NCBI GenBank assembly: GCA_017538105.1
Contig: JAFYJN010000040.1
Location: 1-64,000, forward strand
Source of the DNA: Prevotella sp.
Lineage (GTDB): Bacteria; Bacteroidota; Bacteroidia; Bacteroidales; Bacteroidaceae
Reading direction: 5' to 3'
DNA: 64,000 nt
Made by a program: the position numbers and the translations under genes. Under the pieces are notes generated by a model, which saw nothing but the letters and a program-made list of their open reading frames with translations, did no database searches and had not been told where the DNA came from. Numbering within the stretch: position 1 is the stretch's first letter; the number at the start of each line of letters is the position of its first letter. Of the stretch, positions 1-64,000 are shown in pieces.

Positions 1-211
1 AGGGCCGTAAGCAAACACCTGTCTTTAGCCGCCCTGCGGACGGCTGACGGTTCTTTTGACTTCACCACTGGCCATGCAAAGCATGGCCGGCTTCCTGTAC
101 TACTTCTCTGTCTTCATGTAAATTTCTCAAAGAACTCTTTCTTCATTTTTCCACCCTATTTTTTGGGCGAAAGCGGATGCAAAGATATGACAAAAAAATA
201 GTTCTTGCAAG
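1..211 (-). promoter_or_regulatory. Probable rRNA operon promoter and leader (16S beyond left edge)
   Basis: Read on the minus strand, a -7 box TATCTTTG (180-187) is preceded at 20 bp by CTTG (208-211, near the -33 TTTG) and by T/A-rich DNA like an UP element. The transcript then contains GAGTTCTTTGAGAAATTTAC and GAAGTAGTACAGG, which resemble the boxA-type leader that precedes 16S rRNA in Bacteroidales (recalled, not checked). Two hairpins follow: GGCCATGC/GCATGGCC (72-90) and an imperfect AGCCG/CGGCT one near 28-47. No open reading frame of note runs through it. The rRNA gene itself is not in the window, so this is inference. Confidence 0.5.
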
Positions 212-355
212 TATTTTGAGATTTTTTTTCGAGAATAAAATGAAATTTTCGGAATTATTGACAAAAGAGACATTTGGGGAAAAAGCGATTGCTTCAGCCG
301 TTAAGATGAAGTGAAATATGCCATATGAATGAGAAGGTCAACTATACGCCCTACT

Positions 356-500
356 GGGATTAAAAGAAAGGAAGAGGGATGGGAATGAGAAGAGGAAAAG
401 AAATTGGATGAGAAGGAGAAGTAAACGTATGGAAAAGAAGAAGAAAGGAGAAGTAAAAGGGAAATTGTGGAAATAATATGGGAGTTATAAGAAAAAAGCG
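356..500. repeat. Polypurine (GA-rich) spacer tract
   Basis: About 140 bp upstream of the kinase-like gene are nearly all purine on the plus strand, built of variants of GAGAAG, GGAAAAG and AAGAAAGGAG. The complementary strand is open for 73 codons, but only because it is pyrimidine-rich (a run of F, L, P, S, I), so I do not call it a gene. Between 211 and 356 I see nothing recognisable. Confidence 0.5.
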
Positions 501-508
501 TATCTTTG
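501..508 (+). promoter_or_regulatory. -7 promoter box TATCTTTG
   Basis: Match to the Bacteroidetes -7 consensus TAnnTTTG, 74 bp upstream of the ATG at 582. No TTTG lies at the expected 19-20 bp spacing, so only half of the promoter is convincing. Confidence 0.5.
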
Positions 509-581
509 CAGAATTGAAAGGTCTTCTTTCGTGGCTGTAAAAAAATTGCAGGGCGATAACGAATATAACAAGCACAAGCAT

Positions 582-1199
582 ATGATTATCAATATTGGGC
601 GTCAGTTGGGTTCAGGCGGTCGTGTTATCGGCGAGTTGCTGGCCAAAGAATTCGGTTGTAGATTCTACGACCGTGAGATATTGAACCTGGCAGCAAAGGA
701 GAGTGGTTTCGACACGCGTTTTTTCGAGCAGTCGGACGAGCACAAAGGTTTTTTCCGTTCGCTCTTCCATCTCCACGCCAGTCATATCGGTGACAACAAC
801 TTTTACACCAACAAGTTTTCCGACGAGAGTTTGTTTCAGTTTCAGAGCGATGCCATCCGCAAGGCCGCCAGCGAAGGAGACTGTGTGTTCGTTGGTCGTT
901 GTGCCGACTATGTGCTTCGTGATTTTCCCGACACGCTGAACCTATTCATCACAGCGAGTCTTGATTTCCGGGCCCAGCATGTGATGGAACGCGAGGGGGT
1001 GGACCGTCAGGCCGCAGAAAAGATTATCGCCGACAAGGAACATGCCCGCGCCACCTATTATAATTATTATACCGGCAAGCGTTGGGGTGACAGTGCATCG
1101 TATGACCTATGCGTGGACGCTTCGATACTCGGAGTGGAGGACACCGCCACATACATTGCCGAGTTTATCCACCGCGCGATGATGGCAAGAACTCCATAA
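582..1199 (+). CDS. Cytidylate kinase-like family protein
   Basis: About 205 residues of the Cytidylate_kin2-type P-loop kinase family, which is related to CMP kinase but of unproven substrate. The family start is clear: IINIGRQLGSGGRVIG carries the glycine-rich phosphate-binding loop, followed by the conserved FYDREILNLAA segment and, near the middle, VFVGRCADYVLRD. I chose ATG 582, directly before the conserved core; a GTG at 531 would add 17 poorly conserved residues and cannot be excluded. The next gene starts 3 bp after the stop, so the two are probably co-transcribed from the box at 501-508. Family assignment is good; true substrate unknown. Confidence 0.8.
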   Translation: MIINIGRQLGSGGRVIGELLAKEFGCRFYDREILNLAAKESGFDTRFFEQSDEHKGFFRSLFHLHASHIGDNNFYTNKFSDESLFQFQSDAIRKAASEGDCVFVGRCADYVLRDFPDTLNLFITASLDFRAQHVMEREGVDRQAAEKIIADKEHARATYYNYYTGKRWGDSASYDLCVDASILGVEDTATYIAEFIHRAMMARTP

Positions 1200-1202
1200 G
1201 TC

Positions 1203-1691
1203 ATGAAACGAATTGGCATTATCAGCGACACCCATTCTTATTGGGACGATCGGTACGAGACCTATTTCGCGTCGTGCGACGAGATATGGCATGCCGGCGA
1301 TATCGGTTCGACGGAAGTGGCCGAGCGTCTGTCGTCCATCTGTACGTTGCGTGCCGTGAGCGGCAATATCGACGGTGGCGACCTCCGTCGTATGTATCCT
1401 GAATTGTTGCGCTGGAAATGTGAAGACGTGGACGTGCTGATGAAGCACATTGGCGGTTACCCAGGCCATTATGACGCCAGTATCCGCGCCCGCATTTATG
1501 CCTCGCCTCCAAAACTATTCATCAGCGGTCATTCGCACATCCTGAAAGTACAGTACGACAAGACACTCGACCTGCTTCACATCAACCCCGGAGCCGCTGG
1601 ACTTCAAGGATGGCAAAAGAAACGCACCCTCGTCAGACTGACCATCGATGGAAAAGATATGAAAGACTGCGAGGTGGTGGAGTTGGGATAA
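1203..1691 (+). CDS. YfcE/MJ0936-type metallophosphoesterase
   Basis: A 162-residue member of the small calcineurin-like phosphodiesterase family. Metal-binding motifs are in the usual order: GIISDTHS (D9, H11), DEIWHAGDIG, AVSGNIDGG and FISGHSHI near the C-terminus. Full length for the family. Proteins of this type hydrolyse phosphodiesters in vitro, including 2',3'-cyclic nucleotides in some members; the physiological substrate is usually unknown. The gene starts 3 bp after the kinase-like gene, so the two form an operon; a nucleotide-related role is inference. Confidence 0.85.
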   Translation: MKRIGIISDTHSYWDDRYETYFASCDEIWHAGDIGSTEVAERLSSICTLRAVSGNIDGGDLRRMYPELLRWKCEDVDVLMKHIGGYPGHYDASIRARIYASPPKLFISGHSHILKVQYDKTLDLLHINPGAAGLQGWQKKRTLVRLTIDGKDMKDCEVVELG

Positions 1692-1746
1692 TGAGGGTTT
1701 AGGACTTGATACACAATAAAACAAGCTCTGAGATTGTTATTTTATT

Positions 1747-2157
1747 ATGAAAGAGAAAATAGGACATATCATTGAACTGAAGAAGATAACCGACCCTCGC
1801 GGCAACCTGACCGTAGCCCAGGGTCTAGAAGACGTGCCTTTCGAAATACGCAGGGCATATTGGGTATATGACGTTCCCGGCGGCGAATGTCGCGGTGGCC
1901 ATGCCCACAAGCGCTGCCGCACGTTGCTGGTTGCGCTAAGTGGCAGTTTCCACGTGACCCTTGACGACGGCAAGCATCGGGAAACATACCTGCTGAACCA
2001 CCCGTGGCAGGGCTTGATCGTAGAGACCGACGTCTGGCGTACCCTCGACGACTTCTCTTCAGGTGCCGTATGCTTGTCTTTGGCCTCAGAGCCCTTCGAA
2101 GAAGAAGATTATATAAGGGACTATGATGTATTTTTGAAAAGAGTGACGGCGAAGTGA
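1747..2157 (+). CDS. FdtA/QdtA-type sugar 3,4-ketoisomerase (cupin)
   Basis: A 136-residue single-domain cupin of the FdtA family, which isomerises dTDP-4-keto-6-deoxyglucose to the 3-keto sugar in pathways to 3-acetamido-3,6-dideoxyhexoses. Visible family marks are ITDPRGNLTVAQ near the N-terminus, the metal/active-site region GECRGGHAHKRC (histidines around residues 57-59), and VTLDDG...WQGLIVE. It covers the full family length. The next gene, an acyltransferase, starts 19 bp later and probably acts on the same product. No aminotransferase or nucleotidyltransferase is nearby, so the rest of the pathway must lie elsewhere. The name comes from the family, not from proof of the product. Confidence 0.8.
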   Translation: MKEKIGHIIELKKITDPRGNLTVAQGLEDVPFEIRRAYWVYDVPGGECRGGHAHKRCRTLLVALSGSFHVTLDDGKHRETYLLNHPWQGLIVETDVWRTLDDFSSGAVCLSLASEPFEEEDYIRDYDVFLKRVTAK

Positions 2158-2176
2158 ACAGGGAGTTTTGCGGGAC

Positions 2177-3121
2177 ATGGACATTATAAGATACGGGGCT
2201 GATTATTTTGATAAATGGAACACCTTCGTGGCATGTTCCAAGAACGGGACGTTTCTATTTGACCGTCGGTACATGGACTACCACCATGACCGTTTTGAGG
2301 ACCACTCCCTGCTGTTCTTTGACGGAGGTAAGTTGCTGGCCGTGTTACCCTGCAACAGGATAGAAAACACGCTCTATTCCCATCAGGGTCTGACATACGG
2401 AGGACTCGTGATGAATGAGCATTGCACGACGGTTCGAGTCATGGACATGTTCAATGCCCTCAACCATTATCTGTCAGTGCAAGGTATAGAGAGTGTCGTG
2501 TACAAATCCATTCCCCATATTTACCACCGTCTGCCCTCGGAAGAAGACCTATACGCCCTAACGACAGTATGTCACGCCCACCTTGTGCAGCGCGACGTTT
2601 CCTCCGCCATCCACTGTCAAGACGCCATGAAATGGCGCCGCGACCGTCACTACGGAGCCAACAAAGCCCATACCGAGGGTATCACCGTCTGCCGGAGTGA
2701 CGATTATGACCTATTCTGGCCCATCCTGGAAAGCAATCTGATGCGCAACCACGGTGTGAAGCCCGTCCACACGTTGGATGAGATGCTACTTCTAAAATCA
2801 CGCTTTCCCGAATCGATACAATTATACCTCGCCCACAGTGCAGATGGCGAGGTGCTAGCCGGCACCATCTTGTACGTCACACCGCAGGTAGCACACGCAC
2901 AATATATCAGTGCCACACCCGAAGGTAAGCGCCAACATGCTGTAGATGCCCTATTCGACCGCATTATCCGTCATGATTTCGCGTCGCATCCCTATATCGA
3001 CTTTGGCAAGTCGACAGAAAGCGACGGCACGGTACTCAACGAATCGCTCATTTACCAAAAGGAAGGATTCGGAGCCCGCGCCGTGTGTTACGACTGGTGG
3101 AAATGGTCAGTTACTCGATAA
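2177..3121 (+). CDS. GNAT/FemAB-like acyltransferase
   Basis: A 314-residue protein resembling FemAB-like/GNAT-fold acyltransferases found in Bacteroidetes sugar and peptidoglycan loci. The N-terminal half (DIIRYGADYFDKWN, then LLFFDGGKLLAVLPC) looks like the first GNAT-like domain and the C-terminal half (LAHSADGEVLAGTILYV, YIDFGKSTESDG) like the second. I start at ATG 2177; an upstream TTG at 2168 would add three residues. It follows the FdtA-like gene by 19 bp, so a likely role is N-acylation of an amino-deoxy sugar, but this is context only. The 3' end overlaps the convergent lutC-like gene by 11 bp. No signal peptide. Confidence 0.65.
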   Translation: MDIIRYGADYFDKWNTFVACSKNGTFLFDRRYMDYHHDRFEDHSLLFFDGGKLLAVLPCNRIENTLYSHQGLTYGGLVMNEHCTTVRVMDMFNALNHYLSVQGIESVVYKSIPHIYHRLPSEEDLYALTTVCHAHLVQRDVSSAIHCQDAMKWRRDRHYGANKAHTEGITVCRSDDYDLFWPILESNLMRNHGVKPVHTLDEMLLLKSRFPESIQLYLAHSADGEVLAGTILYVTPQVAHAQYISATPEGKRQHAVDALFDRIIRHDFASHPYIDFGKSTESDGTVLNESLIYQKEGFGARAVCYDWWKWSVTR

Positions 3122-3689
3122 TCAGCACCGTCACGCCTCTTGCCGCCTGTGCACCCATAACGAGCGCCTGTTCGATATCGGCCGTTTTCGACGGTCCGCT
3201 TATCCAGCATCCGTAGCCCAATGCCGGAACTTCTATTCTTTTGTATCCCTCATGCATATTGTCGACGATATTCTTCTTGTCGAGCAGAATAACCAGTTCC
3301 TCGGAGATGAAACAGATGGCTTTCTCCTTCATGGTCTGCGGTATCCATATACAACCGTTTTCGGCCACGCCCAGTTCCCCTTGTAAGATACCCACATCCG
3401 TACCATTAAGATCGTTAGCCCCTTCCACAGTATCAGGGTTCTTCTGAGCTATGGTAATCCCCGGCACGTTGGATGCGAACACCTTGGCATCGGGGTAGAG
3501 TTCTTTGATGACCATATTGACGTCGTCCGTTTTCTTAATACATTTCACCTTCCCTCCCACCGTTTGGCTCATTTCGATGAACTGTTTCACCGTATCGGGA
3601 TATTTGATGGCCTTGATGGAGAGATCGGGCATATCAAACTGTTCGCGTGTGTTTTTGCGCAGTTTGTCAAATAAATCTTCCTTTTTCAT
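3111..3689 (-). CDS. lutC: LutC-like lactate utilisation protein (LUD domain)
   Basis: A 192-residue LUD-domain protein, third component of the LutABC complex that oxidises L-lactate to pyruvate in the cytoplasm. Family features include GTDVGILQGELGVAENGCIW and the C-terminal GYGCWISGPSKTADIEQALV, the typical LutC/YkgG signature. Last gene of the minus-strand lut operon, 72 bp after lutB. The gap holds a short degenerate direct repeat of GAGTTT units (about 3688-3737). The 3' end overlaps the convergent acyltransferase gene by 11 bp. Confidence 0.85.
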   Translation of the reverse strand: MKKEDLFDKLRKNTREQFDMPDLSIKAIKYPDTVKQFIEMSQTVGGKVKCIKKTDDVNMVIKELYPDAKVFASNVPGITIAQKNPDTVEGANDLNGTDVGILQGELGVAENGCIWIPQTMKEKAICFISEELVILLDKKNIVDNMHEGYKRIEVPALGYGCWISGPSKTADIEQALVMGAQAARGVTVLIIE

Positions 3690-3740
3690 GTATGAGTTTT
3701 TGAGTTTATAAGTTGAGAGTTTGTGAGTTGATGAGTTTTA
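3688..3740. repeat. Degenerate GAGTTT direct repeat
   Basis: The gap between lutB and lutC consists of loosely repeated units such as GAGTTTTTGAGTTTATAAG and GAGAGTTTGTGAGTTGATG with a period of about 8-9 nt. Similar short-period repeats, with other unit sequences, occur in several spacers of this window. Confidence 0.45.
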
Positions 3741-3761
3741 TTCCGCTTACCCATTCACTCA

Positions 3762-5132
3762 TTACTTAACTTTTCCGTTTTTCCAGAGCACGTGGAACGG
3801 TTTCTTTGGGAACCGCATCATTTCATGTCCTTTTCCCCATCCGTTGAGTCCGTTGTATATGAGGAATCTCGGCATGTGGTTCATGACCGGTGACCACCAA
3901 AGCGCTGAGTTATAAATCCACTTATGATTGAACACCAAGCTCATGCCCCTTGACATCCATTTCTTTTCCGGTGAGGCATGTCCTAATTCTTTCAGTTGTT
4001 GCCTCCATCGATACACCTGTTCACCGAGATCTACCTTAGCCGGACACACATTAGAACACGACAAGCACAGCGAACAAGCCGACACGTTATCGTAATATTT
4101 GTCAACATTCTTGAGCATTCCCAAATTTACGCCGATGGGGCCGGGAATGAAATATGTATAGCTGTAACCTGTGCTTCTACGGTAAACCGGACACGTGTTC
4201 ATACATGCCCCGCAGCGGATGCATTTCAGGGTGAGCCAATGTTGTTCGTTTGCAATAATATCACTTCGTCCGTTGTCGACAAGCACCACATGCATCTCCG
4301 CTCCTGGTCGCGCTTTTTCAAAGTGCGCCGTAAAGGTTGTTGTCGGTTGTCCCGTTCCACTTCTGCAAAGTAGCCGGTGGAATACCGCAAGACAGTCGTA
4401 GTTGGGAACGATTTTTTCCAATCCCATGGCCACGATATGCAACTTCGGCATGGAAGTGCTCATGTCGGCATTTCCCTCATTGGTACACACCACCACATCG
4501 CCTGTTTCCGCCACTCCGAAGTTGCATCCTGTCATTCCTGCGTCCGCCAACATGAATTCGTCGCGCAGGTGGTATCTGGCGCACCTGGTGAGATATGTAG
4601 GATCATGGTTGCCAATTTCCTTGCTGATGCCCCGTTTTTCAAATTCCTCCCCTATCGCGTCACGAGAGATATGGAGCGCCGGCATCACGATATGCGATGG
4701 TTTTTGGTCCATGAGCTGTATGATGCGCTCGCCGAGATCCGTTTCCACCACATCGATACCATTTTTCTCCAGATACGGGTTCATCTCACACTCTTCAGTG
4801 AGCATGCTCTTGCTTTTGACCATTTTCTTGACATCATGGTCTTTAAGGATTTTGAGAACTATCTCGTTGAATTCTTCTGCATCCTTAGCCCAATGCACAT
4901 GCACTCCCCTTTTTTCGAGGTTTTTCGAGAACATGTCGAGGTAGTCAGCAAGGTGTGTCACCGTATGCATCTTTATCTTGCTTGCCAATTCTCGCAGATC
5001 CTCCCATTCCGGCAGGCCCTGTGCCATGATATCCCTTTTATCACGAACCCCCCAAAAAGTCTTGTCGTGTCGTGTTATCTTTTCCACGTCTTTCAGGAAT
5101 TCGTGGCTTCTTTTTGAATGTACTGTACTCAT
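3762..5132 (-). CDS. lutB: LutB-like iron-sulfur lactate utilisation protein
   Basis: A 456-residue protein with an N-terminal LUD domain and two ferredoxin-type 4Fe-4S motifs, CIRCGACMNTCPVY and CSLCLSCSNVCPAK, in the order of LutB/YkgF. This is the electron-transfer subunit of the LutABC L-lactate oxidation complex. The GVAETGDVVVCTNEGN segment is also typical. Full length for the family. Its start overlaps the end of lutA by 4 bp (ATGA), indicating translational coupling. The long opposite-strand open frames across this gene are shadows. Confidence 0.88.
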   Translation of the reverse strand: MSTVHSKRSHEFLKDVEKITRHDKTFWGVRDKRDIMAQGLPEWEDLRELASKIKMHTVTHLADYLDMFSKNLEKRGVHVHWAKDAEEFNEIVLKILKDHDVKKMVKSKSMLTEECEMNPYLEKNGIDVVETDLGERIIQLMDQKPSHIVMPALHISRDAIGEEFEKRGISKEIGNHDPTYLTRCARYHLRDEFMLADAGMTGCNFGVAETGDVVVCTNEGNADMSTSMPKLHIVAMGLEKIVPNYDCLAVFHRLLCRSGTGQPTTTFTAHFEKARPGAEMHVVLVDNGRSDIIANEQHWLTLKCIRCGACMNTCPVYRRSTGYSYTYFIPGPIGVNLGMLKNVDKYYDNVSACSLCLSCSNVCPAKVDLGEQVYRWRQQLKELGHASPEKKWMSRGMSLVFNHKWIYNSALWWSPVMNHMPRFLIYNGLNGWGKGHEMMRFPKKPFHVLWKNGKVK

Positions 5133-5866
5133 AGTCCTGCTGCTAAGATTTCTACTACGTGAATAAATTTGATAGGCATTTCCTGCCGTTTAGCGACACC
5201 CGCCATGTGCATGAGACACGAGCTGTCGGGTCCTGTGACATATTCCGCCCCCGTGTCCATGTGGCGTTTTACTTTATCTATGCCCATTCTCACCGACACG
5301 TCGGGTTCTTCCACAGAGAACAGTCCCCCGAATCCGCAACATTCGTCTTTTCTTTCCGGCTCATGGATTTCGATACCCTCTACGAGGTTCAGCAAGTCGA
5401 TGATTTTGTTGAATGGAGGCACATTACGCTCAGAAGGAGACGAGAGACCCAACTCTCGAACCCCATGGCAAGAGTTGTGCACGCTCACTTTGTGTGGGAA
5501 CTTTCCCGGCACTTCTTTCACCTTGAGCACATCGTGCAGGAATTCCACTATGTCCATCGTTTTCTTTGCCGTGGTGCATTCCATTTTCCCTTTCATGATT
5601 TCCGGGTGGAAGCACCTTACGAAAGCCGCGCACGAGGCTGACGGCGCCACGACATAGTCGAATTTCTTAAACATGTCTTCATACTTCTCAATGAGCGGTT
5701 CGGACATATACTGGAATCCTCCGTTCGCCTGCGGCTGTCCGCAACAGGTTTGTTTGAGCGGGTATTCGAGGTCTACATCATAATGCTTGAGAAGCTTGTA
5801 GGTTGCGACGGCCACCTCTGGATAGACGGCGTCGACGTAACAAGGAATAAATAGACCGATTTTCAT
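5129..5866 (-). CDS. lutA: LutA-like (Fe-S)-binding oxidoreductase
   Basis: A 245-residue protein with two CCG (cysteine-rich) domains, seen as TCCGQPQANGG and ECCGFGGLFSVEEPD, the pattern of LutA/YkgE and heterodisulfide-reductase-like subunits. Together with LutB and LutC downstream it would oxidise L-lactate to pyruvate. First gene of the operon. A minus-strand -7 box TATATTTG lies at 5910-5917, about 45 bp before the ATG, with no clear -33 partner. No LutR-type regulator or lactate permease is adjacent. Confidence 0.88.
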   Translation of the reverse strand: MKIGLFIPCYVDAVYPEVAVATYKLLKHYDVDLEYPLKQTCCGQPQANGGFQYMSEPLIEKYEDMFKKFDYVVAPSASCAAFVRCFHPEIMKGKMECTTAKKTMDIVEFLHDVLKVKEVPGKFPHKVSVHNSCHGVRELGLSSPSERNVPPFNKIIDLLNLVEGIEIHEPERKDECCGFGGLFSVEEPDVSVRMGIDKVKRHMDTGAEYVTGPDSSCLMHMAGVAKRQEMPIKFIHVVEILAAGL

Positions 5867-6102
5867 GTATTAAATGGTTATGTTGCTAATAGATTTTAGG
5901 TATTTTCCGCAAATATACGCATTTTTTTTGAAATACCAGCATAATCAGGTGATTTTTACGTTATTTCGAAGATTTCTCAAAATCGAAGTAATGGTTTGGC
6001 AGTTCTACTTTTCCAAACCCATCTTTCAATTTGCTGAACAATAACAAATAAACCCGTTGTTTAGTTTTTTAATAATAAAGGCGGAAATTGGCAAATATAA
6101 AT

Positions 6103-6110
6103 TACCTTTG
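6103..6110 (+). promoter_or_regulatory. -7 promoter box TACCTTTG
   Basis: TAnnTTTG match about 125 bp upstream of the DUF4421 gene, without a TTTG at 19-20 bp. The gap 5867-6234 between the divergent lutA and DUF4421 genes otherwise shows only AT-rich DNA and the -7 box for lutA at 5910-5917. Confidence 0.4.
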
Positions 6111-6234
6111 TAGCCGAATGTACGTCTCTTGAACTGAGACGAATGGATATTGCTATATAAAATTCGGAGCGCAGGCTGTCATCTCGCTCTACATACCCTC
6201 GGCGGTGCCACGAAATAGAACATCAAGTAACGAC

Positions 6235-7239
6235 ATGAATAGTCTGAGTCATCAACGGACACAAAAAGTAAAGAGGCTGTTTGTCCTTTTGCCTTTTTGC
6301 CTTTTCGCCTTTTTGGCGGTTCCTGCGCAGTCACTCCTGCAGCGTATCGACAGCATGCTGACGAGGAATTATCGAAAGGGCAACGTCGACACTGCCTATA
6401 TCACTCGTCCACAAACGAAGTGGACCATTGTGGGACGGCTCAATGTGTCGGGCGCAAAGATTGAGACCGAAGGAACGGAGTCGGAGACCAGTCGTCATTA
6501 CAACTCGGAAATGAAAGCCGACTACAAATCGACCATCAGTGTCGGTGTGAGCTATCTGGGCTTCGCGCTCAACTTCACGCTCAATCCCGCCAAGCTGATG
6601 GGTAAATACGACGATTACGAACTGAATTTCAACTCGTATGGCAAACGCATAGGCTTCGACATCATATACCAGGATGCGCACAACTTCACGGGTTGGCAAG
6701 AAAGGGATGGCCTTGGTCGCGCCGACCTGCCAAGCGATTTGCTGAAACTGAAGACGCTGAACGCGAATGTCTATTATGTCTTTAACAACCGCCGTTTCTC
6801 CTATCCCGCCGCTTTCACGCAAAGCTACATACAACGGCGTTCTGCTGGCAGTCTCTTGATGGCCTTGTCGGGCCAGGGACAGCAAGGCACCGTCAGCGGG
6901 GAACAGGAATTGAAGTTCGATATGACGAACATCGGCATCGGTGCTGGCTACGGGTATAACTATGTCCCTGCCCAGGGTTGGCTGTTACATATCTCTGCCA
7001 TGCCCACGTTTATCGTCTATAGTCACACCTCAATGACTTTCAACGACACCCGTGTGCCCTTGGACTATCATTTCCCAGAAGTCATCATCACCAGTCGCGG
7101 TGCCGTGGTGCGCCAGAAGGGAAATAAGTTCTACGGCATGTCCATGGTATTCAATTTCACCAATATAGGCGACAAAGAGAGTCTTGCTGTACATAATATC
7201 AAATGGCGTGTCCGCGCTTTCTTCGGATTGCGCCTTTAG
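6235..7239 (+). CDS. DUF4421 domain-containing secreted protein
   Basis: About 334 residues from ATG 6235; a GTG at 6205 would add 10. A basic N-terminus followed by LFVLLPFCLFAFLAVPAQS is a clear signal peptide. The rest matches the DUF4421 family of Bacteroidetes, with alternating hydrophobic, aromatic-rich segments (SVGVSYLGFALNFTLNP, LNFNSYGKRIGFDIIYQD) and a terminal aromatic-hydrophobic strand ending in RAFFGLRL, as expected of an outer-membrane beta-barrel. Function unknown. It stands alone between the lut operon and the tRNA gene. Confidence 0.75.
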   Translation: MNSLSHQRTQKVKRLFVLLPFCLFAFLAVPAQSLLQRIDSMLTRNYRKGNVDTAYITRPQTKWTIVGRLNVSGAKIETEGTESETSRHYNSEMKADYKSTISVGVSYLGFALNFTLNPAKLMGKYDDYELNFNSYGKRIGFDIIYQDAHNFTGWQERDGLGRADLPSDLLKLKTLNANVYYVFNNRRFSYPAAFTQSYIQRRSAGSLLMALSGQGQQGTVSGEQELKFDMTNIGIGAGYGYNYVPAQGWLLHISAMPTFIVYSHTSMTFNDTRVPLDYHFPEVIITSRGAVVRQKGNKFYGMSMVFNFTNIGDKESLAVHNIKWRVRAFFGLRL

Positions 7240-7342
7240 GTAAAGTAAAAAATATCATGTCTGAACTTGAACCCCTGATAGTCGGTTGACTCTATAACTA
7301 TTGGGCTATTGAGGAAAAGAAAAGAAAAAAGGAGAGAAAAAT

Positions 7343-7373
7343 TTTGTCGGTTCAAAAAAAAGGATTACTTTTG
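7343..7373 (+). promoter_or_regulatory. Promoter of the tRNA-Val gene
   Basis: Perfect Bacteroidetes promoter: TTTG (7343-7346), 19 bp, TACTTTTG (7366-7373), ending 15 bp before the mature tRNA 5' end. Confidence 0.8.
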
Positions 7374-7388
7374 CAGTCGATTTATGAC

Positions 7389-7463
7389 AGGAGCGTAGCT
7401 CAGTTGGTTTAGAGCGCTGCAGTCACATTGCAGAGGTCATCGGTTCGAGCCCGATCGTTCCTA
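7389..7463 (+). tRNA. tRNA-Val (anticodon CAC)
   Basis: Complete cloverleaf by eye: acceptor AGGAGCG/CGTTCCT (one G-U), D stem GCTC/GAGC, anticodon stem CTGCA/TGCAG with loop GTCACAT (anticodon CAC, reading GUG), 5-nt variable loop, T stem ATCGG/CCGAT with TTCGAGC loop. CCA is not encoded. Its own promoter precedes it and a strong terminator follows 1 bp later, so it is a single-gene transcript. Confidence 0.93.
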
Positions 7464-7464
7464 C

Positions 7465-7494
7465 AAAAAATGCCGCATTTCTGCGGCATTTTTT
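7465..7494. terminator. Bidirectional intrinsic terminator
   Basis: Stem AAAAAATGCCGCA/TGCGGCATTTTTT with a 4-nt loop. It serves the tRNA on the plus strand and, having A and T runs on both sides, the convergent LytTR regulator gene on the minus strand. Confidence 0.85.
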
Positions 7495-7499
7495 GTTGT

Positions 7500-8261
7500 T
7501 TATTTTCCGGGCATTCTACTGTTGAGGAAGCTTTCAAAAGCTGGTTTATACTGGTCGGTGACGCGGATGATTTCATCGCCGATATAAAGGCATAGGTTAC
7601 GGTCGACGGTTCTTATTTTATCGAGTGCGACAACGAACGACCTGTTTACTCTCATGAAAGACTGGTTGGGCAGCGACTGCTCCACCGCTTTCATCGTAAG
7701 GTGAGTGACAACCGGCCTTCGTTCTCCCTCGAGGTGAAACATCACATAATCTTTCATTCCCTCGACGAAAAGTATTTTTTCGAACTCCACCTTTCTCCAT
7801 TCTCCATCAACACGCAGGAACAAACTGTCCGCATTTTTTGTTTCAGCGACATTATCCGCTGTTCCCGCCGCAGATTGCTGTTCAAGGCTGATTGCCTGAG
7901 CATCGAACCAATCTTTAGCCCTTTGCACAGCCTGTAGGAATTTGGCATAACGAATGGGTTTGAGCAGATAGTCGATAGCCGCGAATTCGTAGCTATCGAA
8001 AGCGAACTCCTTAAAAGCCGTGGTAAAAATGATTTTTGTTTGTCCATTCAAGGAACGCGCCAATTCCAAGCCATTGACATCCGGCATCTGTATGTCGAGG
8101 AAGAGCAAGTCGACCTTATTTTGTGCCAGAAAAGCAGAAGCCTCGATAGGGTCGGTGAATGCTTTCTTGTAATCGAGGAATTCTGTGCGTTGAACGAATG
8201 TTTCCAACAATTGCACCGCCAACGGTTCATCATCGACGATAACACATGACAGTTTTTTCAT
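7500..8261 (-). CDS. LytTR-family response regulator
   Basis: A 253-residue two-domain regulator. The N-terminal receiver has the acidic pair VDDE (D10, D11), phospho-acceptor D56 in LLFLDIQMPD, and the later T-A-F-K segment. The C-terminal half is a LytTR DNA-binding domain (SLFLRVDGEWRKVEFEKILF, then FMRVNRSFVVALDKIRTVD). Its start overlaps the sensor kinase gene by 4 bp, so it is the cognate partner of that kinase. Target genes are not apparent here; such pairs often act on membrane or envelope genes. Family call is secure, the role unknown. Confidence 0.92.
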   Translation of the reverse strand: MKKLSCVIVDDEPLAVQLLETFVQRTEFLDYKKAFTDPIEASAFLAQNKVDLLFLDIQMPDVNGLELARSLNGQTKIIFTTAFKEFAFDSYEFAAIDYLLKPIRYAKFLQAVQRAKDWFDAQAISLEQQSAAGTADNVAETKNADSLFLRVDGEWRKVEFEKILFVEGMKDYVMFHLEGERRPVVTHLTMKAVEQSLPNQSFMRVNRSFVVALDKIRTVDRNLCLYIGDEIIRVTDQYKPAFESFLNSRMPGK

Positions 8262-9277
8262 AGCGCAAGTGATATTTTCACGTGGTAAACATCATTATCT
8301 GTCGATTGTTCCCATTCATGCCGTTTTGGATAGAGCAGTTGGAGCCGACGTCGTGTATTCTCCACCCCTATTCCCGACCCGCTTCTGTCTTGTTCATCTT
8401 TCGGGAAGTTCGAGTTGTCGCATTCGAAGACTACCGTTTTCTCGTCACCATTCATCGTCAAGTGAACGAACGATTCTTTTCCGCTTGCCACACCATGTTT
8501 AAACGCATTCTCCACGAGGGCCACAAAGAGCAACGGAGCCACCATCGGATGTCCTTCGATTTTGAAGTCGGTCTTTATGTCGACGAGCTTAGAACAGCGC
8601 AGTTGCATGAGCGACACATAGTTTTCTAGGAACCCCACCTCATCCTCAAGAGGCACGAGGTCTTTGTCGGTGTCGTACATGGCATACCTGAGCAGGTCGC
8701 TAAGTTGAGCAATGCTATCCTGTGCCTTGTCGGGATCAATTTGTGTGAGACTTGAAATGTTGTTCAGCGTGTTAAACAAGAAGTGTGGATTGAGTTGGTT
8801 TTTGAGCCATGCCAATTCCGCCTCTTTGTTCTGTCGTTGTTTCTCCTCCATCTCTAACCTGAGAGCATGTGTCCTAATCACATATCTGACCGCCACGGCA
8901 GCGAGAGCCACAAGCAGGTCGAAAAGAATAATGATAGACCAATTGGCATATGAGAATTGTTTGAAAGGAGTGGGAACACGGGACATATCCGCCGTGAACA
9001 TCCAAAAATTGACAATCAAGATAAGAAGCGCATTTGCCAGGAAAAACAGCCAATATCTTTTTCTGAAGAACAGGAAAGGAGTGAGCAGGTAGAAGTTGAT
9101 GAAGTAGATGACGCCAAGTGGCACGAACCATCCCAGGCTGATGCGAAGAATGATGGCCGAGTTGGAGCTCCCTTTGCTCATCAGGGTTACGAACAACAAC
9201 GGCATGACGATGATCAGGCCTACAACGAACAATTGGACGAGGAACATCAAGCCCCCTCTCTTAGTTAACTTCTTCAT
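8258..9277 (-). CDS. LytS/YehU-type sensor histidine kinase
   Basis: A 339-residue membrane kinase. Four hydrophobic segments lie at about residues 11-31, 42-68, 76-94 and 113-135, followed by a short coiled coil and the His_kinase motif QLNPHFLFNTLNNI with phospho-accepting H165. A HATPase domain follows (LVENAFKHG as the N box, SGSGIGVENTRRRL as the G box). No periplasmic sensor domain is visible, so sensing probably occurs in the membrane. The -7 box TATTTTTG (minus strand, 9282-9289) ends only 4 nt before the ATG, so the message may be leaderless. Confidence 0.92.
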   Translation of the reverse strand: MKKLTKRGGLMFLVQLFVVGLIIVMPLLFVTLMSKGSSNSAIILRISLGWFVPLGVIYFINFYLLTPFLFFRKRYWLFFLANALLILIVNFWMFTADMSRVPTPFKQFSYANWSIIILFDLLVALAAVAVRYVIRTHALRLEMEEKQRQNKEAELAWLKNQLNPHFLFNTLNNISSLTQIDPDKAQDSIAQLSDLLRYAMYDTDKDLVPLEDEVGFLENYVSLMQLRCSKLVDIKTDFKIEGHPMVAPLLFVALVENAFKHGVASGKESFVHLTMNGDEKTVVFECDNSNFPKDEQDRSGSGIGVENTRRRLQLLYPKRHEWEQSTDNDVYHVKISLAL

Positions 9278-9363
9278 GTTGCAAAAATAACAAAATATTT
9301 TAAATAATGAATATATTTCTACTAATTATGAACATTTGCAACCAAGTTGCATGCATCTATCCA

Positions 9364-9371
9364 TATCTTTG
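9364..9371 (+). promoter_or_regulatory. -7 promoter box TATCTTTG
   Basis: TAnnTTTG match 24 bp upstream of the P-type ATPase ATG. No TTTG at 19-20 bp; a TTTG at 9335-9338 is 25 bp away. Confidence 0.5.
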
Positions 9372-9395
9372 CACCCAGAAACAAACAGAAGCATT

Positions 9396-11378
9396 ATGTC
9401 ACACCATCATCACCATCATCACGAGGAGACATCGCACGAATGTCATTGCCATGAGCATCATGAGCAACATCATCACGAACATGAACACGGCGGCGTCAAG
9501 AAGCAGTTGACCCTCATTGTTGCCACCACCCTATTGCTCCTTGTGGCCATCTTCATTGAGAAACATTACGAGCTACCGCTTTGGCAACTTTTATTGATAT
9601 ATTTAGTGCCATATCTTCTCATTGGCCATGATACTTTAAAAGAAGCCGTAGAGGGCGTTATCGCCGGGGATGCATTCAATGAGCATTTTTTGATGTCAGT
9701 AGCCACGACAGGCGCCCTAGCCATCGGATTTCTACCCGGAGCCGAAACGGAATTCCCTGAAGCCGTCTTTGTCATGTTGTTTTTTCAGGTAGGCGAACTA
9801 TTTGAAGGCTATGCAGAAGGCAAGAGTCGTGCCAGCATTGCCCACTTGATGGACATCCGTCCCGACGAGGCCCACGTTGAACGTTCCGGAAAAGTGGAGA
9901 GCGTCTCTCCTGACACCGTTACCATTGGCGAAATATTGGTGGTGAAACCCGGCGAGAAAGTACCCCTTGACGGTGTTGTCGTAGAAGGTCGTTCCTCCCT
10001 CAACACCGTGGCTCTTACCGGAGAGAGCGCCCCTCGCGATGTGGAAGAAGATGACGAGGTCATCTCCGGCTGCATCAATCTCACAGGTGTGCTCAAGATA
10101 CGCACCACGAAAAGCTTTGGCGAGAGCACCGTGTCGAAGATTCTCGAGTTGGTGGAGCACGCCACCGAGAACAAGTCGAAGAGTGAGAGTTTCATCACCC
10201 GTTTTGCGAGGTATTATACCCCCATTGTCGTTTTCGCCGCCCTGTTCATAGCCTTTATCCCCCCACTTTTCAGCGGTTCTTTTGGTACCGCTTTCCCCAA
10301 CTGGCTCTATCGTGCCCTGATGTTCCTCATCGTTTCCTGTCCATGTGCCCTGGTCATCAGTATCCCCCTCACATTTTTCGGAGGTATTGGAGGTGCTTCG
10401 CGTCAAGGCATCCTCATCAAGGGATCCAATTATATGGACACGCTCTCGAAATTAAACACTGTCGTTTTCGACAAGACCGGCACCTTGACCCATGGTCAGT
10501 TTGTTGTCGAGGCCGTCCATCCCGAGCGTTGCGACGAGCGTCATCTGCTCCATCTGGCCGCCCATGTAGAACATTACTCCACCCACCCTATCGCCATAGT
10601 CCTTCGCGATGCCTTTCCCGAAGCCGCCACTGACGGTTGTGCCGTCAGTGACATCGAAGAAGTGTCGGGTCAGGGCATACGAGCCATCGTAGGTGGTCAG
10701 CGTGTCTGTGTAGGCAACACCAAGCTGATGGCATCCGAGGGAGCCGTTTGGCACGACTGTCATCTTTCTGGCACCATTATCCACGTGTCGATTGACGGAT
10801 CATACGCAGGCCATATCGTCATCAACGATGCCATCAAGACTGATAGCTTGAGCGCCATTGAATCTTTGAAGTCGTTAGGTGTTGAACGTGTGGTGATGCT
10901 TACCGGCGACCAAGAGCACGTGGCAGCCCATGTAGCCCACCAACTCCATATCGATGAGTATCACTCCGAGCTGTTACCCACAGACAAGGCCTCGCATGTG
11001 GAGAAGCTCCTTGCCGAATGTCATGCCAACAATCGTTCATTAGCCTTTGTAGGCGATGGCATCAACGACGCTCCCGTCTTAGCCCTTTCCGACGTAGGCA
11101 TCGCCATGGGCGGCCTGGGCAGTGACGCAGCCATAGAAGCCTCAGACGTTGTCATTATGGATGACTATCCCACGAAAGTGTCGTTAGCCATGAAGATAGC
11201 GCGTCGAACACTCGGTATTGCCTGGGAGAATGTGATTTTCGCCATTGGCGTGAAGGTTGCCGTTCTATTGTTAGCCGTCTTCGGTCTTGGCACATTGTGG
11301 ATGGCCGTATTTGCCGACGTAGGGGTCACCGTCTTGGCCGTGTTGAATGCCATTCGCGCTTTAAGGATGTCACACTAA
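9396..11378 (+). CDS. His-rich heavy-metal P1B-type ATPase
   Basis: About 660 residues from ATG 9396. The order is standard for a metal-exporting P-type ATPase: actuator TGESAP, membrane motif SCPCALV (Cys-Pro-Cys metal site), phosphorylation site DKTGTLT, hinge GDGINDAP. The CPC motif fits Zn2+/Cd2+/Pb2+ (ZntA/CadA) or Cu+ pumps. There is no N-terminal HMA (MxCxxC) domain; instead the first 32 residues are almost half histidine, with a few Cys and Glu, which favours zinc or cobalt-like metals over copper. Single gene, divergent from the sensor kinase; no metal regulator is adjacent. Ion specificity is inference. Confidence 0.88.
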   Translation: MSHHHHHHHEETSHECHCHEHHEQHHHEHEHGGVKKQLTLIVATTLLLLVAIFIEKHYELPLWQLLLIYLVPYLLIGHDTLKEAVEGVIAGDAFNEHFLMSVATTGALAIGFLPGAETEFPEAVFVMLFFQVGELFEGYAEGKSRASIAHLMDIRPDEAHVERSGKVESVSPDTVTIGEILVVKPGEKVPLDGVVVEGRSSLNTVALTGESAPRDVEEDDEVISGCINLTGVLKIRTTKSFGESTVSKILELVEHATENKSKSESFITRFARYYTPIVVFAALFIAFIPPLFSGSFGTAFPNWLYRALMFLIVSCPCALVISIPLTFFGGIGGASRQGILIKGSNYMDTLSKLNTVVFDKTGTLTHGQFVVEAVHPERCDERHLLHLAAHVEHYSTHPIAIVLRDAFPEAATDGCAVSDIEEVSGQGIRAIVGGQRVCVGNTKLMASEGAVWHDCHLSGTIIHVSIDGSYAGHIVINDAIKTDSLSAIESLKSLGVERVVMLTGDQEHVAAHVAHQLHIDEYHSELLPTDKASHVEKLLAECHANNRSLAFVGDGINDAPVLALSDVGIAMGGLGSDAAIEASDVVIMDDYPTKVSLAMKIARRTLGIAWENVIFAIGVKVAVLLLAVFGLGTLWMAVFADVGVTVLAVLNAIRALRMSH

Positions 11379-11393
11379 AATCTTTCAACAATT

Positions 11394-11424
11394 AAGGGGA
11401 CAAGGACCGCTGTCCTGTCCCCTT
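11394..11424. terminator. Hairpin after P-type ATPase gene
   Basis: Stem AAGGGGACA-GGAC/GTCC-TGTCCCCTT with one bulged A and loop CGCT, 15 bp after the ATPase stop. No strong T run follows on either strand, so it may work weakly or need a factor. It could also end a short minus-strand RNA started at 11466-11497. Confidence 0.6.
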
Positions 11425-11465
11425 CATCATTACGAGAAAATGAATTCTTTTTGTTGGAAACGGTA

Positions 11466-11534
11466 CAAAAATACACATTTATAATAGTGGTGTCAAGTGT
11501 ATTTCGACGAAACGGTGTATGTGTTTCGACGAAA
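11466..11534 (-). promoter_or_regulatory. Minus-strand promoter with paired TTTCGACGAAA sites
   Basis: On the minus strand CTTG (11494-11497), 20 bp, TATTTTTG (11466-11473) is close to a full promoter. Just upstream lie two identical near-palindromes TTTCGACGAAA at 11502-11512 and 11524-11534, exactly 22 bp apart (two helical turns), each preceded by TGT. This is what a dimeric activator site looks like. A transcript from here would cross only about 70 nt before the hairpin at 11394-11424. I recognise no known operator. Confidence 0.4.
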
Positions 11535-11694
11535 TGCCTTCTGGCGTTAGACAAAAGTTCCACGGGCAGTCGAGTAAACAATCTTTACATTCTTTAGGTT
11601 AATGAAAACATAATGCTGCAAAAAAAGCGAAAAAATGACGTTAATGAGTGCAAAATACCAGACGATAACTATAAGCGGCGTTATTTTTGCAAAC

Positions 11695-12315
11695 ATGTTA
11701 ACGCTCATAAGGATTTTTCTTTCAGCATTGCTGACACTGACCGTTGTCCATACTGCGACGGCACAGCAAGACAGCCTTCAAACCATACGCCCTACGATGG
11801 TCTTAGCCACCGACACCGTAGTAGTGGTAGACCTGGAAACCGGGCTACCCATCCGCGACGTGCATTTCTTTACCAATACCGGTGAGATGCGCAAGAGTGA
11901 CTACCGTGGTAGATTTGTCCTTCCCGACAGCACCTTCAAAAGTGCCACATTGACTCACGGCAAATACCTCAACAGAGTGTTAGAGCGCTACGAGATTACC
12001 GACACCTTGGAAATGTTACCCTCTGCGAGCAGTCTTGGCGACGTGGTGGTATGGGGCAAGGATCGTAGGACCATCCTCACGATGGTAGCTTCCGTCACCG
12101 AGGGATTGGGAGCCTACGCACCTCCAGCTGCTTTAGCTTCTTTTGATTTTTTCAAGCTGTTTGAGAAAAAGCCGCTAAACCGCAAGGCTCGTCGTGGCAA
12201 CAAAGAGTTGCTGGAACATTGGGATGAATTGTATGATGCACCCACCCAAGCCCATCCAAAGGGTGAGAGTGGTAAAGGTGAATCCACCAAGGAACCTCAT
12301 ATCGACGAAAAATAG
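11695..12315 (+). CDS. Secreted protein of unknown function
   Basis: About 206 residues from ATG 11695, which begins a good signal peptide (LTLIRIFLSALLTLTVVH, cleavage after TATAQ). An earlier in-frame ATG at 11635 would put 20 residues before it and spoil the signal. The mature part begins with a small beta-rich segment (VVVVDLETGLPIRDVHFFT) resembling a carboxypeptidase-regulatory/CNA-like fold and is charged at the C-terminus. A -7 box TATTTTTG at 11682-11689 ends 5 nt before the ATG, suggesting a very short or absent leader. No family recognised with confidence. Confidence 0.65.
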   Translation: MLTLIRIFLSALLTLTVVHTATAQQDSLQTIRPTMVLATDTVVVVDLETGLPIRDVHFFTNTGEMRKSDYRGRFVLPDSTFKSATLTHGKYLNRVLERYEITDTLEMLPSASSLGDVVVWGKDRRTILTMVASVTEGLGAYAPPAALASFDFFKLFEKKPLNRKARRGNKELLEHWDELYDAPTQAHPKGESGKGESTKEPHIDEK

Positions 12316-12334
12316 CAAAAATGGTGTGATTTAT

Positions 12335-12365
12335 TTTGAATTGTGTAAATATTCCTTTATTTTTG
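12335..12365 (+). promoter_or_regulatory. Promoter of small lipoprotein gene
   Basis: Perfect match: TTTG (12335-12338), 19 bp, TATTTTTG (12358-12365), 31 bp before the ATG. Confidence 0.8.
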
Positions 12366-12396
12366 CAGATATAAAACCTTAAACCAATAAAGCGAC

Positions 12397-12603
12397 ATGA
12401 AAAAAGGAATTATTTGCAGCATGACGGTAGCGATATGCACCATGTTCGTGTTTACCGCTTGTGGTTCTTCGAAGAGCACGAGCACCGACAATTCCGGTTA
12501 CAACCCACCTCAACCGCCGAAACCCACCACAATCCACGTGCCTTCGGGGTCATCATCGACTGATGCTCCTGCAGACAATCCTGGATTCCATATTGGGAAT
12601 TGA
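12397..12603 (+). CDS. Small Pro/Ser-rich lipoprotein
   Basis: A 68-residue precursor: MKKGIICSMTVAICTMFVFT then a lipobox ending in TAC-G, so Cys23 would be lipidated. The mature 46 residues are low-complexity (Ser, Thr, Pro, Gly, Asn) with no fold. Its own consensus promoter supports it being a real gene in spite of its size. Function unknown; probably anchored in the outer or inner membrane. Confidence 0.7.
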   Translation: MKKGIICSMTVAICTMFVFTACGSSKSTSTDNSGYNPPQPPKPTTIHVPSGSSSTDAPADNPGFHIGN

Positions 12604-12810
12604 AAATTTCAAAAAGATTAAAAGATTATAAAATTAAAAGATTAAAAAAGTAAGAAAAGAGGTGGGGGCTGTTTTTATACATACCACCCCTACTTGAAGT
12701 TTTTGTCCGCTTAAGGACTAAATCGCCTTTGGAAAAATGAGGGGATGAAGCCTCCCCCTTACCCCCTCCAAAAGAGGGGGTAAACTGATTGAAAGAAAGA
12801 AGGTAGAATT
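12604..12810. repeat. Composite intergenic repeat, copy 1
   Basis: A run of AAAAGATT/ATTAAAAG octamers (12604-12660) is followed by AGAGGTGGGGG, then ATACCACCCCT, ACTTGAAG, TTTTGTCCGCTTAAGGACTA and ATCGCCTTTGG (12680-12733), a hairpin CCCCCTC/GAGGGGG (12762-12780) and ACTGATTGA. The same blocks in the same order occur at 42416-42790. No gene fits here. Copies probably belong to a dispersed, non-coding repeat family. Confidence 0.7.
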
Positions 12811-12831
12811 TAGGAAATAAGGGGAATGAAA

Positions 12832-13422
12832 TTATTGGTATTCAATAACCGCTTTTTGGGTGATTGCCCAACGACCGTTTTTGAGAATTGCTTTTCCGGG
12901 TTGACAAGAATAACGTGTTGATTTCGCCGTTGAGAATGTGCATGCCCTTTCAATGTATTTTTTAGAGCTGTTGTTCGCTTTTGACAGTTGTGTTTCGCTG
13001 ATTGTCTTGAACGTGAATTCCGCCTCCGTTGGAGATAGAAGGTGGAATTCATAATACGTATTTTCCGACGCCACCATTTCACGCTCCGCATCATTAAACG
13101 ACCCATCCTCTGCCGGCCACCTGAAATAGAACACATCTTTTTTTGTTTCCGGTTGCATTTGTTCGACAGGTCTTTTCGGTGCGGGGTTGTCCGTGAAGAA
13201 TATCCGTTGTTCTATGGACGCTATCCTGTCGTCGATATTTTGCAAGTCGATCTGTCGTTGTTTTGCCGTTTTCTCAACATAGTCTTTCATGTCTTTCTTC
13301 GTGGCGAAATGGTGGTCAGCATGTTTATCCGCCTCGTCGTTAGAACGGTTTACGGACTTCAGTCGCCATTCTACATATGCGATGGCTGCCACGAATAGAA
13401 TCAGAGAGATGACGATGGACAT
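12832..13422 (-). CDS. Membrane-anchored coiled-coil protein, last gene of the tubulin/actin cassette
   Basis: A 196-residue protein with one N-terminal transmembrane helix (SIVISLILFVAAIAYVEW), then a charged helical stretch of about 60 residues that looks like a coiled coil (TKKDMKDYVEKTAKQRQIDL), and a C-terminal soluble domain of about 100 residues. I recognise no domain. It is the last gene of the five-gene minus-strand operon, 64 bp after the actin-like gene; the spacer carries ATTAAAAG repeats (about 13428-13475). Position and topology suggest that it links the cassette to the inner membrane. Confidence 0.7.
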   Translation of the reverse strand: MSIVISLILFVAAIAYVEWRLKSVNRSNDEADKHADHHFATKKDMKDYVEKTAKQRQIDLQNIDDRIASIEQRIFFTDNPAPKRPVEQMQPETKKDVFYFRWPAEDGSFNDAEREMVASENTYYEFHLLSPTEAEFTFKTISETQLSKANNSSKKYIERACTFSTAKSTRYSCQPGKAILKNGRWAITQKAVIEYQ

Positions 13423-13427
13423 GGAAA

Positions 13428-13476
13428 ATTAAAAGATTACAAGATTAAAAGATTAAAAGATGAGCAGATTAAAATA
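13428..13476. repeat. ATTAAAAG octamer repeat
   Basis: Five to six imperfect ATTAAAAG/AAAAGATT units between the last two genes of the cassette; same unit as at 12604, 42416, 49440, 57055 and 63975. Confidence 0.6.
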
Positions 13477-13486
13477 CAAATGATAT

Positions 13487-16400
13487 TTATGACATGCGAT
13501 TCGTAGAAATATGGTATGCCAATCTGGCGATTCCTCCAGTGAGCGGAATGAAGAAGAGCGAGTCGTTGATTTCCGGGTTCTCTTCATTGGCCATGACTTC
13601 CTTTCGGAGCGCCACCACCTTGTTGAAATCCTGTTCCGCCTTTTCGGTGAGCACCTTTTTGAACTCGCCAAAATCCCTTTCGTTTATCACCCCGAAATAT
13701 TTGGCGAAGCTGTATTTGCTGTTCAGTCCAAAGAAATAATCAACAAAGTGTTCATATCCATCCAGCACCTCACTACGAACCTGGTCATTGATGTCGCCAT
13801 AACGAGGGTTATCCACTTTGTCGAGTGTCGCCGAACCCGTTTGGAACAACGTGATAGCCTCCACGTCGTCAACCACGAAGCGCTGTCTCATATTCAGTCC
13901 TCCCTTGCAAGTAATTTCCTTGGGATTGTCGACAAGTTTCAGTTCCACCCTACCCTCATCGCCCATGATATCGTTGAAGATGATCCTCGCCATGTTCTGC
14001 AACACCTCGACACCCCCGATAAGCGTCAGCACTTTCGACGCCGTTCCACTGACTGTGACATACGCCGGCGAAGCCAGTTTCTTTGTCTTGAGTAGGTGAG
14101 CCGCATAGAAGATCTCCGCGGCATAGAAGAGCAGCAATACGACCCTCATCGACTGGTCGGCCCTCAATTCCTCGCTGAAGGACACCCCTTTTCCCGTCAT
14201 GCGCGGATTGCTGTCAAGCGAATAAAGGAACGACACAAATTCTGCGCTCGACCTCTTTGACTTGGCATACACATCGCTCACCCCCGCTATGTCGTGCAAC
14301 AAATTGTCGAAAAGCGGAGCGAATGCACGCATGAATCCGTTGTATTCCGTAGCCCTTCCGAGGAAATCACCGTAGATGCTGTTACCAGCGAATCTCACTG
14401 ATGAGATAGCCACCGCCTTGTTTCCTTGGTGGTAAACCACAAAGTCGGTTGTCCCTCCACCGATGTCGAGCGATATCACCGGTCGCGACTCCGCATCCAC
14501 ATCTTCGTTCATGGTGTAGTAATAATATGGAGCCAACGACTCTGGAACTTTCATGAGCCGTGCCCCTTGTGGTGCTATCAGTTTTTTGGACAGTTTGTTC
14601 CACGCCCCCTCGAGCGATGCTATCTGATAAGGTTGCATGCACACAGGATAGAACCAAGTGATGCCTGTACGCGACAATGCCCCACCCCCCATCAGCACCT
14701 TGTTGCGTATGATGAGCAGCAACTCCTCGAAATAGGCCTCGACGAGTATGTTATCATTTTTCGCATCGGCCCACTTCAGGTCAGTGCGAGTGTTGTTATA
14801 ATCATACGTGTCCTCCTTCTCATAATGGAACCCCACGTTATAGTCGGCCAGTGTGAGCACATCACGTCCCACCACATTATGTCCCTCGCAGAAACACAGG
14901 TTTGTTCGCATGGGGAACCGCGCCACCTCACCCGGAGCAATGACCAACGGCAGAAACTCCTGCATGAACGCCTGCGTCGGTCCTCCATAGAACGACTCCA
15001 GTCCCTGTTCATCCATCTGTCGTACCGCCTGTTCCGACAGAGAGTTGAGTGCAAGCACCTGTGTTTGTTCATGATCCACCGTTAGTGGCCGCGTCATATC
15101 ATCATCGCTGGTACGGTATTCCACGTGTGTATTCGTAGTTCCGAAGTCGACAGCAAAGTCAAACACCTTATTACCCTGTTTGATCTCCTTGAAGCGCGGG
15201 ATGAGCACACCCTGTTCGTTGCCATTGCCAATGACAATATAGTCGTATTCTTCGTCGAGGCAGAAATAACGCGACGAGAGGAAATGCTCCGCCTTATCAG
15301 CCCTATCTACCCTTACCGTCGTCAGTGGGCTGTCGGAGAGGTGCTTATACGGCAATACCGTGTATTGATATTGTTCCTTCCGGAAGCCCTCCGTATCTTC
15401 ATCGACGAGGTAGATACGCTGAGGCGTAGCCACCCCCTCGTCCATAATATGGAACGATGGGAAGAGGAACAGGTCAACCCTTGCCTCTATTACCGGGAAT
15501 AACCCCTGGTTATTGAACGATGTTGCAGACAATGGTGTATAATCACGCCGCAGTGTAATATACCTACCTTTTTGCACAGGTATGCGCAAGACAGCCCTCA
15601 CGGAGCCATCGGCCATATCTGACAGTTCGCATACCGGTTCAGCGCTGTTTCCGGCATACCCCATCACGGTCTGCACTTTGAGGTATTTGAAGATAAGCGG
15701 TTTGAGAGGAAGCACATAATGGCATGCGTCGCTTGCCACCCTCCCTTCCTTATACAGCGCATTGACGAAAGCTTTGTCGTTGACGGGGAATGGCAGTTTG
15801 AGCAGGGCCGGTTGGAACACATCGTCGGCCGTAAGATACGGGTATGGTGAAGAGTCAAACGGCAGCGTTCTGTCCTCCATCGGTCTGCTGTCAGCATTTG
15901 GCGCGCATAGCCGCGGCATCCAATCCACCGTGGTATACCTCATCTGTTTTTCGAAATATGGTTCCTCTGGAAGTACAAGCGGTATCTTTTCGTCGCCCCC
16001 ATTGTCTTCAGCCAGGATACGGAAATCGCTCTCTTGTCCAATCCTGTTCCCTTTTGCCGTCATGAGGAGCCATCCTCCCGGCAGCAAGATCTGTGACGCT
16101 CCCACTGTCAGCGGTTGATAAAGCGATTGGTACATCGCTGGCGGCATGGCATTTACCTGATTTTTAAATTCCGTGTCGTCGTCCATTCTAAAGCACTCGT
16201 CAACGTATGCATAGAAATCATTGTAGAGTGCATTGAATCCCGGCTGTTTCGCCAATAAATAGACGAAGAGTTTGAAATCCCTATCACGATTGCACAATGC
16301 CCTGAACGACCCATCTTCATCAGGCTGGAACGCCTCGTGGTAATTACCCAACCAGACACCCTTGACATAAGACAGATCGTTAGGAGAAGCCAGCGTTACC

Positions 16401-16915
16401 GATGTGGGCGACGTTGCCCCAACGATATTGAGTTGTCCTACGGCCCCACGTCCCACAAAATTGAGCATATACATCTGCTGCATTTCGTCGAAGTGGAACG
16501 CCTTTGCATCCTGTGACAAGAACAGCTGCAAAGTTTCCGCTATCGCCTTATGTTCAGGTGTCCCGTCGGAAGCCAGCTGCTGCAACGAGTTCATCTTATC
16601 CCATGCCACTACTTGGAAATACTTTTCGTACTTCGTCTTATACCCGAAAAAGATCTCCAACACATCCAGTGCATTTGCAACCAATTTATGGTATATGGTG
16701 CTACCAAGCACATTTCCCCGTTGGGCGCAGTAGGCAAAAGCTGTTTTAGTTAGTTCCAGTCCTGCGAAAGGAGTTGGAATAGACGTTATGGGCAGCGAAG
16801 CTTTTGCCCCATTAGGGTCGTCAATAGCCTCGATATCCTTGGCTCCCACCTGAGCCGTTTCCTGCCATCCGTCGATGGTGTCAGCCCCCTTATGGAATCT
16901 GAAGACGTAAGCCAT
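13487..16915 (-). CDS. Giant protein with C-terminal actin/Hsp70-like ATPase domain
   Basis: A 1142-residue protein. The first 580 residues match nothing I recognise. The C-terminal half has the two phosphate loops of the actin/Hsp70 fold: DFAVDFGTTNTHVEY (about 587-600) and ISLDIGGGTTDFVVYH (about 814-829), 230 residues apart, followed by a GGEV/GG-I-type end segment (FFIPLTGGIARLAYH). The architecture recalls SrfB-like virulence-associated proteins, but the size and N-terminus differ and I cannot confirm homology. It starts 8 bp from the tubulin-like gene in the same operon, so the two NTPases are probably made together. No signal peptide or transmembrane helix; cytoplasmic. Confidence 0.82.
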   Translation of the reverse strand: MAYVFRFHKGADTIDGWQETAQVGAKDIEAIDDPNGAKASLPITSIPTPFAGLELTKTAFAYCAQRGNVLGSTIYHKLVANALDVLEIFFGYKTKYEKYFQVVAWDKMNSLQQLASDGTPEHKAIAETLQLFLSQDAKAFHFDEMQQMYMLNFVGRGAVGQLNIVGATSPTSVTLASPNDLSYVKGVWLGNYHEAFQPDEDGSFRALCNRDRDFKLFVYLLAKQPGFNALYNDFYAYVDECFRMDDDTEFKNQVNAMPPAMYQSLYQPLTVGASQILLPGGWLLMTAKGNRIGQESDFRILAEDNGGDEKIPLVLPEEPYFEKQMRYTTVDWMPRLCAPNADSRPMEDRTLPFDSSPYPYLTADDVFQPALLKLPFPVNDKAFVNALYKEGRVASDACHYVLPLKPLIFKYLKVQTVMGYAGNSAEPVCELSDMADGSVRAVLRIPVQKGRYITLRRDYTPLSATSFNNQGLFPVIEARVDLFLFPSFHIMDEGVATPQRIYLVDEDTEGFRKEQYQYTVLPYKHLSDSPLTTVRVDRADKAEHFLSSRYFCLDEEYDYIVIGNGNEQGVLIPRFKEIKQGNKVFDFAVDFGTTNTHVEYRTSDDDMTRPLTVDHEQTQVLALNSLSEQAVRQMDEQGLESFYGGPTQAFMQEFLPLVIAPGEVARFPMRTNLCFCEGHNVVGRDVLTLADYNVGFHYEKEDTYDYNNTRTDLKWADAKNDNILVEAYFEELLLIIRNKVLMGGGALSRTGITWFYPVCMQPYQIASLEGAWNKLSKKLIAPQGARLMKVPESLAPYYYYTMNEDVDAESRPVISLDIGGGTTDFVVYHQGNKAVAISSVRFAGNSIYGDFLGRATEYNGFMRAFAPLFDNLLHDIAGVSDVYAKSKRSSAEFVSFLYSLDSNPRMTGKGVSFSEELRADQSMRVVLLLFYAAEIFYAAHLLKTKKLASPAYVTVSGTASKVLTLIGGVEVLQNMARIIFNDIMGDEGRVELKLVDNPKEITCKGGLNMRQRFVVDDVEAITLFQTGSATLDKVDNPRYGDINDQVRSEVLDGYEHFVDYFFGLNSKYSFAKYFGVINERDFGEFKKVLTEKAEQDFNKVVALRKEVMANEENPEINDSLFFIPLTGGIARLAYHISTNRMS

Positions 16916-16922
16916 GTGTTTA

Positions 16923-18380
16923 TCAGAAGTTGTATTTACGTTTTAAGACATTGTTGATGGCCGTTTCATGAACGGTGATGAAGAAGTTGTAGGCATCCAG
17001 TCCTTTTATTTTTTTCATCGACACGTCGGAAATTTCCGTATCTATAGCAGGGAACCCTTGCAGGTTTTTCCCCAGCCATTTTTCAATCACCGATGTTTTC
17101 TTGGGATGGATGTGGTTGACCGTATCGAAGATGTCCGCTTCAGCCGGATAAAGCTCAAAAGGTTGGAAAGAGCGTTGGTTGTCCGACATTTCCTTGAGCC
17201 AATGGGCCCTGTATTCATCAAGGAATTGTCCTATGTCGATGAAGAACGGGTCGGAGAACGACACCCCCTTCATCTGTTGTGTCTTCGTCCAAGCATATTT
17301 CTTGGTATCCTGGAAATGTTCAAGATAGAATCTGGCAAAGATGAAGAAACTCACCATTTCCTTTCCCATGACAGCGAATGTGGCCGGTCCAAGGTCAGGC
17401 AGTGTGATGGGGTTGAGGTCTTCCCGCACGGCAAATTCGCGAAACGACGTATGCCCTTTCGTTTGATGTCGTATGTCAGACCTTGCGAAATCGACGATAC
17501 CCAATGCCGCCGCCATCTCCACGAAGTGTGCATTGTTTTTCTGTTCCGTTGCCCCTTCGACGTTGTTATATCTGTTTTTGATGACGTCGCACATATAATA
17601 GAGAGCATCGACATCAAGGTTACCGATATAATATTTCAATGCCGCTTTTGTTTTCGACATGAACGTTTCCATTTTTATTTGGCTTTCCTTGTCGTCCTTT
17701 AGTCCAAAATAAGGCAGCACGGTTACCGCCCCTATGGGAGCGTGGGCAATAGCCGCCGAATTGGGCATATCGAGAGACTCCGCCTCGCGCATTGTCTTCT
17801 GCAACAAAGGGAATCCCGCAGCCCCTGTCCCTCCGAAAATACTGGAGATGATGAAGATGCGGTCGCCTGTTTGGAAGTGCTGCATCAGTTCGATTAGCGA
17901 CTTGGTGTTTTGCGGGTCGTTGAGCACGATGGATCCCATGTTCGGGTTCCCCTTGAAGCCAACATCAAGCGGAGTCTGGAGATTCTGGTCGGAGAAAAGC
18001 AGCGAAAGCAGTGCCTGATTGGGGTCGGGCTGTCCTTCCGTAGTAAAACGATTGAAGGCGATATAGTCGGAGAACTTCATGTTCGCCACATTATTGAGAT
18101 GCAGTCGGAAGTTCGTGCCCATATCATCAATATCGACATGGAAATATCCCTTTTTCTCTGGTCTATTGTCGAACCGGAGGTGCTGTCTTATCTTCCGATA
18201 GAGCTGCATGATGCCTATGGTGCGGCTTAAGTCGCCATTAGAACTGTCCGGGTCGATGATTACCGGCACCACGGTATCGATGTCATTTCCCAGGGAAACG
18301 CCGGAGGCTAGCAGCATGGTAAGTGAACGCAGCACCCTTGCCCCCGTCCCTCCAATGCCATAGATATATAATTTACTCAT
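16923..18380 (-). CDS. Tubulin/FtsZ-like GTPase (Tubulin_2-like)
   Basis: A 485-residue protein with two hallmarks of the tubulin fold: a glycine-rich N-terminal loop YIYGIGGTGARVLRS (residues 6-19) and the tubulin signature-like loop FGGTGAAGFP (residues 182-191). It differs from cell-division FtsZ in length and in the rest of the sequence, so it belongs with tubulin-like proteins of unknown role (Pfam Tubulin_2 type). It has no signal or membrane segment. In the operon it sits between the small membrane protein (26 bp upstream) and the actin-like giant (7 bp downstream). The predicted activity is GTP-dependent assembly or switching; substrate and partners are inferred from context. Confidence 0.78.
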   Translation of the reverse strand: MSKLYIYGIGGTGARVLRSLTMLLASGVSLGNDIDTVVPVIIDPDSSNGDLSRTIGIMQLYRKIRQHLRFDNRPEKKGYFHVDIDDMGTNFRLHLNNVANMKFSDYIAFNRFTTEGQPDPNQALLSLLFSDQNLQTPLDVGFKGNPNMGSIVLNDPQNTKSLIELMQHFQTGDRIFIISSIFGGTGAAGFPLLQKTMREAESLDMPNSAAIAHAPIGAVTVLPYFGLKDDKESQIKMETFMSKTKAALKYYIGNLDVDALYYMCDVIKNRYNNVEGATEQKNNAHFVEMAAALGIVDFARSDIRHQTKGHTSFREFAVREDLNPITLPDLGPATFAVMGKEMVSFFIFARFYLEHFQDTKKYAWTKTQQMKGVSFSDPFFIDIGQFLDEYRAHWLKEMSDNQRSFQPFELYPAEADIFDTVNHIHPKKTSVIEKWLGKNLQGFPAIDTEISDVSMKKIKGLDAYNFFITVHETAINNVLKRKYNF

Positions 18381-18406
18381 TATCGGTAGCTATTGTTATA
18401 GTAGAA

Positions 18407-18823
18407 TCAGAACGGAATGTTACGACACCGGCTGCTGAACGATTTGAATATGATGGAGAATACGGCGAAGAATACCGCCGCCCACGCGAAGACAATGACT
18501 CCGAAGGTCACATAGTCCTCGGCACCGATATCGGCATCGTGAATATTCTGCATGAAGATATATCCATGCAGTTTTGTCCTTGCTATGAGAAGTGAAATAA
18601 CAGTAGATGCGACAGCTGTCAGTCCCCCAATCATCACCCATTTACTGTTTTTAGCGAGCAATATATGGTCGAGGATGATGTAATAGACGAATGCCACGGC
18701 CACAGGCAGCAGCAATGTCACGTAAAAAACCGAGCCGTATACATCGGCTTGGTACATATACTTTGAAAAATCGCCTAAATAGGCACCTCCGAAGAGTTCG
18801 AATATATCTGTTGTAAAATCCAT
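18407..18823 (-). CDS. Small multi-pass membrane protein of the cassette
   Basis: 138 residues with three clear hydrophobic helices: VFYVTLLLPVAVAFVYYIIL (about 31-50), a second at about 60-80 (WVMIGGLTAVASTVISLLIA) and a third at about 103-123 (VTFGVIVFAWAAVFFAVFSI). No domain recognised. It starts 31 bp after the vWA-like gene and ends 27 bp before the tubulin-like gene; it is probably the membrane anchor or channel part of the same machine. Confidence 0.75.
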   Translation of the reverse strand: MDFTTDIFELFGGAYLGDFSKYMYQADVYGSVFYVTLLLPVAVAFVYYIILDHILLAKNSKWVMIGGLTAVASTVISLLIARTKLHGYIFMQNIHDADIGAEDYVTFGVIVFAWAAVFFAVFSIIFKSFSSRCRNIPF

Positions 18824-18853
18824 CTGTTAGGGAATTGGGGAAAAAATCAGTTT

Positions 18854-20155
18854 TCAATCGTAGTGAGCGACTCGAATTTTAAGCCGGAAAATGTCTTTAT
18901 CGTTACCGCCTTTCACGTTGTGGAACGCTCCGAAGATGCCTTCCACCATTTCATATAGCGCATACGATTTTGTTGGTGGCGGATACCCCATGAGGTGTTT
19001 ATTGTAGCTGCAATCACTCACCCACTGTGGTATGCGGTTTTTGAGCACCAGCGTTATCTCCGGGGCGTAGCTGTCATTTCCCGTACCTATCTGGACGCAG
19101 ATTGGCCTACGGAAGAAATCACATTCCGTGAATTTTGACTTGTCGTTGATATCGATAAGTCGGTATTGAGACGGCAACACCTCATAATTGGCAGAATCGA
19201 GCACATATTCCCTGTCGGCGAATAGCTGTTCGACACCCAATCCCACGGCGAACCTCAAGGATGTAGCCTCTTGGTCAGTAGTGAAGTTATGTATGTTCAG
19301 GCCGTCATGTTCCGGTTGTATGCGCAGAGCATTGGTAAATCCCGAAGTGAACACCCTTGCCGTTTGGTTGTCAAGGTCCCATGTCTTTTCCGATGACAAC
19401 ATGTACTTATGTTTCAGCCCAGGCATTCCCGTTGCAGTATTTTCAAGTTCGAGGTGTGCATTCAAGTCAGCCAATCTGTCTTTGTCGCCCATAAAAATGA
19501 TGTAATAGGGTCGTTTCCCATAGTATGGCATACCTATGTTTCCTTCATAGTGCGTCCCTTGGAACATCGACTCCATCTGAAGGATAATCACGCCAAATTC
19601 CTTTTTATTGTCTTGCGCCCTTTTTATGGCTTTCATAAACGTGCCCGTTGTTGCGCTTGAAGCCCCTGACAACAAATTGCCCACATTATCGACATCATAG
19701 ACGCAGTCGCTGACAAGCACACTGACCGTATCGCCATTTGTACGGTCAAGGATGACTTTGAAAATTTTGTTGAGGTCAGTGTTTCCCGTATGTCCCACTT
19801 TCATGCTTGTGGTATTCAAATGAAGCACGAAATTATTTAGGTCCTGGCATATTGGCGCGTCATATATTTGGTCGTTTACGAAGAAAAGTTTCGTGTCATC
19901 GTAATATCCATCCGCTTTAGCCAGAAGATGCCCAAGTGCATTTTTGAATTGAGTATTGAGTGTTACGAATCCGTCCATAGAACCCGAGTTCTCCATGTAT
20001 ATACGCACAATAGGACTTCCCGCCACCATCTGTGCGGTGTCGGGAGGGAGGAAATGTCCATCGGTGGCCCTTCTGTCAGACTTATGTCCAATGAGATAAA
20101 GCGCCAATCCCACGACTACTATCATGAGCAGGAGTGCCCAAGACTTACGTTGCAT
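18854..20155 (-). CDS. Membrane-anchored vWA-like protein with atypical metal site
   Basis: 433 residues. One N-terminal transmembrane helix (WALLLMIVVVGLALYLIGH) puts the rest outside the cytoplasm. From residue 50 it resembles a von Willebrand A domain: RIYMENSGSMDGF replaces the usual DxSxS metal site (Asp is absent, Glu-Asn precede Ser-Gly-Ser), GHTGNTDLNKIF could supply the Thr, and VSVLVSDCVYDVD the second Asp. The C-terminal half (about 300-433) is of unknown type. First gene of the five-gene operon, with a consensus promoter 26 bp upstream of its ATG. Periplasmic adhesive or sensor role is inference. Confidence 0.72.
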   Translation of the reverse strand: MQRKSWALLLMIVVVGLALYLIGHKSDRRATDGHFLPPDTAQMVAGSPIVRIYMENSGSMDGFVTLNTQFKNALGHLLAKADGYYDDTKLFFVNDQIYDAPICQDLNNFVLHLNTTSMKVGHTGNTDLNKIFKVILDRTNGDTVSVLVSDCVYDVDNVGNLLSGASSATTGTFMKAIKRAQDNKKEFGVIILQMESMFQGTHYEGNIGMPYYGKRPYYIIFMGDKDRLADLNAHLELENTATGMPGLKHKYMLSSEKTWDLDNQTARVFTSGFTNALRIQPEHDGLNIHNFTTDQEATSLRFAVGLGVEQLFADREYVLDSANYEVLPSQYRLIDINDKSKFTECDFFRRPICVQIGTGNDSYAPEITLVLKNRIPQWVSDCSYNKHLMGYPPPTKSYALYEMVEGIFGAFHNVKGGNDKDIFRLKIRVAHYD

Positions 20156-20180
20156 GTGTTAAATAATTGTTCGAACGGTG

Positions 20181-20212
20181 CAAATATACGCAAAAAAAAT
20201 GAATTGCCCAAA
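20181..20212 (-). promoter_or_regulatory. Promoter of the vWA/tubulin/actin cassette
   Basis: On the minus strand TTTG (20209-20212), 20 bp, TATATTTG (20181-20188): full consensus. It ends 25 bp before the ATG at 20155 and separates the cassette from the TonB receptor gene upstream, which has its own terminator. Confidence 0.82.
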
Positions 20213-20251
20213 AAAGGAGGGTGGAATTATGAGCGGTAAGGGATGAGCGAA

Positions 20252-20276
20252 GAAAAGCCACGGCAGAGCCATGGCT
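20252..20276 (-). terminator. Terminator of the TonB-dependent receptor gene
   Basis: Minus strand stem AGCCATGGC/GCCGTGGCT, loop TCT, followed by TTTTCTTC, 44 bp after the receptor stop codon. Confidence 0.7.
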
Positions 20277-20319
20277 TACGATAAAGAGGAGTGGGATAAG
20301 TGGCAGCGATGATAAAGGT

Positions 20320-22743
20320 TTAGAAATGGAGGCGTACGTCAACACCCATTTGGAACGGATTTCCCCTTTGGGTAAAGAAATACGTTTCACCTGAAGCCGC
20401 AGAAGGTACGGCGAATGTGGCATAATGCGTGTCGGTGATATTTCGCACCCAGAGACTTACCGCCATTTTGCCTAAATCAGCGTCTGCATGCGCTCCCAGT
20501 AAAGCATAGAATTTTTGTGAGCATGTATTGGCCTCATCCCAATATGTTTTCCCTTGTCCGTTGACATTGGCACCGAAGGTCAGCGCTTTAAAGGTGCCGG
20601 CAACGAAAGGAACGGTATAATCCACAGACGCGTTGAATGTATGTTCAGGCACGTAAGGCACTCTGTTGCCCTTATAGTCGATGAGCTGAGTCGTGCCACC
20701 AATTGTCTGTTCATCATTGTATTCCTTGAACACAGCATGCGTATAGCCATAATTGAGAGACCACGCCAGTCGGTCGTTAAACGCGCTTCCTCTCATTGAA
20801 GCCTCCACACCACAACTATAACTCTCTCCTGCATTGACCATCCTTCGTCCGAAGCCATAGTTACCCGCCATGACCGACAACTGTAGATTTTTCACCTGCA
20901 TGTAATATGCACTCATGTCGAAGTGCAGACTGTTGTCGAAGAGGTTGAGATGAGCCCCAGTCTCATAGTTCCAGCTCACCTCTGGTTTATAAACAATCGT
21001 CTGGCATATACGGTTATATGCATCATCGTCATGTTCCACGGTATAGTCGCCCCTCATGGCATCCTGTCGGTGAGCGTTCAATTCGGTTTGCAGAATGTCG
21101 GAGAACATTTGGATGTTGAATCCACCAGCACGGTAGCCCTTACTCACAGTAGCATAAATATTACTCTGATGGTCATCAACACGATATGTTAGCCCGAATT
21201 TTGGCAGCAGTTGGTTGAAAGAGTCGTGTTCTTTATGTTGAAGTACAGAAAGCATCGTATATGTCGCCTCCGTCCCCATCACGTTTGCCGCCATGGTCAT
21301 TTCCGCATTCGTGTTGTAGTTGATGTTCACCCGGTTAAAGTCATAGCGCAGACCCATCGTCGCCGTCAACCTATCCGTAAGGTCAAAAGTTGACTCGTGG
21401 AACAATCCAAAATTGAACTGTGGGGTGCGGAATAAGCCAGGCACCCTCATCGACACATTCATCGACACACCACCTGCCTTTTCAATGGCCGCCTGTGCCG
21501 CCATCTGTGCCGCCGCCTCTGGCATCCCCTGCTGTATCATTCTTTGTACCATGGAATTGACCATAGCATTATACATCGCCGTTTGGATGCCCTTGGCGAT
21601 TGGCGCGGTCATGGCCTCTCCGAAATACACGGGTGCCCACGTCTTTAACCATTGTTGTGATACGAATAGCCCCACCGTCCAATGGTACATCCCATTCCCG
21701 TTTCCTTTGAACACGAGTTCCTCAGAAAGTGCATTTTGGAACTGTCGTTGTTCAAGATGCATATAATCCTCAGGCAGATAATCTTGATCCATGAGCATAT
21801 AATCTTTGAGGTACTGGTACGATGATATAGAATAGACATCAAACCCTTTCCCTTGCCACTTCATGTTCAATGCCGTGTTGAAGATATTCCTGCGATAATT
21901 TCCTTGGTAGTTTGTGGAAGGACTTGCAACATGTCCGTCATCCTGATTGAGGATGCCATAAGGGAATCCGTTTTGTCGAACAAATTGATAATCGGCGATA
22001 AAATCGAGGTTCAATCGGCTCGAAGGATTCAGGATAAGCCTCAATTTTGCTCCAGCTTCGTTTGTCTTGTCAGCCCTCTCTCCGTTAAACTGGTTGCGGA
22101 AGAACCCATTCTGTCCTTGATAAAAGCCTCCGACGGAGAAAGCCATTTTGTCTGATAGCCGCTCATAATGCGCCACTTCAACATTTCTGTAGAAATGTGT
22201 AGCCCAACTTAGGTTTACATCTGTGCCTTGGTATTTATATGGATTCTTTGAATAGACACGCACCAATCCCCCCTCCGTGTTTTGTCCGTAAAGAGTGCCT
22301 TGTGGACCTCGCATGACATCCACCCTTTCCACCTCATACAAGTGAGTGTTGAACGCCCCTTTCGAGAGCAGTGGCATACCATCGACATAAATACCCACAG
22401 CAGGGTTATCCACCCGTGACCCGATGCCACGAATGTACATTGACGACGTTAATCGCGCCCCATATTGTGGCATAATGAAAGAAGGGACATAAGAAGACAA
22501 TTCACGTAAGTCGGTCACTTTCAGTCTCTGCATATCCGTTTTTGAGAACATCGACGAGCTGACAGGCTGTTTCCTGAGTTGGTAAGCCTCTTTGGGTTGT
22601 GATATGATAAACACCTCATCGAGATCGTGAACCCTGGAACTGTCGACATATACGATATCGTCGCCAGGATTGTTTTCATTGGCAGCCATCGAAGTCGTGA
22701 CTATGGCAAGTGACGCCATCAAGAAGAACGTTTTTGCAAACAT
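20320..22743 (-). CDS. TonB-dependent outer-membrane receptor
   Basis: About 807 residues from ATG 22743. Signal peptide MFAKTFFLMASLAIVTTSMA, then a plug domain with SSMYIRGIGSR, YVDGMPLL and VERVDVMRGPQGTLYG, and a 22-strand-type barrel ending in MGVDVRLHF. It lacks the N-terminal carboxypeptidase-regulatory domain of SusC-like transporters, so it resembles FecA/siderophore or cofactor receptors. The insert with Ala/Gln/Met-rich helix around residues 360-410 is unusual. It is divergent from the cobalamin riboswitch transcript; whether it carries B12, iron chelate or something else is not shown. No SusD partner. Confidence 0.88.
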   Translation of the reverse strand: MFAKTFFLMASLAIVTTSMAANENNPGDDIVYVDSSRVHDLDEVFIISQPKEAYQLRKQPVSSSMFSKTDMQRLKVTDLRELSSYVPSFIMPQYGARLTSSMYIRGIGSRVDNPAVGIYVDGMPLLSKGAFNTHLYEVERVDVMRGPQGTLYGQNTEGGLVRVYSKNPYKYQGTDVNLSWATHFYRNVEVAHYERLSDKMAFSVGGFYQGQNGFFRNQFNGERADKTNEAGAKLRLILNPSSRLNLDFIADYQFVRQNGFPYGILNQDDGHVASPSTNYQGNYRRNIFNTALNMKWQGKGFDVYSISSYQYLKDYMLMDQDYLPEDYMHLEQRQFQNALSEELVFKGNGNGMYHWTVGLFVSQQWLKTWAPVYFGEAMTAPIAKGIQTAMYNAMVNSMVQRMIQQGMPEAAAQMAAQAAIEKAGGVSMNVSMRVPGLFRTPQFNFGLFHESTFDLTDRLTATMGLRYDFNRVNINYNTNAEMTMAANVMGTEATYTMLSVLQHKEHDSFNQLLPKFGLTYRVDDHQSNIYATVSKGYRAGGFNIQMFSDILQTELNAHRQDAMRGDYTVEHDDDAYNRICQTIVYKPEVSWNYETGAHLNLFDNSLHFDMSAYYMQVKNLQLSVMAGNYGFGRRMVNAGESYSCGVEASMRGSAFNDRLAWSLNYGYTHAVFKEYNDEQTIGGTTQLIDYKGNRVPYVPEHTFNASVDYTVPFVAGTFKALTFGANVNGQGKTYWDEANTCSQKFYALLGAHADADLGKMAVSLWVRNITDTHYATFAVPSAASGETYFFTQRGNPFQMGVDVRLHF

Positions 22744-22768
22744 TGTATTTTCAAGGAAAAAATTTTTG

Positions 22769-22800
22769 CAAAAATACGAAGAATGTGGCGTTCCCACAAT
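22769..22800 (-). promoter_or_regulatory. Promoter of the TonB-dependent receptor gene
   Basis: Minus strand TATTTTTG (22769-22776), preceded at 20 bp by ATTG (22797-22800), one base off the -33 consensus. It ends 25 bp before the ATG. Confidence 0.6.
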
Positions 22801-22896
22801 CCTTATTTGTTAGGATTTACATGGGAACTTTTTGCCTCATTCATTTGAAGAATAAAAAAACTTAACCCAAATGGACTGGCAATTCATATTTTTTTA

Positions 22897-22904
22897 TAAT
22901 TTTG
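22897..22904 (+). promoter_or_regulatory. -7 box TAATTTTG upstream of the cobalamin riboswitch
   Basis: TAnnTTTG match 17 bp before the riboswitch P1 stem; the -33 partner is unclear. Confidence 0.55.
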
Positions 22905-22920
22905 CAACTGAAATAACTCA

Positions 22921-23126
22921 ACGCGATTGGTTCACCACTTTGGTGATTAAAAGGGAACCGGGTGAGAATCCCGGACAGTCCCGCTGCTGTGAGTTGTCTT
23001 TAGTATGCCGCCAACAACAGGCCACTGGCATTGTCCGGGAAGGCGTTGGCGAGCTAGGCAACGAAGTCAGAAGACCTGCCATCGCGCACCCCTTCCGCCA
23101 CGATGCATGGCTTGGGGTTAAGCCAT
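22921..23126 (+). promoter_or_regulatory. Cobalamin riboswitch with start-codon-proximal hairpin
   Basis: Conserved parts in order: GGTGATTAAAAGGGAAC, GGTGAGAATCCCGGACAGTC, CCGCTGCTGTG, the B12 box GCCACTGGC and GAAGTCAGAAGACCTGCC. P1 pairs CGCGAT (22922-22927) with ATCGCG (23081-23086). Behind it is a hairpin ATGGCTT/AAGCCAT (23107-23126) ending 4 bp before an ATG, so control is probably at translation initiation of the downstream ORF. Such riboswitches lower expression when adenosyl- or related cobalamin is plentiful. The aptamer identification is very strong; the expression platform is inferred. Confidence 0.93.
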
Positions 23127-23130
23127 TTAA

Positions 23131-23229
23131 ATGAAGAGAAGGCAGACTGTGTTCCTTCTGTGCTTTTTGCCATTGTTGGCATGGGCACGAAGCAATCCGT
23201 TGTCAGCCCTTATTTCTCGACAACATTAG
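23131..23229 (+). CDS. Short signal-peptide-like ORF under riboswitch control
   Basis: A 32-codon ORF starting 4 bp after the riboswitch hairpin: MKRRQTVFLLCFLPLLAWAR followed by 12 residues and TAG. It looks like an intact signal peptide with almost no mature protein. It may be the remaining 5' end of a lost B12 transport gene (BtuB-like receptors begin this way) or a translated leader. There is no frameshift seen that would restore a longer protein before 23285. Whether it is expressed is unknown. Confidence 0.45.
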   Translation: MKRRQTVFLLCFLPLLAWARSNPLSALISRQH

Positions 23230-23284
23230 ATTTCGTGCGCATATACTGTGCCGACATACTATTCATTCTAAAATATTACTGACT

Positions 23285-24823
23285 ATGAGAAAAATTTACA
23301 TCACGTGTATCACCGCACTTTTCTTTGCCTGTACTTGTATGGCAGACAACGTGGTGACGTTCGAAGAGTTTGAAGTCAACACCGATGGATATCAAAATGA
23401 CTTCGGCGAAGATGGCTACTTCGAATCTGGCGGTTTCACCTTCTACTGCAACTACTTCCCCGAATGGTCTTATTGGTCTGGGTTTGCCGTATCGAACCGC
23501 ACCGAGACCTCCTTTGCGTCATTGACTCCCGACCAGTTCAACTGTTGCGTGGGCCATGGCGCCAACGGCTCCGAGAAATACTGTGTGGCCTATCCCCAAG
23601 GCGAGTTGATTGAAGTCGACGCTGTTGGTGGTCAAGAAATATCCGGTATGTATGTCACCAATGAGGCATGGGTGGTGGACGCCATCCTCAACGGAGACGG
23701 CATGACCCCTGGAGCCTTTACAACTGGTGACTACCTCATCCTGAAAATCATCGGCAATCACGCCGATGACACTTCCGACATCATTGAGTTCTATCTTGCA
23801 GACTACCGCTCGGAAAACGAAGCCGACCATTACTATGTCAATGATTGGCAGTGGGTGGACCTCAGCGCATTGGGAAAGGTTGAGTCGCTCACTTTCAGAA
23901 TGGAGAGTTCGCGCAACAACGACTGGGGTATGACCACCCCCGGTTACTTCTGCATCGACGACTTCAATGGCATCGCTCCTTCAGCCGAGAACAGTGTGGC
24001 CACATTCGAGGAGATAGCACTCGAGGCAGACAGTTATTATAATGGTGCCGGCGTGGAAGGCGAGTCCATTATCGATGGGTGGGGCTCACAGGTGACCAAA
24101 TCTTATTTCACCAGTGGTGACTACCGTTTCACCACTATCTACAACCCCTCCTATGGCTCGTGGTCAGGTTTCAGTGTTTCCAACACTACCTCCTCCACCT
24201 ATTCGGATTGGTCCACAGACCAGTACAACAATTGCATCGGTCACGGTTATGGCGGCACGGGGAATTTCGCCGTGGTTTATCCTTCTACCCTTGGAGAGAC
24301 GGTCGAGCCTATCAGCGGACCTAAAGTGGTGAGTGGTATGTATGTCACCAACTCCGCCTGGAACGTCTATGCCTACACCGTAAGTGACGGCATGACCCCT
24401 GGCTCTTTCACCACTGGTGACTGGTGCAAACTCACCATTACTGGCACACACGCCGACGGCACCACCGCCACTGTTGATACATATCTTGCCGATTACCGCT
24501 CTACCAACGAGGCAGACCATTATTATCTTAATGACTGGCAGTGGGTGGACTTAACCCCACTGGGCGAGGTGACCCAAATAACATTTACCATCAGTAGTTC
24601 ACGCAACAACGACTGGGGCATGACCACTCCAGGTTACTTCTGCATGGACAACCTTGGAGGTGAGCCAGATGGAACGACAAACATCCAACGTACCAGCTCC
24701 ACCGCCACAAGTGTGGAAGTCGCCCGCTACACCATCGATGGCAAAGCCATCAGCGCTCCCCAACGTGGCATCAATATCGTAAGGATGAGCGACGGCACCA
24801 TCTTCAAAGAGGTGGTTCGATAA
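23285..24823 (+). CDS. Secreted protein with two tandem DUF4465 domains
   Basis: 512 residues. Signal peptide MRKIYITCITALFFACTCMA. Two homologous halves (about 24-232 and 235-455) share VTFEEF/ATFEEI starts, GMTPGAFTTGD/GMTPGSFTTGD, YLADYRS-NEADHYY, NDWQWVDL and SSRNNDWGMTTPGYFC, diagnostic of DUF4465. The end, YTIDGKAISAPQRGINIV..., is a short sorting-type tail seen in other secreted proteins of this window. It is the first full-length gene behind the cobalamin riboswitch, so a role in B12 capture at the cell surface is likely; my recollection that DUF4465 genes recur in Bacteroidetes B12 loci was not checked. A duplicated domain within one protein is notable. Confidence 0.85.
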   Translation: MRKIYITCITALFFACTCMADNVVTFEEFEVNTDGYQNDFGEDGYFESGGFTFYCNYFPEWSYWSGFAVSNRTETSFASLTPDQFNCCVGHGANGSEKYCVAYPQGELIEVDAVGGQEISGMYVTNEAWVVDAILNGDGMTPGAFTTGDYLILKIIGNHADDTSDIIEFYLADYRSENEADHYYVNDWQWVDLSALGKVESLTFRMESSRNNDWGMTTPGYFCIDDFNGIAPSAENSVATFEEIALEADSYYNGAGVEGESIIDGWGSQVTKSYFTSGDYRFTTIYNPSYGSWSGFSVSNTTSSTYSDWSTDQYNNCIGHGYGGTGNFAVVYPSTLGETVEPISGPKVVSGMYVTNSAWNVYAYTVSDGMTPGSFTTGDWCKLTITGTHADGTTATVDTYLADYRSTNEADHYYLNDWQWVDLTPLGEVTQITFTISSSRNNDWGMTTPGYFCMDNLGGEPDGTTNIQRTSSTATSVEVARYTIDGKAISAPQRGINIVRMSDGTIFKEVVR

Positions 24824-24838
24824 CCCATTTCACACATC

Positions 24839-24884
24839 AAACAAGAAACGTGGGTCTTTTATATGAGACTCACGTTTCTTGTTT
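24839..24884. terminator. Bidirectional terminator after DUF4465 gene
   Basis: 14-bp perfect stem AAACAAGAAACGTG/CACGTTTCTTGTTT with a loop that can pair further (TCT/AGA). It lies between convergent genes. Confidence 0.8.
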
Positions 24885-24893
24885 GTCGACCAT

Positions 24894-25895
24894 TCAAATA
24901 TTATTTGCACCACAATGAGGACATTGTCCTTTTTTGTGTATCTGCATGCCACATTTCCCACAAACATATTTCGAACGAGTATGACGGAAATAACGCCAAA
25001 AAGCGAAAGTGACGTATATGACAAGCAGCGGATAACCTATGTAATATAACGTGCTGACAGAGAATACCACATAGTTGAGGGCGCACATGCCAAACAATCC
25101 CAACAGATAGAGCAACCCTTCGCCCACCTTGAGATGTCTGAAGGTATCGTCTACCGCAGCTATGGCCACTATTACCATCAACCACACAGATGAGAGGAAA
25201 ACCGCCAACAAGAACGGCTGTGTGAACGGGTTGAGTGACGGGTGGAAATAGAAATGTCTCCACATGTCGGGAGCAAAAAGCTGTATGGTTGAGTAGAGTG
25301 TAGCCGAGAAGGCAACGATAAGTGCCAGCAGCGTTGGATAGAACGTATCGATGTCTCGGAAATGGACAATATGCGCATTGTACTTGAGAAGCAGACGCAA
25401 CGTATATCCAACGAATATCATGATCACCACGATGAGGAAAATGAGCAGATGTTCATTGGAGAAGAACGATATGAACTGCGATATGGGGTCATCGGGGTCG
25501 ACGTTAGACAGCAGTTCACTTTCATGTATCCATCCGAAGTTTGCTTGGTCAGCCGCCACTTGAATCCACACCGAGTCGATCAGGTCGGTGGGAATGAAGC
25601 GAATATCAGCCACCACCAACCTTTGGTCATGGTACACGGTGAAGGAATCCACAGACAATCCGTTGAGCACCTCTTCCGGCATCTGCCTCGTGAGTCGTAC
25701 CGAGTCAGCACTCACCACGAAGTTGTAATTCTCAGTATAATGATGGGTAAAGAGGAACCGTAAAGAATCTATTTGGGTGTCGGTATAAGTCGCCAACGAT
25801 TGTCCTGGCGCTTGTCGTTTGTTGCTATAACAAGCCGACAGGCAACAAGCCGTCAAAGCGAGGATAAAGAAATATTTAAAGTTGCGCATAAACAT
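24894..25895 (-). CDS. Zinc-ribbon membrane lipoprotein
   Basis: 333 residues. N-terminal lipoprotein signal (FFILALTACCLSAC-YSN; Cys22). A periplasmic part of about 110 residues, then six or so hydrophobic helices from about residue 143 to 305, and a C-terminal zinc ribbon CGKCGMQIHKKGQCPHCG on the other side. The combination of a lipoprotein signal, several helices and a cytoplasmic zinc ribbon is unusual; no family recognised. It starts inside the end of the U32 peptidase gene (20-bp overlap), or at ATG 25889, so both are one operon. Function unknown. Confidence 0.7.
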   Translation of the reverse strand: MFMRNFKYFFILALTACCLSACYSNKRQAPGQSLATYTDTQIDSLRFLFTHHYTENYNFVVSADSVRLTRQMPEEVLNGLSVDSFTVYHDQRLVVADIRFIPTDLIDSVWIQVAADQANFGWIHESELLSNVDPDDPISQFISFFSNEHLLIFLIVVIMIFVGYTLRLLLKYNAHIVHFRDIDTFYPTLLALIVAFSATLYSTIQLFAPDMWRHFYFHPSLNPFTQPFLLAVFLSSVWLMVIVAIAAVDDTFRHLKVGEGLLYLLGLFGMCALNYVVFSVSTLYYIGYPLLVIYVTFAFWRYFRHTRSKYVCGKCGMQIHKKGQCPHCGANNI

Positions 25896-27756
25896 TCATT
25901 TGACAATTCCTACAATCGAACTCCAAAGTAAAACGACGTTTGTCATCCATCACCAGATTCAGAGGTTCCTTCCAAACCGGCATCGACTGTCCGTGTCGCA
26001 CACAATGTCCCATGGCGTATCTTAGACAATGTTTGCATTCCATGATCCGTATTTTTGACAGCCTTTTGTTTTTGCGTTGCCGTTCCATCGCCATCACAAT
26101 ACTGTTTACCCCTTGTTGAAGGTAATAATCACGTGCCATCGTGTTAGCCACGTTCTTGGCCTCTTTCAGACACCTAATTTCTTCTGTAGGTGGACAAATA
26201 TGCCCGTTAATTGAGAGACAGGACGGTCCCATATTGGTCGCCAAGCACTTTAACATATCATCGCAAGCCATGCGGCGCATGTCGGCCATTACCGACGAAG
26301 GCACAAAGAACCGTTTCACCCTGTCGACATTAGTGTTTATCGCCACGAATGGCGTATTACCCAGTTTGGCCAGTTGTTTGACCATCATCTCTTGCTGTGG
26401 TTTGTCGGCCACATCCAAAGACATCAATCGTTCTACTGACACCTTCTCACCTGTTTCAACCAATATCATGGATAGGGTCAGGGTTTGTCCGTCATAATCC
26501 GCATCCCACTCCACATCCATTTTCCGTATCGAGGAATCTCGCATTGACAACATTTGAACGAAAGACTTGTCGTAGTTTCTGTACAACGTGGCTCCCTTTT
26601 TCAAGCCTTCCGGCATTTGCGCCGGAAAGAGCCGATTGCCCTCCGCCCTGTTGACACGGAATCCCACCAGTTGTCGTTTGGCATCGAAAAAACACAGGCC
26701 ATCACCATTCGCAAAAGATGTTGTTCCCGCCACAACTATACTCCTGCCTTCTATTGCTTTCACTTGTCCCACCTTCTCGCCTGTCGCCTTTGGCGAATCC
26801 ATGGCAGCGATGTCCGTTTTCCTGCCATGCAGAAAATAGTCAGTAAAGCCTCTGTTGAAGGATTTTTGCAGAGCAGGGGCAAACGAATAATCACATTTTC
26901 CCAATGAAGCCCTCCGATACAACCCCGGGGTACTACGGATGATTTGATTCAGTTTTTGGCTATATGCCGCCACCACATTTTTCACGTAGTCGGAATCTTT
27001 CAACCGGCCCTCGATTTTCAAAGAAGTAACCCCCGCCAACAACAATTCCTCCAGAGAATCAATCCTACACATGTCTTTGAGGGAAAGCAGGTGTTTGTCG
27101 CGAGCCAACACCTTCCCGTCGGCATCTTCCAATGAGAATTTCAGTCGACAAAACTGTGCACACTCCCCCCTATTGGCACTTCGTCCGAAACAATACTGTG
27201 ATGCATAGCATGCACCCGAATACGACACACACAATGCCCCATGAACAAATGCCTCCAGCTCAACGTTGGGTACCTGTCGGTGAATATCTTCTATTTCCAC
27301 AACCGACAGTTCCCTTGCCAACACCACCCTCGTGAATCCCTGCGAGGCAAGCCACACCACCTGCTGGGCATTACGGTTGTCGGTTTGGGTAGACGCATGC
27401 AATTTCGGCATCCGCACGCCCTCTTCCATCCACTGTCGAGCCAATGCCACTACCGCCATGTCTTGCACGAGCAATGCATCGACCCCCGCCTCCGCCAATC
27501 GTTGTAGCAACCGTCTCGTCTCCGCCATTTCTTCATCATAGATGATAGTATTGACAGTGACGTATACCTTAGCCCTGAACATGTGCGCATAGCGGCATAA
27601 AGCAGCGATATCCTCGACCGAATTTGTCGCCGCCGCCCTTGCTCCGAACCGTTCCGCCCCGATATATACCGCATCTGCCCCGTTGTCAATTGCAGCGATG
27701 CCACATTCAAGGTTTTTCGCGGGAGCCAGCAGTTCTATCATCTGGAGTTCAGGCAT
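25876..27756 (-). CDS. U32-family peptidase (RlhA/YhbU-like)
   Basis: 626 residues. The N-terminal part has the U32 signature: ELLAPAKNLECGIAAIDNGADAVYIG, and EAFVHGALCVSYSGACYAS...RGECAQ. A middle collagenase-like (DUF3656-type) domain and a Cys-rich C-terminus (CKHCLRYAMGHC, FDCRNCQMN) follow. This arrangement and length match the RlhA-type members, which in E. coli hydroxylate 23S rRNA C2501; the cysteines probably bind an Fe-S cluster. The proteolytic activity implied by the family name is doubtful. Lies 9 bp after metA in the same direction. Confidence 0.85.
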   Translation of the reverse strand: MPELQMIELLAPAKNLECGIAAIDNGADAVYIGAERFGARAAATNSVEDIAALCRYAHMFRAKVYVTVNTIIYDEEMAETRRLLQRLAEAGVDALLVQDMAVVALARQWMEEGVRMPKLHASTQTDNRNAQQVVWLASQGFTRVVLARELSVVEIEDIHRQVPNVELEAFVHGALCVSYSGACYASQYCFGRSANRGECAQFCRLKFSLEDADGKVLARDKHLLSLKDMCRIDSLEELLLAGVTSLKIEGRLKDSDYVKNVVAAYSQKLNQIIRSTPGLYRRASLGKCDYSFAPALQKSFNRGFTDYFLHGRKTDIAAMDSPKATGEKVGQVKAIEGRSIVVAGTTSFANGDGLCFFDAKRQLVGFRVNRAEGNRLFPAQMPEGLKKGATLYRNYDKSFVQMLSMRDSSIRKMDVEWDADYDGQTLTLSMILVETGEKVSVERLMSLDVADKPQQEMMVKQLAKLGNTPFVAINTNVDRVKRFFVPSSVMADMRRMACDDMLKCLATNMGPSCLSINGHICPPTEEIRCLKEAKNVANTMARDYYLQQGVNSIVMAMERQRKNKRLSKIRIMECKHCLRYAMGHCVRHGQSMPVWKEPLNLVMDDKRRFTLEFDCRNCQMNVYAQL

Positions 27757-27764
27757 AATAGGTA

Positions 27765-28682
27765 TTACTTAATATCGTCGATATTGTACGGTGTCTCCTG
27801 ATAGACATAATAGTTCACCCAATTGCTGTAAAGCAGATTGGCATGAGCCCTCCATAGCACATGTGGTTTTTTCTCCGGGTCATTGTCGGGATAATAATTC
27901 ACTGGCACCTCCACATCATCGCGAGTATCACGGTCACGCCTATACTCCTTGTCGAGAGTATCAGGAGCATATTCAGGGTGCCCCATAATATAGAACTCCC
28001 TGCCACCACGTGCCATCACCATACCCACACCACTCTCGTCGGACTCTGAGATGATTGACAGTTCCGGAACGTTGAGGATGTCCTCCCTTCGCACCTCGGC
28101 ATGGCGGCTATGAGGCATGAAGAACACATCATCGAATCCCCGGAATATAGGCAATTGTTGATTGACACATTTTTGCGGGAAGATACCGAACTTTTTATGG
28201 GGCAGGTTGTACTTCCCTATACCATAATGCAAGAACAATCCTGCCTGTGCCGCCCAGCATATATAAAGTGTCGATGTGACATGAGTGCGTGCCCACATGA
28301 TTATCTCCTTCACCTCCGGCCAATACTTTACTTGTTCGAAGTCGAGCTGTTCCACCGGAGCCCCGGTGATAATCATCCCGTCGAACCGTTGATTTCTCAT
28401 TGTTTCAAAATCACGGTAGAACATCATCATATGTTCAATGGGTGTATTCTTCGGTGTATGGCTTTTGAGTTTCATGAATGAGATATCCAGTTGCAGCGGC
28501 GTATTCGAGAGGAGCCTGATAAGGTCGGTCTCCGTGGTAATCTTCAGCGGCATGAGGTTGAGGATGACGATACGCAACGGTCGGATGTCCTGCGCGTGGG
28601 CGCGCAGTTCATCCATCACAAAGATATTCTCACGTTTGAGGATATCTATGGCTGGCAGTTGGTTGGGAAGTCTTAGAGGCAC
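27765..28682 (-). CDS. metA: Homoserine O-acyltransferase (MetA type, predicted acetyltransferase)
   Basis: 305 residues, full length. Catalytic triad residues fall at the classic numbers: Cys142 (YICWAAQAG), His235 and Glu237 (MGHPEY). Residue 111 is Glu (GAPVEQLDFE); in characterised MetA enzymes Glu111 selects acetyl-CoA and Gly111 succinyl-CoA, so this enzyme probably makes O-acetylhomoserine. It commits homoserine to methionine synthesis. It is co-directional with the U32 peptidase gene (8 bp gap). No S-box or similar leader seen; the 5' spacer carries a TTACGAG repeat. Confidence 0.92.
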   Translation of the reverse strand: MPLRLPNQLPAIDILKRENIFVMDELRAHAQDIRPLRIVILNLMPLKITTETDLIRLLSNTPLQLDISFMKLKSHTPKNTPIEHMMMFYRDFETMRNQRFDGMIITGAPVEQLDFEQVKYWPEVKEIIMWARTHVTSTLYICWAAQAGLFLHYGIGKYNLPHKKFGIFPQKCVNQQLPIFRGFDDVFFMPHSRHAEVRREDILNVPELSIISESDESGVGMVMARGGREFYIMGHPEYAPDTLDKEYRRDRDTRDDVEVPVNYYPDNDPEKKPHVLWRAHANLLYSNWVNYYVYQETPYNIDDIK

Positions 28683-28685
28683 TTT

Positions 28686-28738
28686 TTAGTTACGAATTAC
28701 GAGTTACGAGTTATGAATGACGAGTTACGAATTATAGA
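28686..28738. repeat. Degenerate TTACGAG/TTACGAATT repeat
   Basis: Seven imperfect units (ACGAATT, ACGAGTT, ATGAATG) with a period of 8 nt fill the gap between the M13 peptidase stop and the metA start. A single related copy (GTTACGAGTTATTTC) lies at about 32849-32863. Confidence 0.55.
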
Positions 28739-28741
28739 GGT

Positions 28742-30772
28742 TTACCAGAGACTGAGTCGTTGTTCTTTGGGCAGGAACATCTTGTCGCCTTGTTTCACGT
28801 TGAAGGCCTCGTACCACATATCGACATGGGGCACCGCACCATTGACGCGCCATCTTCCAAGTGAATGTGGGTCACTCTTTGTTCGCTGACGAATCTCCTC
28901 ATCGGTGATATTCGCCGCCCACACCCCTGCATAAGCTATGAAGAATCGTTGTTCGGGTGTGAAACCGTCAATCACGCCGAGCGGATTATCCTTTGTGGCG
29001 TTTTTAAACGCATAGTATGCCACCTGCAGTCCTCCGTGGTCAGCCAGATTTTCACCCAGTGTGAGGTGTCCGTTGGCATTGAGGTCAGGGAGCACCTTGA
29101 TGTTATCGAAGAACTGCGCATATCGCTCCGCCCTTTCGTTGAAGTTTGTCGCATCTTCATCCGTCCACCAGTCCACCATGTTTCCCGTCTTGTCGTAGTG
29201 GCGCCCCTGGTCGTCGAATCCATGTGTCATCTCATGTCCGATGACCACACCGATAGCTCCATAGTTGAAGGCATCGTCCGCTTCCATGTCGAAGAATGGT
29301 TTTTGCAAGATACCTGCAGGGAAACATATTTCGTTTGTCGTTGGGTTATAGTAAGCGTTCACTGTCTGTGGTGTCATGAACCACTCCTTGTTATCGACAG
29401 GTTTTCCTGCTTTCTTATCATTGTTGAACTTATCCCAGAATATTCGGCAATTCTGCACGTTTTCAAAATATGATTTTGTTGGATCGATAATGAGTTGGGA
29501 GATATCTTTCCATTCATCAGGGTATCCTATTTTCACGAAGAAAGTAGCCAGTTTGTCGAGCGCATTTTTCTTTGTCGCCTCGCTCATCCAGTCCTGTGCT
29601 TGAATACGCTCGCCAAGCGCCACTCTAAGGTTTTCCACCAGCGTGCGCATACGTTCTTTAGCCGCTGCGGGGAAATAACGTTCCACATAAATACGTCCGA
29701 GAGCCTCTCCCATTTGTCCTTCCACCTGTCCGGTAGCCCTTTTCCAACGCGGGTAGTCTTCTTTCCTTCCCGATAGCGTACGTCCGAAGAAGTCGAAGCT
29801 AGCTTCCGCCACCTCATCGCTGAGATAACTCGTTGAAGAACAAATGAGATCCCATTCCATATAAGCCCTCAGTTCTTCCGGTTTTAGGTTTGCCAATATG
29901 CGGTCAGCCCTTTCGAGGAAAGTCGGTTGTCCCACCACCAATTCTTGGAAAGTCCGCTCGCTTACTCCGTCTGCGTTCATAAGAGCCGTAAGTCGCACAT
30001 GTGGATAGCGGTTTTCAAACTCATGGATTGTCATTTTGTTGTAGTTCGCCTCCACATCGCGCAGTTCCGTTCTTGACTTCGACACTTGAGCCAGTTGTGT
30101 TTCTACATTCATGACTGCCGCCATTTTTTCCTGAGCTACTTTTTCTTTGAACCCAAAGAGTTTGAACATGCGCACGATATGCTTTTTATAGGCCTCGCGT
30201 ATAGCCGTTGTCGCCTCGTCCTGGTCCAGGTAATATTCTTTCTGCCTGAGCGTCAGTCCACCCTGATACACATTGAGGATATTCATCGAAGCATTTTTCT
30301 CGTCGGCGCCGAATCCAATGCCCAGGGGGACACCATATCCGAACGAAGCGTATTTGAGTTGCAATTGTTGGAGTGCATATTTTGTTTTGGCCTTCTCCAT
30401 CTCTTTTATCAATGGCATCACTGGCTCCACCCCTTCTTTATTCCGTTTTACCGAGTCCATGGCCAATCGATAGAAATCGCCCAGTTTCTGCTCAACAGAA
30501 CCTTGTGGGTATTTTTTTCTGACTAAATCGCTGAGAATCGTATTAATGCGTTTGTCGTTGTCTTGTGCCAGTCGTTCGAAAGAGCCAAATCGCGAGTATG
30601 CCGCAGGTAGCGGGTTGTTCTTCATCCACCCCCCACAGGCGAACTGAAAGAAGTCCTCCGTCGGGTTTACTGTTTGGTCAAGATTGTTGAGGTCGATGCC
30701 CGAGCTAAGCGTCTGGGCTTTGGCACCCATCGCCAGTGAAGCGATAGCCAAGATAGTAATCATACGTTTCAT
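28742..30772 (-). CDS. M13-family metallopeptidase (PepO/neprilysin-like)
   Basis: 676 residues from ATG 30772. Signal peptide MKRMITILAIASLAMGAKAQ, then M13 N-terminal domain from about residue 30 (NPTEDFFQFACGGWM) and the zinc site HEMTH (513-517) with the third ligand Glu574 in GENLADHGG. The RRTKSDPH/NGAVPHVD-type C-terminus and final W are typical. Secreted or periplasmic oligopeptide endopeptidase. The start overlaps the ABC-F stop by 4 bp (ATGA). An in-frame extension 44 residues upstream lacks a signal sequence and is not used. Confidence 0.92.
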   Translation of the reverse strand: MKRMITILAIASLAMGAKAQTLSSGIDLNNLDQTVNPTEDFFQFACGGWMKNNPLPAAYSRFGSFERLAQDNDKRINTILSDLVRKKYPQGSVEQKLGDFYRLAMDSVKRNKEGVEPVMPLIKEMEKAKTKYALQQLQLKYASFGYGVPLGIGFGADEKNASMNILNVYQGGLTLRQKEYYLDQDEATTAIREAYKKHIVRMFKLFGFKEKVAQEKMAAVMNVETQLAQVSKSRTELRDVEANYNKMTIHEFENRYPHVRLTALMNADGVSERTFQELVVGQPTFLERADRILANLKPEELRAYMEWDLICSSTSYLSDEVAEASFDFFGRTLSGRKEDYPRWKRATGQVEGQMGEALGRIYVERYFPAAAKERMRTLVENLRVALGERIQAQDWMSEATKKNALDKLATFFVKIGYPDEWKDISQLIIDPTKSYFENVQNCRIFWDKFNNDKKAGKPVDNKEWFMTPQTVNAYYNPTTNEICFPAGILQKPFFDMEADDAFNYGAIGVVIGHEMTHGFDDQGRHYDKTGNMVDWWTDEDATNFNERAERYAQFFDNIKVLPDLNANGHLTLGENLADHGGLQVAYYAFKNATKDNPLGVIDGFTPEQRFFIAYAGVWAANITDEEIRQRTKSDPHSLGRWRVNGAVPHVDMWYEAFNVKQGDKMFLPKEQRLSLW

Positions 30773-32736
30773 GTTATTTGATTTTTTAGATTTTCCAGTT
30801 CTGTGGATATTTCTTCCCACCGTTCCACCTCCTGGTCGAGAAGTTTTTTGGTGGTAGTATATTCTGTGATGAGCGTTACGTCGGCCGCCCCCTCCGGAGT
30901 ACAAAGAATGCTATCGAGTTCAGCGAGTCTGTTTTCCATACGCTCGATGTTCTTCTCACATTCAGCCACCTTTTTCTCTGCTTTTTTTACTAGTCGCTGT
31001 TGTTGTTTACGTTCCTCGTAGGAGGTATTGGACTTATTAGCACTGTTTGGCGAGGGATTACAAGTCTTATTGGGAGAATTAGCCTTTTGGGGAGTATTGG
31101 TTGTCTGTTGTCCCAATTGGTTAAGCGATTCGATGTGATGATGCTGCAGAAAATCATATATGCCACCGATATGTTCACGCACCTTGCCTCCTCCGAATTC
31201 GAACACCTTTGTCACCAGTCCGTCAAGGAATTCCCTGTCGTGGCTTACGATGATTGCCGTACCGTCGAATGCCTTTATTGCCTCTTTGAGCACATCCTTC
31301 GACAGCATGTCGAGATGGTTTGTCGGCTCGTCGAGAATGAGCAGGTTTACAGGTTCCAGCAGCAGTTGTATCATCGCCAGTCGGCTTCTCTCTCCCCCGC
31401 TGAGCACTTTCACCTTTTTGTCAGCCTCTTCCCCGCCAAACATGAATGCCCCGAGTATATCGTTGATGCGCATTCTTATCTCCCCCCGCGCTACGCGGTC
31501 GATAGTGTCGCGTACTGAGAGCTGCTCATCGAGCAGTTGCGCTTGGTTCTGAGCGAAATACCCTATCTGCACATTATGCCCTATCTTCAGCTGTCCCTCG
31601 TAAGGAATCTGCTGCATGATACATTTGACAAGTGTCGTCTTTCCCTCGCCGTTTTTACCCACAAACGCCACCTTCTCCCCCCTTTTTATCGTCATGTCGA
31701 CACCGGAGAAGACGACATGGTCGCCGTAAGCTTTTTCCACGCCATCGCAGATGACCGGATAGTCGCCGCTTCGGAGGCATGGCGGGAATTTCAGGTGCAT
31801 GGTTGACCGGTCCACTTCGTCGATTTCTATGGGCACAATTTTCGCCAGTTGTTTGATACGACTCTGCACCTGCACCGCCTTTGTCGGTTTGTAGCGGAAC
31901 CTTTCGATGAAGTCCTTCATCTCCGCTATTTCCCGTTGCTGATTCTCGTATGCCCGGAGCTGCTGTTCCCGTCGTTCCGCCCGCAGCGTTACGAACTCAT
32001 CGTAGCGTACACGGTAGTCGACAATTTGTCCACACGTTATTTCTATGGTCCGGTTGGTTACATTATTGATGAATGCGCGGTCGTGACTTACCAAGATTAC
32101 CGCTGAGGAAGATTGAGCGAGGAACTGTTCCAGCCACTGTATACTTTCGATGTCGAGGTGGTTTGTCGGTTCGTCGAGCAGCAGTATATCCGGCCGTTGT
32201 AGCAATATCTTGGCCAGCTCTATACGCATACGCCATCCTCCGCTGAACTCCAGTGTCGGCCTTTCGAAATCTGTCCGTTCAAATCCCAGTCCAACAAGCG
32301 TCCGTTCTATCTCTGCCTCATAGGTTTCCGCCCCCATCATCTGGTATCTGTCCTGTGCAGCCGTGAAGCGTTCCACGAGTTCCATATACTCGTCGCTCTC
32401 ATAGTCTGTTCTTTTCTCCAGCGCCACTTGAAGCGTCTTCACTTTCTCGCCGAGTGTCGTGGTGTTGGAGAACGCCTTTCGAGCCTCTTCGCGCACCGTT
32501 GTCTGATCCGTGATTTTCATCACTTGCGGCAGATAACCTATCGTGGTGTCAACGGGTACGCTTACCCTACCACCAGTAGGTTTTTGCATTCCCGCTATTA
32601 TCTTCAGCAATGTTGACTTACCTGCACCGTTTTTGCCGACAAGAGCTATGCGGTCTCGTCGGTTCACCACGAATGAAGCATTGTGAAAGAGTGGTTTTAC
32701 ACCAAATTCCACAGTCAGGTCGTCAACGGAAATCAT
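30769..32736 (-). CDS. ABC-F family ATPase
   Basis: About 655 residues from ATG 32736. Two ATP-binding cassettes without membrane segments: Walker A GKNGAGKST, signature LEFSGGWRM, Walker B/switch LLLDEPTNHLD; then GKNGEGKTT, LSGGERSRLAM and LILDEPTNHLD. A charged linker and a C-terminal coiled coil (KKAEKKVAECEKNIERMENR) complete an Uup/YheS-like layout. Such proteins act on the ribosome. A -7 box TACCTTTG (minus, 32741-32748) ends 4 nt before ATG, so the transcript may be leaderless; a start at 32793 would lie upstream of that box. Confidence 0.9.
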   Translation of the reverse strand: MISVDDLTVEFGVKPLFHNASFVVNRRDRIALVGKNGAGKSTLLKIIAGMQKPTGGRVSVPVDTTIGYLPQVMKITDQTTVREEARKAFSNTTTLGEKVKTLQVALEKRTDYESDEYMELVERFTAAQDRYQMMGAETYEAEIERTLVGLGFERTDFERPTLEFSGGWRMRIELAKILLQRPDILLLDEPTNHLDIESIQWLEQFLAQSSSAVILVSHDRAFINNVTNRTIEITCGQIVDYRVRYDEFVTLRAERREQQLRAYENQQREIAEMKDFIERFRYKPTKAVQVQSRIKQLAKIVPIEIDEVDRSTMHLKFPPCLRSGDYPVICDGVEKAYGDHVVFSGVDMTIKRGEKVAFVGKNGEGKTTLVKCIMQQIPYEGQLKIGHNVQIGYFAQNQAQLLDEQLSVRDTIDRVARGEIRMRINDILGAFMFGGEEADKKVKVLSGGERSRLAMIQLLLEPVNLLILDEPTNHLDMLSKDVLKEAIKAFDGTAIIVSHDREFLDGLVTKVFEFGGGKVREHIGGIYDFLQHHHIESLNQLGQQTTNTPQKANSPNKTCNPSPNSANKSNTSYEERKQQQRLVKKAEKKVAECEKNIERMENRLAELDSILCTPEGAADVTLITEYTTTKKLLDQEVERWEEISTELENLKNQIT

Positions 32737-32855
32737 TCTGCAAAGGTATGTATTTTTTTTGAGATAGCCTTCATGAGCACCAAAAAGTTCCATTCAACAC
32801 AACGAGAGCACCTTTTCAGATGCCCCCGTTGCTTTATTTACTATCGTGTTACGAG

Positions 32856-35800
32856 TTATTTCACTACCACTTTTTTACCTTTTTGGATATATATGCCTTT
32901 TTGGGTAGGTATGCCCATGAGTCTCCGTCCATCAATGGTATAGAATGAACCATCCCCGTCCATTGTATCGGATGCTGCAATGTTGCTTATGGCCGTTGTC
33001 TCATCGCCCTCATTTTCTTCGTCAATTACAAACGCTATGTTCGCGTAGTCATCACCAATGAATGTGGACTTGATATACCAACGATACGCACCCAGTCGCT
33101 GATTTGGTTCGTTCCATTTCAAATTGCCATTGGTATTCAAACTGAACCATTGTTGCGCTTCCGAAGTTGAATAAAAATCGTAGACACCATAGAAATCGTA
33201 GTCATTGATTGTTGTTGACACTTGTTTTAAACTACCCATATCCATGGCTTTGAGCGTAGCATTCTCGGCAACGAACTCATACACACCAGCCGTTTTCGGC
33301 TTAATGATGTACGGTTTGTTGGCCTTGAGGGTATATCCCGCTGATACCTCTACGATTTTCATGACGACCTTATTCTCGTCTTGCACAACACCCTCTTGAT
33401 CAGCAGCAGCGGAGAACATATGCATACGATAGAAGGTACATCTATCGAGGTCTTCATCTGTTATGATATAGTCGAAAGGCACAAACCAGCACTGGCGATG
33501 TCCTGCCGTCTTCGAGGAGAATTCTCTCTTGTATGTTACCGATGTCACCATCATATCTTCATCGATTGTATATGGCGTTTTTTCGGATAACAAGTCCAGC
33601 AACGTCACCCCTTCTGGGACGGGCTCTTCAGCAACGAAAGAAATGATAGGATTGGGTGCACCCTCTGCTTTGGTAATGAAGGCCATAGAACCGTTGACCT
33701 TTGCCGACGTGTCGTAAGAATTCACTTTCTCAGGCTTTTTGAGAGTCGTTCCATCCGTGTCAATGAGCAATACCGACCCATCCACCGCCTTGTTCTCCGC
33801 CAGAGTCATTCCCGAGAAAGAGTAGTCTCCGTAGGTTACCGTCACCCCGTTCACCAAACTGTAATTTATGACAGGGTTACGCAGCACCACCTCGTCGAAG
33901 GTCAACGTTGCCGGCACATCGGCAGACGGCTTGATGAGATACGGTTTTCCCGCCGCCACCAGTCTATCTTCCACTGGAAGGAAGAGCATCTTGTTGCCAT
34001 CCTCAGATACGCCCGTAAACTCACGTAGTTCGTAGTTGTCGCCGAATGCCGTCTTCATTTGTTCAAGCGACGGCGCAAACGGCAGAGTGAGTGCGTTCCA
34101 TGCGTCTTTGGTGAATGAGCGGTTTGTCATGGTGACATTGACCAGTTTATCTCCTTTCGCACTCATGGCATCTGTCGACGACACCGTCACGTCGTATGTG
34201 AAGTCGGTCGGTGTACATGCCGCTTCATATTTTTCGTTGATAAGTTGTTGCAGGGTGGCTATTCGAGCTGACATCCATGATTTCAGGTTGTTGGCATAGT
34301 CTTCCTGGTTTTGCCATTGGTAATATGCCTCCATTCCCTCTTGATGTGTCACATCCCATCGTGTGTAGTTGAGCGCCCATGTTTGCGCTATCATCGCCGT
34401 CGTATTGTCGATGAAAGCATGCACCTTGTTTTCCAAGCCCTCGTCGATCAATCGGTCGAGCAGTTCCTTCATCTTCTTGATGAACATCGGGTCGGTATAT
34501 AGTTTTCTCACGATACCCTGAAGAGTGGATCCATTAGGATTTTCGCTGACGAGTATGTCGGAGGTATCCGATTGGAAATTACTATATGCCAGGTCCTTAT
34601 CCCAGATAGGTCCGAGGAATAGTTTTCCGTCGGCCTCGCGGTACGCCTTGACGGTCATCAGACCATCCCAGTCGCCCGTCAGTTCGGTGAGCACCAGGAA
34701 CTTCACCCACGTCTCTTCGTCGTTGTAGGCTCTCCAACCCGTTATGGGATCAGTGAAATTAGCATTAAAAGAAGGTATCCACACCGTGGTGAACCACTCT
34801 TTTATGGGGTTGATGATGGCATTGCACTGCGCCTCGTCGTTCTCGTCGGCGGGTTCCGGGTTTTTGATATTCATCAGCAAGTCATCCACGAAGCACATAG
34901 GTTGGTCGAGCATGCCCGTGTTGCCTTGGAATTCTACATACCATCCTGTATCCTCATCGACATCGATGCGGTGTGAGCCCACATCACAATGGTCGGTCAC
35001 CTGATAGGTTCCTCGGTAGTCGCCATTGATGACCAAATCGACGTACATATTTCCCGGAGTGAAGGACAATCCTACCAGTTCCGACATTTCACACGACAAG
35101 GCATTCTGTAGCATCGAGTGGTCGAAGGTGTTGGCCAGCAGCACCCAGTTGCGTTCGGCATATCCTTTGCCGGTGAGGTCGTGTTTTTTTGCCTTACCCG
35201 TTGACGATGTTTTCTTGCTGGCGAACTTCAGGCGGTAAGCCCTTTTCGACGGGACTGCCGTGGCGTTACCTCTCACCTTTATCTCCATGTCTTGCGGGTT
35301 GGTCTCTTCGAACGATTCCAAGTAATACGGACTCGAGGTATCATCGGTAGCAACGACCTTGATTGTAGCTTGATGGTAGAGTGCTATCCCAGTGTCACGG
35401 TCTTTGGTGAGTTCTGTATCCAAGTCGGTCACATCAGGTATATCAATATACATAGCGGGAACGTTGGTGAGTTGGATTCTATTGGCCATTTTCACGAACA
35501 TCGGGTCGTCGTCTTGGAACACCAGTCCCTCGAAGGTGGTTTTTTCCGGCGTAACTTTCGGAACCACCGTAGTGTTAGAAGAAACGACATAAGCCGCTGT
35601 GGCCTTGACACTGCCACCGTAGCGCCATCCAATATTCTTCAACATCCCTTCTGTCATCTGATAATACCCATCATTGGCGAGATCCCAGTTGTGAGAGAAG
35701 ATAACCCCTTTAAGAGCCATGTTTTCGGTGCCGTGGAAAGATGTTGGATCACTGTTGAGTGTGACCGTCACATTGTTGAATGTAGGGTTGGTGACCCTCG

Positions 35801-36149
35801 ATTTTGTCCGTATGAGGTAAGCGACCCCTGCTGTCAGCTGGGGCGTTTCCATTTTCAGGAAATGGAAATTGTTGTCATCGACGAGTTCACTGAACTGCTG
35901 TAGCTCGTAATTGTCGGCTCCGAAGGTGGCATCGAGTGTTGCTTCAGAGGCATCGAAAGGCAAGCAAATAAATTCCCACACACCTGGATAGAAGATTCGG
36001 TTAGTGAATGTGATGTTGCACGTCTGTCCCACGGTAAAGGGGTTGCTGTAACTATAGACGCTCGTTACATCAACCGTCACATTTGTCTGCGCCATTGCCA
36101 TGGAGTAGAATAACATGGTCAAGCATGTCAACGCAAAGTATTTTTTCAT
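32856..36149 (-). CDS. CotH-like secreted protein
   Basis: 1097 residues. Signal peptide KYFALTCLTMLFYSMAMAQ. The middle (about 230-640) is a CotH kinase-like domain: VRGNATAVPSKRAYRLKF, GYAERNWVLLANTFDHSML, NGDYRGTYQVTDHCDVG and FLGPIWDKDLAYSN, where the D of the WDKD motif is the expected metal ligand. Flanking segments at about 25-200 and 650-1000 are repeated, beta-rich, and similar to each other (WEFICLPFDASEATLDATFG versus WNALTLPFAPSLEQMKTAFG). It ends in YTIDGRRLMGIPTQKGIYI, a sorting-type tail. CotH homologues phosphorylate proteins; here substrate and role are unknown. Confidence 0.85.
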   Translation of the reverse strand: MKKYFALTCLTMLFYSMAMAQTNVTVDVTSVYSYSNPFTVGQTCNITFTNRIFYPGVWEFICLPFDASEATLDATFGADNYELQQFSELVDDNNFHFLKMETPQLTAGVAYLIRTKSRVTNPTFNNVTVTLNSDPTSFHGTENMALKGVIFSHNWDLANDGYYQMTEGMLKNIGWRYGGSVKATAAYVVSSNTTVVPKVTPEKTTFEGLVFQDDDPMFVKMANRIQLTNVPAMYIDIPDVTDLDTELTKDRDTGIALYHQATIKVVATDDTSSPYYLESFEETNPQDMEIKVRGNATAVPSKRAYRLKFASKKTSSTGKAKKHDLTGKGYAERNWVLLANTFDHSMLQNALSCEMSELVGLSFTPGNMYVDLVINGDYRGTYQVTDHCDVGSHRIDVDEDTGWYVEFQGNTGMLDQPMCFVDDLLMNIKNPEPADENDEAQCNAIINPIKEWFTTVWIPSFNANFTDPITGWRAYNDEETWVKFLVLTELTGDWDGLMTVKAYREADGKLFLGPIWDKDLAYSNFQSDTSDILVSENPNGSTLQGIVRKLYTDPMFIKKMKELLDRLIDEGLENKVHAFIDNTTAMIAQTWALNYTRWDVTHQEGMEAYYQWQNQEDYANNLKSWMSARIATLQQLINEKYEAACTPTDFTYDVTVSSTDAMSAKGDKLVNVTMTNRSFTKDAWNALTLPFAPSLEQMKTAFGDNYELREFTGVSEDGNKMLFLPVEDRLVAAGKPYLIKPSADVPATLTFDEVVLRNPVINYSLVNGVTVTYGDYSFSGMTLAENKAVDGSVLLIDTDGTTLKKPEKVNSYDTSAKVNGSMAFITKAEGAPNPIISFVAEEPVPEGVTLLDLLSEKTPYTIDEDMMVTSVTYKREFSSKTAGHRQCWFVPFDYIITDEDLDRCTFYRMHMFSAAADQEGVVQDENKVVMKIVEVSAGYTLKANKPYIIKPKTAGVYEFVAENATLKAMDMGSLKQVSTTINDYDFYGVYDFYSTSEAQQWFSLNTNGNLKWNEPNQRLGAYRWYIKSTFIGDDYANIAFVIDEENEGDETTAISNIAASDTMDGDGSFYTIDGRRLMGIPTQKGIYIQKGKKVVVK

Positions 36150-36195
36150 AGGATAGTAATAGGATTTATTGTTAGGTTATTTCGCAATCTTTATG

Positions 36196-36226
36196 CAAAG
36201 ATATGGTGAAAAATGGAAATGACAAA
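36196..36226 (-). promoter_or_regulatory. Promoter of the CotH-like gene
   Basis: Minus strand TTTG (36223-36226), 19 bp, TATCTTTG (36196-36203), full consensus, 46 bp before ATG. Confidence 0.82.
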
Positions 36227-36242
36227 GAAAAAGCAGGAATAA

Positions 36243-36274
36243 AATGAGGTTTAAAGAAGAACTCCAACCTCATT
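36243..36274 (-). terminator. Terminator of GH27 gene
   Basis: Stem AATGAGGTT/AACCTCATT with a 14-nt loop, followed by TTATT on the minus strand, 6 bp after the GH27 stop. Confidence 0.7.
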
Positions 36275-36279
36275 CTCAC

Positions 36280-37503
36280 CTATTTTATCAGTCGGTAAGC
36301 AATCACGTCACGGCTTTTGACAATGAGTTTTCTTTCTACCTTATTTTTCACCGAGGTCTTTCCTTCCAGTTTATGGCTCCATAGGTTATACACTTTATAT
36401 ACTATAGTATCGAAAGACGTGGACAATCCGCTCACGTCCTTGTCGATGAGATTGAAGTCCTGCCAATTCAGGTTACATATAATATCATGACGTGTGGGAT
36501 TCAGGATGGTGAAAGCCCAGTCGCCATCGGCCAACGGTTTGAACCAAAACTGCAGTCCGTCGCGGTCGGCATAATGGAGGCCCTGAATGCCGAGCGGATC
36601 CTGATCGATGGCTATCATATCCTTATTCATGATGATGATGCGCGTGGCCTCACTCATCGAGCGCAAGTCATTGCCGAGAATCAGCGGACTGGCCATCATG
36701 CACCACATCGTGAAATGGGCGCGGTCCTCGTTTTCCGTCATGCCATTGCCGACCTCCAACATATCAGGGTCGTTCCAATAACCTTTACCGGCATATTGGC
36801 GCAGTGTGTCGTTATACTGTATGCACTGCATCACGCCGAACTGGGTATATCCAGGGAATACACGCAGGGAGTCGAAATCGCACCAAATGTCAGGGGTGGT
36901 ACGCCAGGAATGGCCCACACTTCGAGCCCATGTCCAAGGTCGGCTACTACCCCACTCGCACATGCTGAGGAAGATGGGACGTCCTGCCGCGCGGAGTGCG
37001 TCACTGATAAGCTGGTATGCCCCTTGAGGATTGATGTTCGTGGTGTTGCACCAGTCGTATTTCAGATAGTCCACTCCCCATCGAGCATATTGAATGGCAT
37101 CCTGGTACTCGTGCCCTAACGAGCCGGGCATGCCCCCACACGTTTCCGTTCCTGCATCACTATAGATACCCAATTTGAGTCCCTTGGCATGTACATAATC
37201 GGCTACGGCCTTCATGCCGTTGGGGAACTTGACAGGATCGACTTGTATAAAACCATTTTCATCGCGCTGTCCATGCCAGCAGTCGTCGATATTGATATAG
37301 ACATAGCCAGCATCGCGCAGTCCACTCTCCACCATGGCATCGGCAATACCTTTGATGATATCTTGAGAGATATTTCCCTGGAACTTATTCCAAGTGCTCC
37401 ATCCCATCTGTGGCGTATCCGCCAAACCTTCCCACTTCTGTGCATTCGCAGGTGCTACCATCATCCAGACAGTCATCACCACCAATAAATGTTTTAATTT
37501 CAT
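36280..37503 (-). CDS. GH27 alpha-galactosidase-like glycosidase
   Basis: 407 residues. Signal peptide LLVVMTVWMMVAPANA. The GH27 (beta/alpha)8 barrel shows TPQMGWSTWNKF, YINIDDCW, LKLGIYSDAGTETC, nucleophile Asp150 in YLKYDWC, FLSMCEWG, and acid/base Asp205 in RTTPDI, followed by the C-terminal beta domain. All key residues are present. Predicted to release alpha-linked galactose (or the related N-acetylgalactosamine/arabinopyranose) outside the cytoplasm. No SusC/SusD genes adjoin, so it is not within a polysaccharide utilisation locus here. A -7 box TATTTTTG lies at 37523-37530 (minus). Confidence 0.9.
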   Translation of the reverse strand: MKLKHLLVVMTVWMMVAPANAQKWEGLADTPQMGWSTWNKFQGNISQDIIKGIADAMVESGLRDAGYVYINIDDCWHGQRDENGFIQVDPVKFPNGMKAVADYVHAKGLKLGIYSDAGTETCGGMPGSLGHEYQDAIQYARWGVDYLKYDWCNTTNINPQGAYQLISDALRAAGRPIFLSMCEWGSSRPWTWARSVGHSWRTTPDIWCDFDSLRVFPGYTQFGVMQCIQYNDTLRQYAGKGYWNDPDMLEVGNGMTENEDRAHFTMWCMMASPLILGNDLRSMSEATRIIIMNKDMIAIDQDPLGIQGLHYADRDGLQFWFKPLADGDWAFTILNPTRHDIICNLNWQDFNLIDKDVSGLSTSFDTIVYKVYNLWSHKLEGKTSVKNKVERKLIVKSRDVIAYRLIK

Positions 37504-37611
37504 AGTCGGTAGTTTTTTGGTGCAAAAATACTATTTATTTCCAAACTTATGAAGTATTAAAGGAAAAATGCGTTGAATGTGAAAAATAGTATGTATAGTG
37601 GGCAAAAAAGT

Positions 37612-37647
37612 AGCAGCTATAAGCTTCGGAAGAAGGATATAGCTGCT
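37612..37647 (-). terminator. Orphan terminator of a decayed gene
   Basis: Perfect 10-bp stem AGCAGCTATA/TATAGCTGCT with an inner GCTTC/GAAG pairing, followed by ACTTTTTTG on the minus strand. It lies directly behind the stop codon of the pseudogene fragment and is about 80% like the terminator at 42810-42843. Confidence 0.75.
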
Positions 37648-37657
37648 GTCGAGTTGA

Positions 37658-37936
37658 TTAATAATAGTCACAGTCGGTCGTTATCTGTTCGTTCTTATAG
37701 CTTATAGTTGGCTTGGCGCAAGGAGTTGCGCCTGAGCTGCCAGCCAATCCAACAACAACCTTAGATGTGCTCCACGGCATCATTGAGAACATGCAAAGTA
37801 ACATAATTTAGGATACGAACCAGAGAAAGCGTTAACATTTGTTGTCGGATACCTGTAAGCCAAGCAATATACATCATTCAAGTTAGAACAATTTGCGAAG
37901 GATTTTGGTTTGATTGTCTTGATGCCACTTCAAATG
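37658..37936 (-). pseudogene. BspA-like leucine-rich repeat protein, decayed 3' fragment
   Basis: On the minus strand, three pieces in different frames look like the end of a BspA-family surface protein. The first, starting about 37936, reads SGIKTIKPKSFANCSNLNDV, followed by a YCLAYRYPTTNVNAF stretch (LRR_5 repeat). After a shift comes YVTLHVLNDAVEHI, and after another KVVVGLAGSSGATPCAKP and PTISYKNEQITTDCDYY, stop at 37658. The PTISY segment also occurs in the secreted protein at 42896-44599. At least two frameshifts and the loss of everything upstream mark it as dead. An orphan terminator follows it. Confidence 0.7.
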
Positions 37937-38077
37937 AAGGCGGCTATTAGAACCATGCAGACAATAAACGGAGATTAACGGAGATTTCACTTTGGGAAAA
38001 AATATTGGTTTGTGATAAAAAGTGTGAAAATATTGCAAAAATTCATAGTTTATTAATTTTGTTTTATAGAAAACACC

Positions 38078-38085
38078 TATATTTG
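38078..38085 (+). promoter_or_regulatory. -7 box TATATTTG of the AAA ATPase gene
   Basis: TAnnTTTG 48 bp before the ATG; a TTTG at 38058-38061 has 16 bp spacing, shorter than normal. The stretch 37937-38077 is AT-rich, with nothing else recognised. Confidence 0.5.
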
Positions 38086-38133
38086 TAAACCAAACTTAAT
38101 AAAATCACGTAATTCATATTTAATATAATTTAT

Positions 38134-39402
38134 ATGAGTATTAGTAAAGATGTCATAAAACAGTGTCTAATCAGTAAGCAGCGTGAAGTGGATGAGGCAG
38201 TGATAATACCCCGGCCCATTGACTTTGAAGAGAACGGCAACTATGTGATTGTTGGCGTGAGACATGCGGGTAAATCGTACCTATTGTATCAACGTGTTCG
38301 TCAGCTGCAGGCTGAAGGAAAGGGTTGGGACGAGATTCTGTTTGTGGACTTTGAGGATGAACGTCTGGCGGAGTTTCAGACCGAAGATTTCAACAGTCTG
38401 CTGGAGGCTCATCTGGAACTGTATGGCAAGAAGCCTGTAGTGTTCTTGGACGAGGTGCAGAACATTCCGCACTGGGATAAGTTTGTGCGGAGATTGACTG
38501 ATGCGAAATACAGGGTTTATGTGACGGGCAGTAATGCTAAGATGCTGAGCAAGGAGGTAGCCACTACGCTGGGCGGACGGTTCTTTATCTATGATGCGTA
38601 CCCATATTCATTCAAAGAATATCTGGCAGCGCAGCAGGTGGAACTGAAAGAGCATTGGGAATATGACACGATACAGAGGAGCGAGGTGAAGCGACATTTG
38701 AACGAATACTTCTATTACGGTGGTCTGCCGGAGATCCTGTCGTTTAAGAATAAGCGAGCCATGCTGTCGAGCTTGTATCAGAAAATCTATTTAGGTGACA
38801 TCTGCGCTCGAAACAACATTAAGAACGACAGGGTGCTGAACATCCTGATTAAGAAGATGGCAGAAAGTGTGAAGCAGCCGCTGTCGTATAACAGGCTGAA
38901 AAACGTGATAGTGGCAACTGGTTCGCCCATCAGCGTACCTACTACGATAGACTATGCAGATTACGCTTCTGACAGTTGGCTGATATTGCCCATGGAGAAC
39001 GAGGTGGGGAAACTGACGGAAAAGGAGATGCAGAAGAAGTACTACTTCGTTGACAACGGTCTGCTGAACCTGTTTTTGATGAACTCAGAGACATCGCTGC
39101 TGGAGAATATGGTGGCGGTGGAACTGTGCAGGCGGTTTGGCAAGAAAAATGTGTTTTTCCTGAACGCAGAAAAGGAAATAGACTTCATAGTGCCTGACGA
39201 AGAACTGGCTATTCAGGTGTCGTATAGCATCAAGGAGGAGGCCACTTACAACAGGGAGGTGCCGCCATTGGTGAAGTATGCCAAGGCGCACGAGGACTGG
39301 AAGTGCCTACTGATTACATACGATGAGGAGGGTACGGAAGAGGGGATACCCGTTGTGCCAGTATGGAAGTGGCTGACCAGGATGCCTTTGAGAAACTGCT
39401 GA
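38134..39402 (+). CDS. AAA ATPase with DUF4143 domain
   Basis: 422 residues of the AAA_14/DUF4143 class. P-loop VGVRHAGKSYLLYQ, Walker B PVVFLDEVQNI, sensor-like VYVTGSNAKML and the GGRF...YPYSFKEYL segment in the N-terminal half; the C-terminal DUF4143 part ends in a nuclease-like core (KEIDFIVPDEELAIQVSYS, matching the E-D...Q-x-K pattern of restriction-like folds). This family is common and highly variable in Bacteroidetes accessory DNA; its biological role is not established. The SIR2-like gene follows after 55 bp in the same direction, so they may be co-transcribed. Confidence 0.85.
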   Translation: MSISKDVIKQCLISKQREVDEAVIIPRPIDFEENGNYVIVGVRHAGKSYLLYQRVRQLQAEGKGWDEILFVDFEDERLAEFQTEDFNSLLEAHLELYGKKPVVFLDEVQNIPHWDKFVRRLTDAKYRVYVTGSNAKMLSKEVATTLGGRFFIYDAYPYSFKEYLAAQQVELKEHWEYDTIQRSEVKRHLNEYFYYGGLPEILSFKNKRAMLSSLYQKIYLGDICARNNIKNDRVLNILIKKMAESVKQPLSYNRLKNVIVATGSPISVPTTIDYADYASDSWLILPMENEVGKLTEKEMQKKYYFVDNGLLNLFLMNSETSLLENMVAVELCRRFGKKNVFFLNAEKEIDFIVPDEELAIQVSYSIKEEATYNREVPPLVKYAKAHEDWKCLLITYDEEGTEEGIPVVPVWKWLTRMPLRNC

Positions 39403-39457
39403 CATTGTGCGAAAAATGTGAGAGAGTGTATCAGTATGCGTAGGCAAGGATAAGGTG

Positions 39458-40741
39458 ATGGGCAATGGAATAACGATTATAGTCGGTGCCGGTGCCGTTC
39501 TGGATTTTGATCACAAGGGCATATTTCCATCTGTGAAGAATATTACAGATGAGGTGCTTAAACTGAGTATCCAGAAAGTTGCTGGAGGTGAAAGACCACT
39601 CTTGCGTGAGTTATATGACCATATTGTTAGGAAATTGAACCTAGTAGGACGACTAGAGGTTAATCGCTATATTCCACCACAATTAAATTTTGAGAGCTTA
39701 TTGCATGTCATAGAGATGTGCATTTCATATAGTAGCTGCTGGAATAAGGAATATATATCATGGCTTGCGCTTCCAGAATTCGGAACCTTAATTCAACCAG
39801 ACGATTTCCTGAAAGATATTCAGACGTATGATTACATCAGGGGTGCATACGAATTACAAAAGACTGTAATGAGTATTGTTAATCAATACGATACTTCTTT
39901 TTGTGAGGATAAGTTAGCGGAACAATGGTATCGAGATTTTTGGAAATCCTTGTCAGGGAAATCTAATATCTTCAATCTGAATTATGACAATACGATAGAG
40001 AACAGTCTAGGTGAGTATGAGGATGGTTTCCCTCCAATCAAAGAAGGAGAGGAATATAGTCGCTTTTCTGCAAAACGTTATTATAATAACCAAAGAGGAG
40101 TCTCAACAATAGCACATCTTCATGGCCAGATATTGTTCAGCGAAGCAAGGGAATACCCGTTAGATTATAGCATTCGGGACTTGGTAAAGAACAAAGATTA
40201 TCAGACCGCTTGTAAGAATAGGATTGGAGGGCAGTTCCCGCCTTCTAATCAGGCGAAAGAAGAATATTTACAACCGGTCATTGTGTCTGGTTCGAGGAAA
40301 ACAGAGAAGATGACGTTTGCTCCCAATAACGTCTATCTGTCAGACATAGCGAGAAAGGTGGTTGAGAACAATCGTCTAATGGTTATCGGGTATTCATTTG
40401 GTGACTTATATCTGAATGAGATTCTTGGACTTGGTATGGACGCACATGGGGATGATTTCAGGGTGGTTATAATTGATAAGTTCCCCTCCTATGTTAACTC
40501 GTATAATTCGTTATTCCATCACATTGCTCATAGATGTAATCCACAAGAATACACTTTTGTTTCAAGGCTTGCTAAGGATGGGCTGTTTGTTGAAGTTGGG
40601 CAGAAGGAATATCCTATTATTTTTGAAGACTATTATACGCCTGTGGTTTCAAGGAATGGGAAGTTGATGATGTATATAGGTGGATTCAAGGATGCGGTTG
40701 TTAACCATAAAGAAACGATATTGGGGGTTCTTGGAGTGTAA
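39458..40741 (+). CDS. SIR2-like protein (possible defence effector)
   Basis: About 427 residues from ATG 39458 (a GTG at 39455 adds one). SIR2-like motifs in order: ITIIVGAGAVLDFD (glycine-rich NAD-binding loop, near residue 10), FNLNYDNTIE (about 173-182, the TxNYD-type segment), IAHLHGQI (about 219-226, catalytic-type His) and MVIGYSFGDLYLNEI (about 309-323). This SIR2_2-like set occurs in anti-phage NADases such as Dsr-type proteins. Base composition is clearly more AT-rich than neighbours, suggesting transfer. No partner domain (TIR, MACRO, HEPN) is fused. Defence function is inference. Confidence 0.75.
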   Translation: MGNGITIIVGAGAVLDFDHKGIFPSVKNITDEVLKLSIQKVAGGERPLLRELYDHIVRKLNLVGRLEVNRYIPPQLNFESLLHVIEMCISYSSCWNKEYISWLALPEFGTLIQPDDFLKDIQTYDYIRGAYELQKTVMSIVNQYDTSFCEDKLAEQWYRDFWKSLSGKSNIFNLNYDNTIENSLGEYEDGFPPIKEGEEYSRFSAKRYYNNQRGVSTIAHLHGQILFSEAREYPLDYSIRDLVKNKDYQTACKNRIGGQFPPSNQAKEEYLQPVIVSGSRKTEKMTFAPNNVYLSDIARKVVENNRLMVIGYSFGDLYLNEILGLGMDAHGDDFRVVIIDKFPSYVNSYNSLFHHIAHRCNPQEYTFVSRLAKDGLFVEVGQKEYPIIFEDYYTPVVSRNGKLMMYIGGFKDAVVNHKETILGVLGV

Positions 40742-40756
40742 TTAGGTTGTAAATTG

Positions 40757-40770
40757 AACTGGGCCCAGTT
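40757..40770. terminator. Bidirectional terminator (14-bp palindrome)
   Basis: AACTGGGCCCAGTT, flanked by TTTATTTTAC on one side and a GTAAATT sequence on the other that can extend the stem; lies between the convergent SIR2-like and retropepsin genes. Confidence 0.6.
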
Positions 40771-40805
40771 TATTTTACACCCTCATGAGTGCTAACATTT
40801 GGTAT

Positions 40806-41939
40806 TTATCGAAATGCTTCTGAATTCGGGTCTAATCCTGCATCATTAAACAATTTTGTTGCATATTTGTTGCCAGCTCTTGCCATAGCAGCTACTTCTA
40901 ATAAAAAACCATCCGTAGACCATGCCCCAGAGCGTTCGTTACTTAAGAATAATCTATATAAGACATAATCAATTTCATCACATCTATAAGACTTTTCTTT
41001 CTTTTTTAATCTATTCTTACTGTCTCTTTGTAAATATGCTATATCCACATTATGAATTTCAGCAAAGATATTAGCTGTTATTCGGTAATAATTTGCCGCT
41101 TCTGAATAATTATCCATAATAAAATAGCAGTCCGCAATTTTCCTCAAATTCCAAAGCCATTTTTCTTTTTCTTTCTGTATTCTCTGACATGACAATTCAA
41201 AATAACTAATAGCGTCATTATATTTTTCTAAACTAATACATACATGTGCATAAAGTCGGTATATATCTACTTGATTTTTACGAAAATAGCTATAGTCTTC
41301 TATTGTTTTTAAAATTTGCTCAGCTTTTAATGGTTCTTCATTAAGGTAATAAGCTTCCGCGAACAAATATTTTCCATAATCCGACAATCTTCCTAACGCA
41401 TATAATTGAGAGTACTTCTCAATTGCTACTCCATATAATTGGTCATCAGATGCTTGGAAGGCCTCTTGAAACAATTTGTCTATCTTATTTTCATCCATTT
41501 GTCCACCATTCTTAATCGTTAACATATTTCCATTTATTTCTATAGCTCCTAATTGTTGAATGGCAGATTGTCCCATTAGCAATGGAGCATTTTGGCCTTC
41601 TACAACTACGGCGCGTACATTGTATAGATGTGTACCATTTATTTCTATATCTTTGATGTTTATTTCTACATGATTTACGATTCTTCCATCTGCAACAGAA
41701 GAAGAACCAGAACCTATAATGTCATTTTCATCGAGATAACCATTGTCATAAAGATATTCTGCCATAGCCATGGACAGGCAAACACTACTAGCGCCTGTAT
41801 CAAAGATAAATTTCATCTTCGCTCCATTAACAGTACATGGAATCCTGAAGACTCCATTATATTCTTCCATTTGAATAACGATTTGTGCGTATGATGATAC
41901 ACATATAAACAACGAAGCTATAAATAAAAGTCTTTTCAT
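40806..41939 (-). CDS. Secreted retropepsin-like aspartic protease with TPR-like C-terminus
   Basis: About 377 residues from ATG 41939. Signal peptide KRLLFIASLFICVSSYAQ. Residues 25-140 form a clan-AA aspartic protease: FIFDTGASSVCLS (DTG at 47-49) and the later GAIEINGNML region; the single DTG implies a homodimer. Residues 150-350 are helical repeats rich in YF-A-Y, like TPRs (SQLYALGRLSDYGKYLFAEA). AT-rich like the SIR2-like gene, so part of the same acquired stretch. Family known in Bacteroidetes; the substrate is unknown. Confidence 0.8.
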   Translation of the reverse strand: MKRLLFIASLFICVSSYAQIVIQMEEYNGVFRIPCTVNGAKMKFIFDTGASSVCLSMAMAEYLYDNGYLDENDIIGSGSSSVADGRIVNHVEINIKDIEINGTHLYNVRAVVVEGQNAPLLMGQSAIQQLGAIEINGNMLTIKNGGQMDENKIDKLFQEAFQASDDQLYGVAIEKYSQLYALGRLSDYGKYLFAEAYYLNEEPLKAEQILKTIEDYSYFRKNQVDIYRLYAHVCISLEKYNDAISYFELSCQRIQKEKEKWLWNLRKIADCYFIMDNYSEAANYYRITANIFAEIHNVDIAYLQRDSKNRLKKKEKSYRCDEIDYVLYRLFLSNERSGAWSTDGFLLEVAAMARAGNKYATKLFNDAGLDPNSEAFR

Positions 41940-42010
41940 TTCGCAGCATACTACAATTCCCATGACACCCCAGTTCAGAATTTGATTTTGTTTCGGTTAA
42001 CCACATAACG

Positions 42011-42335
42011 AAAAACGTGGGTATCCACATCTGCCCGTCCGCTATCCGAGGCCTACCACAGCCCAGCTTACTGACGAACAAAGTGACACCCACGCATCTG
42101 CATTGCTGATATACCCCGTTAGTGTGCTATGAAGGCATGGTTAGCCCTCTAGCACACAACGGGACATGATTACAGCATACCCGTGGCATCAACTCAGCAT
42201 TGTCTTTGGTAAGCTATCGAATGTGGTAGTTTCGGTATAGCCAATCGACAAAGCATCGTGTGACGCTTTTCCATTATGTAGTGCTTGCTCAGAAGGTATA
42301 TGTTCCACGATAGGAACACCATGTTGGGCAATGCT
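42011..42335 (-). ncRNA. Unassigned structured RNA of about 325 nt
   Basis: A full consensus promoter (42339-42370) starts it and a terminator-like end stops it: CGTGGGT (42088-42094) pairs with ACCCACG (42016-42022), followed by TTTTT. Inside are many stable helices: a 14-15 bp hairpin with one bulge (arms 42114-42129 and 42150-42163), TGTTCC/GGAACA, AAAGCGTC/GATGCTTT with loop ACAC, TGCTG/CAGCA, and a long-range AGCATTG/CAATGCT helix closing a 5' domain. No ORF longer than about 40 codons runs from the start of the RNA. I tried tmRNA, RNase P, SRP, 6S and group I/II introns from memory and saw none of their conserved cores. Confidence 0.65.
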
Positions 42336-42338
42336 TTG

Positions 42339-42370
42339 CAAATATAATGCATTTTTCGGAATAATCCAAA
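42339..42370 (-). promoter_or_regulatory. Promoter of the unassigned structured RNA
   Basis: Minus strand TTTG (42367-42370), 20 bp, TATATTTG (42339-42346). Full match with correct spacing; the RNA start is expected about 4 nt after the box. Confidence 0.8.
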
Positions 42371-42415
42371 AAAGGGGGAGTTTTTTTTGGAAAAGGAGGG
42401 GAAAGCCACCCCAGG

Positions 42416-42790
42416 GAAGATTAAAAAATTAAAAGATTAAAAGACTTAAAAAGAGGTTGGAACATGGAAGATTATAAAATGAAAAAATTAGAAGATTAAA
42501 AGATAAATAAAAAAGAGGTTGGGAAATGGAAGATTATATAATTAAAAGATTAAAAGATTAAAAAAGAGGTTGGGAAATGGAAGATTATAAAATTAAAAGA
42601 TTAAAAGATTAAAAAAGAGGTTGGGACATTATTTGACATACCACCCCTGACTTGAAGATTTTGTCCGCTTAAGGACTATATCGCCTTTGGGAAAGAAGGG
42701 GAAAGGCAGATTGAGTAGAAAAGGAGGGGAAAAGGGGAAAAGGAGGGGGGACTGATTGAGAAGAGGGAAAGGTAGATTGATTTGGAAAAG
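42416..42790. repeat. Composite intergenic repeat, copy 2, with tandem units
   Basis: ATTAAAAG octamers alternate with AAAAAGAGGTTGGG(AAATGGAAGATTATA) modules four times (42420-42625), then the blocks shared with 12604-12810: ATACCACCCCT, ACTTGAAG, TTTTGTCCGCTTAAGGACTA, ATCGCCTTTGG, and ACTGATTGA. Purine-rich GGAAAAGGAGGGG units fill the rest. No coding frame. Confidence 0.7.
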
Positions 42791-42809
42791 GAAGGAATAA
42801 AAAAGAACT

Positions 42810-42843
42810 GCAGCTATAGGCTTCAGATGAAGGATACAGCTGC
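42810..42843 (-). terminator. Terminator of the secreted-protein gene at 42896
   Basis: Minus strand stem GCAGCTGTA/TATAGCTGC (one G-T wobble) with inner CTTC/GAAG, followed by AGTTCTTTTTTATT. Very similar to the orphan terminator at 37612-37647. Confidence 0.75.
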
Positions 42844-42895
42844 TGTTGGTGAGTTAGTTTTTATTGGTAAAAGTGATTTAGAAAAGATTGTGTAA

Positions 42896-44599
42896 TTATT
42901 TCATGATGACCTTGACAGCTCTATTGCCAATCCTGATGACGGCGACATTGCCGGCATGGAGGTTGGTGAAGACATTGGCCTCGTTGTGCTGGATAACAGC
43001 AGAACCCACTTGTTGGCCTGTCACGTTATAGACATAGACCTGGGTGCCATCGTCAGCGCCTTTGATGTGGATGTGGCCATTCTCTGACTGGATGAGAACA
43101 GGCGTGGACTTGATATTCGCCACTGCATCGGTGATACCTTCCGTCTGCGGATCCACATCAATCCAGCAAAGTGTAGCCGTGGCGGTTTCCGACTTCTCGT
43201 AACCCGGACAGGTGGCATAAACACTGATGTTGTAGGTGACGCCCAACTGCACCTCGCTACTATTGTAGGAAGCGATGTCGGTATCGGTGATTGTAGAATA
43301 GTATGTAGCACCTTCCGTACCGCAGTCGAAGGTCAGTTTACCTTCCGAATAACTAATGGTCGGTTTAGACAATGTAGGCATCTCATCGCTGCAGTCGTCG
43401 CCGTCAATCCACATGCACGAGAAGCGCCAGCGGTTGGGAATCATCGCCACGCGTGTACACTCACCCGTGGTGATGTCAATGGTATAGAGACAGGTGTCGT
43501 ATTTGCCGTTTGTGCGCCAATCCTTGTCAGGCAGCGAAGTCCACGAGCCATATTCATTGACGCCCTTGCCGCTATTGTAGAAGCCGTTCCAATAGAGAAT
43601 ATTGGGATTGCTCTTGGCAAAGCATGCACTCTGCCGGCTGTATTGTGAACAATAGCCGAGAGCAGGATAAGGATTCACCTGTTCGACATAGGACTCGCCC
43701 GTCTCAGAATCTACAGCAGGTGTGGGAACAGTCTTCATGATGCCCGTGGTGAGGTCGAACTCACAGAGTTCAGCACCCGTCAGTTCATTGTTGATATTAT
43801 ACATTTTGCCGTCGGCTCCTTCATAGCCACCAGTTCCACCACTGGTGATGGCGAAAGCCCTTCCTTCGGAGTTGATGGCAAAAGCCACGAAGTTACGGTA
43901 ATAGAGTCCCGGGGTAATGGGAGTAATCTGCATGGTATTGATATCTACCGTGCAGAGACAGTAACCTGCATCGGTACTTGTTGCGTCGCCATCCTGGTCG
44001 ACGAAGAAGTCAGGGTCAGACGTTATCTCCTCACCCAGGTCCTGATTGGTAAGGTAGAACAATCCATACACCAAGCCGTCTTTCGGGTTGTAGCACATTC
44101 CCGCCGACTCAATATTGCTTGACATCGCCATATAGTCTTCTGGTCCAGAGAGCAGGTCGCCGGTGTTGGCGTCCCATTTCCTTACGGCGAAGAGCACATC
44201 GTCGACCGTCGACTGTTCGTCACGAGAATAGACCGTCACCAGTTGCCCGTGGACATACGCCGCACCCGAATTACCAACCATGAGATTGAAATTGTTAGCC
44301 CACAAAGCCTTGTCGTTGTCGGTGAATTGGCCGTTGCTATAGAAATCAGCCTTGTTCACAGGCGGTTCCTTCACCGGCGTGGAGAGCGTCGTCCCGTCCC
44401 ATGTCATGGCATAGATGCCTTGTTCGACGATGAAGATAGCCTTTCCGAGGGCACTGTTCCATCCCACGTACTCCGATTCCATCTGGTCGCCATTGTCATA
44501 ACGGTTCCAATGACCAATCCCCTTGATTTTGATTTGCGCCATGGAAGGAAGTGCCACCATTAAAGCCATTGCAGTTAAGAAGTAGAGTTTTTTCTTCAT
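42896..44599 (-). CDS. Secreted protein with beta-propeller-like body and sorting-type tail
   Basis: 567 residues. Signal peptide MKKKLYFLTAMALMVALPSMA. The body (about 25-400) has repeated aromatic-rich units like FAINSEGRAFAITSGGTGGY and CYNPKDGLVYGLFY, which suggest a propeller. Near residue 400-470 is KPTISYSEGKLTFDCGTEGA, a chitobiase-C-terminal-like module also seen in the pseudogene at 37658-37936. The last 80 residues (VYVYNVTGQQVGSAVIQ... RIGNRAVKVIMK) look like a cell-surface sorting tail. A minus-strand -7 box TAATTTTG lies at 44653-44660. Function unknown. Confidence 0.75.
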   Translation of the reverse strand: MKKKLYFLTAMALMVALPSMAQIKIKGIGHWNRYDNGDQMESEYVGWNSALGKAIFIVEQGIYAMTWDGTTLSTPVKEPPVNKADFYSNGQFTDNDKALWANNFNLMVGNSGAAYVHGQLVTVYSRDEQSTVDDVLFAVRKWDANTGDLLSGPEDYMAMSSNIESAGMCYNPKDGLVYGLFYLTNQDLGEEITSDPDFFVDQDGDATSTDAGYCLCTVDINTMQITPITPGLYYRNFVAFAINSEGRAFAITSGGTGGYEGADGKMYNINNELTGAELCEFDLTTGIMKTVPTPAVDSETGESYVEQVNPYPALGYCSQYSRQSACFAKSNPNILYWNGFYNSGKGVNEYGSWTSLPDKDWRTNGKYDTCLYTIDITTGECTRVAMIPNRWRFSCMWIDGDDCSDEMPTLSKPTISYSEGKLTFDCGTEGATYYSTITDTDIASYNSSEVQLGVTYNISVYATCPGYEKSETATATLCWIDVDPQTEGITDAVANIKSTPVLIQSENGHIHIKGADDGTQVYVYNVTGQQVGSAVIQHNEANVFTNLHAGNVAVIRIGNRAVKVIMK

Positions 44600-44760
44600 G
44601 ATAATGGTATTTTTCTATTTAGTTGGTTGAGGGTAGTTTGCATGATTTTTCGCAAAATTACGATTTTCTTTTATAAAAAGGCATAATTATTTGCTATTAT
44701 TCTTTTCATATTTGGCAAATTGTCGTTTTTGAAAAGAAAAAACAACTTTTCATTTGTTTT

Positions 44761-44792
44761 TTTGGCGTATTTGCGGTTTTTGAATAAATTTG
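44761..44792 (+). promoter_or_regulatory. Promoter of the TPR-AraC regulator gene
   Basis: TTTG (44761-44764), 20 bp, TAAATTTG (44785-44792): full consensus. It lies 130 bp before the ATG; the leader contains the repeat at 44818-44905. Confidence 0.75.
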
Positions 44793-44817
44793 CAGAGGGA
44801 AGAAGAGGATAGGAAAA

Positions 44818-44905
44818 CCTAAGAAATTCTAGGAGAACCTAGGGAATTATAGGAGAGCCTAGGAAATTCTAGGGGATTTTGGAGAATTTAGGAGAGGGAT
44901 TTAGG
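44818..44905. repeat. Degenerate CCTAGGAAATTCTAGG repeat
   Basis: Units CTAAGAAATT, CTAGGAGAAC, CTAGGGAATTATAGGAGAGC and so on with a period of about 9-10 nt, in the leader of the AraC-type gene. Related sequence occurs at 48995-49035 and 53312-53370. Confidence 0.5.
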
Positions 44906-44922
44906 GGGAGCGATAAAGAAAA

Positions 44923-46800
44923 ATGGGACGAACGACAAGGCATATCATTCTCTTATTATTTGCTACCTTATTTATATATAAGGGAACGGGGTATGTGTAT
45001 GCCCAAGGAGCTAATAATGACCAGTTAACGGGTTCGCTTTGGGAGCAATGTGAACGAGCGAGGAGTCTTTGCCACTACGACACGTTGCAAGCATTATCTT
45101 CGCGGCTTTTAGAAACGGCACGCAAAGATAATAACGGCCGCGACGAGGCTTACGCCCTATTCTACCAAGGTCTGGCCCAGTTGTTCACAGGTAAGAAGAC
45201 GGAGGCCCTCCATTCTCTAAACGAAGCCGGGGAAAGAGCCGAGGAAATTGAGAACGACTCTATCCTCGCCTTGGTGATGAACACAATGGGCATTTTCCAC
45301 GCCATGACCGAGAACAACAACTACGTAGCCCAGCGTTATTTTTTCAAGAGTCTGGAATATGCCGAGAAAGCGCATTACGAACAGGTAAAAGGACGCATCT
45401 ATGGCAATCTGCTCATCCTCACCCATGCCGATAACGACACCACAGGACTGGACAATGCCGTGAAGATATATGAATATGGCAAAAAGAACGGTGACTTTGA
45501 GCAGACCTTCATGGGAGCCTATTACTTAGCCATGTATTACAACCTTAAAGGCGAGAACACCCGTTCCGAACAATACCTTGAAGAGTCGTTATCCCTTTAC
45601 GACCGTTACCATTACGACGATGTGGCCTCGGTGTATACCCTCTATTCGAAGGTAAAAGCCGACATGGGCGACCTTACCACAGCTTCGGTCCATGCCCAAA
45701 AAGCCATCGAATTGGCCCAACGATACCACCAAGCCATGTTGTTGCCCGACGCTTTCCTTCAATATGCCATGGTGCTGCATGAGATGGGCGATTATGTACG
45801 TTCCAACGATGTGGCCCATCAAGCCTTGGCCGCCGCGGAGCAGTCGTCGAGCCGAACGAAGAGCGTCGCCTGTTATGAGTTAATCGCCAAGAACTGCCAA
45901 CGGTTAGGGCAAAAAGACCTGGCCATGGAGTATATGGAGCGCGCCAACCGTGCCATGGACACCCTATCCTCCATCAACATGGAACGTCTACGTCACGAAC
46001 AAACCATTTTGAACGACATCAACCAAAAGGAACAAGAAGCATTGGTGAGGAAGCAGCAAATGGCCGACCAGCGCAAGTTGAACCTTCTCCTGATTGTCAC
46101 ATCCTTGATTCTTGCCAGTCTTCTTGCTGTCATCTGGGCCAACTACCGCCGGCGGAACCGCTTGTACAAGAACATTGTCCGCCAGAACGCCCACGCTGTT
46201 CTTCAACACGATGAGATGCAACAGCGCATCAACAAATTGGAAGAGGTCAATGCACAATTGACTATACACCATACGCAATCACCGAACCCAAAGGAGCCAT
46301 TGACCATTGAGGACGATTCGACACAATCATCAGAAATGCCGACAGACAGCACTACTCTCGACGACACCCCCATCCGCTCCGGTTCGATGGTTGACGATGA
46401 GCGCCGAGCTCAAGACCTATACCAACGCGCCTGTCAACTGATGGAGAAAGAACGCCTCTTTACCGACCCCCAACTGAACCGCGAACGTTTTGCCGAGTTA
46501 TTGGGCACCAACCGCACTTATCTGAGCAAGATCCTGAAAGAGAAGAGCGGCATGACCTACGTGCAGTTCGTGAATACCTACCGCATCGATGAAGCCATTC
46601 GCCAACTCTCCGACCCCACACTCGGCCAGTCACCGCTGAAACAGATTTGGAGCGATTTGGGCTTTAACTCTCCTGTCACTTTTTACAAGCAATTTCAGCA
46701 GGCGGTAGGTATCACCCCTTCGGTATATAGGAAACAATTCCTGGCGATGAGGGAGGAAGCCCCCCTCTTATCCCCCGATGGGGAAGACAGCGAAGGGTGA
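44923..46800 (+). CDS. Membrane TPR sensor with AraC-type DNA-binding domain
   Basis: 625 residues. Signal sequence HIILLLFATLFIYKGTGYVYA, then periplasmic TPR repeats (about 35-365), a coiled stretch, a transmembrane helix (LLLIVTSLILASLLAVIWAN, about 386-405), and a cytoplasmic C-terminal AraC HTH (RERFAELLGTNRTYLSKIL, PVTFYKQFQQAVGITPSVY, about 520-610). This one-protein arrangement of an outside TPR sensor and an inside DNA-binding domain is known in Bacteroidetes. The last 14 residues (EEAPLLSPDGEDSEG) are encoded by a stretch resembling the CCCCCTC/GAGGGG repeat unit and may be an addition. Targets unknown. Confidence 0.88.
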   Translation: MGRTTRHIILLLFATLFIYKGTGYVYAQGANNDQLTGSLWEQCERARSLCHYDTLQALSSRLLETARKDNNGRDEAYALFYQGLAQLFTGKKTEALHSLNEAGERAEEIENDSILALVMNTMGIFHAMTENNNYVAQRYFFKSLEYAEKAHYEQVKGRIYGNLLILTHADNDTTGLDNAVKIYEYGKKNGDFEQTFMGAYYLAMYYNLKGENTRSEQYLEESLSLYDRYHYDDVASVYTLYSKVKADMGDLTTASVHAQKAIELAQRYHQAMLLPDAFLQYAMVLHEMGDYVRSNDVAHQALAAAEQSSSRTKSVACYELIAKNCQRLGQKDLAMEYMERANRAMDTLSSINMERLRHEQTILNDINQKEQEALVRKQQMADQRKLNLLLIVTSLILASLLAVIWANYRRRNRLYKNIVRQNAHAVLQHDEMQQRINKLEEVNAQLTIHHTQSPNPKEPLTIEDDSTQSSEMPTDSTTLDDTPIRSGSMVDDERRAQDLYQRACQLMEKERLFTDPQLNRERFAELLGTNRTYLSKILKEKSGMTYVQFVNTYRIDEAIRQLSDPTLGQSPLKQIWSDLGFNSPVTFYKQFQQAVGITPSVYRKQFLAMREEAPLLSPDGEDSEG

Positions 46801-46863
46801 AAGTATACGGTCGCACAAACCGCATACAGCACATTGAAAATTGAACATTGAATCAAAAAAGAT

Positions 46864-48993
46864 ATGAATACATTCAGTGAACAGATAGCCAAGGCTGTGA
46901 ATTTGAAGGCCGAATATGTTGATAACACCATAGCCTTGTTGGACTTGGGATGCACCATACCATTCATTGCCCGTTACCGCAAGGAGCGCACCGGTGGAAT
47001 GGACGAGGTTCAGATAATCCAAATAAAAAACTTGTATGAACGTCTACAAGAGATACAGAAGCGAAAAGACACCATACTGAAGACCATTGGTGAGCAAGGT
47101 AAACTCACTCCCGAGTTGCAGCAACGCATTGAGAACAGTTGGGATGCCACGGAATTGGAAGACCTTTACTTGCCCTACAAGCCCAAGCGGCGCACCCGAG
47201 CACAGGTGGCCCGCGAACAAGGTCTGGAGCCATTGGCAACCCTTCTGCTCCTACAGCGTGAGCGCGACCCATGGCAAGCTGCCCAACGTTTTGTGAAAGG
47301 CGATATTGTAGATGCGGAATCCGCCATCAGGGGAGCCCAGGACATCATCGCCGAAAAGGTGAGTGAAGACGAGCGTTCACGCCAAGCCGTCCGCCACGCC
47401 TACCGTCAAGGAGCCATCATCCGTTCAAAAGTGGTAAAGAGCAAGTCGGAGAGTGACGAAGCCGCCAAATACAGCGACTATTTCGACTGGGATGAGCCAT
47501 TGAAGCGATGCACCTCACATCGGCTGCTAGCCATGCGCAGGGGCGAGAGCGAAGGTATCCTTCGTGTGAGCATCACTATCGATGACGAGCGTTGCGTGGA
47601 CCGTCTGGATCGGCTATATATGAAAGGATACGGTCCATGCAGCCGTCTGGTGGGCGAAGCCGTGGAAGATGGCTACAAACGGTTGTTGCGTCCATCAATA
47701 GAGACCGAGTTTGCATCTGAGAGCAAGCAGAAGGCCGATGACGAAGCCATCAATGTGTTTGTGGGCAACGTACAGCAGTTACTGTTATCCGCCCCACTTG
47801 GGCAGAAACGCGTGATGGGCATCGATCCCGGTTTCCGTACCGGATGTAAAGTAGTATGTCTCGATGCCCAGGGAAATCTCCTTCACCATGAAGCCATTTT
47901 CCCCCACCCCCCTGTGAATCATCGTATGCAAGCCACCGTCCATGTGGAACAGATGGTGAAAGACTACCAAGTGGAAGCCATCGCCATCGGCAACGGCACC
48001 GCCAGCCGCGAAACTTCCGACTTCATCCGCGACCTTCATTTCGACCATCATGTGCAGACCTTCGTGGTGAGTGAAGACGGGGCCTCCGTATATTCCGCCT
48101 CAAAGACCGCCCGCGAAGAGTTTCCCAATGAAGATGTTACGGTCCGCGGCGCCGTGAGCATTGCCCGCCGTCTGATGGATCCCCTGGCTGAGTTGGTGAA
48201 GATCGACCCCAAGAGCATCGGCGTGGGACAATACCAGCACGATGTAGACCAAAGCAAGTTGAAAAAGAGTTTGGATCAGACCGTCGAACACTGTGTGAAC
48301 CTGGTTGGTGTAGACCTGAACACTGCGTCACGCCACTTGCTTACCTACGTAAGCGGTTTGGGTCCGACACTCGCCCAGAATATAGTGGACTATCGCAAAG
48401 AACATGGAGCCTTTAACACCCGTTCTGATTTGAAGAAAGTAGCACGTCTGGGACCTTCCGCCTTCGAGCAATGCGCCGGTTTCCTCCGTATCCGCGGCGG
48501 CAAGAACCCCTTGGACAACAGTGCCGTCCACCCCGAAAGCTACGGCATTGTGGAACAGATGGCGACAGACTGCGGTTGCACCGTATCGAACCTCATGAGC
48601 GACGCATCCATTCGCCAGCGGATTGACTTGGGACGATATGTGAACGACCGGGTGGGTATGCCGACACTGAAAGACATCATGGCTGAATTGGAAAAGCCAG
48701 GTCGCGACCCACGGGAACAGATAGAAGAATTTGAGTTCGACCCCAGTGTGAAAGAGTTGGATGACCTGGTGGAAGGCATGGTGCTACCCGGCATCGTCAC
48801 CAACATCACGAAATTTGGAGCCTTCGTTGACATCGGTGTTCACCACGACGGACTGGTACACATCAGCCAGATGGCCAACCATTATGTGAAAGACCCCAAT
48901 GATATCGTTCACCTTCACCAACATGTGAAGGTGAAAGTGACGGAAGTGGACAAACGTCGAGGACGTATCGCACTGAGTATGAAGGGAGTATAG
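46864..48993 (+). CDS. tex: Tex-like RNA-binding transcription accessory protein
   Basis: 709 residues, full length. N-terminal Tex domain (KAEYVDNTIALLDLGCTIPF, FIARYRKERTGGMDE), YqgF-like RNase H domain (VMGIDPGFRTGCKVVC, about 318-333), helix-hairpin-helix (YVSGLGPTLAQNIVDYR, LGPSAFEQCAGFLRI) and a C-terminal S1 domain (VTNITKFGAFVDIGVHHDG to GRIALSMK). Cytoplasmic; binds RNA and affects transcription and stress tolerance in other bacteria. Single gene 63 bp after the AraC-type gene, possibly co-transcribed. Confidence 0.93.
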   Translation: MNTFSEQIAKAVNLKAEYVDNTIALLDLGCTIPFIARYRKERTGGMDEVQIIQIKNLYERLQEIQKRKDTILKTIGEQGKLTPELQQRIENSWDATELEDLYLPYKPKRRTRAQVAREQGLEPLATLLLLQRERDPWQAAQRFVKGDIVDAESAIRGAQDIIAEKVSEDERSRQAVRHAYRQGAIIRSKVVKSKSESDEAAKYSDYFDWDEPLKRCTSHRLLAMRRGESEGILRVSITIDDERCVDRLDRLYMKGYGPCSRLVGEAVEDGYKRLLRPSIETEFASESKQKADDEAINVFVGNVQQLLLSAPLGQKRVMGIDPGFRTGCKVVCLDAQGNLLHHEAIFPHPPVNHRMQATVHVEQMVKDYQVEAIAIGNGTASRETSDFIRDLHFDHHVQTFVVSEDGASVYSASKTAREEFPNEDVTVRGAVSIARRLMDPLAELVKIDPKSIGVGQYQHDVDQSKLKKSLDQTVEHCVNLVGVDLNTASRHLLTYVSGLGPTLAQNIVDYRKEHGAFNTRSDLKKVARLGPSAFEQCAGFLRIRGGKNPLDNSAVHPESYGIVEQMATDCGCTVSNLMSDASIRQRIDLGRYVNDRVGMPTLKDIMAELEKPGRDPREQIEEFEFDPSVKELDDLVEGMVLPGIVTNITKFGAFVDIGVHHDGLVHISQMANHYVKDPNDIVHLHQHVKVKVTEVDKRRGRIALSMKGV

Positions 48994-48994
48994 G

Positions 48995-49035
48995 AAGGGC
49001 TAAGGAATCCTAGGTATTCTTAGGGGGATAGAGGG
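48995..49035. repeat. CTAGG-type repeat after tex
   Basis: GGAATCCTAGGTATTCTTAGGGG in the tex 3' spacer; related to the unit at 44818. Confidence 0.35.
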
Positions 49036-49036
49036 C

Positions 49037-49401
49037 TTATTGTTTGCCGTCGTCGGCATCGAGCCCTTGCGCGATGCACCTGTCGCAGATGGCTATCTGC
49101 TGTTGGAGAGCCGAAATGTCAGGATTTTGAAGTGTGCGGACAATGAGTTCCATAGCCTCCATGTATGCCGTGCGTGCCTGACGGAAGTGGTAGCTTTTAA
49201 TAAGCTGATCACCCGCCTTGACATACCTTTGGAACAGTTTTCCCTTGTAGTAATAGTTTGTTTGTCTTTTTTATCCTTATGTTTGTAATAATCCGATGCT
49301 GAACCCAGCACCACGGAGTCGGTTCTTGCTTGGCTGCTGACAGTTTGAGCCATGGCCATCACAGGCATCATGAGCATCAATATCAAGATTATCTTTTTCA
49401 T
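49037..49401 (-). pseudogene. Small secreted protein gene, frameshifted
   Basis: From ATG 49401 it encodes signal peptide KKIILILMLMMPVMAMAQ and a normal start of the mature protein (TDSVVLGSASDYYKHKDKK). In this frame the sequence then becomes nonsense-like (TTRENCSKGMSRR). Shifting by -1 at the run of six A (minus; plus 49267-49272) continues a plausible protein: NYYYKGKLFQRYVKAGDQL, YHFRQARTAYMEAMELIVRT, then LQQQIAICDRCIAQGLDADD and GKQ, stop at 49037. The joined product is 121 residues with a TPR-like helix pair. Either a genuine indel, a sequencing error, or programmed slippage. A -7 box TATCTTTG lies at 49431-49438. Confidence 0.7.
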
Positions 49402-49435
49402 TATTGCAGTAGGTTTTCGTTATTATGGCGCAAAG

Positions 49436-49515
49436 ATAAGGAAAAATTAAAAGATTAGAAAAATTAAAAGAAAAATAAAAGATTAAAAGATTATAAAATT
49501 AAAAAATCAGAATAT
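49436..49515. repeat. ATTAAAAG octamer repeat
   Basis: About eight imperfect units in the spacer between the frameshifted gene and rplT. Confidence 0.6.
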
Positions 49516-49546
49516 TTAAAGGGTAAGGGTTGGGAGTCGTGGATAC

Positions 49547-49578
49547 AAAAATCGCCATCCCGATGGAATGGCGATTTT
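49547..49578 (-). terminator. Terminator of infC-rpmI-rplT
   Basis: Stem AAAATCGCCAT/ATGGCGATTTT, 10-nt loop; T run on minus strand; 18 bp after the rplT stop. Confidence 0.85.
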
Positions 49579-49596
49579 ATGATGGATAAAGTGGAT

Positions 49597-49941
49597 TTAC
49601 TTCACTTTCTCAACGATAGCCTTGAAGGCATCGGGATTGTTCACGGCAAGGTCGGCCAACACTTTGCGGTTGATTTCGATACCAGCCTTGTGCAGTTTAC
49701 CCATGAGCTGTGAATAGCTGAGTCCTTCGAGACGTGCAGCAGCGTTGATACGCTGAATCCAGAGAGCGCGGAATGTGCGCTTCTTGTTACGACGGTCGCG
49801 ATAGGCATAGGTAAGACCTTTTTCCCAAGTATTCTTCGCTACAGTCCAAACATTCTTGCGAGCTCCGAAGTAACCTTTCGTGAGTTTAAGGATACGTGTT
49901 CTTCTTGCTTTAGAAGCAACATGATTTACTGATCTTGGCAT
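49597..49941 (-). CDS. rplT: 50S ribosomal protein L20
   Basis: 114 residues, complete: [35 protein letters not shown], and [19 protein letters not shown] are characteristic. L20 binds 23S rRNA early in 50S assembly. Last gene of infC-rpmI-rplT, 32 bp after rpmI; strong terminator follows. In many bacteria L20 represses its own operon; I see a possible small hairpin region between infC and rpmI (about 50190-50245) but no certain leader structure. Confidence 0.97.
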
Positions 49942-49973
49942 AATTTTTTCCTTTAAATGTTTGACTTAGAATG

Positions 49974-50171
49974 TTAACGAAGGCAGAGCAAATCGCGCAC
50001 CTGCTTTTGATTTGACTTGTCGACGATAGCCTGGTGAACCAGATTACGTTTCTGCTTCTTGGTCTTCTTCGTCAGGATGTGGCTGTGGTAAGCATGATGT
50101 CTTTTGATCTTACCAGTACCGGTGAAACGGAATCTCTTCTTCGCACCGGAATTTGTCTTTACTTTTGGCAT
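49974..50171 (-). CDS. rpmI: 50S ribosomal protein L35
   Basis: 65 residues from ATG 50171: [36 protein letters not shown], typical basic L35. An in-frame codon 12 residues upstream is not a plausible start. The 108-bp gap to infC contains an AACGC/GCGTT hairpin (about 50205-50225), which might take part in L20 feedback. Confidence 0.97.
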
Positions 50172-50279
50172 TGTTTTTATGAATTTATTGTTAATAATCG
50201 GCGGCAACGCATATACCGGGCGTTACGCACCATTGTTTTCATCAAGAATTGAGCGCTGAATATTAGAGTAATTAACTCC

Positions 50280-50996
50280 TTATTGCTCTTCTTTGTTTTC
50301 CGTGAGCTTTTTGAGGGCGTCAGCACTTATTTTTGCGTTGGCGAGCAATCCACCATTAGCGGGCATTTCGGGGTCGGTCTCCTGTTGTAGGTTTTCCTTC
50401 GCTTGTTTTGCCAGTTCCCTTGCTTCCGCCTCCCGTCGTTCGCGGTCCATTTTCTGTTGGCTTTTTTTCGCCACGCCAGCCTTTTTGGGAGCGATGAATA
50501 TCGCCATTTTCTTACCTTCAAGTTGTGGAAGTTGTTCCACTTTTCCATATTCCTCAAGGTCGTTGGCAAAACGCAGGAGTAGCACCTCACCTTGTTCCTT
50601 GAATAGAATGGACCGGCCTTTGAAGAACACGTATGCACGCACTTTGTTTCCTTCTTCAAGGAATTCCTTGGCGTGTTTTAGTTTGAAGGCATAATCGTTG
50701 TCGCCCGTCTGGGGTCCGAAACGGATTTCCTTCACCTCTATCTTCACTTGTCTGGCCTTCATCTCCTTGGCCTTTTTCTTTTGTTGATAGAGGAATTTGG
50801 AATAGTCGATGAGACGGCATACAGGCGGTTGTGCATTCGGAGAGATCTCCACCAAGTCGACACCTTGTTGTCGAGCCATATCCAATGCTTGTCGGGTAGG
50901 TACCACTGTGGACCCCCCATCGCCTACAATACGTACCTCGCGCACTCGAATTTGCTCATTCACGCGGTACTGATTTTGTTTTTTGTCGTTCTTCAT
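50280..50996 (-). CDS. infC: Translation initiation factor IF-3
   Basis: 238 residues, longer than the E. coli protein because of a charged C-terminal extension (about 175-238, lysine-, alanine-rich, with [18 protein letters not shown]). N-domain [17 protein letters not shown], linker, and C-domain [19 protein letters not shown] are standard. The start is ATG, not the rare AUU used for autocontrol in enterobacteria. It has its own promoter at 51022-51052 and is separated from thrS by a plus-strand operon. Confidence 0.96.
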
Positions 50997-51021
50997 CCAG
51001 CTATTTTACGTTTAGCGGCTG

Positions 51022-51052
51022 CAAAGGTAGTATTTTTCAACGAATTGACAAA
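51022..51052 (-). promoter_or_regulatory. Promoter of infC-rpmI-rplT
   Basis: Minus strand TTTG (51049-51052), 19 bp, TACCTTTG (51022-51029); perfect. About 20 nt of leader before the infC ATG. Confidence 0.85.
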
Positions 51053-51081
51053 ATAAAGTAATGTTTTTTTTGCAGTGAAAA

Positions 51082-51113
51082 ATTGTGTATATGTCATAAA
51101 TATCGTAATTTTG
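51082..51113 (+). promoter_or_regulatory. Promoter of the TlpA-DUF6029-Omp28 operon
   Basis: ATTG (51082-51085), 20 bp, TAATTTTG (51106-51113); one mismatch in the -33 box; 33 bp before the ATG. Confidence 0.7.
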
Positions 51114-51146
51114 CACACGAGAACAAATAAAAAGACGTGAGCAATC

Positions 51147-51638
51147 ATGAAAAAGTCTATATTATTTATTGTCATTGCCCTATTTTTTTCGTTGTTGGAC
51201 ATGAATGCCCAACTACCCTCCGTGACTTTGAAAGACATCAATGGCAAGACCATCAAGACCGACACATTGAGCAACGATGGCCGTCCGATTATCATTGACT
51301 TCTTCGCCACATGGTGCAAGCCCTGCAACCGCGAGTTGACCGCCATCAGCGAGGTGTATGACGATTGGCAGGCCGAAACTGGCGTTAAGCTTATCGCCGT
51401 GAGCATTGATGTGGCGCAGAACATCAACAAGGTTCGTCCGTTGGTGGAGCAGCACAATTGGCCGTATGAGGTGTTGTTGGATCCCAACAGTGACTTCAAG
51501 CGTGCTTTGGGCATCCAAATGATTCCCTATGTGCTGGTTATCGACGGCGAGGGCAATATCGTCTACAAGCACAATGGTTATACCGACGGCGATGAGGAAG
51601 AGTTAATCGAGAAGGTTCGAGAATTGATCAGCAAATAA
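51147..51638 (+). CDS. TlpA-like thioredoxin-fold protein
   Basis: 163 residues. Signal peptide KSILFIVIALFFSLLDMNAQ, then a thioredoxin fold with active site FFATWCKPCNREL (C-K-P-C) and the cis-proline region IQMIPYVLVID. Periplasmic thiol-disulfide oxidoreductase. First gene of a plus-strand operon; the next gene begins 6 bp after its stop. The downstream Omp28-like protein carries a CxxC as well, so the proteins may act in one redox pathway. Confidence 0.88.
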   Translation: MKKSILFIVIALFFSLLDMNAQLPSVTLKDINGKTIKTDTLSNDGRPIIIDFFATWCKPCNRELTAISEVYDDWQAETGVKLIAVSIDVAQNINKVRPLVEQHNWPYEVLLDPNSDFKRALGIQMIPYVLVIDGEGNIVYKHNGYTDGDEEELIEKVRELISK

Positions 51639-51644
51639 TCACCG

Positions 51645-53303
51645 ATGATGAAGTCACGAACTTTACTCGTTATCAGCGCATTGGTCTGTGGCATGAGTGT
51701 ACAAGGCCAGACCGACGACAAACCTGTCAGTGTGTCGGGTAGCATCCAGAGCGACATCCTTATCCCCCAAGACGACGAGAAGATCAACACCGAGCATATC
51801 TCCGAAGACCTACTCACCAACACCTATGCAGAGGTGAACGTGATGAGCAAATACGTGGATGCCGGCATGCGTCTAGAATACTTGGAGCATCCCCTTCCCG
51901 GTTTTGAGAACGACATCAAGGGTTGGGGAGTTCCTTATTTTTTTGTCAAGGGCAAGTTGAAGGAAACCGAGCTCACACTAGGCCATTTCTACGAGCAGTT
52001 TGGCAGCGGCTTTGTGCTCCGCACCTATGAGGAACGCTCTTTGGGCATCGACAATTCATTGTTGGGCGCCCGTTTGGTGAGTAAGCCCTTGAAAGGGGTT
52101 CAGGTGAAGGTACTCACCGGCAAACAGCGTCGTTACTGGCATACCAATGATGCTTGGGTGAGTGGTGCCGATGTTGAGTTGAGTCTTGACCAATGGTTGC
52201 GCCCTTTGGAGTCCCAAGGTTTTTACCTCACCCTCGGGGCCTCGTTCGTGAACAAGCACGAGAAGGCCTCCGACGATGAAATTTTCGTCGATGCCACCCA
52301 CAAGCTCAATTTGCCTGAGAACGTCAATGCCTGGGATGTTCGCATTAACCTGACAAAAGGACCTGTGAGCGTACTCGCTGAATATGCCGGGAAATCTCAA
52401 GACCCTTCCTTCGACAACGGCTATATCTATCGTCACGGTCACGTTGCCATGTTATCGATGACTTATGCCAAGAGTGGGCTCAGTCTGCTGGCCCAGGCCA
52501 AACGTTCTGTAAACATGTCGTTCCGCAGCAAGCGTTCTATGACCGGCACCTCGTCGACCATCAGTTACCTTCCCCCGTTTACGATGGAGCACACGTACGA
52601 CCTCCCCGCTTTATACCCCTACGCCACCCAGCCCGACGGAGAATGGGCCTACCAATTGGAAGCCGGCTACACCTTCAAACGCAACACCAGCCTTGGTGGT
52701 CGCTACGGCACCAGTGTGAAGGTGAATTTCTCGCATGTGCATGCCATCGACCGCAACGACCATGAGAATGAAAGTGCCAATGGTCTCATGGGGACCGACG
52801 GTTATGGGTCATCGTTCTGGAAGTGGGGCAACCAAACCTATTACCAGGATTTCAACATCCAGTTGGAGAAGCGACTGACCCGCGATTTCAAGATGAACCT
52901 GCTTTATATGAACCAGATTTACAACATGACTGTCATCGAAGGCGAGGGCGGCATGGTTCATTCCAACATATTTGTAGCGGAGGGACAATACAAGTTCAAC
53001 AAGCGACTGTCGTTACGTGGTGAGTTGCAGTATCTGACCACCCACGGCGACTTGGGCGATTGGTTGTATGGTTTGTTGGAACTGTCTATCGCCCCCCATT
53101 GGATGTTCACTGTAAGCGACGAATGGAACTGCGGTGCCACCGATGTCCATTACTATATGGGAATGATTACGTTCAGCACCGGTTCCCACCGCATCCAAGC
53201 CGGCTATGGCCGCACTAGCGAGGGTTTCAACTGTTCTGGCGGCGTATGCCGATATGTTCCCGCCACCAAAGGCTTTACGCTCTCATACAACTATAGTTTT
53301 TAG
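51645..53303 (+). CDS. DUF6029-like secreted/outer-membrane protein
   Basis: 552 residues. Signal peptide SRTLLVISALVCGMSVQGQ. The rest is beta-rich with alternating aromatic strands, e.g. VPYFFVKGKLKETELTLGHF and YLTLGASFVNK, ending GFTLSYNYSF, consistent with a beta-barrel of the DUF6029 type. Function unknown. Second gene of the operon, 6 bp after tlpA-like; 122 bp before the Omp28-like gene. Confidence 0.78.
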   Translation: MMKSRTLLVISALVCGMSVQGQTDDKPVSVSGSIQSDILIPQDDEKINTEHISEDLLTNTYAEVNVMSKYVDAGMRLEYLEHPLPGFENDIKGWGVPYFFVKGKLKETELTLGHFYEQFGSGFVLRTYEERSLGIDNSLLGARLVSKPLKGVQVKVLTGKQRRYWHTNDAWVSGADVELSLDQWLRPLESQGFYLTLGASFVNKHEKASDDEIFVDATHKLNLPENVNAWDVRINLTKGPVSVLAEYAGKSQDPSFDNGYIYRHGHVAMLSMTYAKSGLSLLAQAKRSVNMSFRSKRSMTGTSSTISYLPPFTMEHTYDLPALYPYATQPDGEWAYQLEAGYTFKRNTSLGGRYGTSVKVNFSHVHAIDRNDHENESANGLMGTDGYGSSFWKWGNQTYYQDFNIQLEKRLTRDFKMNLLYMNQIYNMTVIEGEGGMVHSNIFVAEGQYKFNKRLSLRGELQYLTTHGDLGDWLYGLLELSIAPHWMFTVSDEWNCGATDVHYYMGMITFSTGSHRIQAGYGRTSEGFNCSGGVCRYVPATKGFTLSYNYSF

Positions 53304-53311
53304 CAAAGTGC

Positions 53312-53370
53312 GGGAATACTTAGGATATTCTAGGTAAACCTTGGTAATTCATAGACATACCAAGAAATAG
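53312..53370. repeat. CTAGGTAAACCTTGG-type repeat
   Basis: TACTTAGGATATTCTAGG, TAAACCTTGG, TAATTCATAG; period about 9-10 nt, same style as at 44818. Confidence 0.4.
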
Positions 53371-53425
53371 AGGGAGAAATAAGACGTTAGGAAAAATCAA
53401 GAAAAGACAATAGAAGATTCGAGAA

Positions 53426-54208
53426 ATGAACAAGATATTTGTGTTTCTTTTTGCTCTGTGCTACCTACTGACAAGCTGCGACGAGGTAAAAGAAGGCGAC
53501 CGTCTTATCTACGTGAAGCCTGCCGAAGTGAGCCGTGCCGTTCTCATTGAAGATTTTACCGGTCAACGTTGTATCAACTGTCCCAATGCCGCCGATGAGA
53601 TAACTCGTTTACAAGAAGAATACGGTGAGGACAAGGTGATTGCCGTGGGTATTCACGGTGGTGCTTTGGCCGTGTACAGTAATGCCAAGGTAAAAGGATT
53701 GCGCACTGCTTTAGGAGATGAATACAACACCTATTGGAACGTTGAGACGTGGCCCACAGGAATGGTAGACCGTCAGGGGCAGCCTGTCACCCACGACCGA
53801 TGGTCGTCGCTTGTCCGTTCTGAGATTGAGAAGACCTCGCCTGTTACATTGTCGGCGAGATCATGGTATGATGAAGCGACCAACTCGTTATTCGTCGATA
53901 CCGACGTATTCAGCAGTGAGACCAATAACTGCAAGTTACAAGTATGGTTGACTGAGGACGGTATCGTTGCCCCGCAGCAGATGCCCGACGGCTCGATGAA
54001 TCAAGAGTACGTACACAACCACGTGTTACGTGCCGCGGTTAATGGTATTTGGGGCGAAGACATCTCCTTGAAAGAAGGCGAAAAGAGCACCTTCCGCCAC
54101 AGCATCACGCTTCATGATGAGTGGGAGGTCGAGAATTTGAGCTTTGTCGTTTTTGTTTATAATGACAATGGTGTGATTCAAGTATCAAAATCCAGTAAAC
54201 AAAACTAA
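53426..54208 (+). CDS. Omp28-related lipoprotein
   Basis: 260 residues. Lipoprotein signal FVFLFALCYLLTSC (Cys18). A thioredoxin-like region begins at AVLIEDFTGQRCINCPN (CxxC), with YWNVETWPTGMVDR, as in Omp28 family proteins of Bacteroidetes, followed by a beta domain. Predicted outer-membrane lipoprotein of redox type. Third gene of the operon. Confidence 0.85.
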   Translation: MNKIFVFLFALCYLLTSCDEVKEGDRLIYVKPAEVSRAVLIEDFTGQRCINCPNAADEITRLQEEYGEDKVIAVGIHGGALAVYSNAKVKGLRTALGDEYNTYWNVETWPTGMVDRQGQPVTHDRWSSLVRSEIEKTSPVTLSARSWYDEATNSLFVDTDVFSSETNNCKLQVWLTEDGIVAPQQMPDGSMNQEYVHNHVLRAAVNGIWGEDISLKEGEKSTFRHSITLHDEWEVENLSFVVFVYNDNGVIQVSKSSKQN

Positions 54209-54214
54209 TAATAT

Positions 54215-54835
54215 ATGAAGAGAATCTTTACACTTATCATTGGGTTGATTGGCATGAGCCAAATTATGGATGCCCAGACTCTGGAGTTCAGGAACAATGG
54301 CACCCCCGTAGGTGCTGGGGAGACCATCACGTTCTACGCTGAGGAAGACGACTGGGGCATTGTGTCCATTACCACCAACCCCATTGACAAGAGCAACGAC
54401 CTACGTTTGTATAACCTTACCGATAATGACGTGAGTGGCAAGGCAACCATCAACATGACATCGAACACCTTAGGCACCGATGCCAGACAATGGTGTATGG
54501 GCGGCGAGTGCGTGTCGACCAGTGCCGCAAGCTATGATAAGGAGTTCACCATCCCTGCCGGAGGAAGCATTCAGGTTCAGTATGATGTTGAGCCCGAACA
54601 GTTCGGAGAGATGACCACGGAGATGTCTGTGCGCGTGGGGCTTGCCGCTTCCACCAGTATCACCATTCGCTTTGTGTATTCCGATAATGCTGGAATGACG
54701 GGTATCTCTGATTCGGAACGAGTCACAGAGGAAGCCCGCTATGGAGTCGACGGTTCGCAACTTAGCAGATCCCGTCGAGGATTGAACATTGTGAAACTGT
54801 CGAATGGAAAGACGGTGAAAAAGATAGAAAGATAA
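54215..54835 (+). CDS. Secreted protein with YGVDG-type C-terminal tail
   Basis: 206 residues. Signal peptide RIFTLIIGLIGMSQIMDAQ, a beta-sandwich-like body (VSGKATINMTSNTLGTDA, QVQYDVEPEQFGEMTTEMSV) and the tail YGVDGSQLSRSRRGLNIVKL. Last gene of the operon, 6 bp after the Omp28-like gene. The body has two Cys (CMGGEC). Family not recognised beyond the frequent Bacteroidetes secreted type. Confidence 0.75.
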   Translation: MKRIFTLIIGLIGMSQIMDAQTLEFRNNGTPVGAGETITFYAEEDDWGIVSITTNPIDKSNDLRLYNLTDNDVSGKATINMTSNTLGTDARQWCMGGECVSTSAASYDKEFTIPAGGSIQVQYDVEPEQFGEMTTEMSVRVGLAASTSITIRFVYSDNAGMTGISDSERVTEEARYGVDGSQLSRSRRGLNIVKLSNGKTVKKIER

Positions 54836-54980
54836 GATAAGGGGATATAGATGCTATAGAGGCTATAGCAGAGATAGAAGGGATAGTAGGGATAGAAGCT
54901 ATAGCTGGAATAGTAACTATAGCTGGGATAGCAGGGATAGTAGAGATAGCGACAATAGTAGGGATAGAAGCTATAGAAGG
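54833..54980. repeat. 9-nt tandem repeat GGGATAGTA
   Basis: About 15 degenerate units of 9 nt (GGGATAGTA, GGGATAGAA, GCTATAGCT, GGAATAGTA, ACTATAGCT, GAGATAGCG). It sits between the last gene and the terminator of the operon, so it is transcribed. The complementary frame gives an I-P-x repeat but has no sign of being a gene. Confidence 0.75.
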
Positions 54981-55006
54981 CACCACGGTGGTGCCTTCTT
55001 TTGTTG
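54975..55006 (+). terminator. Terminator of the TlpA operon
   Basis: Stem AGAAGGCACCAC/GTGGTGCCTTCT, then TTTTGTTG. Lies just after the 9-nt tandem repeat. Confidence 0.85.
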
Positions 55007-55047
55007 TGGATTATCTATTGAATGCTTATTCGGGGGCTCGACAAATC

Positions 55048-57012
55048 TTATTCAGGACGTAGGTCAGCGGCGGCCAATTGCTCTGCCACTTCTGAGAGAA
55101 TGCGCTGAGCAAATTCTTCTTTAGATAGCACAGCCTGCTCACCTCCGCCTTGCTTACGCATAGCTACGGTACCATCGGCCGCCTCTTTCTCGCCCACGAC
55201 GACCATGTAAGGCACGCGCTTGATTTCGTTGTCGCGGATCTTTCGACCAATTTTCTCGTTACGGTCGTCGATGGTCGCCCGTACACCTACGCTGTCAAGG
55301 TATTTTGCCACCTCGATGGCATAGTCGTTGTATTTCTCCGAGATAGGCAGTATGGCCACCTGGTCGGGAGCCAGCCAGAGGGGGAAGTGTCCCGCTGTAT
55401 GCTCAATGAGTACCGCCGTGAAACGCTCCATCGAACCAAAGGGAGCTCGGTGCACCATCACAGGAGTCTGCTTAGAGTTGTCCTCCGCCGTATATTCCAG
55501 TTTGAAACGTTGTGGCAGGTTGTAGTCCACCTGAATGGTACCCAGTTGCCAACGACGTCCGATGGCATCCTTGACCATGAAGTCAAGCTTCGGTCCGTAG
55601 AATGCCGCCTCACCCAATTCCACCTTCGCCTCAAGACCTTTCTCTTTGCAAGCGTCGATGATGGCTTGTTCACTTTCCGCCCACACCTCATCGGAGCCGA
55701 TATATTTCTCCTTGTCCTTCGGGTCGCGGAGAGATATCTGCGCCTCGACATTGTCGAAGTGGAAGATGGAGAACACCGCCTTGATGATGTCCATGACACG
55801 CATAAACTCGTTTTTCACCTGGTCGGGCCGGCAGAAAATATGTGCATCGTCCTGTGTAAACGAGCGCACACGTGTGAGTCCGTGCAGCTCACCGCTCTTC
55901 TCATAGCGATAAACCGTACCGAACTCCGCAATACGGAGAGGCAGGTCTTTGTATGAACGCGGTTTCCACGCAAACACCTCGCAGTGATGCGGGCAGTTCA
56001 TCGGTTTGAGCATATATTCCTCACCCTCTTCAGGTGTAGTGATAGGTCGGAAAGCATCCTTGCTATAATGGGCATAATGGCCACTAGTGACATAGAGGTT
56101 CTTTCCTCCAATATGCGGAGTGATGACCTCTTGGTAGCCAAAGTTTTTCTGTATTTTCCGCAACAATTCCTGTAGGCGTAAACGCAGGTCTGTACCTTTC
56201 GGTAGCCAGATAGGCAATCCCTTGCCCACGCGGTCGGAGAACATGAACAGTTCCATCTCCTTGCCTATCTTTCGGTGGTCGCGTTTCTTCGCCTCCTCGA
56301 GCATGACGAGATATTCGTCGAGCATCTTCTTCTTCGGGAAAGATATGCCATAGATACGCGTCATCTGCTCACGGTTGGCATCGCCACGCCAAAAAGCGCC
56401 CGCCACACTTGTTATCTTGAGAGCCTTGATGGCTCCTGTGGACACGAGGTGCGGTCCACGGCAGAGGTCAGTGAATGCCCCCTGTGTATATGTAGATATC
56501 GTACCATCCTCCAAATCTTGGTCGATATGTTCACATTTATACGTCTGTCCGTCGGCCTCGAACTCCTTCATGGCATCCGCCTTGCTGATGTCTCGGCGCA
56601 CAACCGGTTCGTTTTTCTTTGCCAACTCGCGCATCTTCTCCTCGATTTTCGGGAAGTCGGATTCGCTGATGACATCGCCCTCTTTAGGCATGACATCATA
56701 GAAGAAACCATTTTCCACCGCTGGTCCGAAACCGAACTGTATGCCCGGATAGAGTTCTTTCAGCGCCTCGGCCAAGAGGTGTGCCGACGTGTGCCAAAAC
56801 GTGTGTTTTCCCTCGTCGTCATCGAACTTGTAGAGAGCGATGGTGGCATCGTTGAGGATAGGACGGTTGAGTTCCACTGTCTCGCCATTAACCCCGCAAG
56901 ATACAACGTCGCGGGCGAGAGCCGGCGAGATGCTCTCTGCGATTTGATAGCCGGTCACTCCCTGCTCATATTCGCGCACGGAGCCGTCCGGAAAAGTGAT
57001 TTTTACTAACAT
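55048..57012 (-). CDS. thrS: Threonyl-tRNA synthetase
   Basis: 654 residues, complete: TGS domain ([20 protein letters not shown]), editing domain with [11 protein letters not shown], catalytic core with zinc ligands in LKPMNCPHH, motif 2 ([22 protein letters not shown]), motif 3 ([15 protein letters not shown]), and the anticodon-binding end ([16 protein letters not shown]). It lies 4 kb from infC-rpmI-rplT, with which it usually forms a cluster. A -7 box TACCTTTG lies at 57040-57047 (minus). Confidence 0.97.
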
Positions 57013-57039
57013 ACAAATATAGTTTTTTGAAATTCAGTG

Positions 57040-57047
57040 CAAAGGTA
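57040..57047 (-). promoter_or_regulatory. -7 box TACCTTTG of thrS
   Basis: TAnnTTTG match on the minus strand, 27 bp before the ATG; the -33 partner is unclear and lies in an ATTAAAAG repeat (57052-57085). Confidence 0.55.
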
Positions 57048-57194
57048 AGGAAAAATAAAAGATTATAAGATTAAAAGATAAAAAAAAGAGTGAGAATGAA
57101 TGTATCCATCTAAAATACTTAGGAATGACATCTTCTTCAACAATGATTCAACAATGAATTAGAGGGTGAGGTGGCGGCGACCAGATAACTACAC

Positions 57195-57228
57195 AAAAAA
57201 GCCCCATCCGAGAGGGATGGAGCTTTTT
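57195..57228 (-). terminator. Terminator of the porin-like gene
   Basis: Stem AAAAAGCCCCATCC/GGATGG-A-GCTTTTT, with a small loop; 33 bp after the stop of the porin-like gene. The T run is on both strands. Confidence 0.8.
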
Positions 57229-57260
57229 GTTAAATTATCAGTATGTTTTCGATTAACTGT

Positions 57261-57839
57261 TTAGAGATCGAAGCGGTAACCGAGAGTAATCTGGAAGAGG
57301 CTGTTCTTCTGGTCGCCGTGGTCGAAGACCTTGGTCAGGCCAAGGTTGTAGCGAGCGTCGAGCACCACATTCTGATACTCATAGGAGATGCCAAGAGGAA
57401 TGGAGAAGTCGAACGACTTGAAACCAGACATATCTACCTCATTGGTACCTGCAGACGTTTCTGACTTCAGTTTATGCGACATATTGAATCCGAACTGGAC
57501 ACCTGTTTTGAGTGCTAAGTTCTTAGCTACATAGACATTAGCCACCATGGGCAAATTGAGATAGTCGAATTTCCATGTATATTCCACTGGACCATCGTCA
57601 CGATTTGCACCCTGCATGGAGTACATGATTCCACCAGCGAGGCTGAACATGTCGGTCAATGTGTATTCAACTTCTGCGCCAGCAGCCAAGCCAATACGGG
57701 GATCGCTTTTACCGTTGTCAGTCAGATTGGCAATGTTTAGAGCCACTTTAGGTTGAAGTGTAACGCTACCCACGGCATGTTGTGCGTAAGCACCCATGGA
57801 AGCCATGGCCATCACAGCAAGAAACATTAGTTTTTTCAT
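57261..57839 (-). CDS. Porin-family outer-membrane beta-barrel protein
   Basis: 192 residues. Signal peptide KKLMFLAVMAMASMGAYAQ, then an 8-strand-type barrel with alternating segments: LAAGAEVEYTLTDMFSLAGG, LALKTGVQFGFNMSHKL, GISYEYQNVVLDARYNLGLT, ending ITLGYRFDL (terminal aromatic). OmpW/PorT-type barrel; role unknown. Its own promoter and terminator make it a single-gene unit. Confidence 0.85.
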   Translation of the reverse strand: MKKLMFLAVMAMASMGAYAQHAVGSVTLQPKVALNIANLTDNGKSDPRIGLAAGAEVEYTLTDMFSLAGGIMYSMQGANRDDGPVEYTWKFDYLNLPMVANVYVAKNLALKTGVQFGFNMSHKLKSETSAGTNEVDMSGFKSFDFSIPLGISYEYQNVVLDARYNLGLTKVFDHGDQKNSLFQITLGYRFDL

Positions 57840-57912
57840 AATTCTTACGTTTTAATTTGACAATAATAGTATGATAATATGCTACGTTTATGTAAAAGAA
57901 TCTTTTACAATG

Positions 57913-57944
57913 CAAAAATATGAAAAAAAATAATTCCCTCCAAA
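57913..57944 (-). promoter_or_regulatory. Promoter of the porin-like gene
   Basis: Minus strand TTTG (57941-57944), 20 bp, TATTTTTG (57913-57920); full consensus; 74 nt to the ATG. Confidence 0.82.
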
Positions 57945-57960
57945 AAAAGAGTGAGAAAAA

Positions 57961-59190
57961 TTACGAAAAGAAGAAATAACTGATGAAAACGGCCGCTATC
58001 ATGCCCGCCACGTCAGCGCAAAGGCCACATGTGACGGCATAGCGGTAACGTCGAATGCCCACGCTACCGAAGTAAACAGCGAGGATATAAAAAGTGGTGT
58101 CGGTGCAACCTTGCAAGACGCTGGCCAAATGTCCCACGAAAGAGTCGGGACCGTAATGGGCGAAACAATCTAGCATCATGCCACGTGCCGCCGGTCCACT
58201 GAGCGGTTTCATCAGTGCCACGGGAAGTGCTCCCACGAAATCGCTGTTCACATTCAACCCGTTGACCAAGGAAACCAAGCCGTCCTGCAGCAGCTGCAAT
58301 CCACCGGAAGCGCGGAACACCCCCACCGCCACGAGGATGGCCACGCAATAAGGAATGAGCGTCACCGCCACATGGAATCCCCCTTTCGCCCCCTCGATGA
58401 ACGAGTCGTAAACATTTCGCCGTCGCAGCGCTCCCGAGCATATAAAGACCATGATGGTACCGAGGATGAGGATGCCTGTGAGCACACGGCAGAAGTCCTG
58501 CACCTGTCCGTTTGTCATTCCGATGATGAACGAGAACAACGCTGCCACGAACAACGCGATGCCTCCTAGCAATGCCAAGATATAACGGTTAAACAAGTTG
58601 ATGCGTTGGTAAGCAGAACACACCAACAACCCCACTACTGTGGAGCACAGTGTTGTGAGCAATAGTGGCAGGAACACGTCGGTAGGGTCTAAGGCCCCCG
58701 CCTTTGCGCGGTATGCCATGATAGACACCGGGATGATCGTCAGTCCCGACGTGTTGAGTGTGAGGAACATGATCATCGGATTACTCGCCGTCTGCTTGTC
58801 GGGGTTGATGGTCTGCAATTCCTGCATCGCCTTCAGTCCCACGGGCGTCGCCGCATTGTCTAGCCCCAACATATTCGCCGACACATTCATGAAGATGGAA
58901 CCGAGCGCTGGATGTCCCTTCGGTATATCAGGAAACAGACGAGTTAGCACAGGACTGAGCCAACGTGCCAGCCGCGCTATGAGTCCACTATCTTCGCCTA
59001 TCTTGAGTATACCCATCCACAGCGTGAGTGTTCCTGTCAGTCCCAGACACATTTCGAATCCCATCTTCGACATGTCGAAGGTGGACTGCACGATGTCGGC
59101 CATGACAGCATCACCCCCGAAAATCCATCGCAACAAAGCGACGAGCACACCGAGGATGAAGAGAGCTGCCCAGATGTAATTCAGTGCCAT
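57961..59190 (-). CDS. Nucleoside-recognition (SpmA/SpmB-like) membrane protein
   Basis: 409 residues, about 10 hydrophobic helices. Two Gate/nucleoside-recognition domains joined as in SpmA-SpmB fusions: FEMCLGLTGTLTLWMGILKI, NMLGLDNAATPVGLKAM and, in the second half, VTLIPYCVAILVAVGVFRAS and QGCTDTTFYILAVYFGS. Inner-membrane protein of unknown transport role. It is the last gene of the run TPR-protein to this gene, 31 bp after the TPR gene. Confidence 0.88.
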   Translation of the reverse strand: MALNYIWAALFILGVLVALLRWIFGGDAVMADIVQSTFDMSKMGFEMCLGLTGTLTLWMGILKIGEDSGLIARLARWLSPVLTRLFPDIPKGHPALGSIFMNVSANMLGLDNAATPVGLKAMQELQTINPDKQTASNPMIMFLTLNTSGLTIIPVSIMAYRAKAGALDPTDVFLPLLLTTLCSTVVGLLVCSAYQRINLFNRYILALLGGIALFVAALFSFIIGMTNGQVQDFCRVLTGILILGTIMVFICSGALRRRNVYDSFIEGAKGGFHVAVTLIPYCVAILVAVGVFRASGGLQLLQDGLVSLVNGLNVNSDFVGALPVALMKPLSGPAARGMMLDCFAHYGPDSFVGHLASVLQGCTDTTFYILAVYFGSVGIRRYRYAVTCGLCADVAGMIAAVFISYFFFS

Positions 59191-59220
59191 GGGATGAGGT
59201 TAAGGATACGCGATGAGCGA

Positions 59221-61188
59221 TTATTTTGAATATTGTTTGATGAGGTTGTATGCCCCATAGACGCCTAATTGTCCGGCTGTACTGAAGTCTTTCACCGCCT
59301 GTTGTTTGTCACCCATATTGGCATAAGAAAGTCCGCGGTTGAGGTATGCCTCTGGCAAGCTGGCATTCAACTCCACCGCTTTGTCATAATCATCGATGGC
59401 CTTCTGGTAATCACCTCGTGCCGCATGAACATTAGCCCTGTTGTAGTACAAATACGCATTTTGGGGTGACAGGGTGAGAGCCTGTGAGAAATTGTCGATG
59501 ACGCGTTGCTGCATCATGTGTATATCCATACCTTGCGCCACAACGGGAATCATCATCGAGAGACACACCCCCCGCTGCCAATAAGCCACTGTACATGTGG
59601 AGTCGATAGAAAGCAGGGTGTTGAGGTCGGCCACCGCATCATCAAGGTTCTGCAGAGCAGTATGTGCCACCGCCCTTTGCAACAACAAGTTTCTTGTGTC
59701 TGTCATGTCATGTGACGCATCGATCTTTGCCGACAACGTATCGACGAGCGTAAAATAGCCTTTCGAAGTGTTCTCATCGAGCTGAGATGGGTTACACGTT
59801 AGGAACAATGTATGAAGTGGTTTGTTTTTTTGGTTGAACTCATCGACGGCACTGTCGAACGCCAAGTACGATTTCACCACATTATTATATTTTGTATAAG
59901 CCAGCAGATACATCGGTTGATATTCCGTACCCACATCGCGGTCCTGCACCCTACCTCGGTATGGACTATCGTATTTGAACTCATGCTCCACCGTCTCCTC
60001 GTCGGCCACCACGATCTGGTTGTATTTGTTCATGTCGATCTCGCTTTTCTTACGCGTAGCCCTCCGTTGGGCTGCCGTCCATCTAGGCTGGATACCGATA
60101 TGCTTGTCCATCTGCGCCTTGAAGATACGGAACTCATCCATCTCCGCCTGATTCACCATACCCAACCGTCGGTAACACTCCGCACGGTTTTTCAGTCCAA
60201 TCCAGAAGTTGGGGTATTGGTTGATAACCGCCGTGTAATCGGTAATGGCCGCCCTGAGGTTACCCGTTTTGTGGTGTAGCACCGCCCTGTTATAGGTGGC
60301 CATGAGATTACCCGGTTCCATCTGCAGGATGAAGTCGAAGTCGTCAATGGCCCTGTTGTCGTCGCCTACCTGGACGCGAAGCAGTCCACGATTATAGTGA
60401 GCGAGGAAATTGTTCGGATCAATTTCTATTGCCCTGTCGTAGTCGGCCATTGCCCCCCTAAGGTTATTGGTATTCAGTCTGGCGAGAGCCCGGTTGACAT
60501 AATTGGACACCATCTTCGGACGTAGTCGTATAGCTTCTGACAGTTGCCTTTCCGCATCGCCCCACTGTGCCCTTGCCAGTGATATATTTGCCGCCGTCAT
60601 CCACCCTTCGGCATCATAGGGGTCTATCTCCAACCCTTTGTTAAGCCATGTTGCCGCCTGTGTGGTATCTTTCTGCAGCATGAATATTTGCGCCTTTATC
60701 GAGTAAGCCCTGGCATTCTGGCTCCAGTGCTGGATAATCGTGTCGAGGTCAAGCTGTGCTTGATCATACTGTTTTAGTTCGAATCGGCATAGCATGCGGT
60801 TGAACCAGAAGTTTTGTGCCGACGAGTCGTTGTGAATGGCGATGTCGTAGTCGCTGATGGCCTCTTCGTATTTACGCTGTCGTATCCGGCACAGCCCCCT
60901 CAACTCATACATGTTATTGATATAGGGATTGAGGTTTATGGCCTCGGAGCAGTCTTGTTCTGCCCCATAAAAATCATCGAGGTAATATTTCGCCACCCCA
61001 CGGTAAAACCACGGCTCATAGAGATATGGTTTCGCACTGATGGCCCTATTGAAATGCTGAATGGCCAGCACATAATCCTCGTAGTACAATGCGCTTCGGC
61101 CATTGATGATAAGCCTGTCGACATTGAACTGCGCCGCTAAATTCAGCGGCGCGAGCATTAGAAGGATCAGTGTTAACCGTCGGAACAT
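59221..61188 (-). CDS. Large secreted TPR protein
   Basis: 655 residues. Signal peptide FRRLTLILLMLAPLNLAAQ. TPR units run from about residue 25 to 345, e.g. EPWFYRGVAKYYLDDFYGAE and NFLAHYNRGLLRVQVGDDNR, then a less regular stretch with RRATRKKSEIDMNKYNQ, and two to three more TPRs near 505-650. Probably periplasmic or surface scaffold. The region 350-500 has no recognised domain. Downstream of def with 36 bp between. Confidence 0.87.
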   Translation of the reverse strand: MFRRLTLILLMLAPLNLAAQFNVDRLIINGRSALYYEDYVLAIQHFNRAISAKPYLYEPWFYRGVAKYYLDDFYGAEQDCSEAINLNPYINNMYELRGLCRIRQRKYEEAISDYDIAIHNDSSAQNFWFNRMLCRFELKQYDQAQLDLDTIIQHWSQNARAYSIKAQIFMLQKDTTQAATWLNKGLEIDPYDAEGWMTAANISLARAQWGDAERQLSEAIRLRPKMVSNYVNRALARLNTNNLRGAMADYDRAIEIDPNNFLAHYNRGLLRVQVGDDNRAIDDFDFILQMEPGNLMATYNRAVLHHKTGNLRAAITDYTAVINQYPNFWIGLKNRAECYRRLGMVNQAEMDEFRIFKAQMDKHIGIQPRWTAAQRRATRKKSEIDMNKYNQIVVADEETVEHEFKYDSPYRGRVQDRDVGTEYQPMYLLAYTKYNNVVKSYLAFDSAVDEFNQKNKPLHTLFLTCNPSQLDENTSKGYFTLVDTLSAKIDASHDMTDTRNLLLQRAVAHTALQNLDDAVADLNTLLSIDSTCTVAYWQRGVCLSMMIPVVAQGMDIHMMQQRVIDNFSQALTLSPQNAYLYYNRANVHAARGDYQKAIDDYDKAVELNASLPEAYLNRGLSYANMGDKQQAVKDFSTAGQLGVYGAYNLIKQYSK

Positions 61189-61224
61189 TTTGAGGGATGA
61201 AGGATGAGCGATGGGCGATGAAGG

Positions 61225-61791
61225 TTAGCGCTTGCCGAGAGGAACCTTTACTTTGTAGTGGCAGCTGACTCGGCCCTGTAGCAATGCTTTCAGTTTGCCC
61301 TTTATCATCTGTTTGCGCAGAGGAGACACATGGTCGATGAACATTTTCCCTTCGAGGTGGTCGAACTCATGTTGCATGACGCGAGCCAAATAGCCCTCCA
61401 CCCACTCATCATAGGTGTTGAAATTTACGTCTTGGTAGGTGACATGAATACGAGTGGGACGAGTCACTTTCTCGTGAATCCCAGGGAGGCTAAGGCATCC
61501 CTCTTCCGATGTCGCAGTCTCCTTGTCGTCTTTTTCCACGATATGGGGGTTGATGAACACCTTTCTGAATCCCTTATATTCAGGATAGTCTTCTGCGAGG
61601 ACGTTGAGGTCGATTACCACGATGCGGTCGGCTCGTCCCACCTGTGGTGCAGCCAGTCCGATGCCTTCCGAGTTGTCGAGCGTTTCGTACATATCGTTGA
61701 TGAACCCGTCGAGGTTGGCGTATTCAGGTGTTATGTCCTGGGCCACTTTTCGCAGCACGGGTTGTCCGTAAGTATAAATGGGTAAAATCAT
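61225..61791 (-). CDS. def: Peptide deformylase
   Basis: 188 residues. Motif 1 GIGLAAPQVG, motif 2 EEGCLSLPG (metal Cys), motif 3 QHEFDHLEG (HExxH metal ligands). All catalytic residues present. Removes the N-formyl group from nascent proteins. The start overlaps ruvX by 4 bp. Confidence 0.96.
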   Translation of the reverse strand: MILPIYTYGQPVLRKVAQDITPEYANLDGFINDMYETLDNSEGIGLAAPQVGRADRIVVIDLNVLAEDYPEYKGFRKVFINPHIVEKDDKETATSEEGCLSLPGIHEKVTRPTRIHVTYQDVNFNTYDEWVEGYLARVMQHEFDHLEGKMFIDHVSPLRKQMIKGKLKALLQGRVSCHYKVKVPLGKR

Positions 61792-62204
61792 CTATGTGTG
61801 GATTGCAAATAACTCTGTAATATAATGGTGGCACTGATTTCATCGACCAGAGCCTTGTTCTGTCGTGTTTTCTTTTTCAATCCCGCATCGATCATTGTCT
61901 GGTGGGCGATGACCGACGTGAACCGTTCGTCGTAGAGCGTGACGGGAATATCCGGGAATGCATTTTTGAAATTGTTGACGAATGTCATCACCCTTTGATG
62001 GTTCTCACTTGGCGAGCCATCATTCTGCCGTGGCTCCCCCACGACAACCCTTTCAACCTGCTCCTTTTGGAAATAGTCAGCAAGCCATTTCAAGAGTGAT
62101 GATGTAGAAACAGTCGCCAATCCGCCTGCAATAATCTGCAGCGGATCGGTGACTGCCACTCCTGTTCTTTTTTTCCCGTAGTCGATAGCCAATATTCGGG
62201 CCAC
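61788..62204 (-). CDS. ruvX: YqgF/RuvX-type Holliday-junction resolvase-like protein
   Basis: 138 residues: RILAIDYGKKRTGVAVTDP (Asp of the RNase H fold), VVVGEPRQNDGSPSE, TLYDERFTSVIAHQTM and VDEISATIILQSYL. Full length; role in 16S rRNA 5' maturation (and possibly recombination) known from other bacteria. Overlaps def by 4 bp and starts 5 bp after the SPOR gene stop: an operon. Confidence 0.93.
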   Translation of the reverse strand: MARILAIDYGKKRTGVAVTDPLQIIAGGLATVSTSSLLKWLADYFQKEQVERVVVGEPRQNDGSPSENHQRVMTFVNNFKNAFPDIPVTLYDERFTSVIAHQTMIDAGLKKKTRQNKALVDEISATIILQSYLQSTHR

Positions 62205-62209
62205 GGTGA

Positions 62210-62722
62210 TTATCTTCCTTTATAGAGGAGCCAAGCGTCGGCATAAGTATTGCGCAGCGAGTTTCTGCTGGCCACGGCGCTTGATTTGTCGTCATAGGTA
62301 GAAGCCACCACACGGTACATTCCTCTATCGGAATTGTAAGCGAGTTGCGCATCGAGTCCTTGTGAGCGCAGTCTCTGCACGAGGCTTTCCGCATTGGCTT
62401 TCACAGAGAAAGAACCAACAACCACGCTGAAGTTACGCAGTCCTGAACCGTCAACCACGCTGAGGTTTTCCGTCCTCACGGGGACATTGTCGTTATTGTC
62501 GGTGACACGGGTGTCGGTGACGGGGTTTTCGGTCAAGGGTGTAACCACGGGGATGTCGTTGTTGTCGCCATAGCCGTTGTTGCCACTTGTGGTTGTTGTA
62601 GTTGTTCCGCCTTGTGCCAATGCTGCATCATAAGCTTTTCTGTAAGCGCTCTCGCTTGATTTGCAACTGGTGAAAGCCACTGCGGCGCACATGGCTGCGC
62701 AGATAACGATAGATTTTTTCAT
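62210..62722 (-). CDS. SPOR-domain lipoprotein
   Basis: 170 residues. Lipoprotein signal IVICAAMCAAVAFTSC (Cys20), low-complexity TTTTTSGNNGYG linker, then a C-terminal SPOR domain (FSVVVGSFSVKANAESLVQR to ADAWLLYKGR). SPOR domains bind denuded glycan at division sites. First gene of the SPOR-ruvX-def series. Confidence 0.9.
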   Translation of the reverse strand: MKKSIVICAAMCAAVAFTSCKSSESAYRKAYDAALAQGGTTTTTTSGNNGYGDNNDIPVVTPLTENPVTDTRVTDNNDNVPVRTENLSVVDGSGLRNFSVVVGSFSVKANAESLVQRLRSQGLDAQLAYNSDRGMYRVVASTYDDKSSAVASRNSLRNTYADAWLLYKGR

Positions 62723-62867
62723 AATCGTTGTAGAAATATTTAATTAGACATTGTTACTAATTTTGTGCGAAATTACACAAAAATGCTCAAATATGAAGTT
62801 TTTACGTCTATAAAGTTTGTTAAATGTCGCAAATACAACTTTTTTAACAAAAAATGTATGAATAATC

Positions 62868-62899
62868 GTTGATATTTGGAAAAGATTTATTAAATTTGC
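62868..62899 (+). promoter_or_regulatory. Promoter of the YtxH gene
   Basis: GTTG (62868-62871), 20 bp, TAAATTTG (62892-62899); one mismatch in the -33 box; 77 bp before the ATG. Confidence 0.6.
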
Positions 62900-62975
62900 T
62901 TTCGAAAATCTGTGGTTGACTTTTCCCGTCATCGCAGACATCGCCCCGATTTGTCTAACATTTAATAATTATCAC

Positions 62976-63188
62976 ATGAAAGCATTAGGTTACCTTGGCG
63001 CATTTTTCGGAGGCGCCATTGCCGGAGCGGCCTTAGGCCTGCTTTTGGCTCCCGAGAAGGGTTCAGACACCCGCACGAAGATTTCCGACACGGTAAGTGA
63101 TTTTTGCAAGAAGCATAACTTGAAGTTGAGCCGCCAGGACGTAGAGGACTTGGTTGACGACATCAAGGATGCCGCAGTGGAAGACTAA
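62976..63188 (+). CDS. YtxH domain protein
   Basis: 70 residues from ATG 62976. N-terminal glycine-rich hydrophobic segment LGAFFGGAIAGAALGLLLAP-E then EKGSDTRTKISDTV, the YtxH signature. Short amphipathic helix, then a charged end. Small membrane-associated protein, linked to stress and envelope. First gene of a plus-strand trio; a terminator-like hairpin follows the stop. Confidence 0.85.
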   Translation: MKALGYLGAFFGGAIAGAALGLLLAPEKGSDTRTKISDTVSDFCKKHNLKLSRQDVEDLVDDIKDAAVED

Positions 63189-63190
63189 GA

Positions 63191-63218
63191 CTTGATTGGG
63201 GGCGAGCCCCCAATCAAG
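63191..63218 (+). terminator. Hairpin after the YtxH gene
   Basis: 12-bp stem CTTGATTGGGGG/CCCCCAATCAAG, loop CGAG, 3 bp after the stop; followed by TGTTTTACTATTTT. May attenuate, not fully stop, reading into the holin-like gene. Confidence 0.75.
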
Positions 63219-63264
63219 AATGTTTTACTATTTTAAGGTTACGAGATTACACCATTAAAGATTC

Positions 63265-63615
63265 ATGTTATCGAGCGACAAGAACATAGAGACGATAGCC
63301 CAGTTGGCTGAATCGCTGAAACATTACATTGGTTTACAGTCGGAGTATGTCAAACTGGACGTTGTTGAGAAGGTGGTTCGTTTGCTGACCGCTTTCGCCA
63401 TCGCTATCGTGGCGTTGTTCTTGGTGCTGTTCATATTGATTTGCCTGACCATTGCGGCAGCCCATGCCCTCACGCCATGCGTGGGTGTCGTGGGTTCCTA
63501 TTGCATAGTGGCTGGCATTTACCTTCTTTTATTAGTATTGTTCCTGATTAACCGCCGCCGTTGGGTAGAGAAGCCTTTGGTTCGTTTTCTGGCGGGCATC
63601 TTATTAAAGAACTGA
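63265..63615 (+). CDS. Phage-holin-3_6-like membrane protein
   Basis: 116 residues: N-terminal helix IETIAQLAESLKHYIGLQ, two hydrophobic helices at about 38-63 (LTAFAIAIVALFLVLFILIC) and 73-93, and a short RRRW basic C-terminus. The PF07332-type family, found next to YtxH in many Bacteroidetes; no lysis role implied. The next gene begins 2 bp after the stop. Confidence 0.82.
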   Translation: MLSSDKNIETIAQLAESLKHYIGLQSEYVKLDVVEKVVRLLTAFAIAIVALFLVLFILICLTIAAAHALTPCVGVVGSYCIVAGIYLLLLVLFLINRRRWVEKPLVRFLAGILLKN

Positions 63616-63616
63616 C

Positions 63617-63970
63617 ATGGCCGACATACCTTCCCCCAACCCTTCGCATGATGTGCAGTTGCCGCCCATCTACCGCTCCTTGGAAGAAATACGTCTTCGC
63701 AAGGCCCAGTTGCGTATGGAGTTGCAAAAGGACACCACCCACATGCGCGACATGACTCACACCTTATTTCAGAAAGAAGAAGTGTCGGGCACCCCGAGCC
63801 AGCGCTTGGTGGGTTTTGTGACCAAAGGAGCAGGTTTTGTTGACGGTATGTTGCTGGTTTGGAAACTTTACCGTCGTTTCCATGGTGGCAACGTACCAGC
63901 GAAACGCCGCAGTAACGGTTTGCTGGGTTTATTTGGCGGTGGCAAAAAGAAAAAGAAGAGAAGGAAGTAA
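63617..63970 (+). CDS. Basic protein of the YtxH-holin trio
   Basis: 117 residues. Conserved-looking helical N-half (YRSLEEIRLRKAQLRMELQK), then a hydrophobic stretch near 75-85 (GFVDGMLLVWKLY), and a very basic end (GGGKKKKKRRK). Starts 2 bp after the holin-like gene, so all three are one transcript. No domain recognised. Confidence 0.75.
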   Translation: MADIPSPNPSHDVQLPPIYRSLEEIRLRKAQLRMELQKDTTHMRDMTHTLFQKEEVSGTPSQRLVGFVTKGAGFVDGMLLVWKLYRRFHGGNVPAKRRSNGLLGLFGGGKKKKKRRK

Positions 63971-63974
63971 GAGC

Positions 63975-64000
63975 AGATTAAAGGATTAAAAGATTAAAAA
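63975..64000. repeat. ATTAAAAG octamer repeat at right edge
   Basis: Three units of the ATTAAAAG type continue past the window end. Confidence 0.5.

Follow-up and report, generated by a model that had tools for sequence, protein, structure and literature searches.

A recurrent five-gene operon pairing predicted tubulin-like and actin-superfamily NTPases in Prevotella and distant bacteria

Five neighboring genes in a Prevotella sp. contig belong to a gene set that, judging from conserved order and co-occurrence, is one conserved unit. It is best read as an accessory, horizontally moved operon for an envelope NTPase complex anchored to the membrane, which would most probably be a conflict system directed against phages or competitors; we favor this full reading tentatively, at somewhat below an even chance. 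Its pairing of a tubulin-like gene with an actin-superfamily gene appears to be a variant of tubulin/vWA and tubulin/HSP70/vWA systems that had already been predicted. The window discussed here is the whole 64,000-nt stretch of contig JAFYJN010000040.1, and its operon, the window copy, has a minimal set of five genes, from which the motor genes of some relatives are absent.

The operon and its predicted proteins

The features of the window copy, in the direction of reading, are as follows.

20181-20212, minus strand: promoter match TTTG-N20-TATATTTG (Bacteroidetes-type consensus)
18854-20155, minus strand: gene 1, vWA-like protein, 433 aa, with N-terminal membrane anchor (profile, alignment)
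19976-19993, minus strand: MIDAS-like motif ENSGSM, residues 55-60 of the vWA-like protein (motif, alignment)
18407-18823, minus strand: gene 2, three-helix membrane protein, 138 aa, with an S-x-x-C-x-x-x-P motif close to its C terminus
16923-18380, minus strand: gene 3, tubulin-like GTPase-type protein, 485 aa, related by profiles to Tubulin_2 (PF13809)
18342-18353, minus strand: T1-type loop GGTG, residues 10-13 (GGTGAR from residue 10), of the tubulin-like protein (alignment)
17817-17834, minus strand: T4-type loop GGTGAA, residues 183-188 of the tubulin-like protein (pattern search)
13487-16915, minus strand: gene 4, giant putative actin/Hsp70-superfamily ATPase, 1142 aa (profiles, motifs)
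15128-15148, minus strand: phosphate-1 loop DFGTTNT, residues 590-596 of the giant ATPase (alignment)
14444-14467, minus strand: phosphate-2 loop DIGGGTTD, residues 817-824 of the giant ATPase (alignment, PDB matches)
14033-14050, minus strand: adenosine-type motif SGTASK, residues 956-961 of the giant ATPase (alignment, profile comparison)
13428-13474, no strand: 8-bp-period repeat ATTAAAAG/CTTTTAAT, occupying most of the interval between genes 4 and 5
12832-13422, minus strand: gene 5, fifth protein, 196 aa, with a membrane segment, a middle part that would be the coiled coil of the initial annotation, and a conserved C-terminal domain (G...W....KA)
12740-12759, minus strand: terminator-like hairpin 3' of the fifth gene, within chance numbers

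The five ORFs at 12832-20155 are intact, and both the gene arrangement and the promoter match given in the initial annotation stand. Its range of 8-64 bp for the intergenic gaps requires a correction at the lower end, which is 7 bp: from gene 1 to gene 5 the gaps are 30, 26, 7 and 64 bp. Promoter matches of the TTTG-N20-TATATTTG type, which we take to represent the Bacteroidetes consensus, occur eight times on both strands of the window versus 0.79 expected from shuffles, and terminator-like sites nine times versus 8.3. The 8-bp-period repeat is also dispersed elsewhere in this genome. Against the nearest relative (G019), dN/dS ranges from 0.016 to 0.050 with dS at 1.7-2.3, near saturation; for a second genome (G009), dS is not computable.

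None of the five proteins reaches a curated Pfam family cut-off, and PADLOC at E<=1 returns nothing for four of them and a weak NsnC match (0.0018) for the other. An identity with SrfB was rejected because no SrfB Pfam match appears at E<=1. Profile comparison of whole families supports placing the 485-aa protein near Tubulin_2 (FtsZl1): the value with four Tubulin_2 proteins, of which three are near-identical, is 83%, versus at most 1.6% for unrelated pairs, and Bacteroidetes FtsZ gives only 1.1%. The window protein itself scores 19.9 bits against the Tubulin_2 cut-off of 27 and falls below the PF00091 cut-off (17 versus 33 bits), and a Gloeothece relative in a like operon scores 40.8 bits against the same Tubulin_2 cut-off.

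The loop GGTGAA on which a tubulin-type assignment had been based is present at residue 183, with GGTGAR at residue 10. The T1 GGTG shows no variation in alignments of 10 and 15 sequences and lies within the first 60 residues, the criterion used, in 37 of 39 tubulin-like relatives (a stricter pattern matched 20/39); the T4 loop GGTG[ASG] is found in all 39. In the tubulin/FtsZ superfamily, the catalytic T7 loop carries the motif N-x-D-x-x-D. A T7-type NxDxxD loop follows T4 in only 4/39 relatives and so is not conserved, a weak point of the polymer machine proposed in the initial annotation, which stays hypothetical.

Profiles likewise support membership of the 1142-aa protein in the actin superfamily, although it misses the curated Pfam cut-offs for that superfamily. 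All 14 PDB matches at E<=1 are to MreB, actin, FtsA or exopolyphosphatase (best, MreB at 9.7e-5). Both phosphate loops lie where the initial annotation had placed them, and their strict patterns recur in 34/39 and 35/39 giant ATPase relatives; the adenosine motif is found by pattern in 28/39 and aligns with an FtsA-like motif in profile comparison. As a reference for such comparison, the set used for ACT versus FtsA was chosen through the ACT profile itself, without a Pfam check. The phosphate-1, phosphate-2, adenosine-type and connect-2-like motifs follow one another as in FtsA-sized proteins, but the giant ATPase differs from FtsA and MreB in carrying about 580 extra N-terminal residues, for which the comparisons made found no detectable relative. 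Thus, sequence comparison by profiles agrees with both NTPase assignments made earlier.

The 433-aa protein is probably vWA-like, the weakest of the family calls. Its family gives 51% in vWA profile comparison versus 0.1% for unrelated pairs, D150 is shared by every sequence in alignments of 8 and 22, and the window copy has E-x-S-G-S in place of the canonical MIDAS-type DGSGSM or DASGSM of three cyanobacterial relatives (DGSGSM in two). Pfam vWA matches none of 22 family members, and the PDB search gave no match of note. For the vWA identity given in the earlier description, ENSGSM and the invariant D150 are weaker support. The domain is predicted to lie outside the cytoplasm, as had been proposed, because most relatives carry a lipoprotein-like signal (lipobox-like in 28/35). 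The fifth protein had also been called a membrane protein; this holds for the window copy, but at 6 of the 30 loci that have the gene (L023, L025, L026, L038, L101 and L168) a crude hydropathy count detects no such segment in its product.

Conservation and mobility of the gene set

The fairer estimate of co-occurrence comes from searching 392 Bacteroidota genomes with the tubulin profile rather than from our table of 42 related loci. Thirteen genomes matched and 379 did not; the giant ATPase gene adjoins the tubulin-like gene in 12 of the 13 carriers, the thirteenth being a broken copy, and all ten strong vWA matches in the same genomes lie beside a tubulin-like gene. In the locus table, the tubulin-like gene has the ATPase gene as a companion at 41 loci, a vWA-like gene close by on the same strand at 37, the three-helix gene (profile) at 31 and the fifth gene at 30. 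The rate of 41/42 is biased because it was the ATPase that led to most loci and because the profiles themselves include many of these loci, and the table includes one repeat (L099 of L044) and one near repeat (L165 of L164). It leaves out L030, L046 and L048; L046 was rejected as a family locus, being an ordinary FtsZ gene beside an FtsA-sized ORF.

Between families, the matrices of pairwise identity show correlations of 0.84-0.96, and the core gene order is also found in Prevotella, Bacteroides, Christiangramia, Hymenobacter, cyanobacterial plasmids and candidate viral contigs. Conserved order and co-occurrence rule out chance adjacency of the five genes. The gene set is kept together across genera, which the initial annotation had named as support, and in the genomes sampled its families do not occur independently, which would have spoken against it.

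Distribution is nevertheless patchy. Of 35 further genomes of the genus, 8 carry the operon; the 27 with no match include some incomplete ones, and ten non-carrier stretches have conserved flanks from which the operon is absent. A conserved spot in the genus is shown for only four carriers, because in five of the nine the operon and the U32 marker lie on different contigs. Some copies are on cyanobacterial plasmids and others are chromosomal. The operon is also present on three candidate viral contigs, which may themselves be bacterial mobile elements; a phage origin was rejected, since none of 50,697 phage records matches the tubulin-like protein. This pattern is best read as that of an accessory, horizontally moved operon, and patchy spread is also compatible with accessory traits other than defense.

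Comparison with predicted and known systems

The initial annotation did not recognize such a combination as described in Bacteroidetes, a view weakened by the membrane operons with FtsZl1 (Tubulin_2) and vWA genes predicted in 2010 from gene context alone (Makarova and Koonin, PMC2875224) and tubulin/HSP70/vWA conflict systems predicted in 2020 (Kaur et al., PMC7159879). The 2010 systems resemble the present one in having a tubulin-superfamily protein whose fold is recognizable only in part, a vWA neighbor (outward in some), membrane proteins and, in some genomes, OmpA-type partners, all predicted to form a membrane machine (PMC2875224). The FtsZl1 type protein, however, is 1051 aa long and includes an extended coiled coil and a helical C-terminal domain (PMC2875224), whereas the protein here has 485 aa and falls under the Tubulin_2 cut-off in the window copy. 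A GTPase or kinase partner is frequent but not universal in FtsZl1 operons (PMC2875224), and neither family is matched by the five proteins here (Pfam, E<=1). An actin-superfamily ATPase accompanies the tubulin-like gene here but is not named in the portion of PMC2875224 considered here, and the text of that paper does not contain MotA or MotB.

The GAP1-N2 systems of 2020 have a core of a GTPase and a GAP1 component and share with the present operon tubulin homologs, extracellular vWA proteins, HSP70 chaperones and a membrane link, with assembly-based effectors proposed (PMC7159879). Their tubulin and HSP70 themes do not overlap, the former being restricted to firmicutes and actinobacteria and the latter found mostly there (PMC7159879). 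Here, in contrast, tubulin and actin types adjoin, and no GTPase family is recognized among the five proteins.

A third likeness is to Zorya, in which ZorAB form a 5:2 motor (PMC11890865). Thirteen distinct loci, one of them broken, carry a long-tailed ZorA/MotA-like gene with a ZorB/MotB-like gene (MotB-type helix, OmpA-like region). For four cluster members, PADLOC gave a weak ZorA match in three and none in L098; Pfam MotA_ExbB is below its cut-off in L033 and absent in L164, and a pair in the motor's place at L041 (499 and 262 aa) has no PADLOC or Pfam match. The motor pair is missing beside the window copy. It is very improbable that the operon is a strict Zorya system whose other parts were lost or went unrecognized: despite the pairs at 13 loci, this already fails in the window, whose genome has no ZorB-like match, and ZorC, ZorD and ZorE were not seen in the gene clusters that recur. 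The partners that do recur are the vWA, tubulin and actin families, which the portion of PMC11890865 considered here does not name as Zorya parts.

Other additions are sporadic. A few loci encode predicted secreted proteases, a nuclease or, at one locus, an L,D-transpeptidase; a DnaJ-domain protein occurs at one locus and OmpA/MotB-type partners at others. Defense-type models searched against 137 flanking proteins of 24 loci gave, among the families listed (25/129 and 25/145), TerD (3 members), SNase (3), Trypsin_2 (4), and ZorD1 and DpdE helicase models (one each), and a helicase motif check found one P-loop/DExH protein (L027:1871-3457), possibly the one matched by the ZorD/DpdE models. No defense-island enrichment is claimed, because these matches are scattered and lack a control set.

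Possible roles in the cell envelope

Recurrence of the gene set in distant bacteria, often with a rotary-motor pair, points to a little-known cell-envelope machine. In a conflict system, the vWA-like protein would sense an envelope event in a metal-dependent manner and the three-helix protein would relay it inward. Driven by GTP and ATP, the two NTPases might then change in conformation or assembly, relaying and amplifying the signal, and the output would be an action on the envelope: motor torque where ZorAB-like genes occur, and hydrolases where these are present. A bolder proposal, possible but less likely than not, is that the loci represent an unnamed class of mobile defense machine that has spread in Bacteroidota and onto cyanobacterial plasmids. 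In it, a ZorAB-type rotary motor driven by ions or protons would be coupled with the tubulin-like GTPase and the giant actin-like ATPase, and the three would be connected through the inner membrane with a vWA sensor facing outward, while periplasmic hydrolases would serve as interchangeable effectors.

The rival that survives best, though we regard it as doubtful, is a machine of normal physiology that remodels the membrane or organizes the envelope, as Makarova and Koonin proposed for FtsZl1/vWA operons, with an NTPase scaffold at the membrane and a motor or hydrolases reshaping the envelope. The joining of membrane proteins, a vWA protein and a tubulin-like protein in one operon fits the FtsZl1 description (PMC2875224, text), and the single L,D-transpeptidase locus and the OmpA/MotB-type partners elsewhere would suit such a task. 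The lack of a match in 27/35 other sampled genomes of the genus (some incomplete) and, for the tubulin profile, in 379/392 of the phylum, as well as the existence of plasmid copies, argue against it. Signaling, transport or secretion, the roles raised for FtsZl1 in a reviewer's comment printed with PMC2875224, would here involve an outer sensor and, for substrate assembly or export, a chaperone-like ATPase. This is unlikely: lipoprotein-like vWA proteins, the secreted hydrolases of some loci and the one DnaJ-domain protein are in its favor, but Pfam recognizes no translocon or substrate family among the five genes. TubZRC and ParMRC are segregation cassettes, and an operon of that type, with tubulin- and actin-like filaments moving DNA, might be suggested by two cytoskeleton-type NTPases and some plasmid copies; it is highly improbable given three membrane-associated members (one outward), chromosomal copies and no DNA-binding family at a meaningful score (KorB_C with the tubulin-like protein, E 0.059, 13.7 bits, below the cut-off of 25).

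The compact five-gene form pairs a tubulin-like protein with an actin-superfamily ATPase, and 13 distinct relatives add a ZorAB-like motor. The family thus offers a testable link from bacterial NTPases of the cytoskeleton type to rotary motors driven by ions and to the sensing of envelope events, and its carriers include named cultured strains.

Genes, promoter and spacing of the operon

The five genes that the initial annotation had placed in one operon are real: all are intact open reading frames (ORFs) on the minus strand. Their tight spacing was also borne out (gaps of 30, 26, 7 and 64 bp), with the correction that the smallest gap is 7 bp rather than 8 bp.

12832-20155, minus strand: operon encoding a vWA-like protein (433 aa), a three-helix protein (138 aa), a tubulin-like protein (485 aa), an actin-like ATPase (1142 aa) and a fifth protein (196 aa)
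20181-20212: promoter-type match TTTG-N20-TATATTTG, upstream of the operon
9336-11378: judged by its sequence, a presumed metal-type P-ATPase whose N terminus is very rich in histidine
7500-9277: beside it, and presumed on the same basis, a pair of genes for a LytTR regulator and a sensor kinase
13428-13474 (in the operon), 12612-12653, 42415-42626, 57056-57084 and 63975-63999: AT-rich repeat of 8-bp period (ATTAAAAG)

The promoter-type pattern, which we take to be the Bacteroidetes consensus, has eight matches in the window versus 0.79 expected. Terminator-like hairpins in the window are not above chance (9 found versus 8.3 expected). Against G019, the nearest sampled relative, dN/dS is 0.016 to 0.050 for the five genes, at dS values (1.7-2.3) near saturation. 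The repeat stretch within the operon has 44 short matches across the genome, and the one at 42415-42626 consists of about four copies of a 51-bp unit.

Predicted folds of the operon proteins

None of the five proteins attains a curated cut-off in Pfam or NCBIfam. PADLOC gave no match for four of them and one weak match (NsnC, 0.0018) for the fifth protein, and a PHROGs search returned weak matches only. The weak Pfam matches of the 485-aa protein (to Tubulin and to Tubulin_2, at 19.9 bits with a cut-off of 27) and of the 1142-aa protein (at its second phosphate loop, to FtsA and to MreB) nevertheless already point in the right direction. Profile comparisons uphold two of the folds initially proposed, in that the ATPase would belong to the actin superfamily and the 485-aa protein would be of tubulin type, as a divergent branch near Tubulin_2; the vWA call is the weakest of the three.

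When a profile of 16 ATPase sequences was compared with the PDB, the 14 matches at E up to 1 were to MreB, actin, FtsA and exopolyphosphatases, with MreB best (9.7e-5). Profile-profile alignment of the C-terminal half with FtsA-sized proteins gave 97.4%, a comparison that is partly circular because the references were gathered via the ATPase profile without a Pfam check, whereas the PDB result is not circular. At a relaxed setting, both phosphate loops, an adenosine-type motif and a connect-2-like PKEITCKGG align in order. The N-terminal 580 residues had no match in the comparisons made. Upstream of a distant operon copy, a 900-aa protein (L029:10-2709) carries a stretch, VDYGSSAIVCKF, that resembles an actin-type phosphate-1 loop; it has no Pfam match at E up to 0.01.

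The tubulin-like profile matched FtsZ-type proteins in the PDB weakly (best 0.038). It scored 83% against a set of four Tubulin_2 proteins verified by Pfam (three of which are near-identical), versus 1.1% against Bacteroidetes FtsZ, and a cyanobacterial relative in a similar operon exceeds the Tubulin_2 cut-off (40.8 bits versus 27). These results argue that the protein is a divergent branch near FtsZl1, the Tubulin_2 (PF13809) protein of Makarova and Koonin (2010), and not a classical FtsZ. The T7-like N-x-D-x-x-D loop is not conserved (4 of 39 tubulin-like proteins), so GTP-driven polymerization is at most possible.

For the vWA-like family, Pfam vWA had no match in 22 members and the profile found nothing of note in the PDB. 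Against Pfam-verified vWA proteins the profile scored 51% (unrelated pairs, 0.1%), and a MIDAS-like motif, which is D-x-S-G-S-M in three cyanobacterial copies, reads ENSGSM in the window. A lipobox-like signal is found in 28 of 35 sequences; the window protein, its two nearest relatives and that of locus L024 have a plain N-terminal helix.

Conservation of the genes as a unit

The giant ATPase was matched in 11 of 60 related genomes (own included), one match being short and in a 487-aa ORF (G053). Within the genus, 8 of the 35 other genomes are carriers, as is 1 of 24 from more distant members of the order. The order vWA, three-helix, tubulin-like, actin-like is preserved, by a first comparison, in seven of nine loci fetched around these carriers. 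The fifth protein was initially recognized in three of them, and in more with profiles. Identity to the window falls to 29-39% for the tubulin-like protein, 25-32% for the ATPase, 22-27% for the vWA-like and three-helix proteins, and 17-18% for the fifth protein.

Scanning GTDB contigs yielded at least 17 loci, 14 of which carry the family proper: Prevotella (3), Hymenobacter (5), Bacteroides luti, Christiangramia, Solirubrum, Pedobacter, Rudanella and an unclassified Bacteroidia. A Defluviitaleaceae locus (L047) holds a distant tubulin-actin pair (2e-43, 1.6e-19), and L046, with an FtsA-sized ORF and FtsZ, falls outside the family proper. On a 6.4-kb contig (L048), an 839-aa protein fits the ATPase profile (2.4e-19); the contig also has a weak fifth-family match and no tubulin match.

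Co-occurrence was assessed with the tubulin, ATPase and vWA profiles across one set of 392 genomes from the phylum, the window's own among them, a sample regarded as unbiased. The tubulin profile matched 13 genomes and the ATPase profile 116. In 104 of the latter the match is confined to ORFs of 262-632 aa, which align near the second phosphate loop and are probably FtsA and its kin. ATPase ORFs that are long (at least 1132 aa) or, in G150, truncated by a contig end occur in 12 genomes, all among the 13 tubulin carriers, and every one adjoins the tubulin-like gene; those of G243, G343 and G368 match weakly (1.5e-6 to 4.6e-5) and are identified by their size and place. The thirteenth carrier (G401) lacks the ATPase: its vWA and three-helix genes are accompanied by a tubulin-like gene that an in-frame stop interrupts and by short ZorA/ZorB-like ORFs. 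This copy is broken, and the genome that contains it shows 13% contamination. The vWA profile matched 16 genomes, ten strongly (E 1.1e-69 or better) and all beside a tubulin-like gene; the other six matches are weak and partial, one lying within its operon (G368) and five in genomes without a tubulin match. For all ten pairs of families, the matrices of pairwise identity correlate at 0.84 to 0.96, and in no pair did any of 2000 permutations reach the observed value; shared host ancestry contributes to these values. The gene families do co-occur: with order kept in seven of nine loci and the giant ATPase adjacent in 12 of 13 tubulin carriers, the five genes form a unit.

Mobility, partner genes and possible role

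The window operon adjoins what we take, from its sequence, to be a TonB-type receptor gene, followed by presumed zinc-ribbon membrane protein and U32 peptidase genes. It occupies the same place in G019. In G012 an operon directly follows the zinc-ribbon gene (25-37% identity versus 53% for the flanks), and in G009 it lies about 4.8 kb past that gene, after two other ORFs (50-73% versus 54-60%). The other five genus carriers have operon and U32 gene on separate contigs. Ten non-carrier stretches all lack the operon; seven hold U32, zinc-ribbon and receptor genes, and three U32 and zinc-ribbon only.

The tubulin-like protein was matched on five cyanobacterial plasmid records. Three of these plasmid loci were fetched, and all four genes, for the vWA-like, three-helix and tubulin-like proteins and the ATPase, are present in each; in Gloeothece the vWA-like gene is on the opposite strand. 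The three-helix profile did not match their three-helix proteins. Prevotella sp. oral taxon 299 has a copy on a 1.77-Mb record filed as a plasmid. Three copies are in IMG/VR contigs, and 50,697 phage records gave no match to the tubulin-like protein. Two candidate viral IMG/VR contigs with different sample numbers (L164, 103.6 kb; L165, 58.3 kb) bear nearly the same operon with ZorA/ZorB-like genes, and in L164 a 500-aa protein after the operon has DUF4357.

A ZorA/ZorB-like motor pair is present in 13 distinct loci, including the broken L096 (15 of the 42 loci if two duplicates are counted). Its first protein combines about three helices with a long tail, and its second has a single helix. 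The pair usually lies downstream of, or replaces, the fifth gene; in L095 the second motor gene is upstream of vWA and the first is weak. The first protein reaches 21.8 of 22.9 bits for Pfam MotA_ExbB in L033, has no such match in L164, and matched PADLOC ZorA models in three of four scanned (best 5e-6; L098 without match). The second matched ZorB models in four of four (best 1.1e-11) and has an OmpA-like C-terminal region and an S-Y-x-D-L-M-T helix, presumably MotB-type, whose aspartate is conserved in 90% or more of the ten sequences aligned. A ZorB-like search of the window's genome found no match, and G035, of the same genus, has two; its second ZorB-like gene (L157, G035:C27:94680-95363) lies apart from the known operon. 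In nine other loci a one-helix protein (cluster c6) takes the motor's place; by eye it is zinc-ribbon-like in its Prevotella-type members, and in L034 the Pfam match is sub-threshold. The decayed copy L096 (G401:C38:30000-49000) is the locus of the G401 operon.

Further downstream, a few loci have hydrolase clusters of four trypsin-like, two nuclease-like and three aspartyl-protease-like proteins, and in each cluster the one member checked exceeded the cut-off (Trypsin_2, SNase, aspartyl protease); lipobox-like cysteines were seen by eye in 2/4, 2/2 and 3/3. An L,D-transpeptidase occurs in L100 and a DnaJ-domain protein in L033. Among 137 flanking proteins, defence-type matches are scattered and Pfam families a broad mix, a scan that shows no enrichment because it has no control set. 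One protein of this set (A11) strongly matches helicase models of both ZorD1 and DpdE (as low as 9e-148), provided that the hits belong to a single protein.

The main rival to a defence role is membrane remodelling in normal physiology, which sections of Makarova and Koonin (2010; PMC2875224) predict for membrane-linked operons in which vWA proteins, GTPases, kinases and OmpA proteins accompany FtsZl1. Bacteroides caccae is among the species in its alignment figure; those sections do not mention MotA, MotB, phage or Hsp70, and name actin in other contexts only. Kaur et al. (2020; PMC7159879) report conflict systems centred on GTPases that include tubulins, HSP70 and vWA proteins, and according to Mariano et al. 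(2025; PMC11890865) ZorAB forms a 5:2 motor. A paper on early evolution (PMC9871819) sets Tubulin_2 proteins apart as sparse and divergent. Among the open-licence PMC papers listed, none was seen to describe an operon that unites tubulin-like and actin-like proteins, vWA and ZorAB.

That the operon encodes an envelope-anchored, accessory and mobile NTPase complex is well supported. Because of its mobility and patchiness, the ZorAB-like pair and the secreted hydrolases, we tentatively suggest, at somewhat short of even odds, that this complex may serve defence, together with a sensing scheme.
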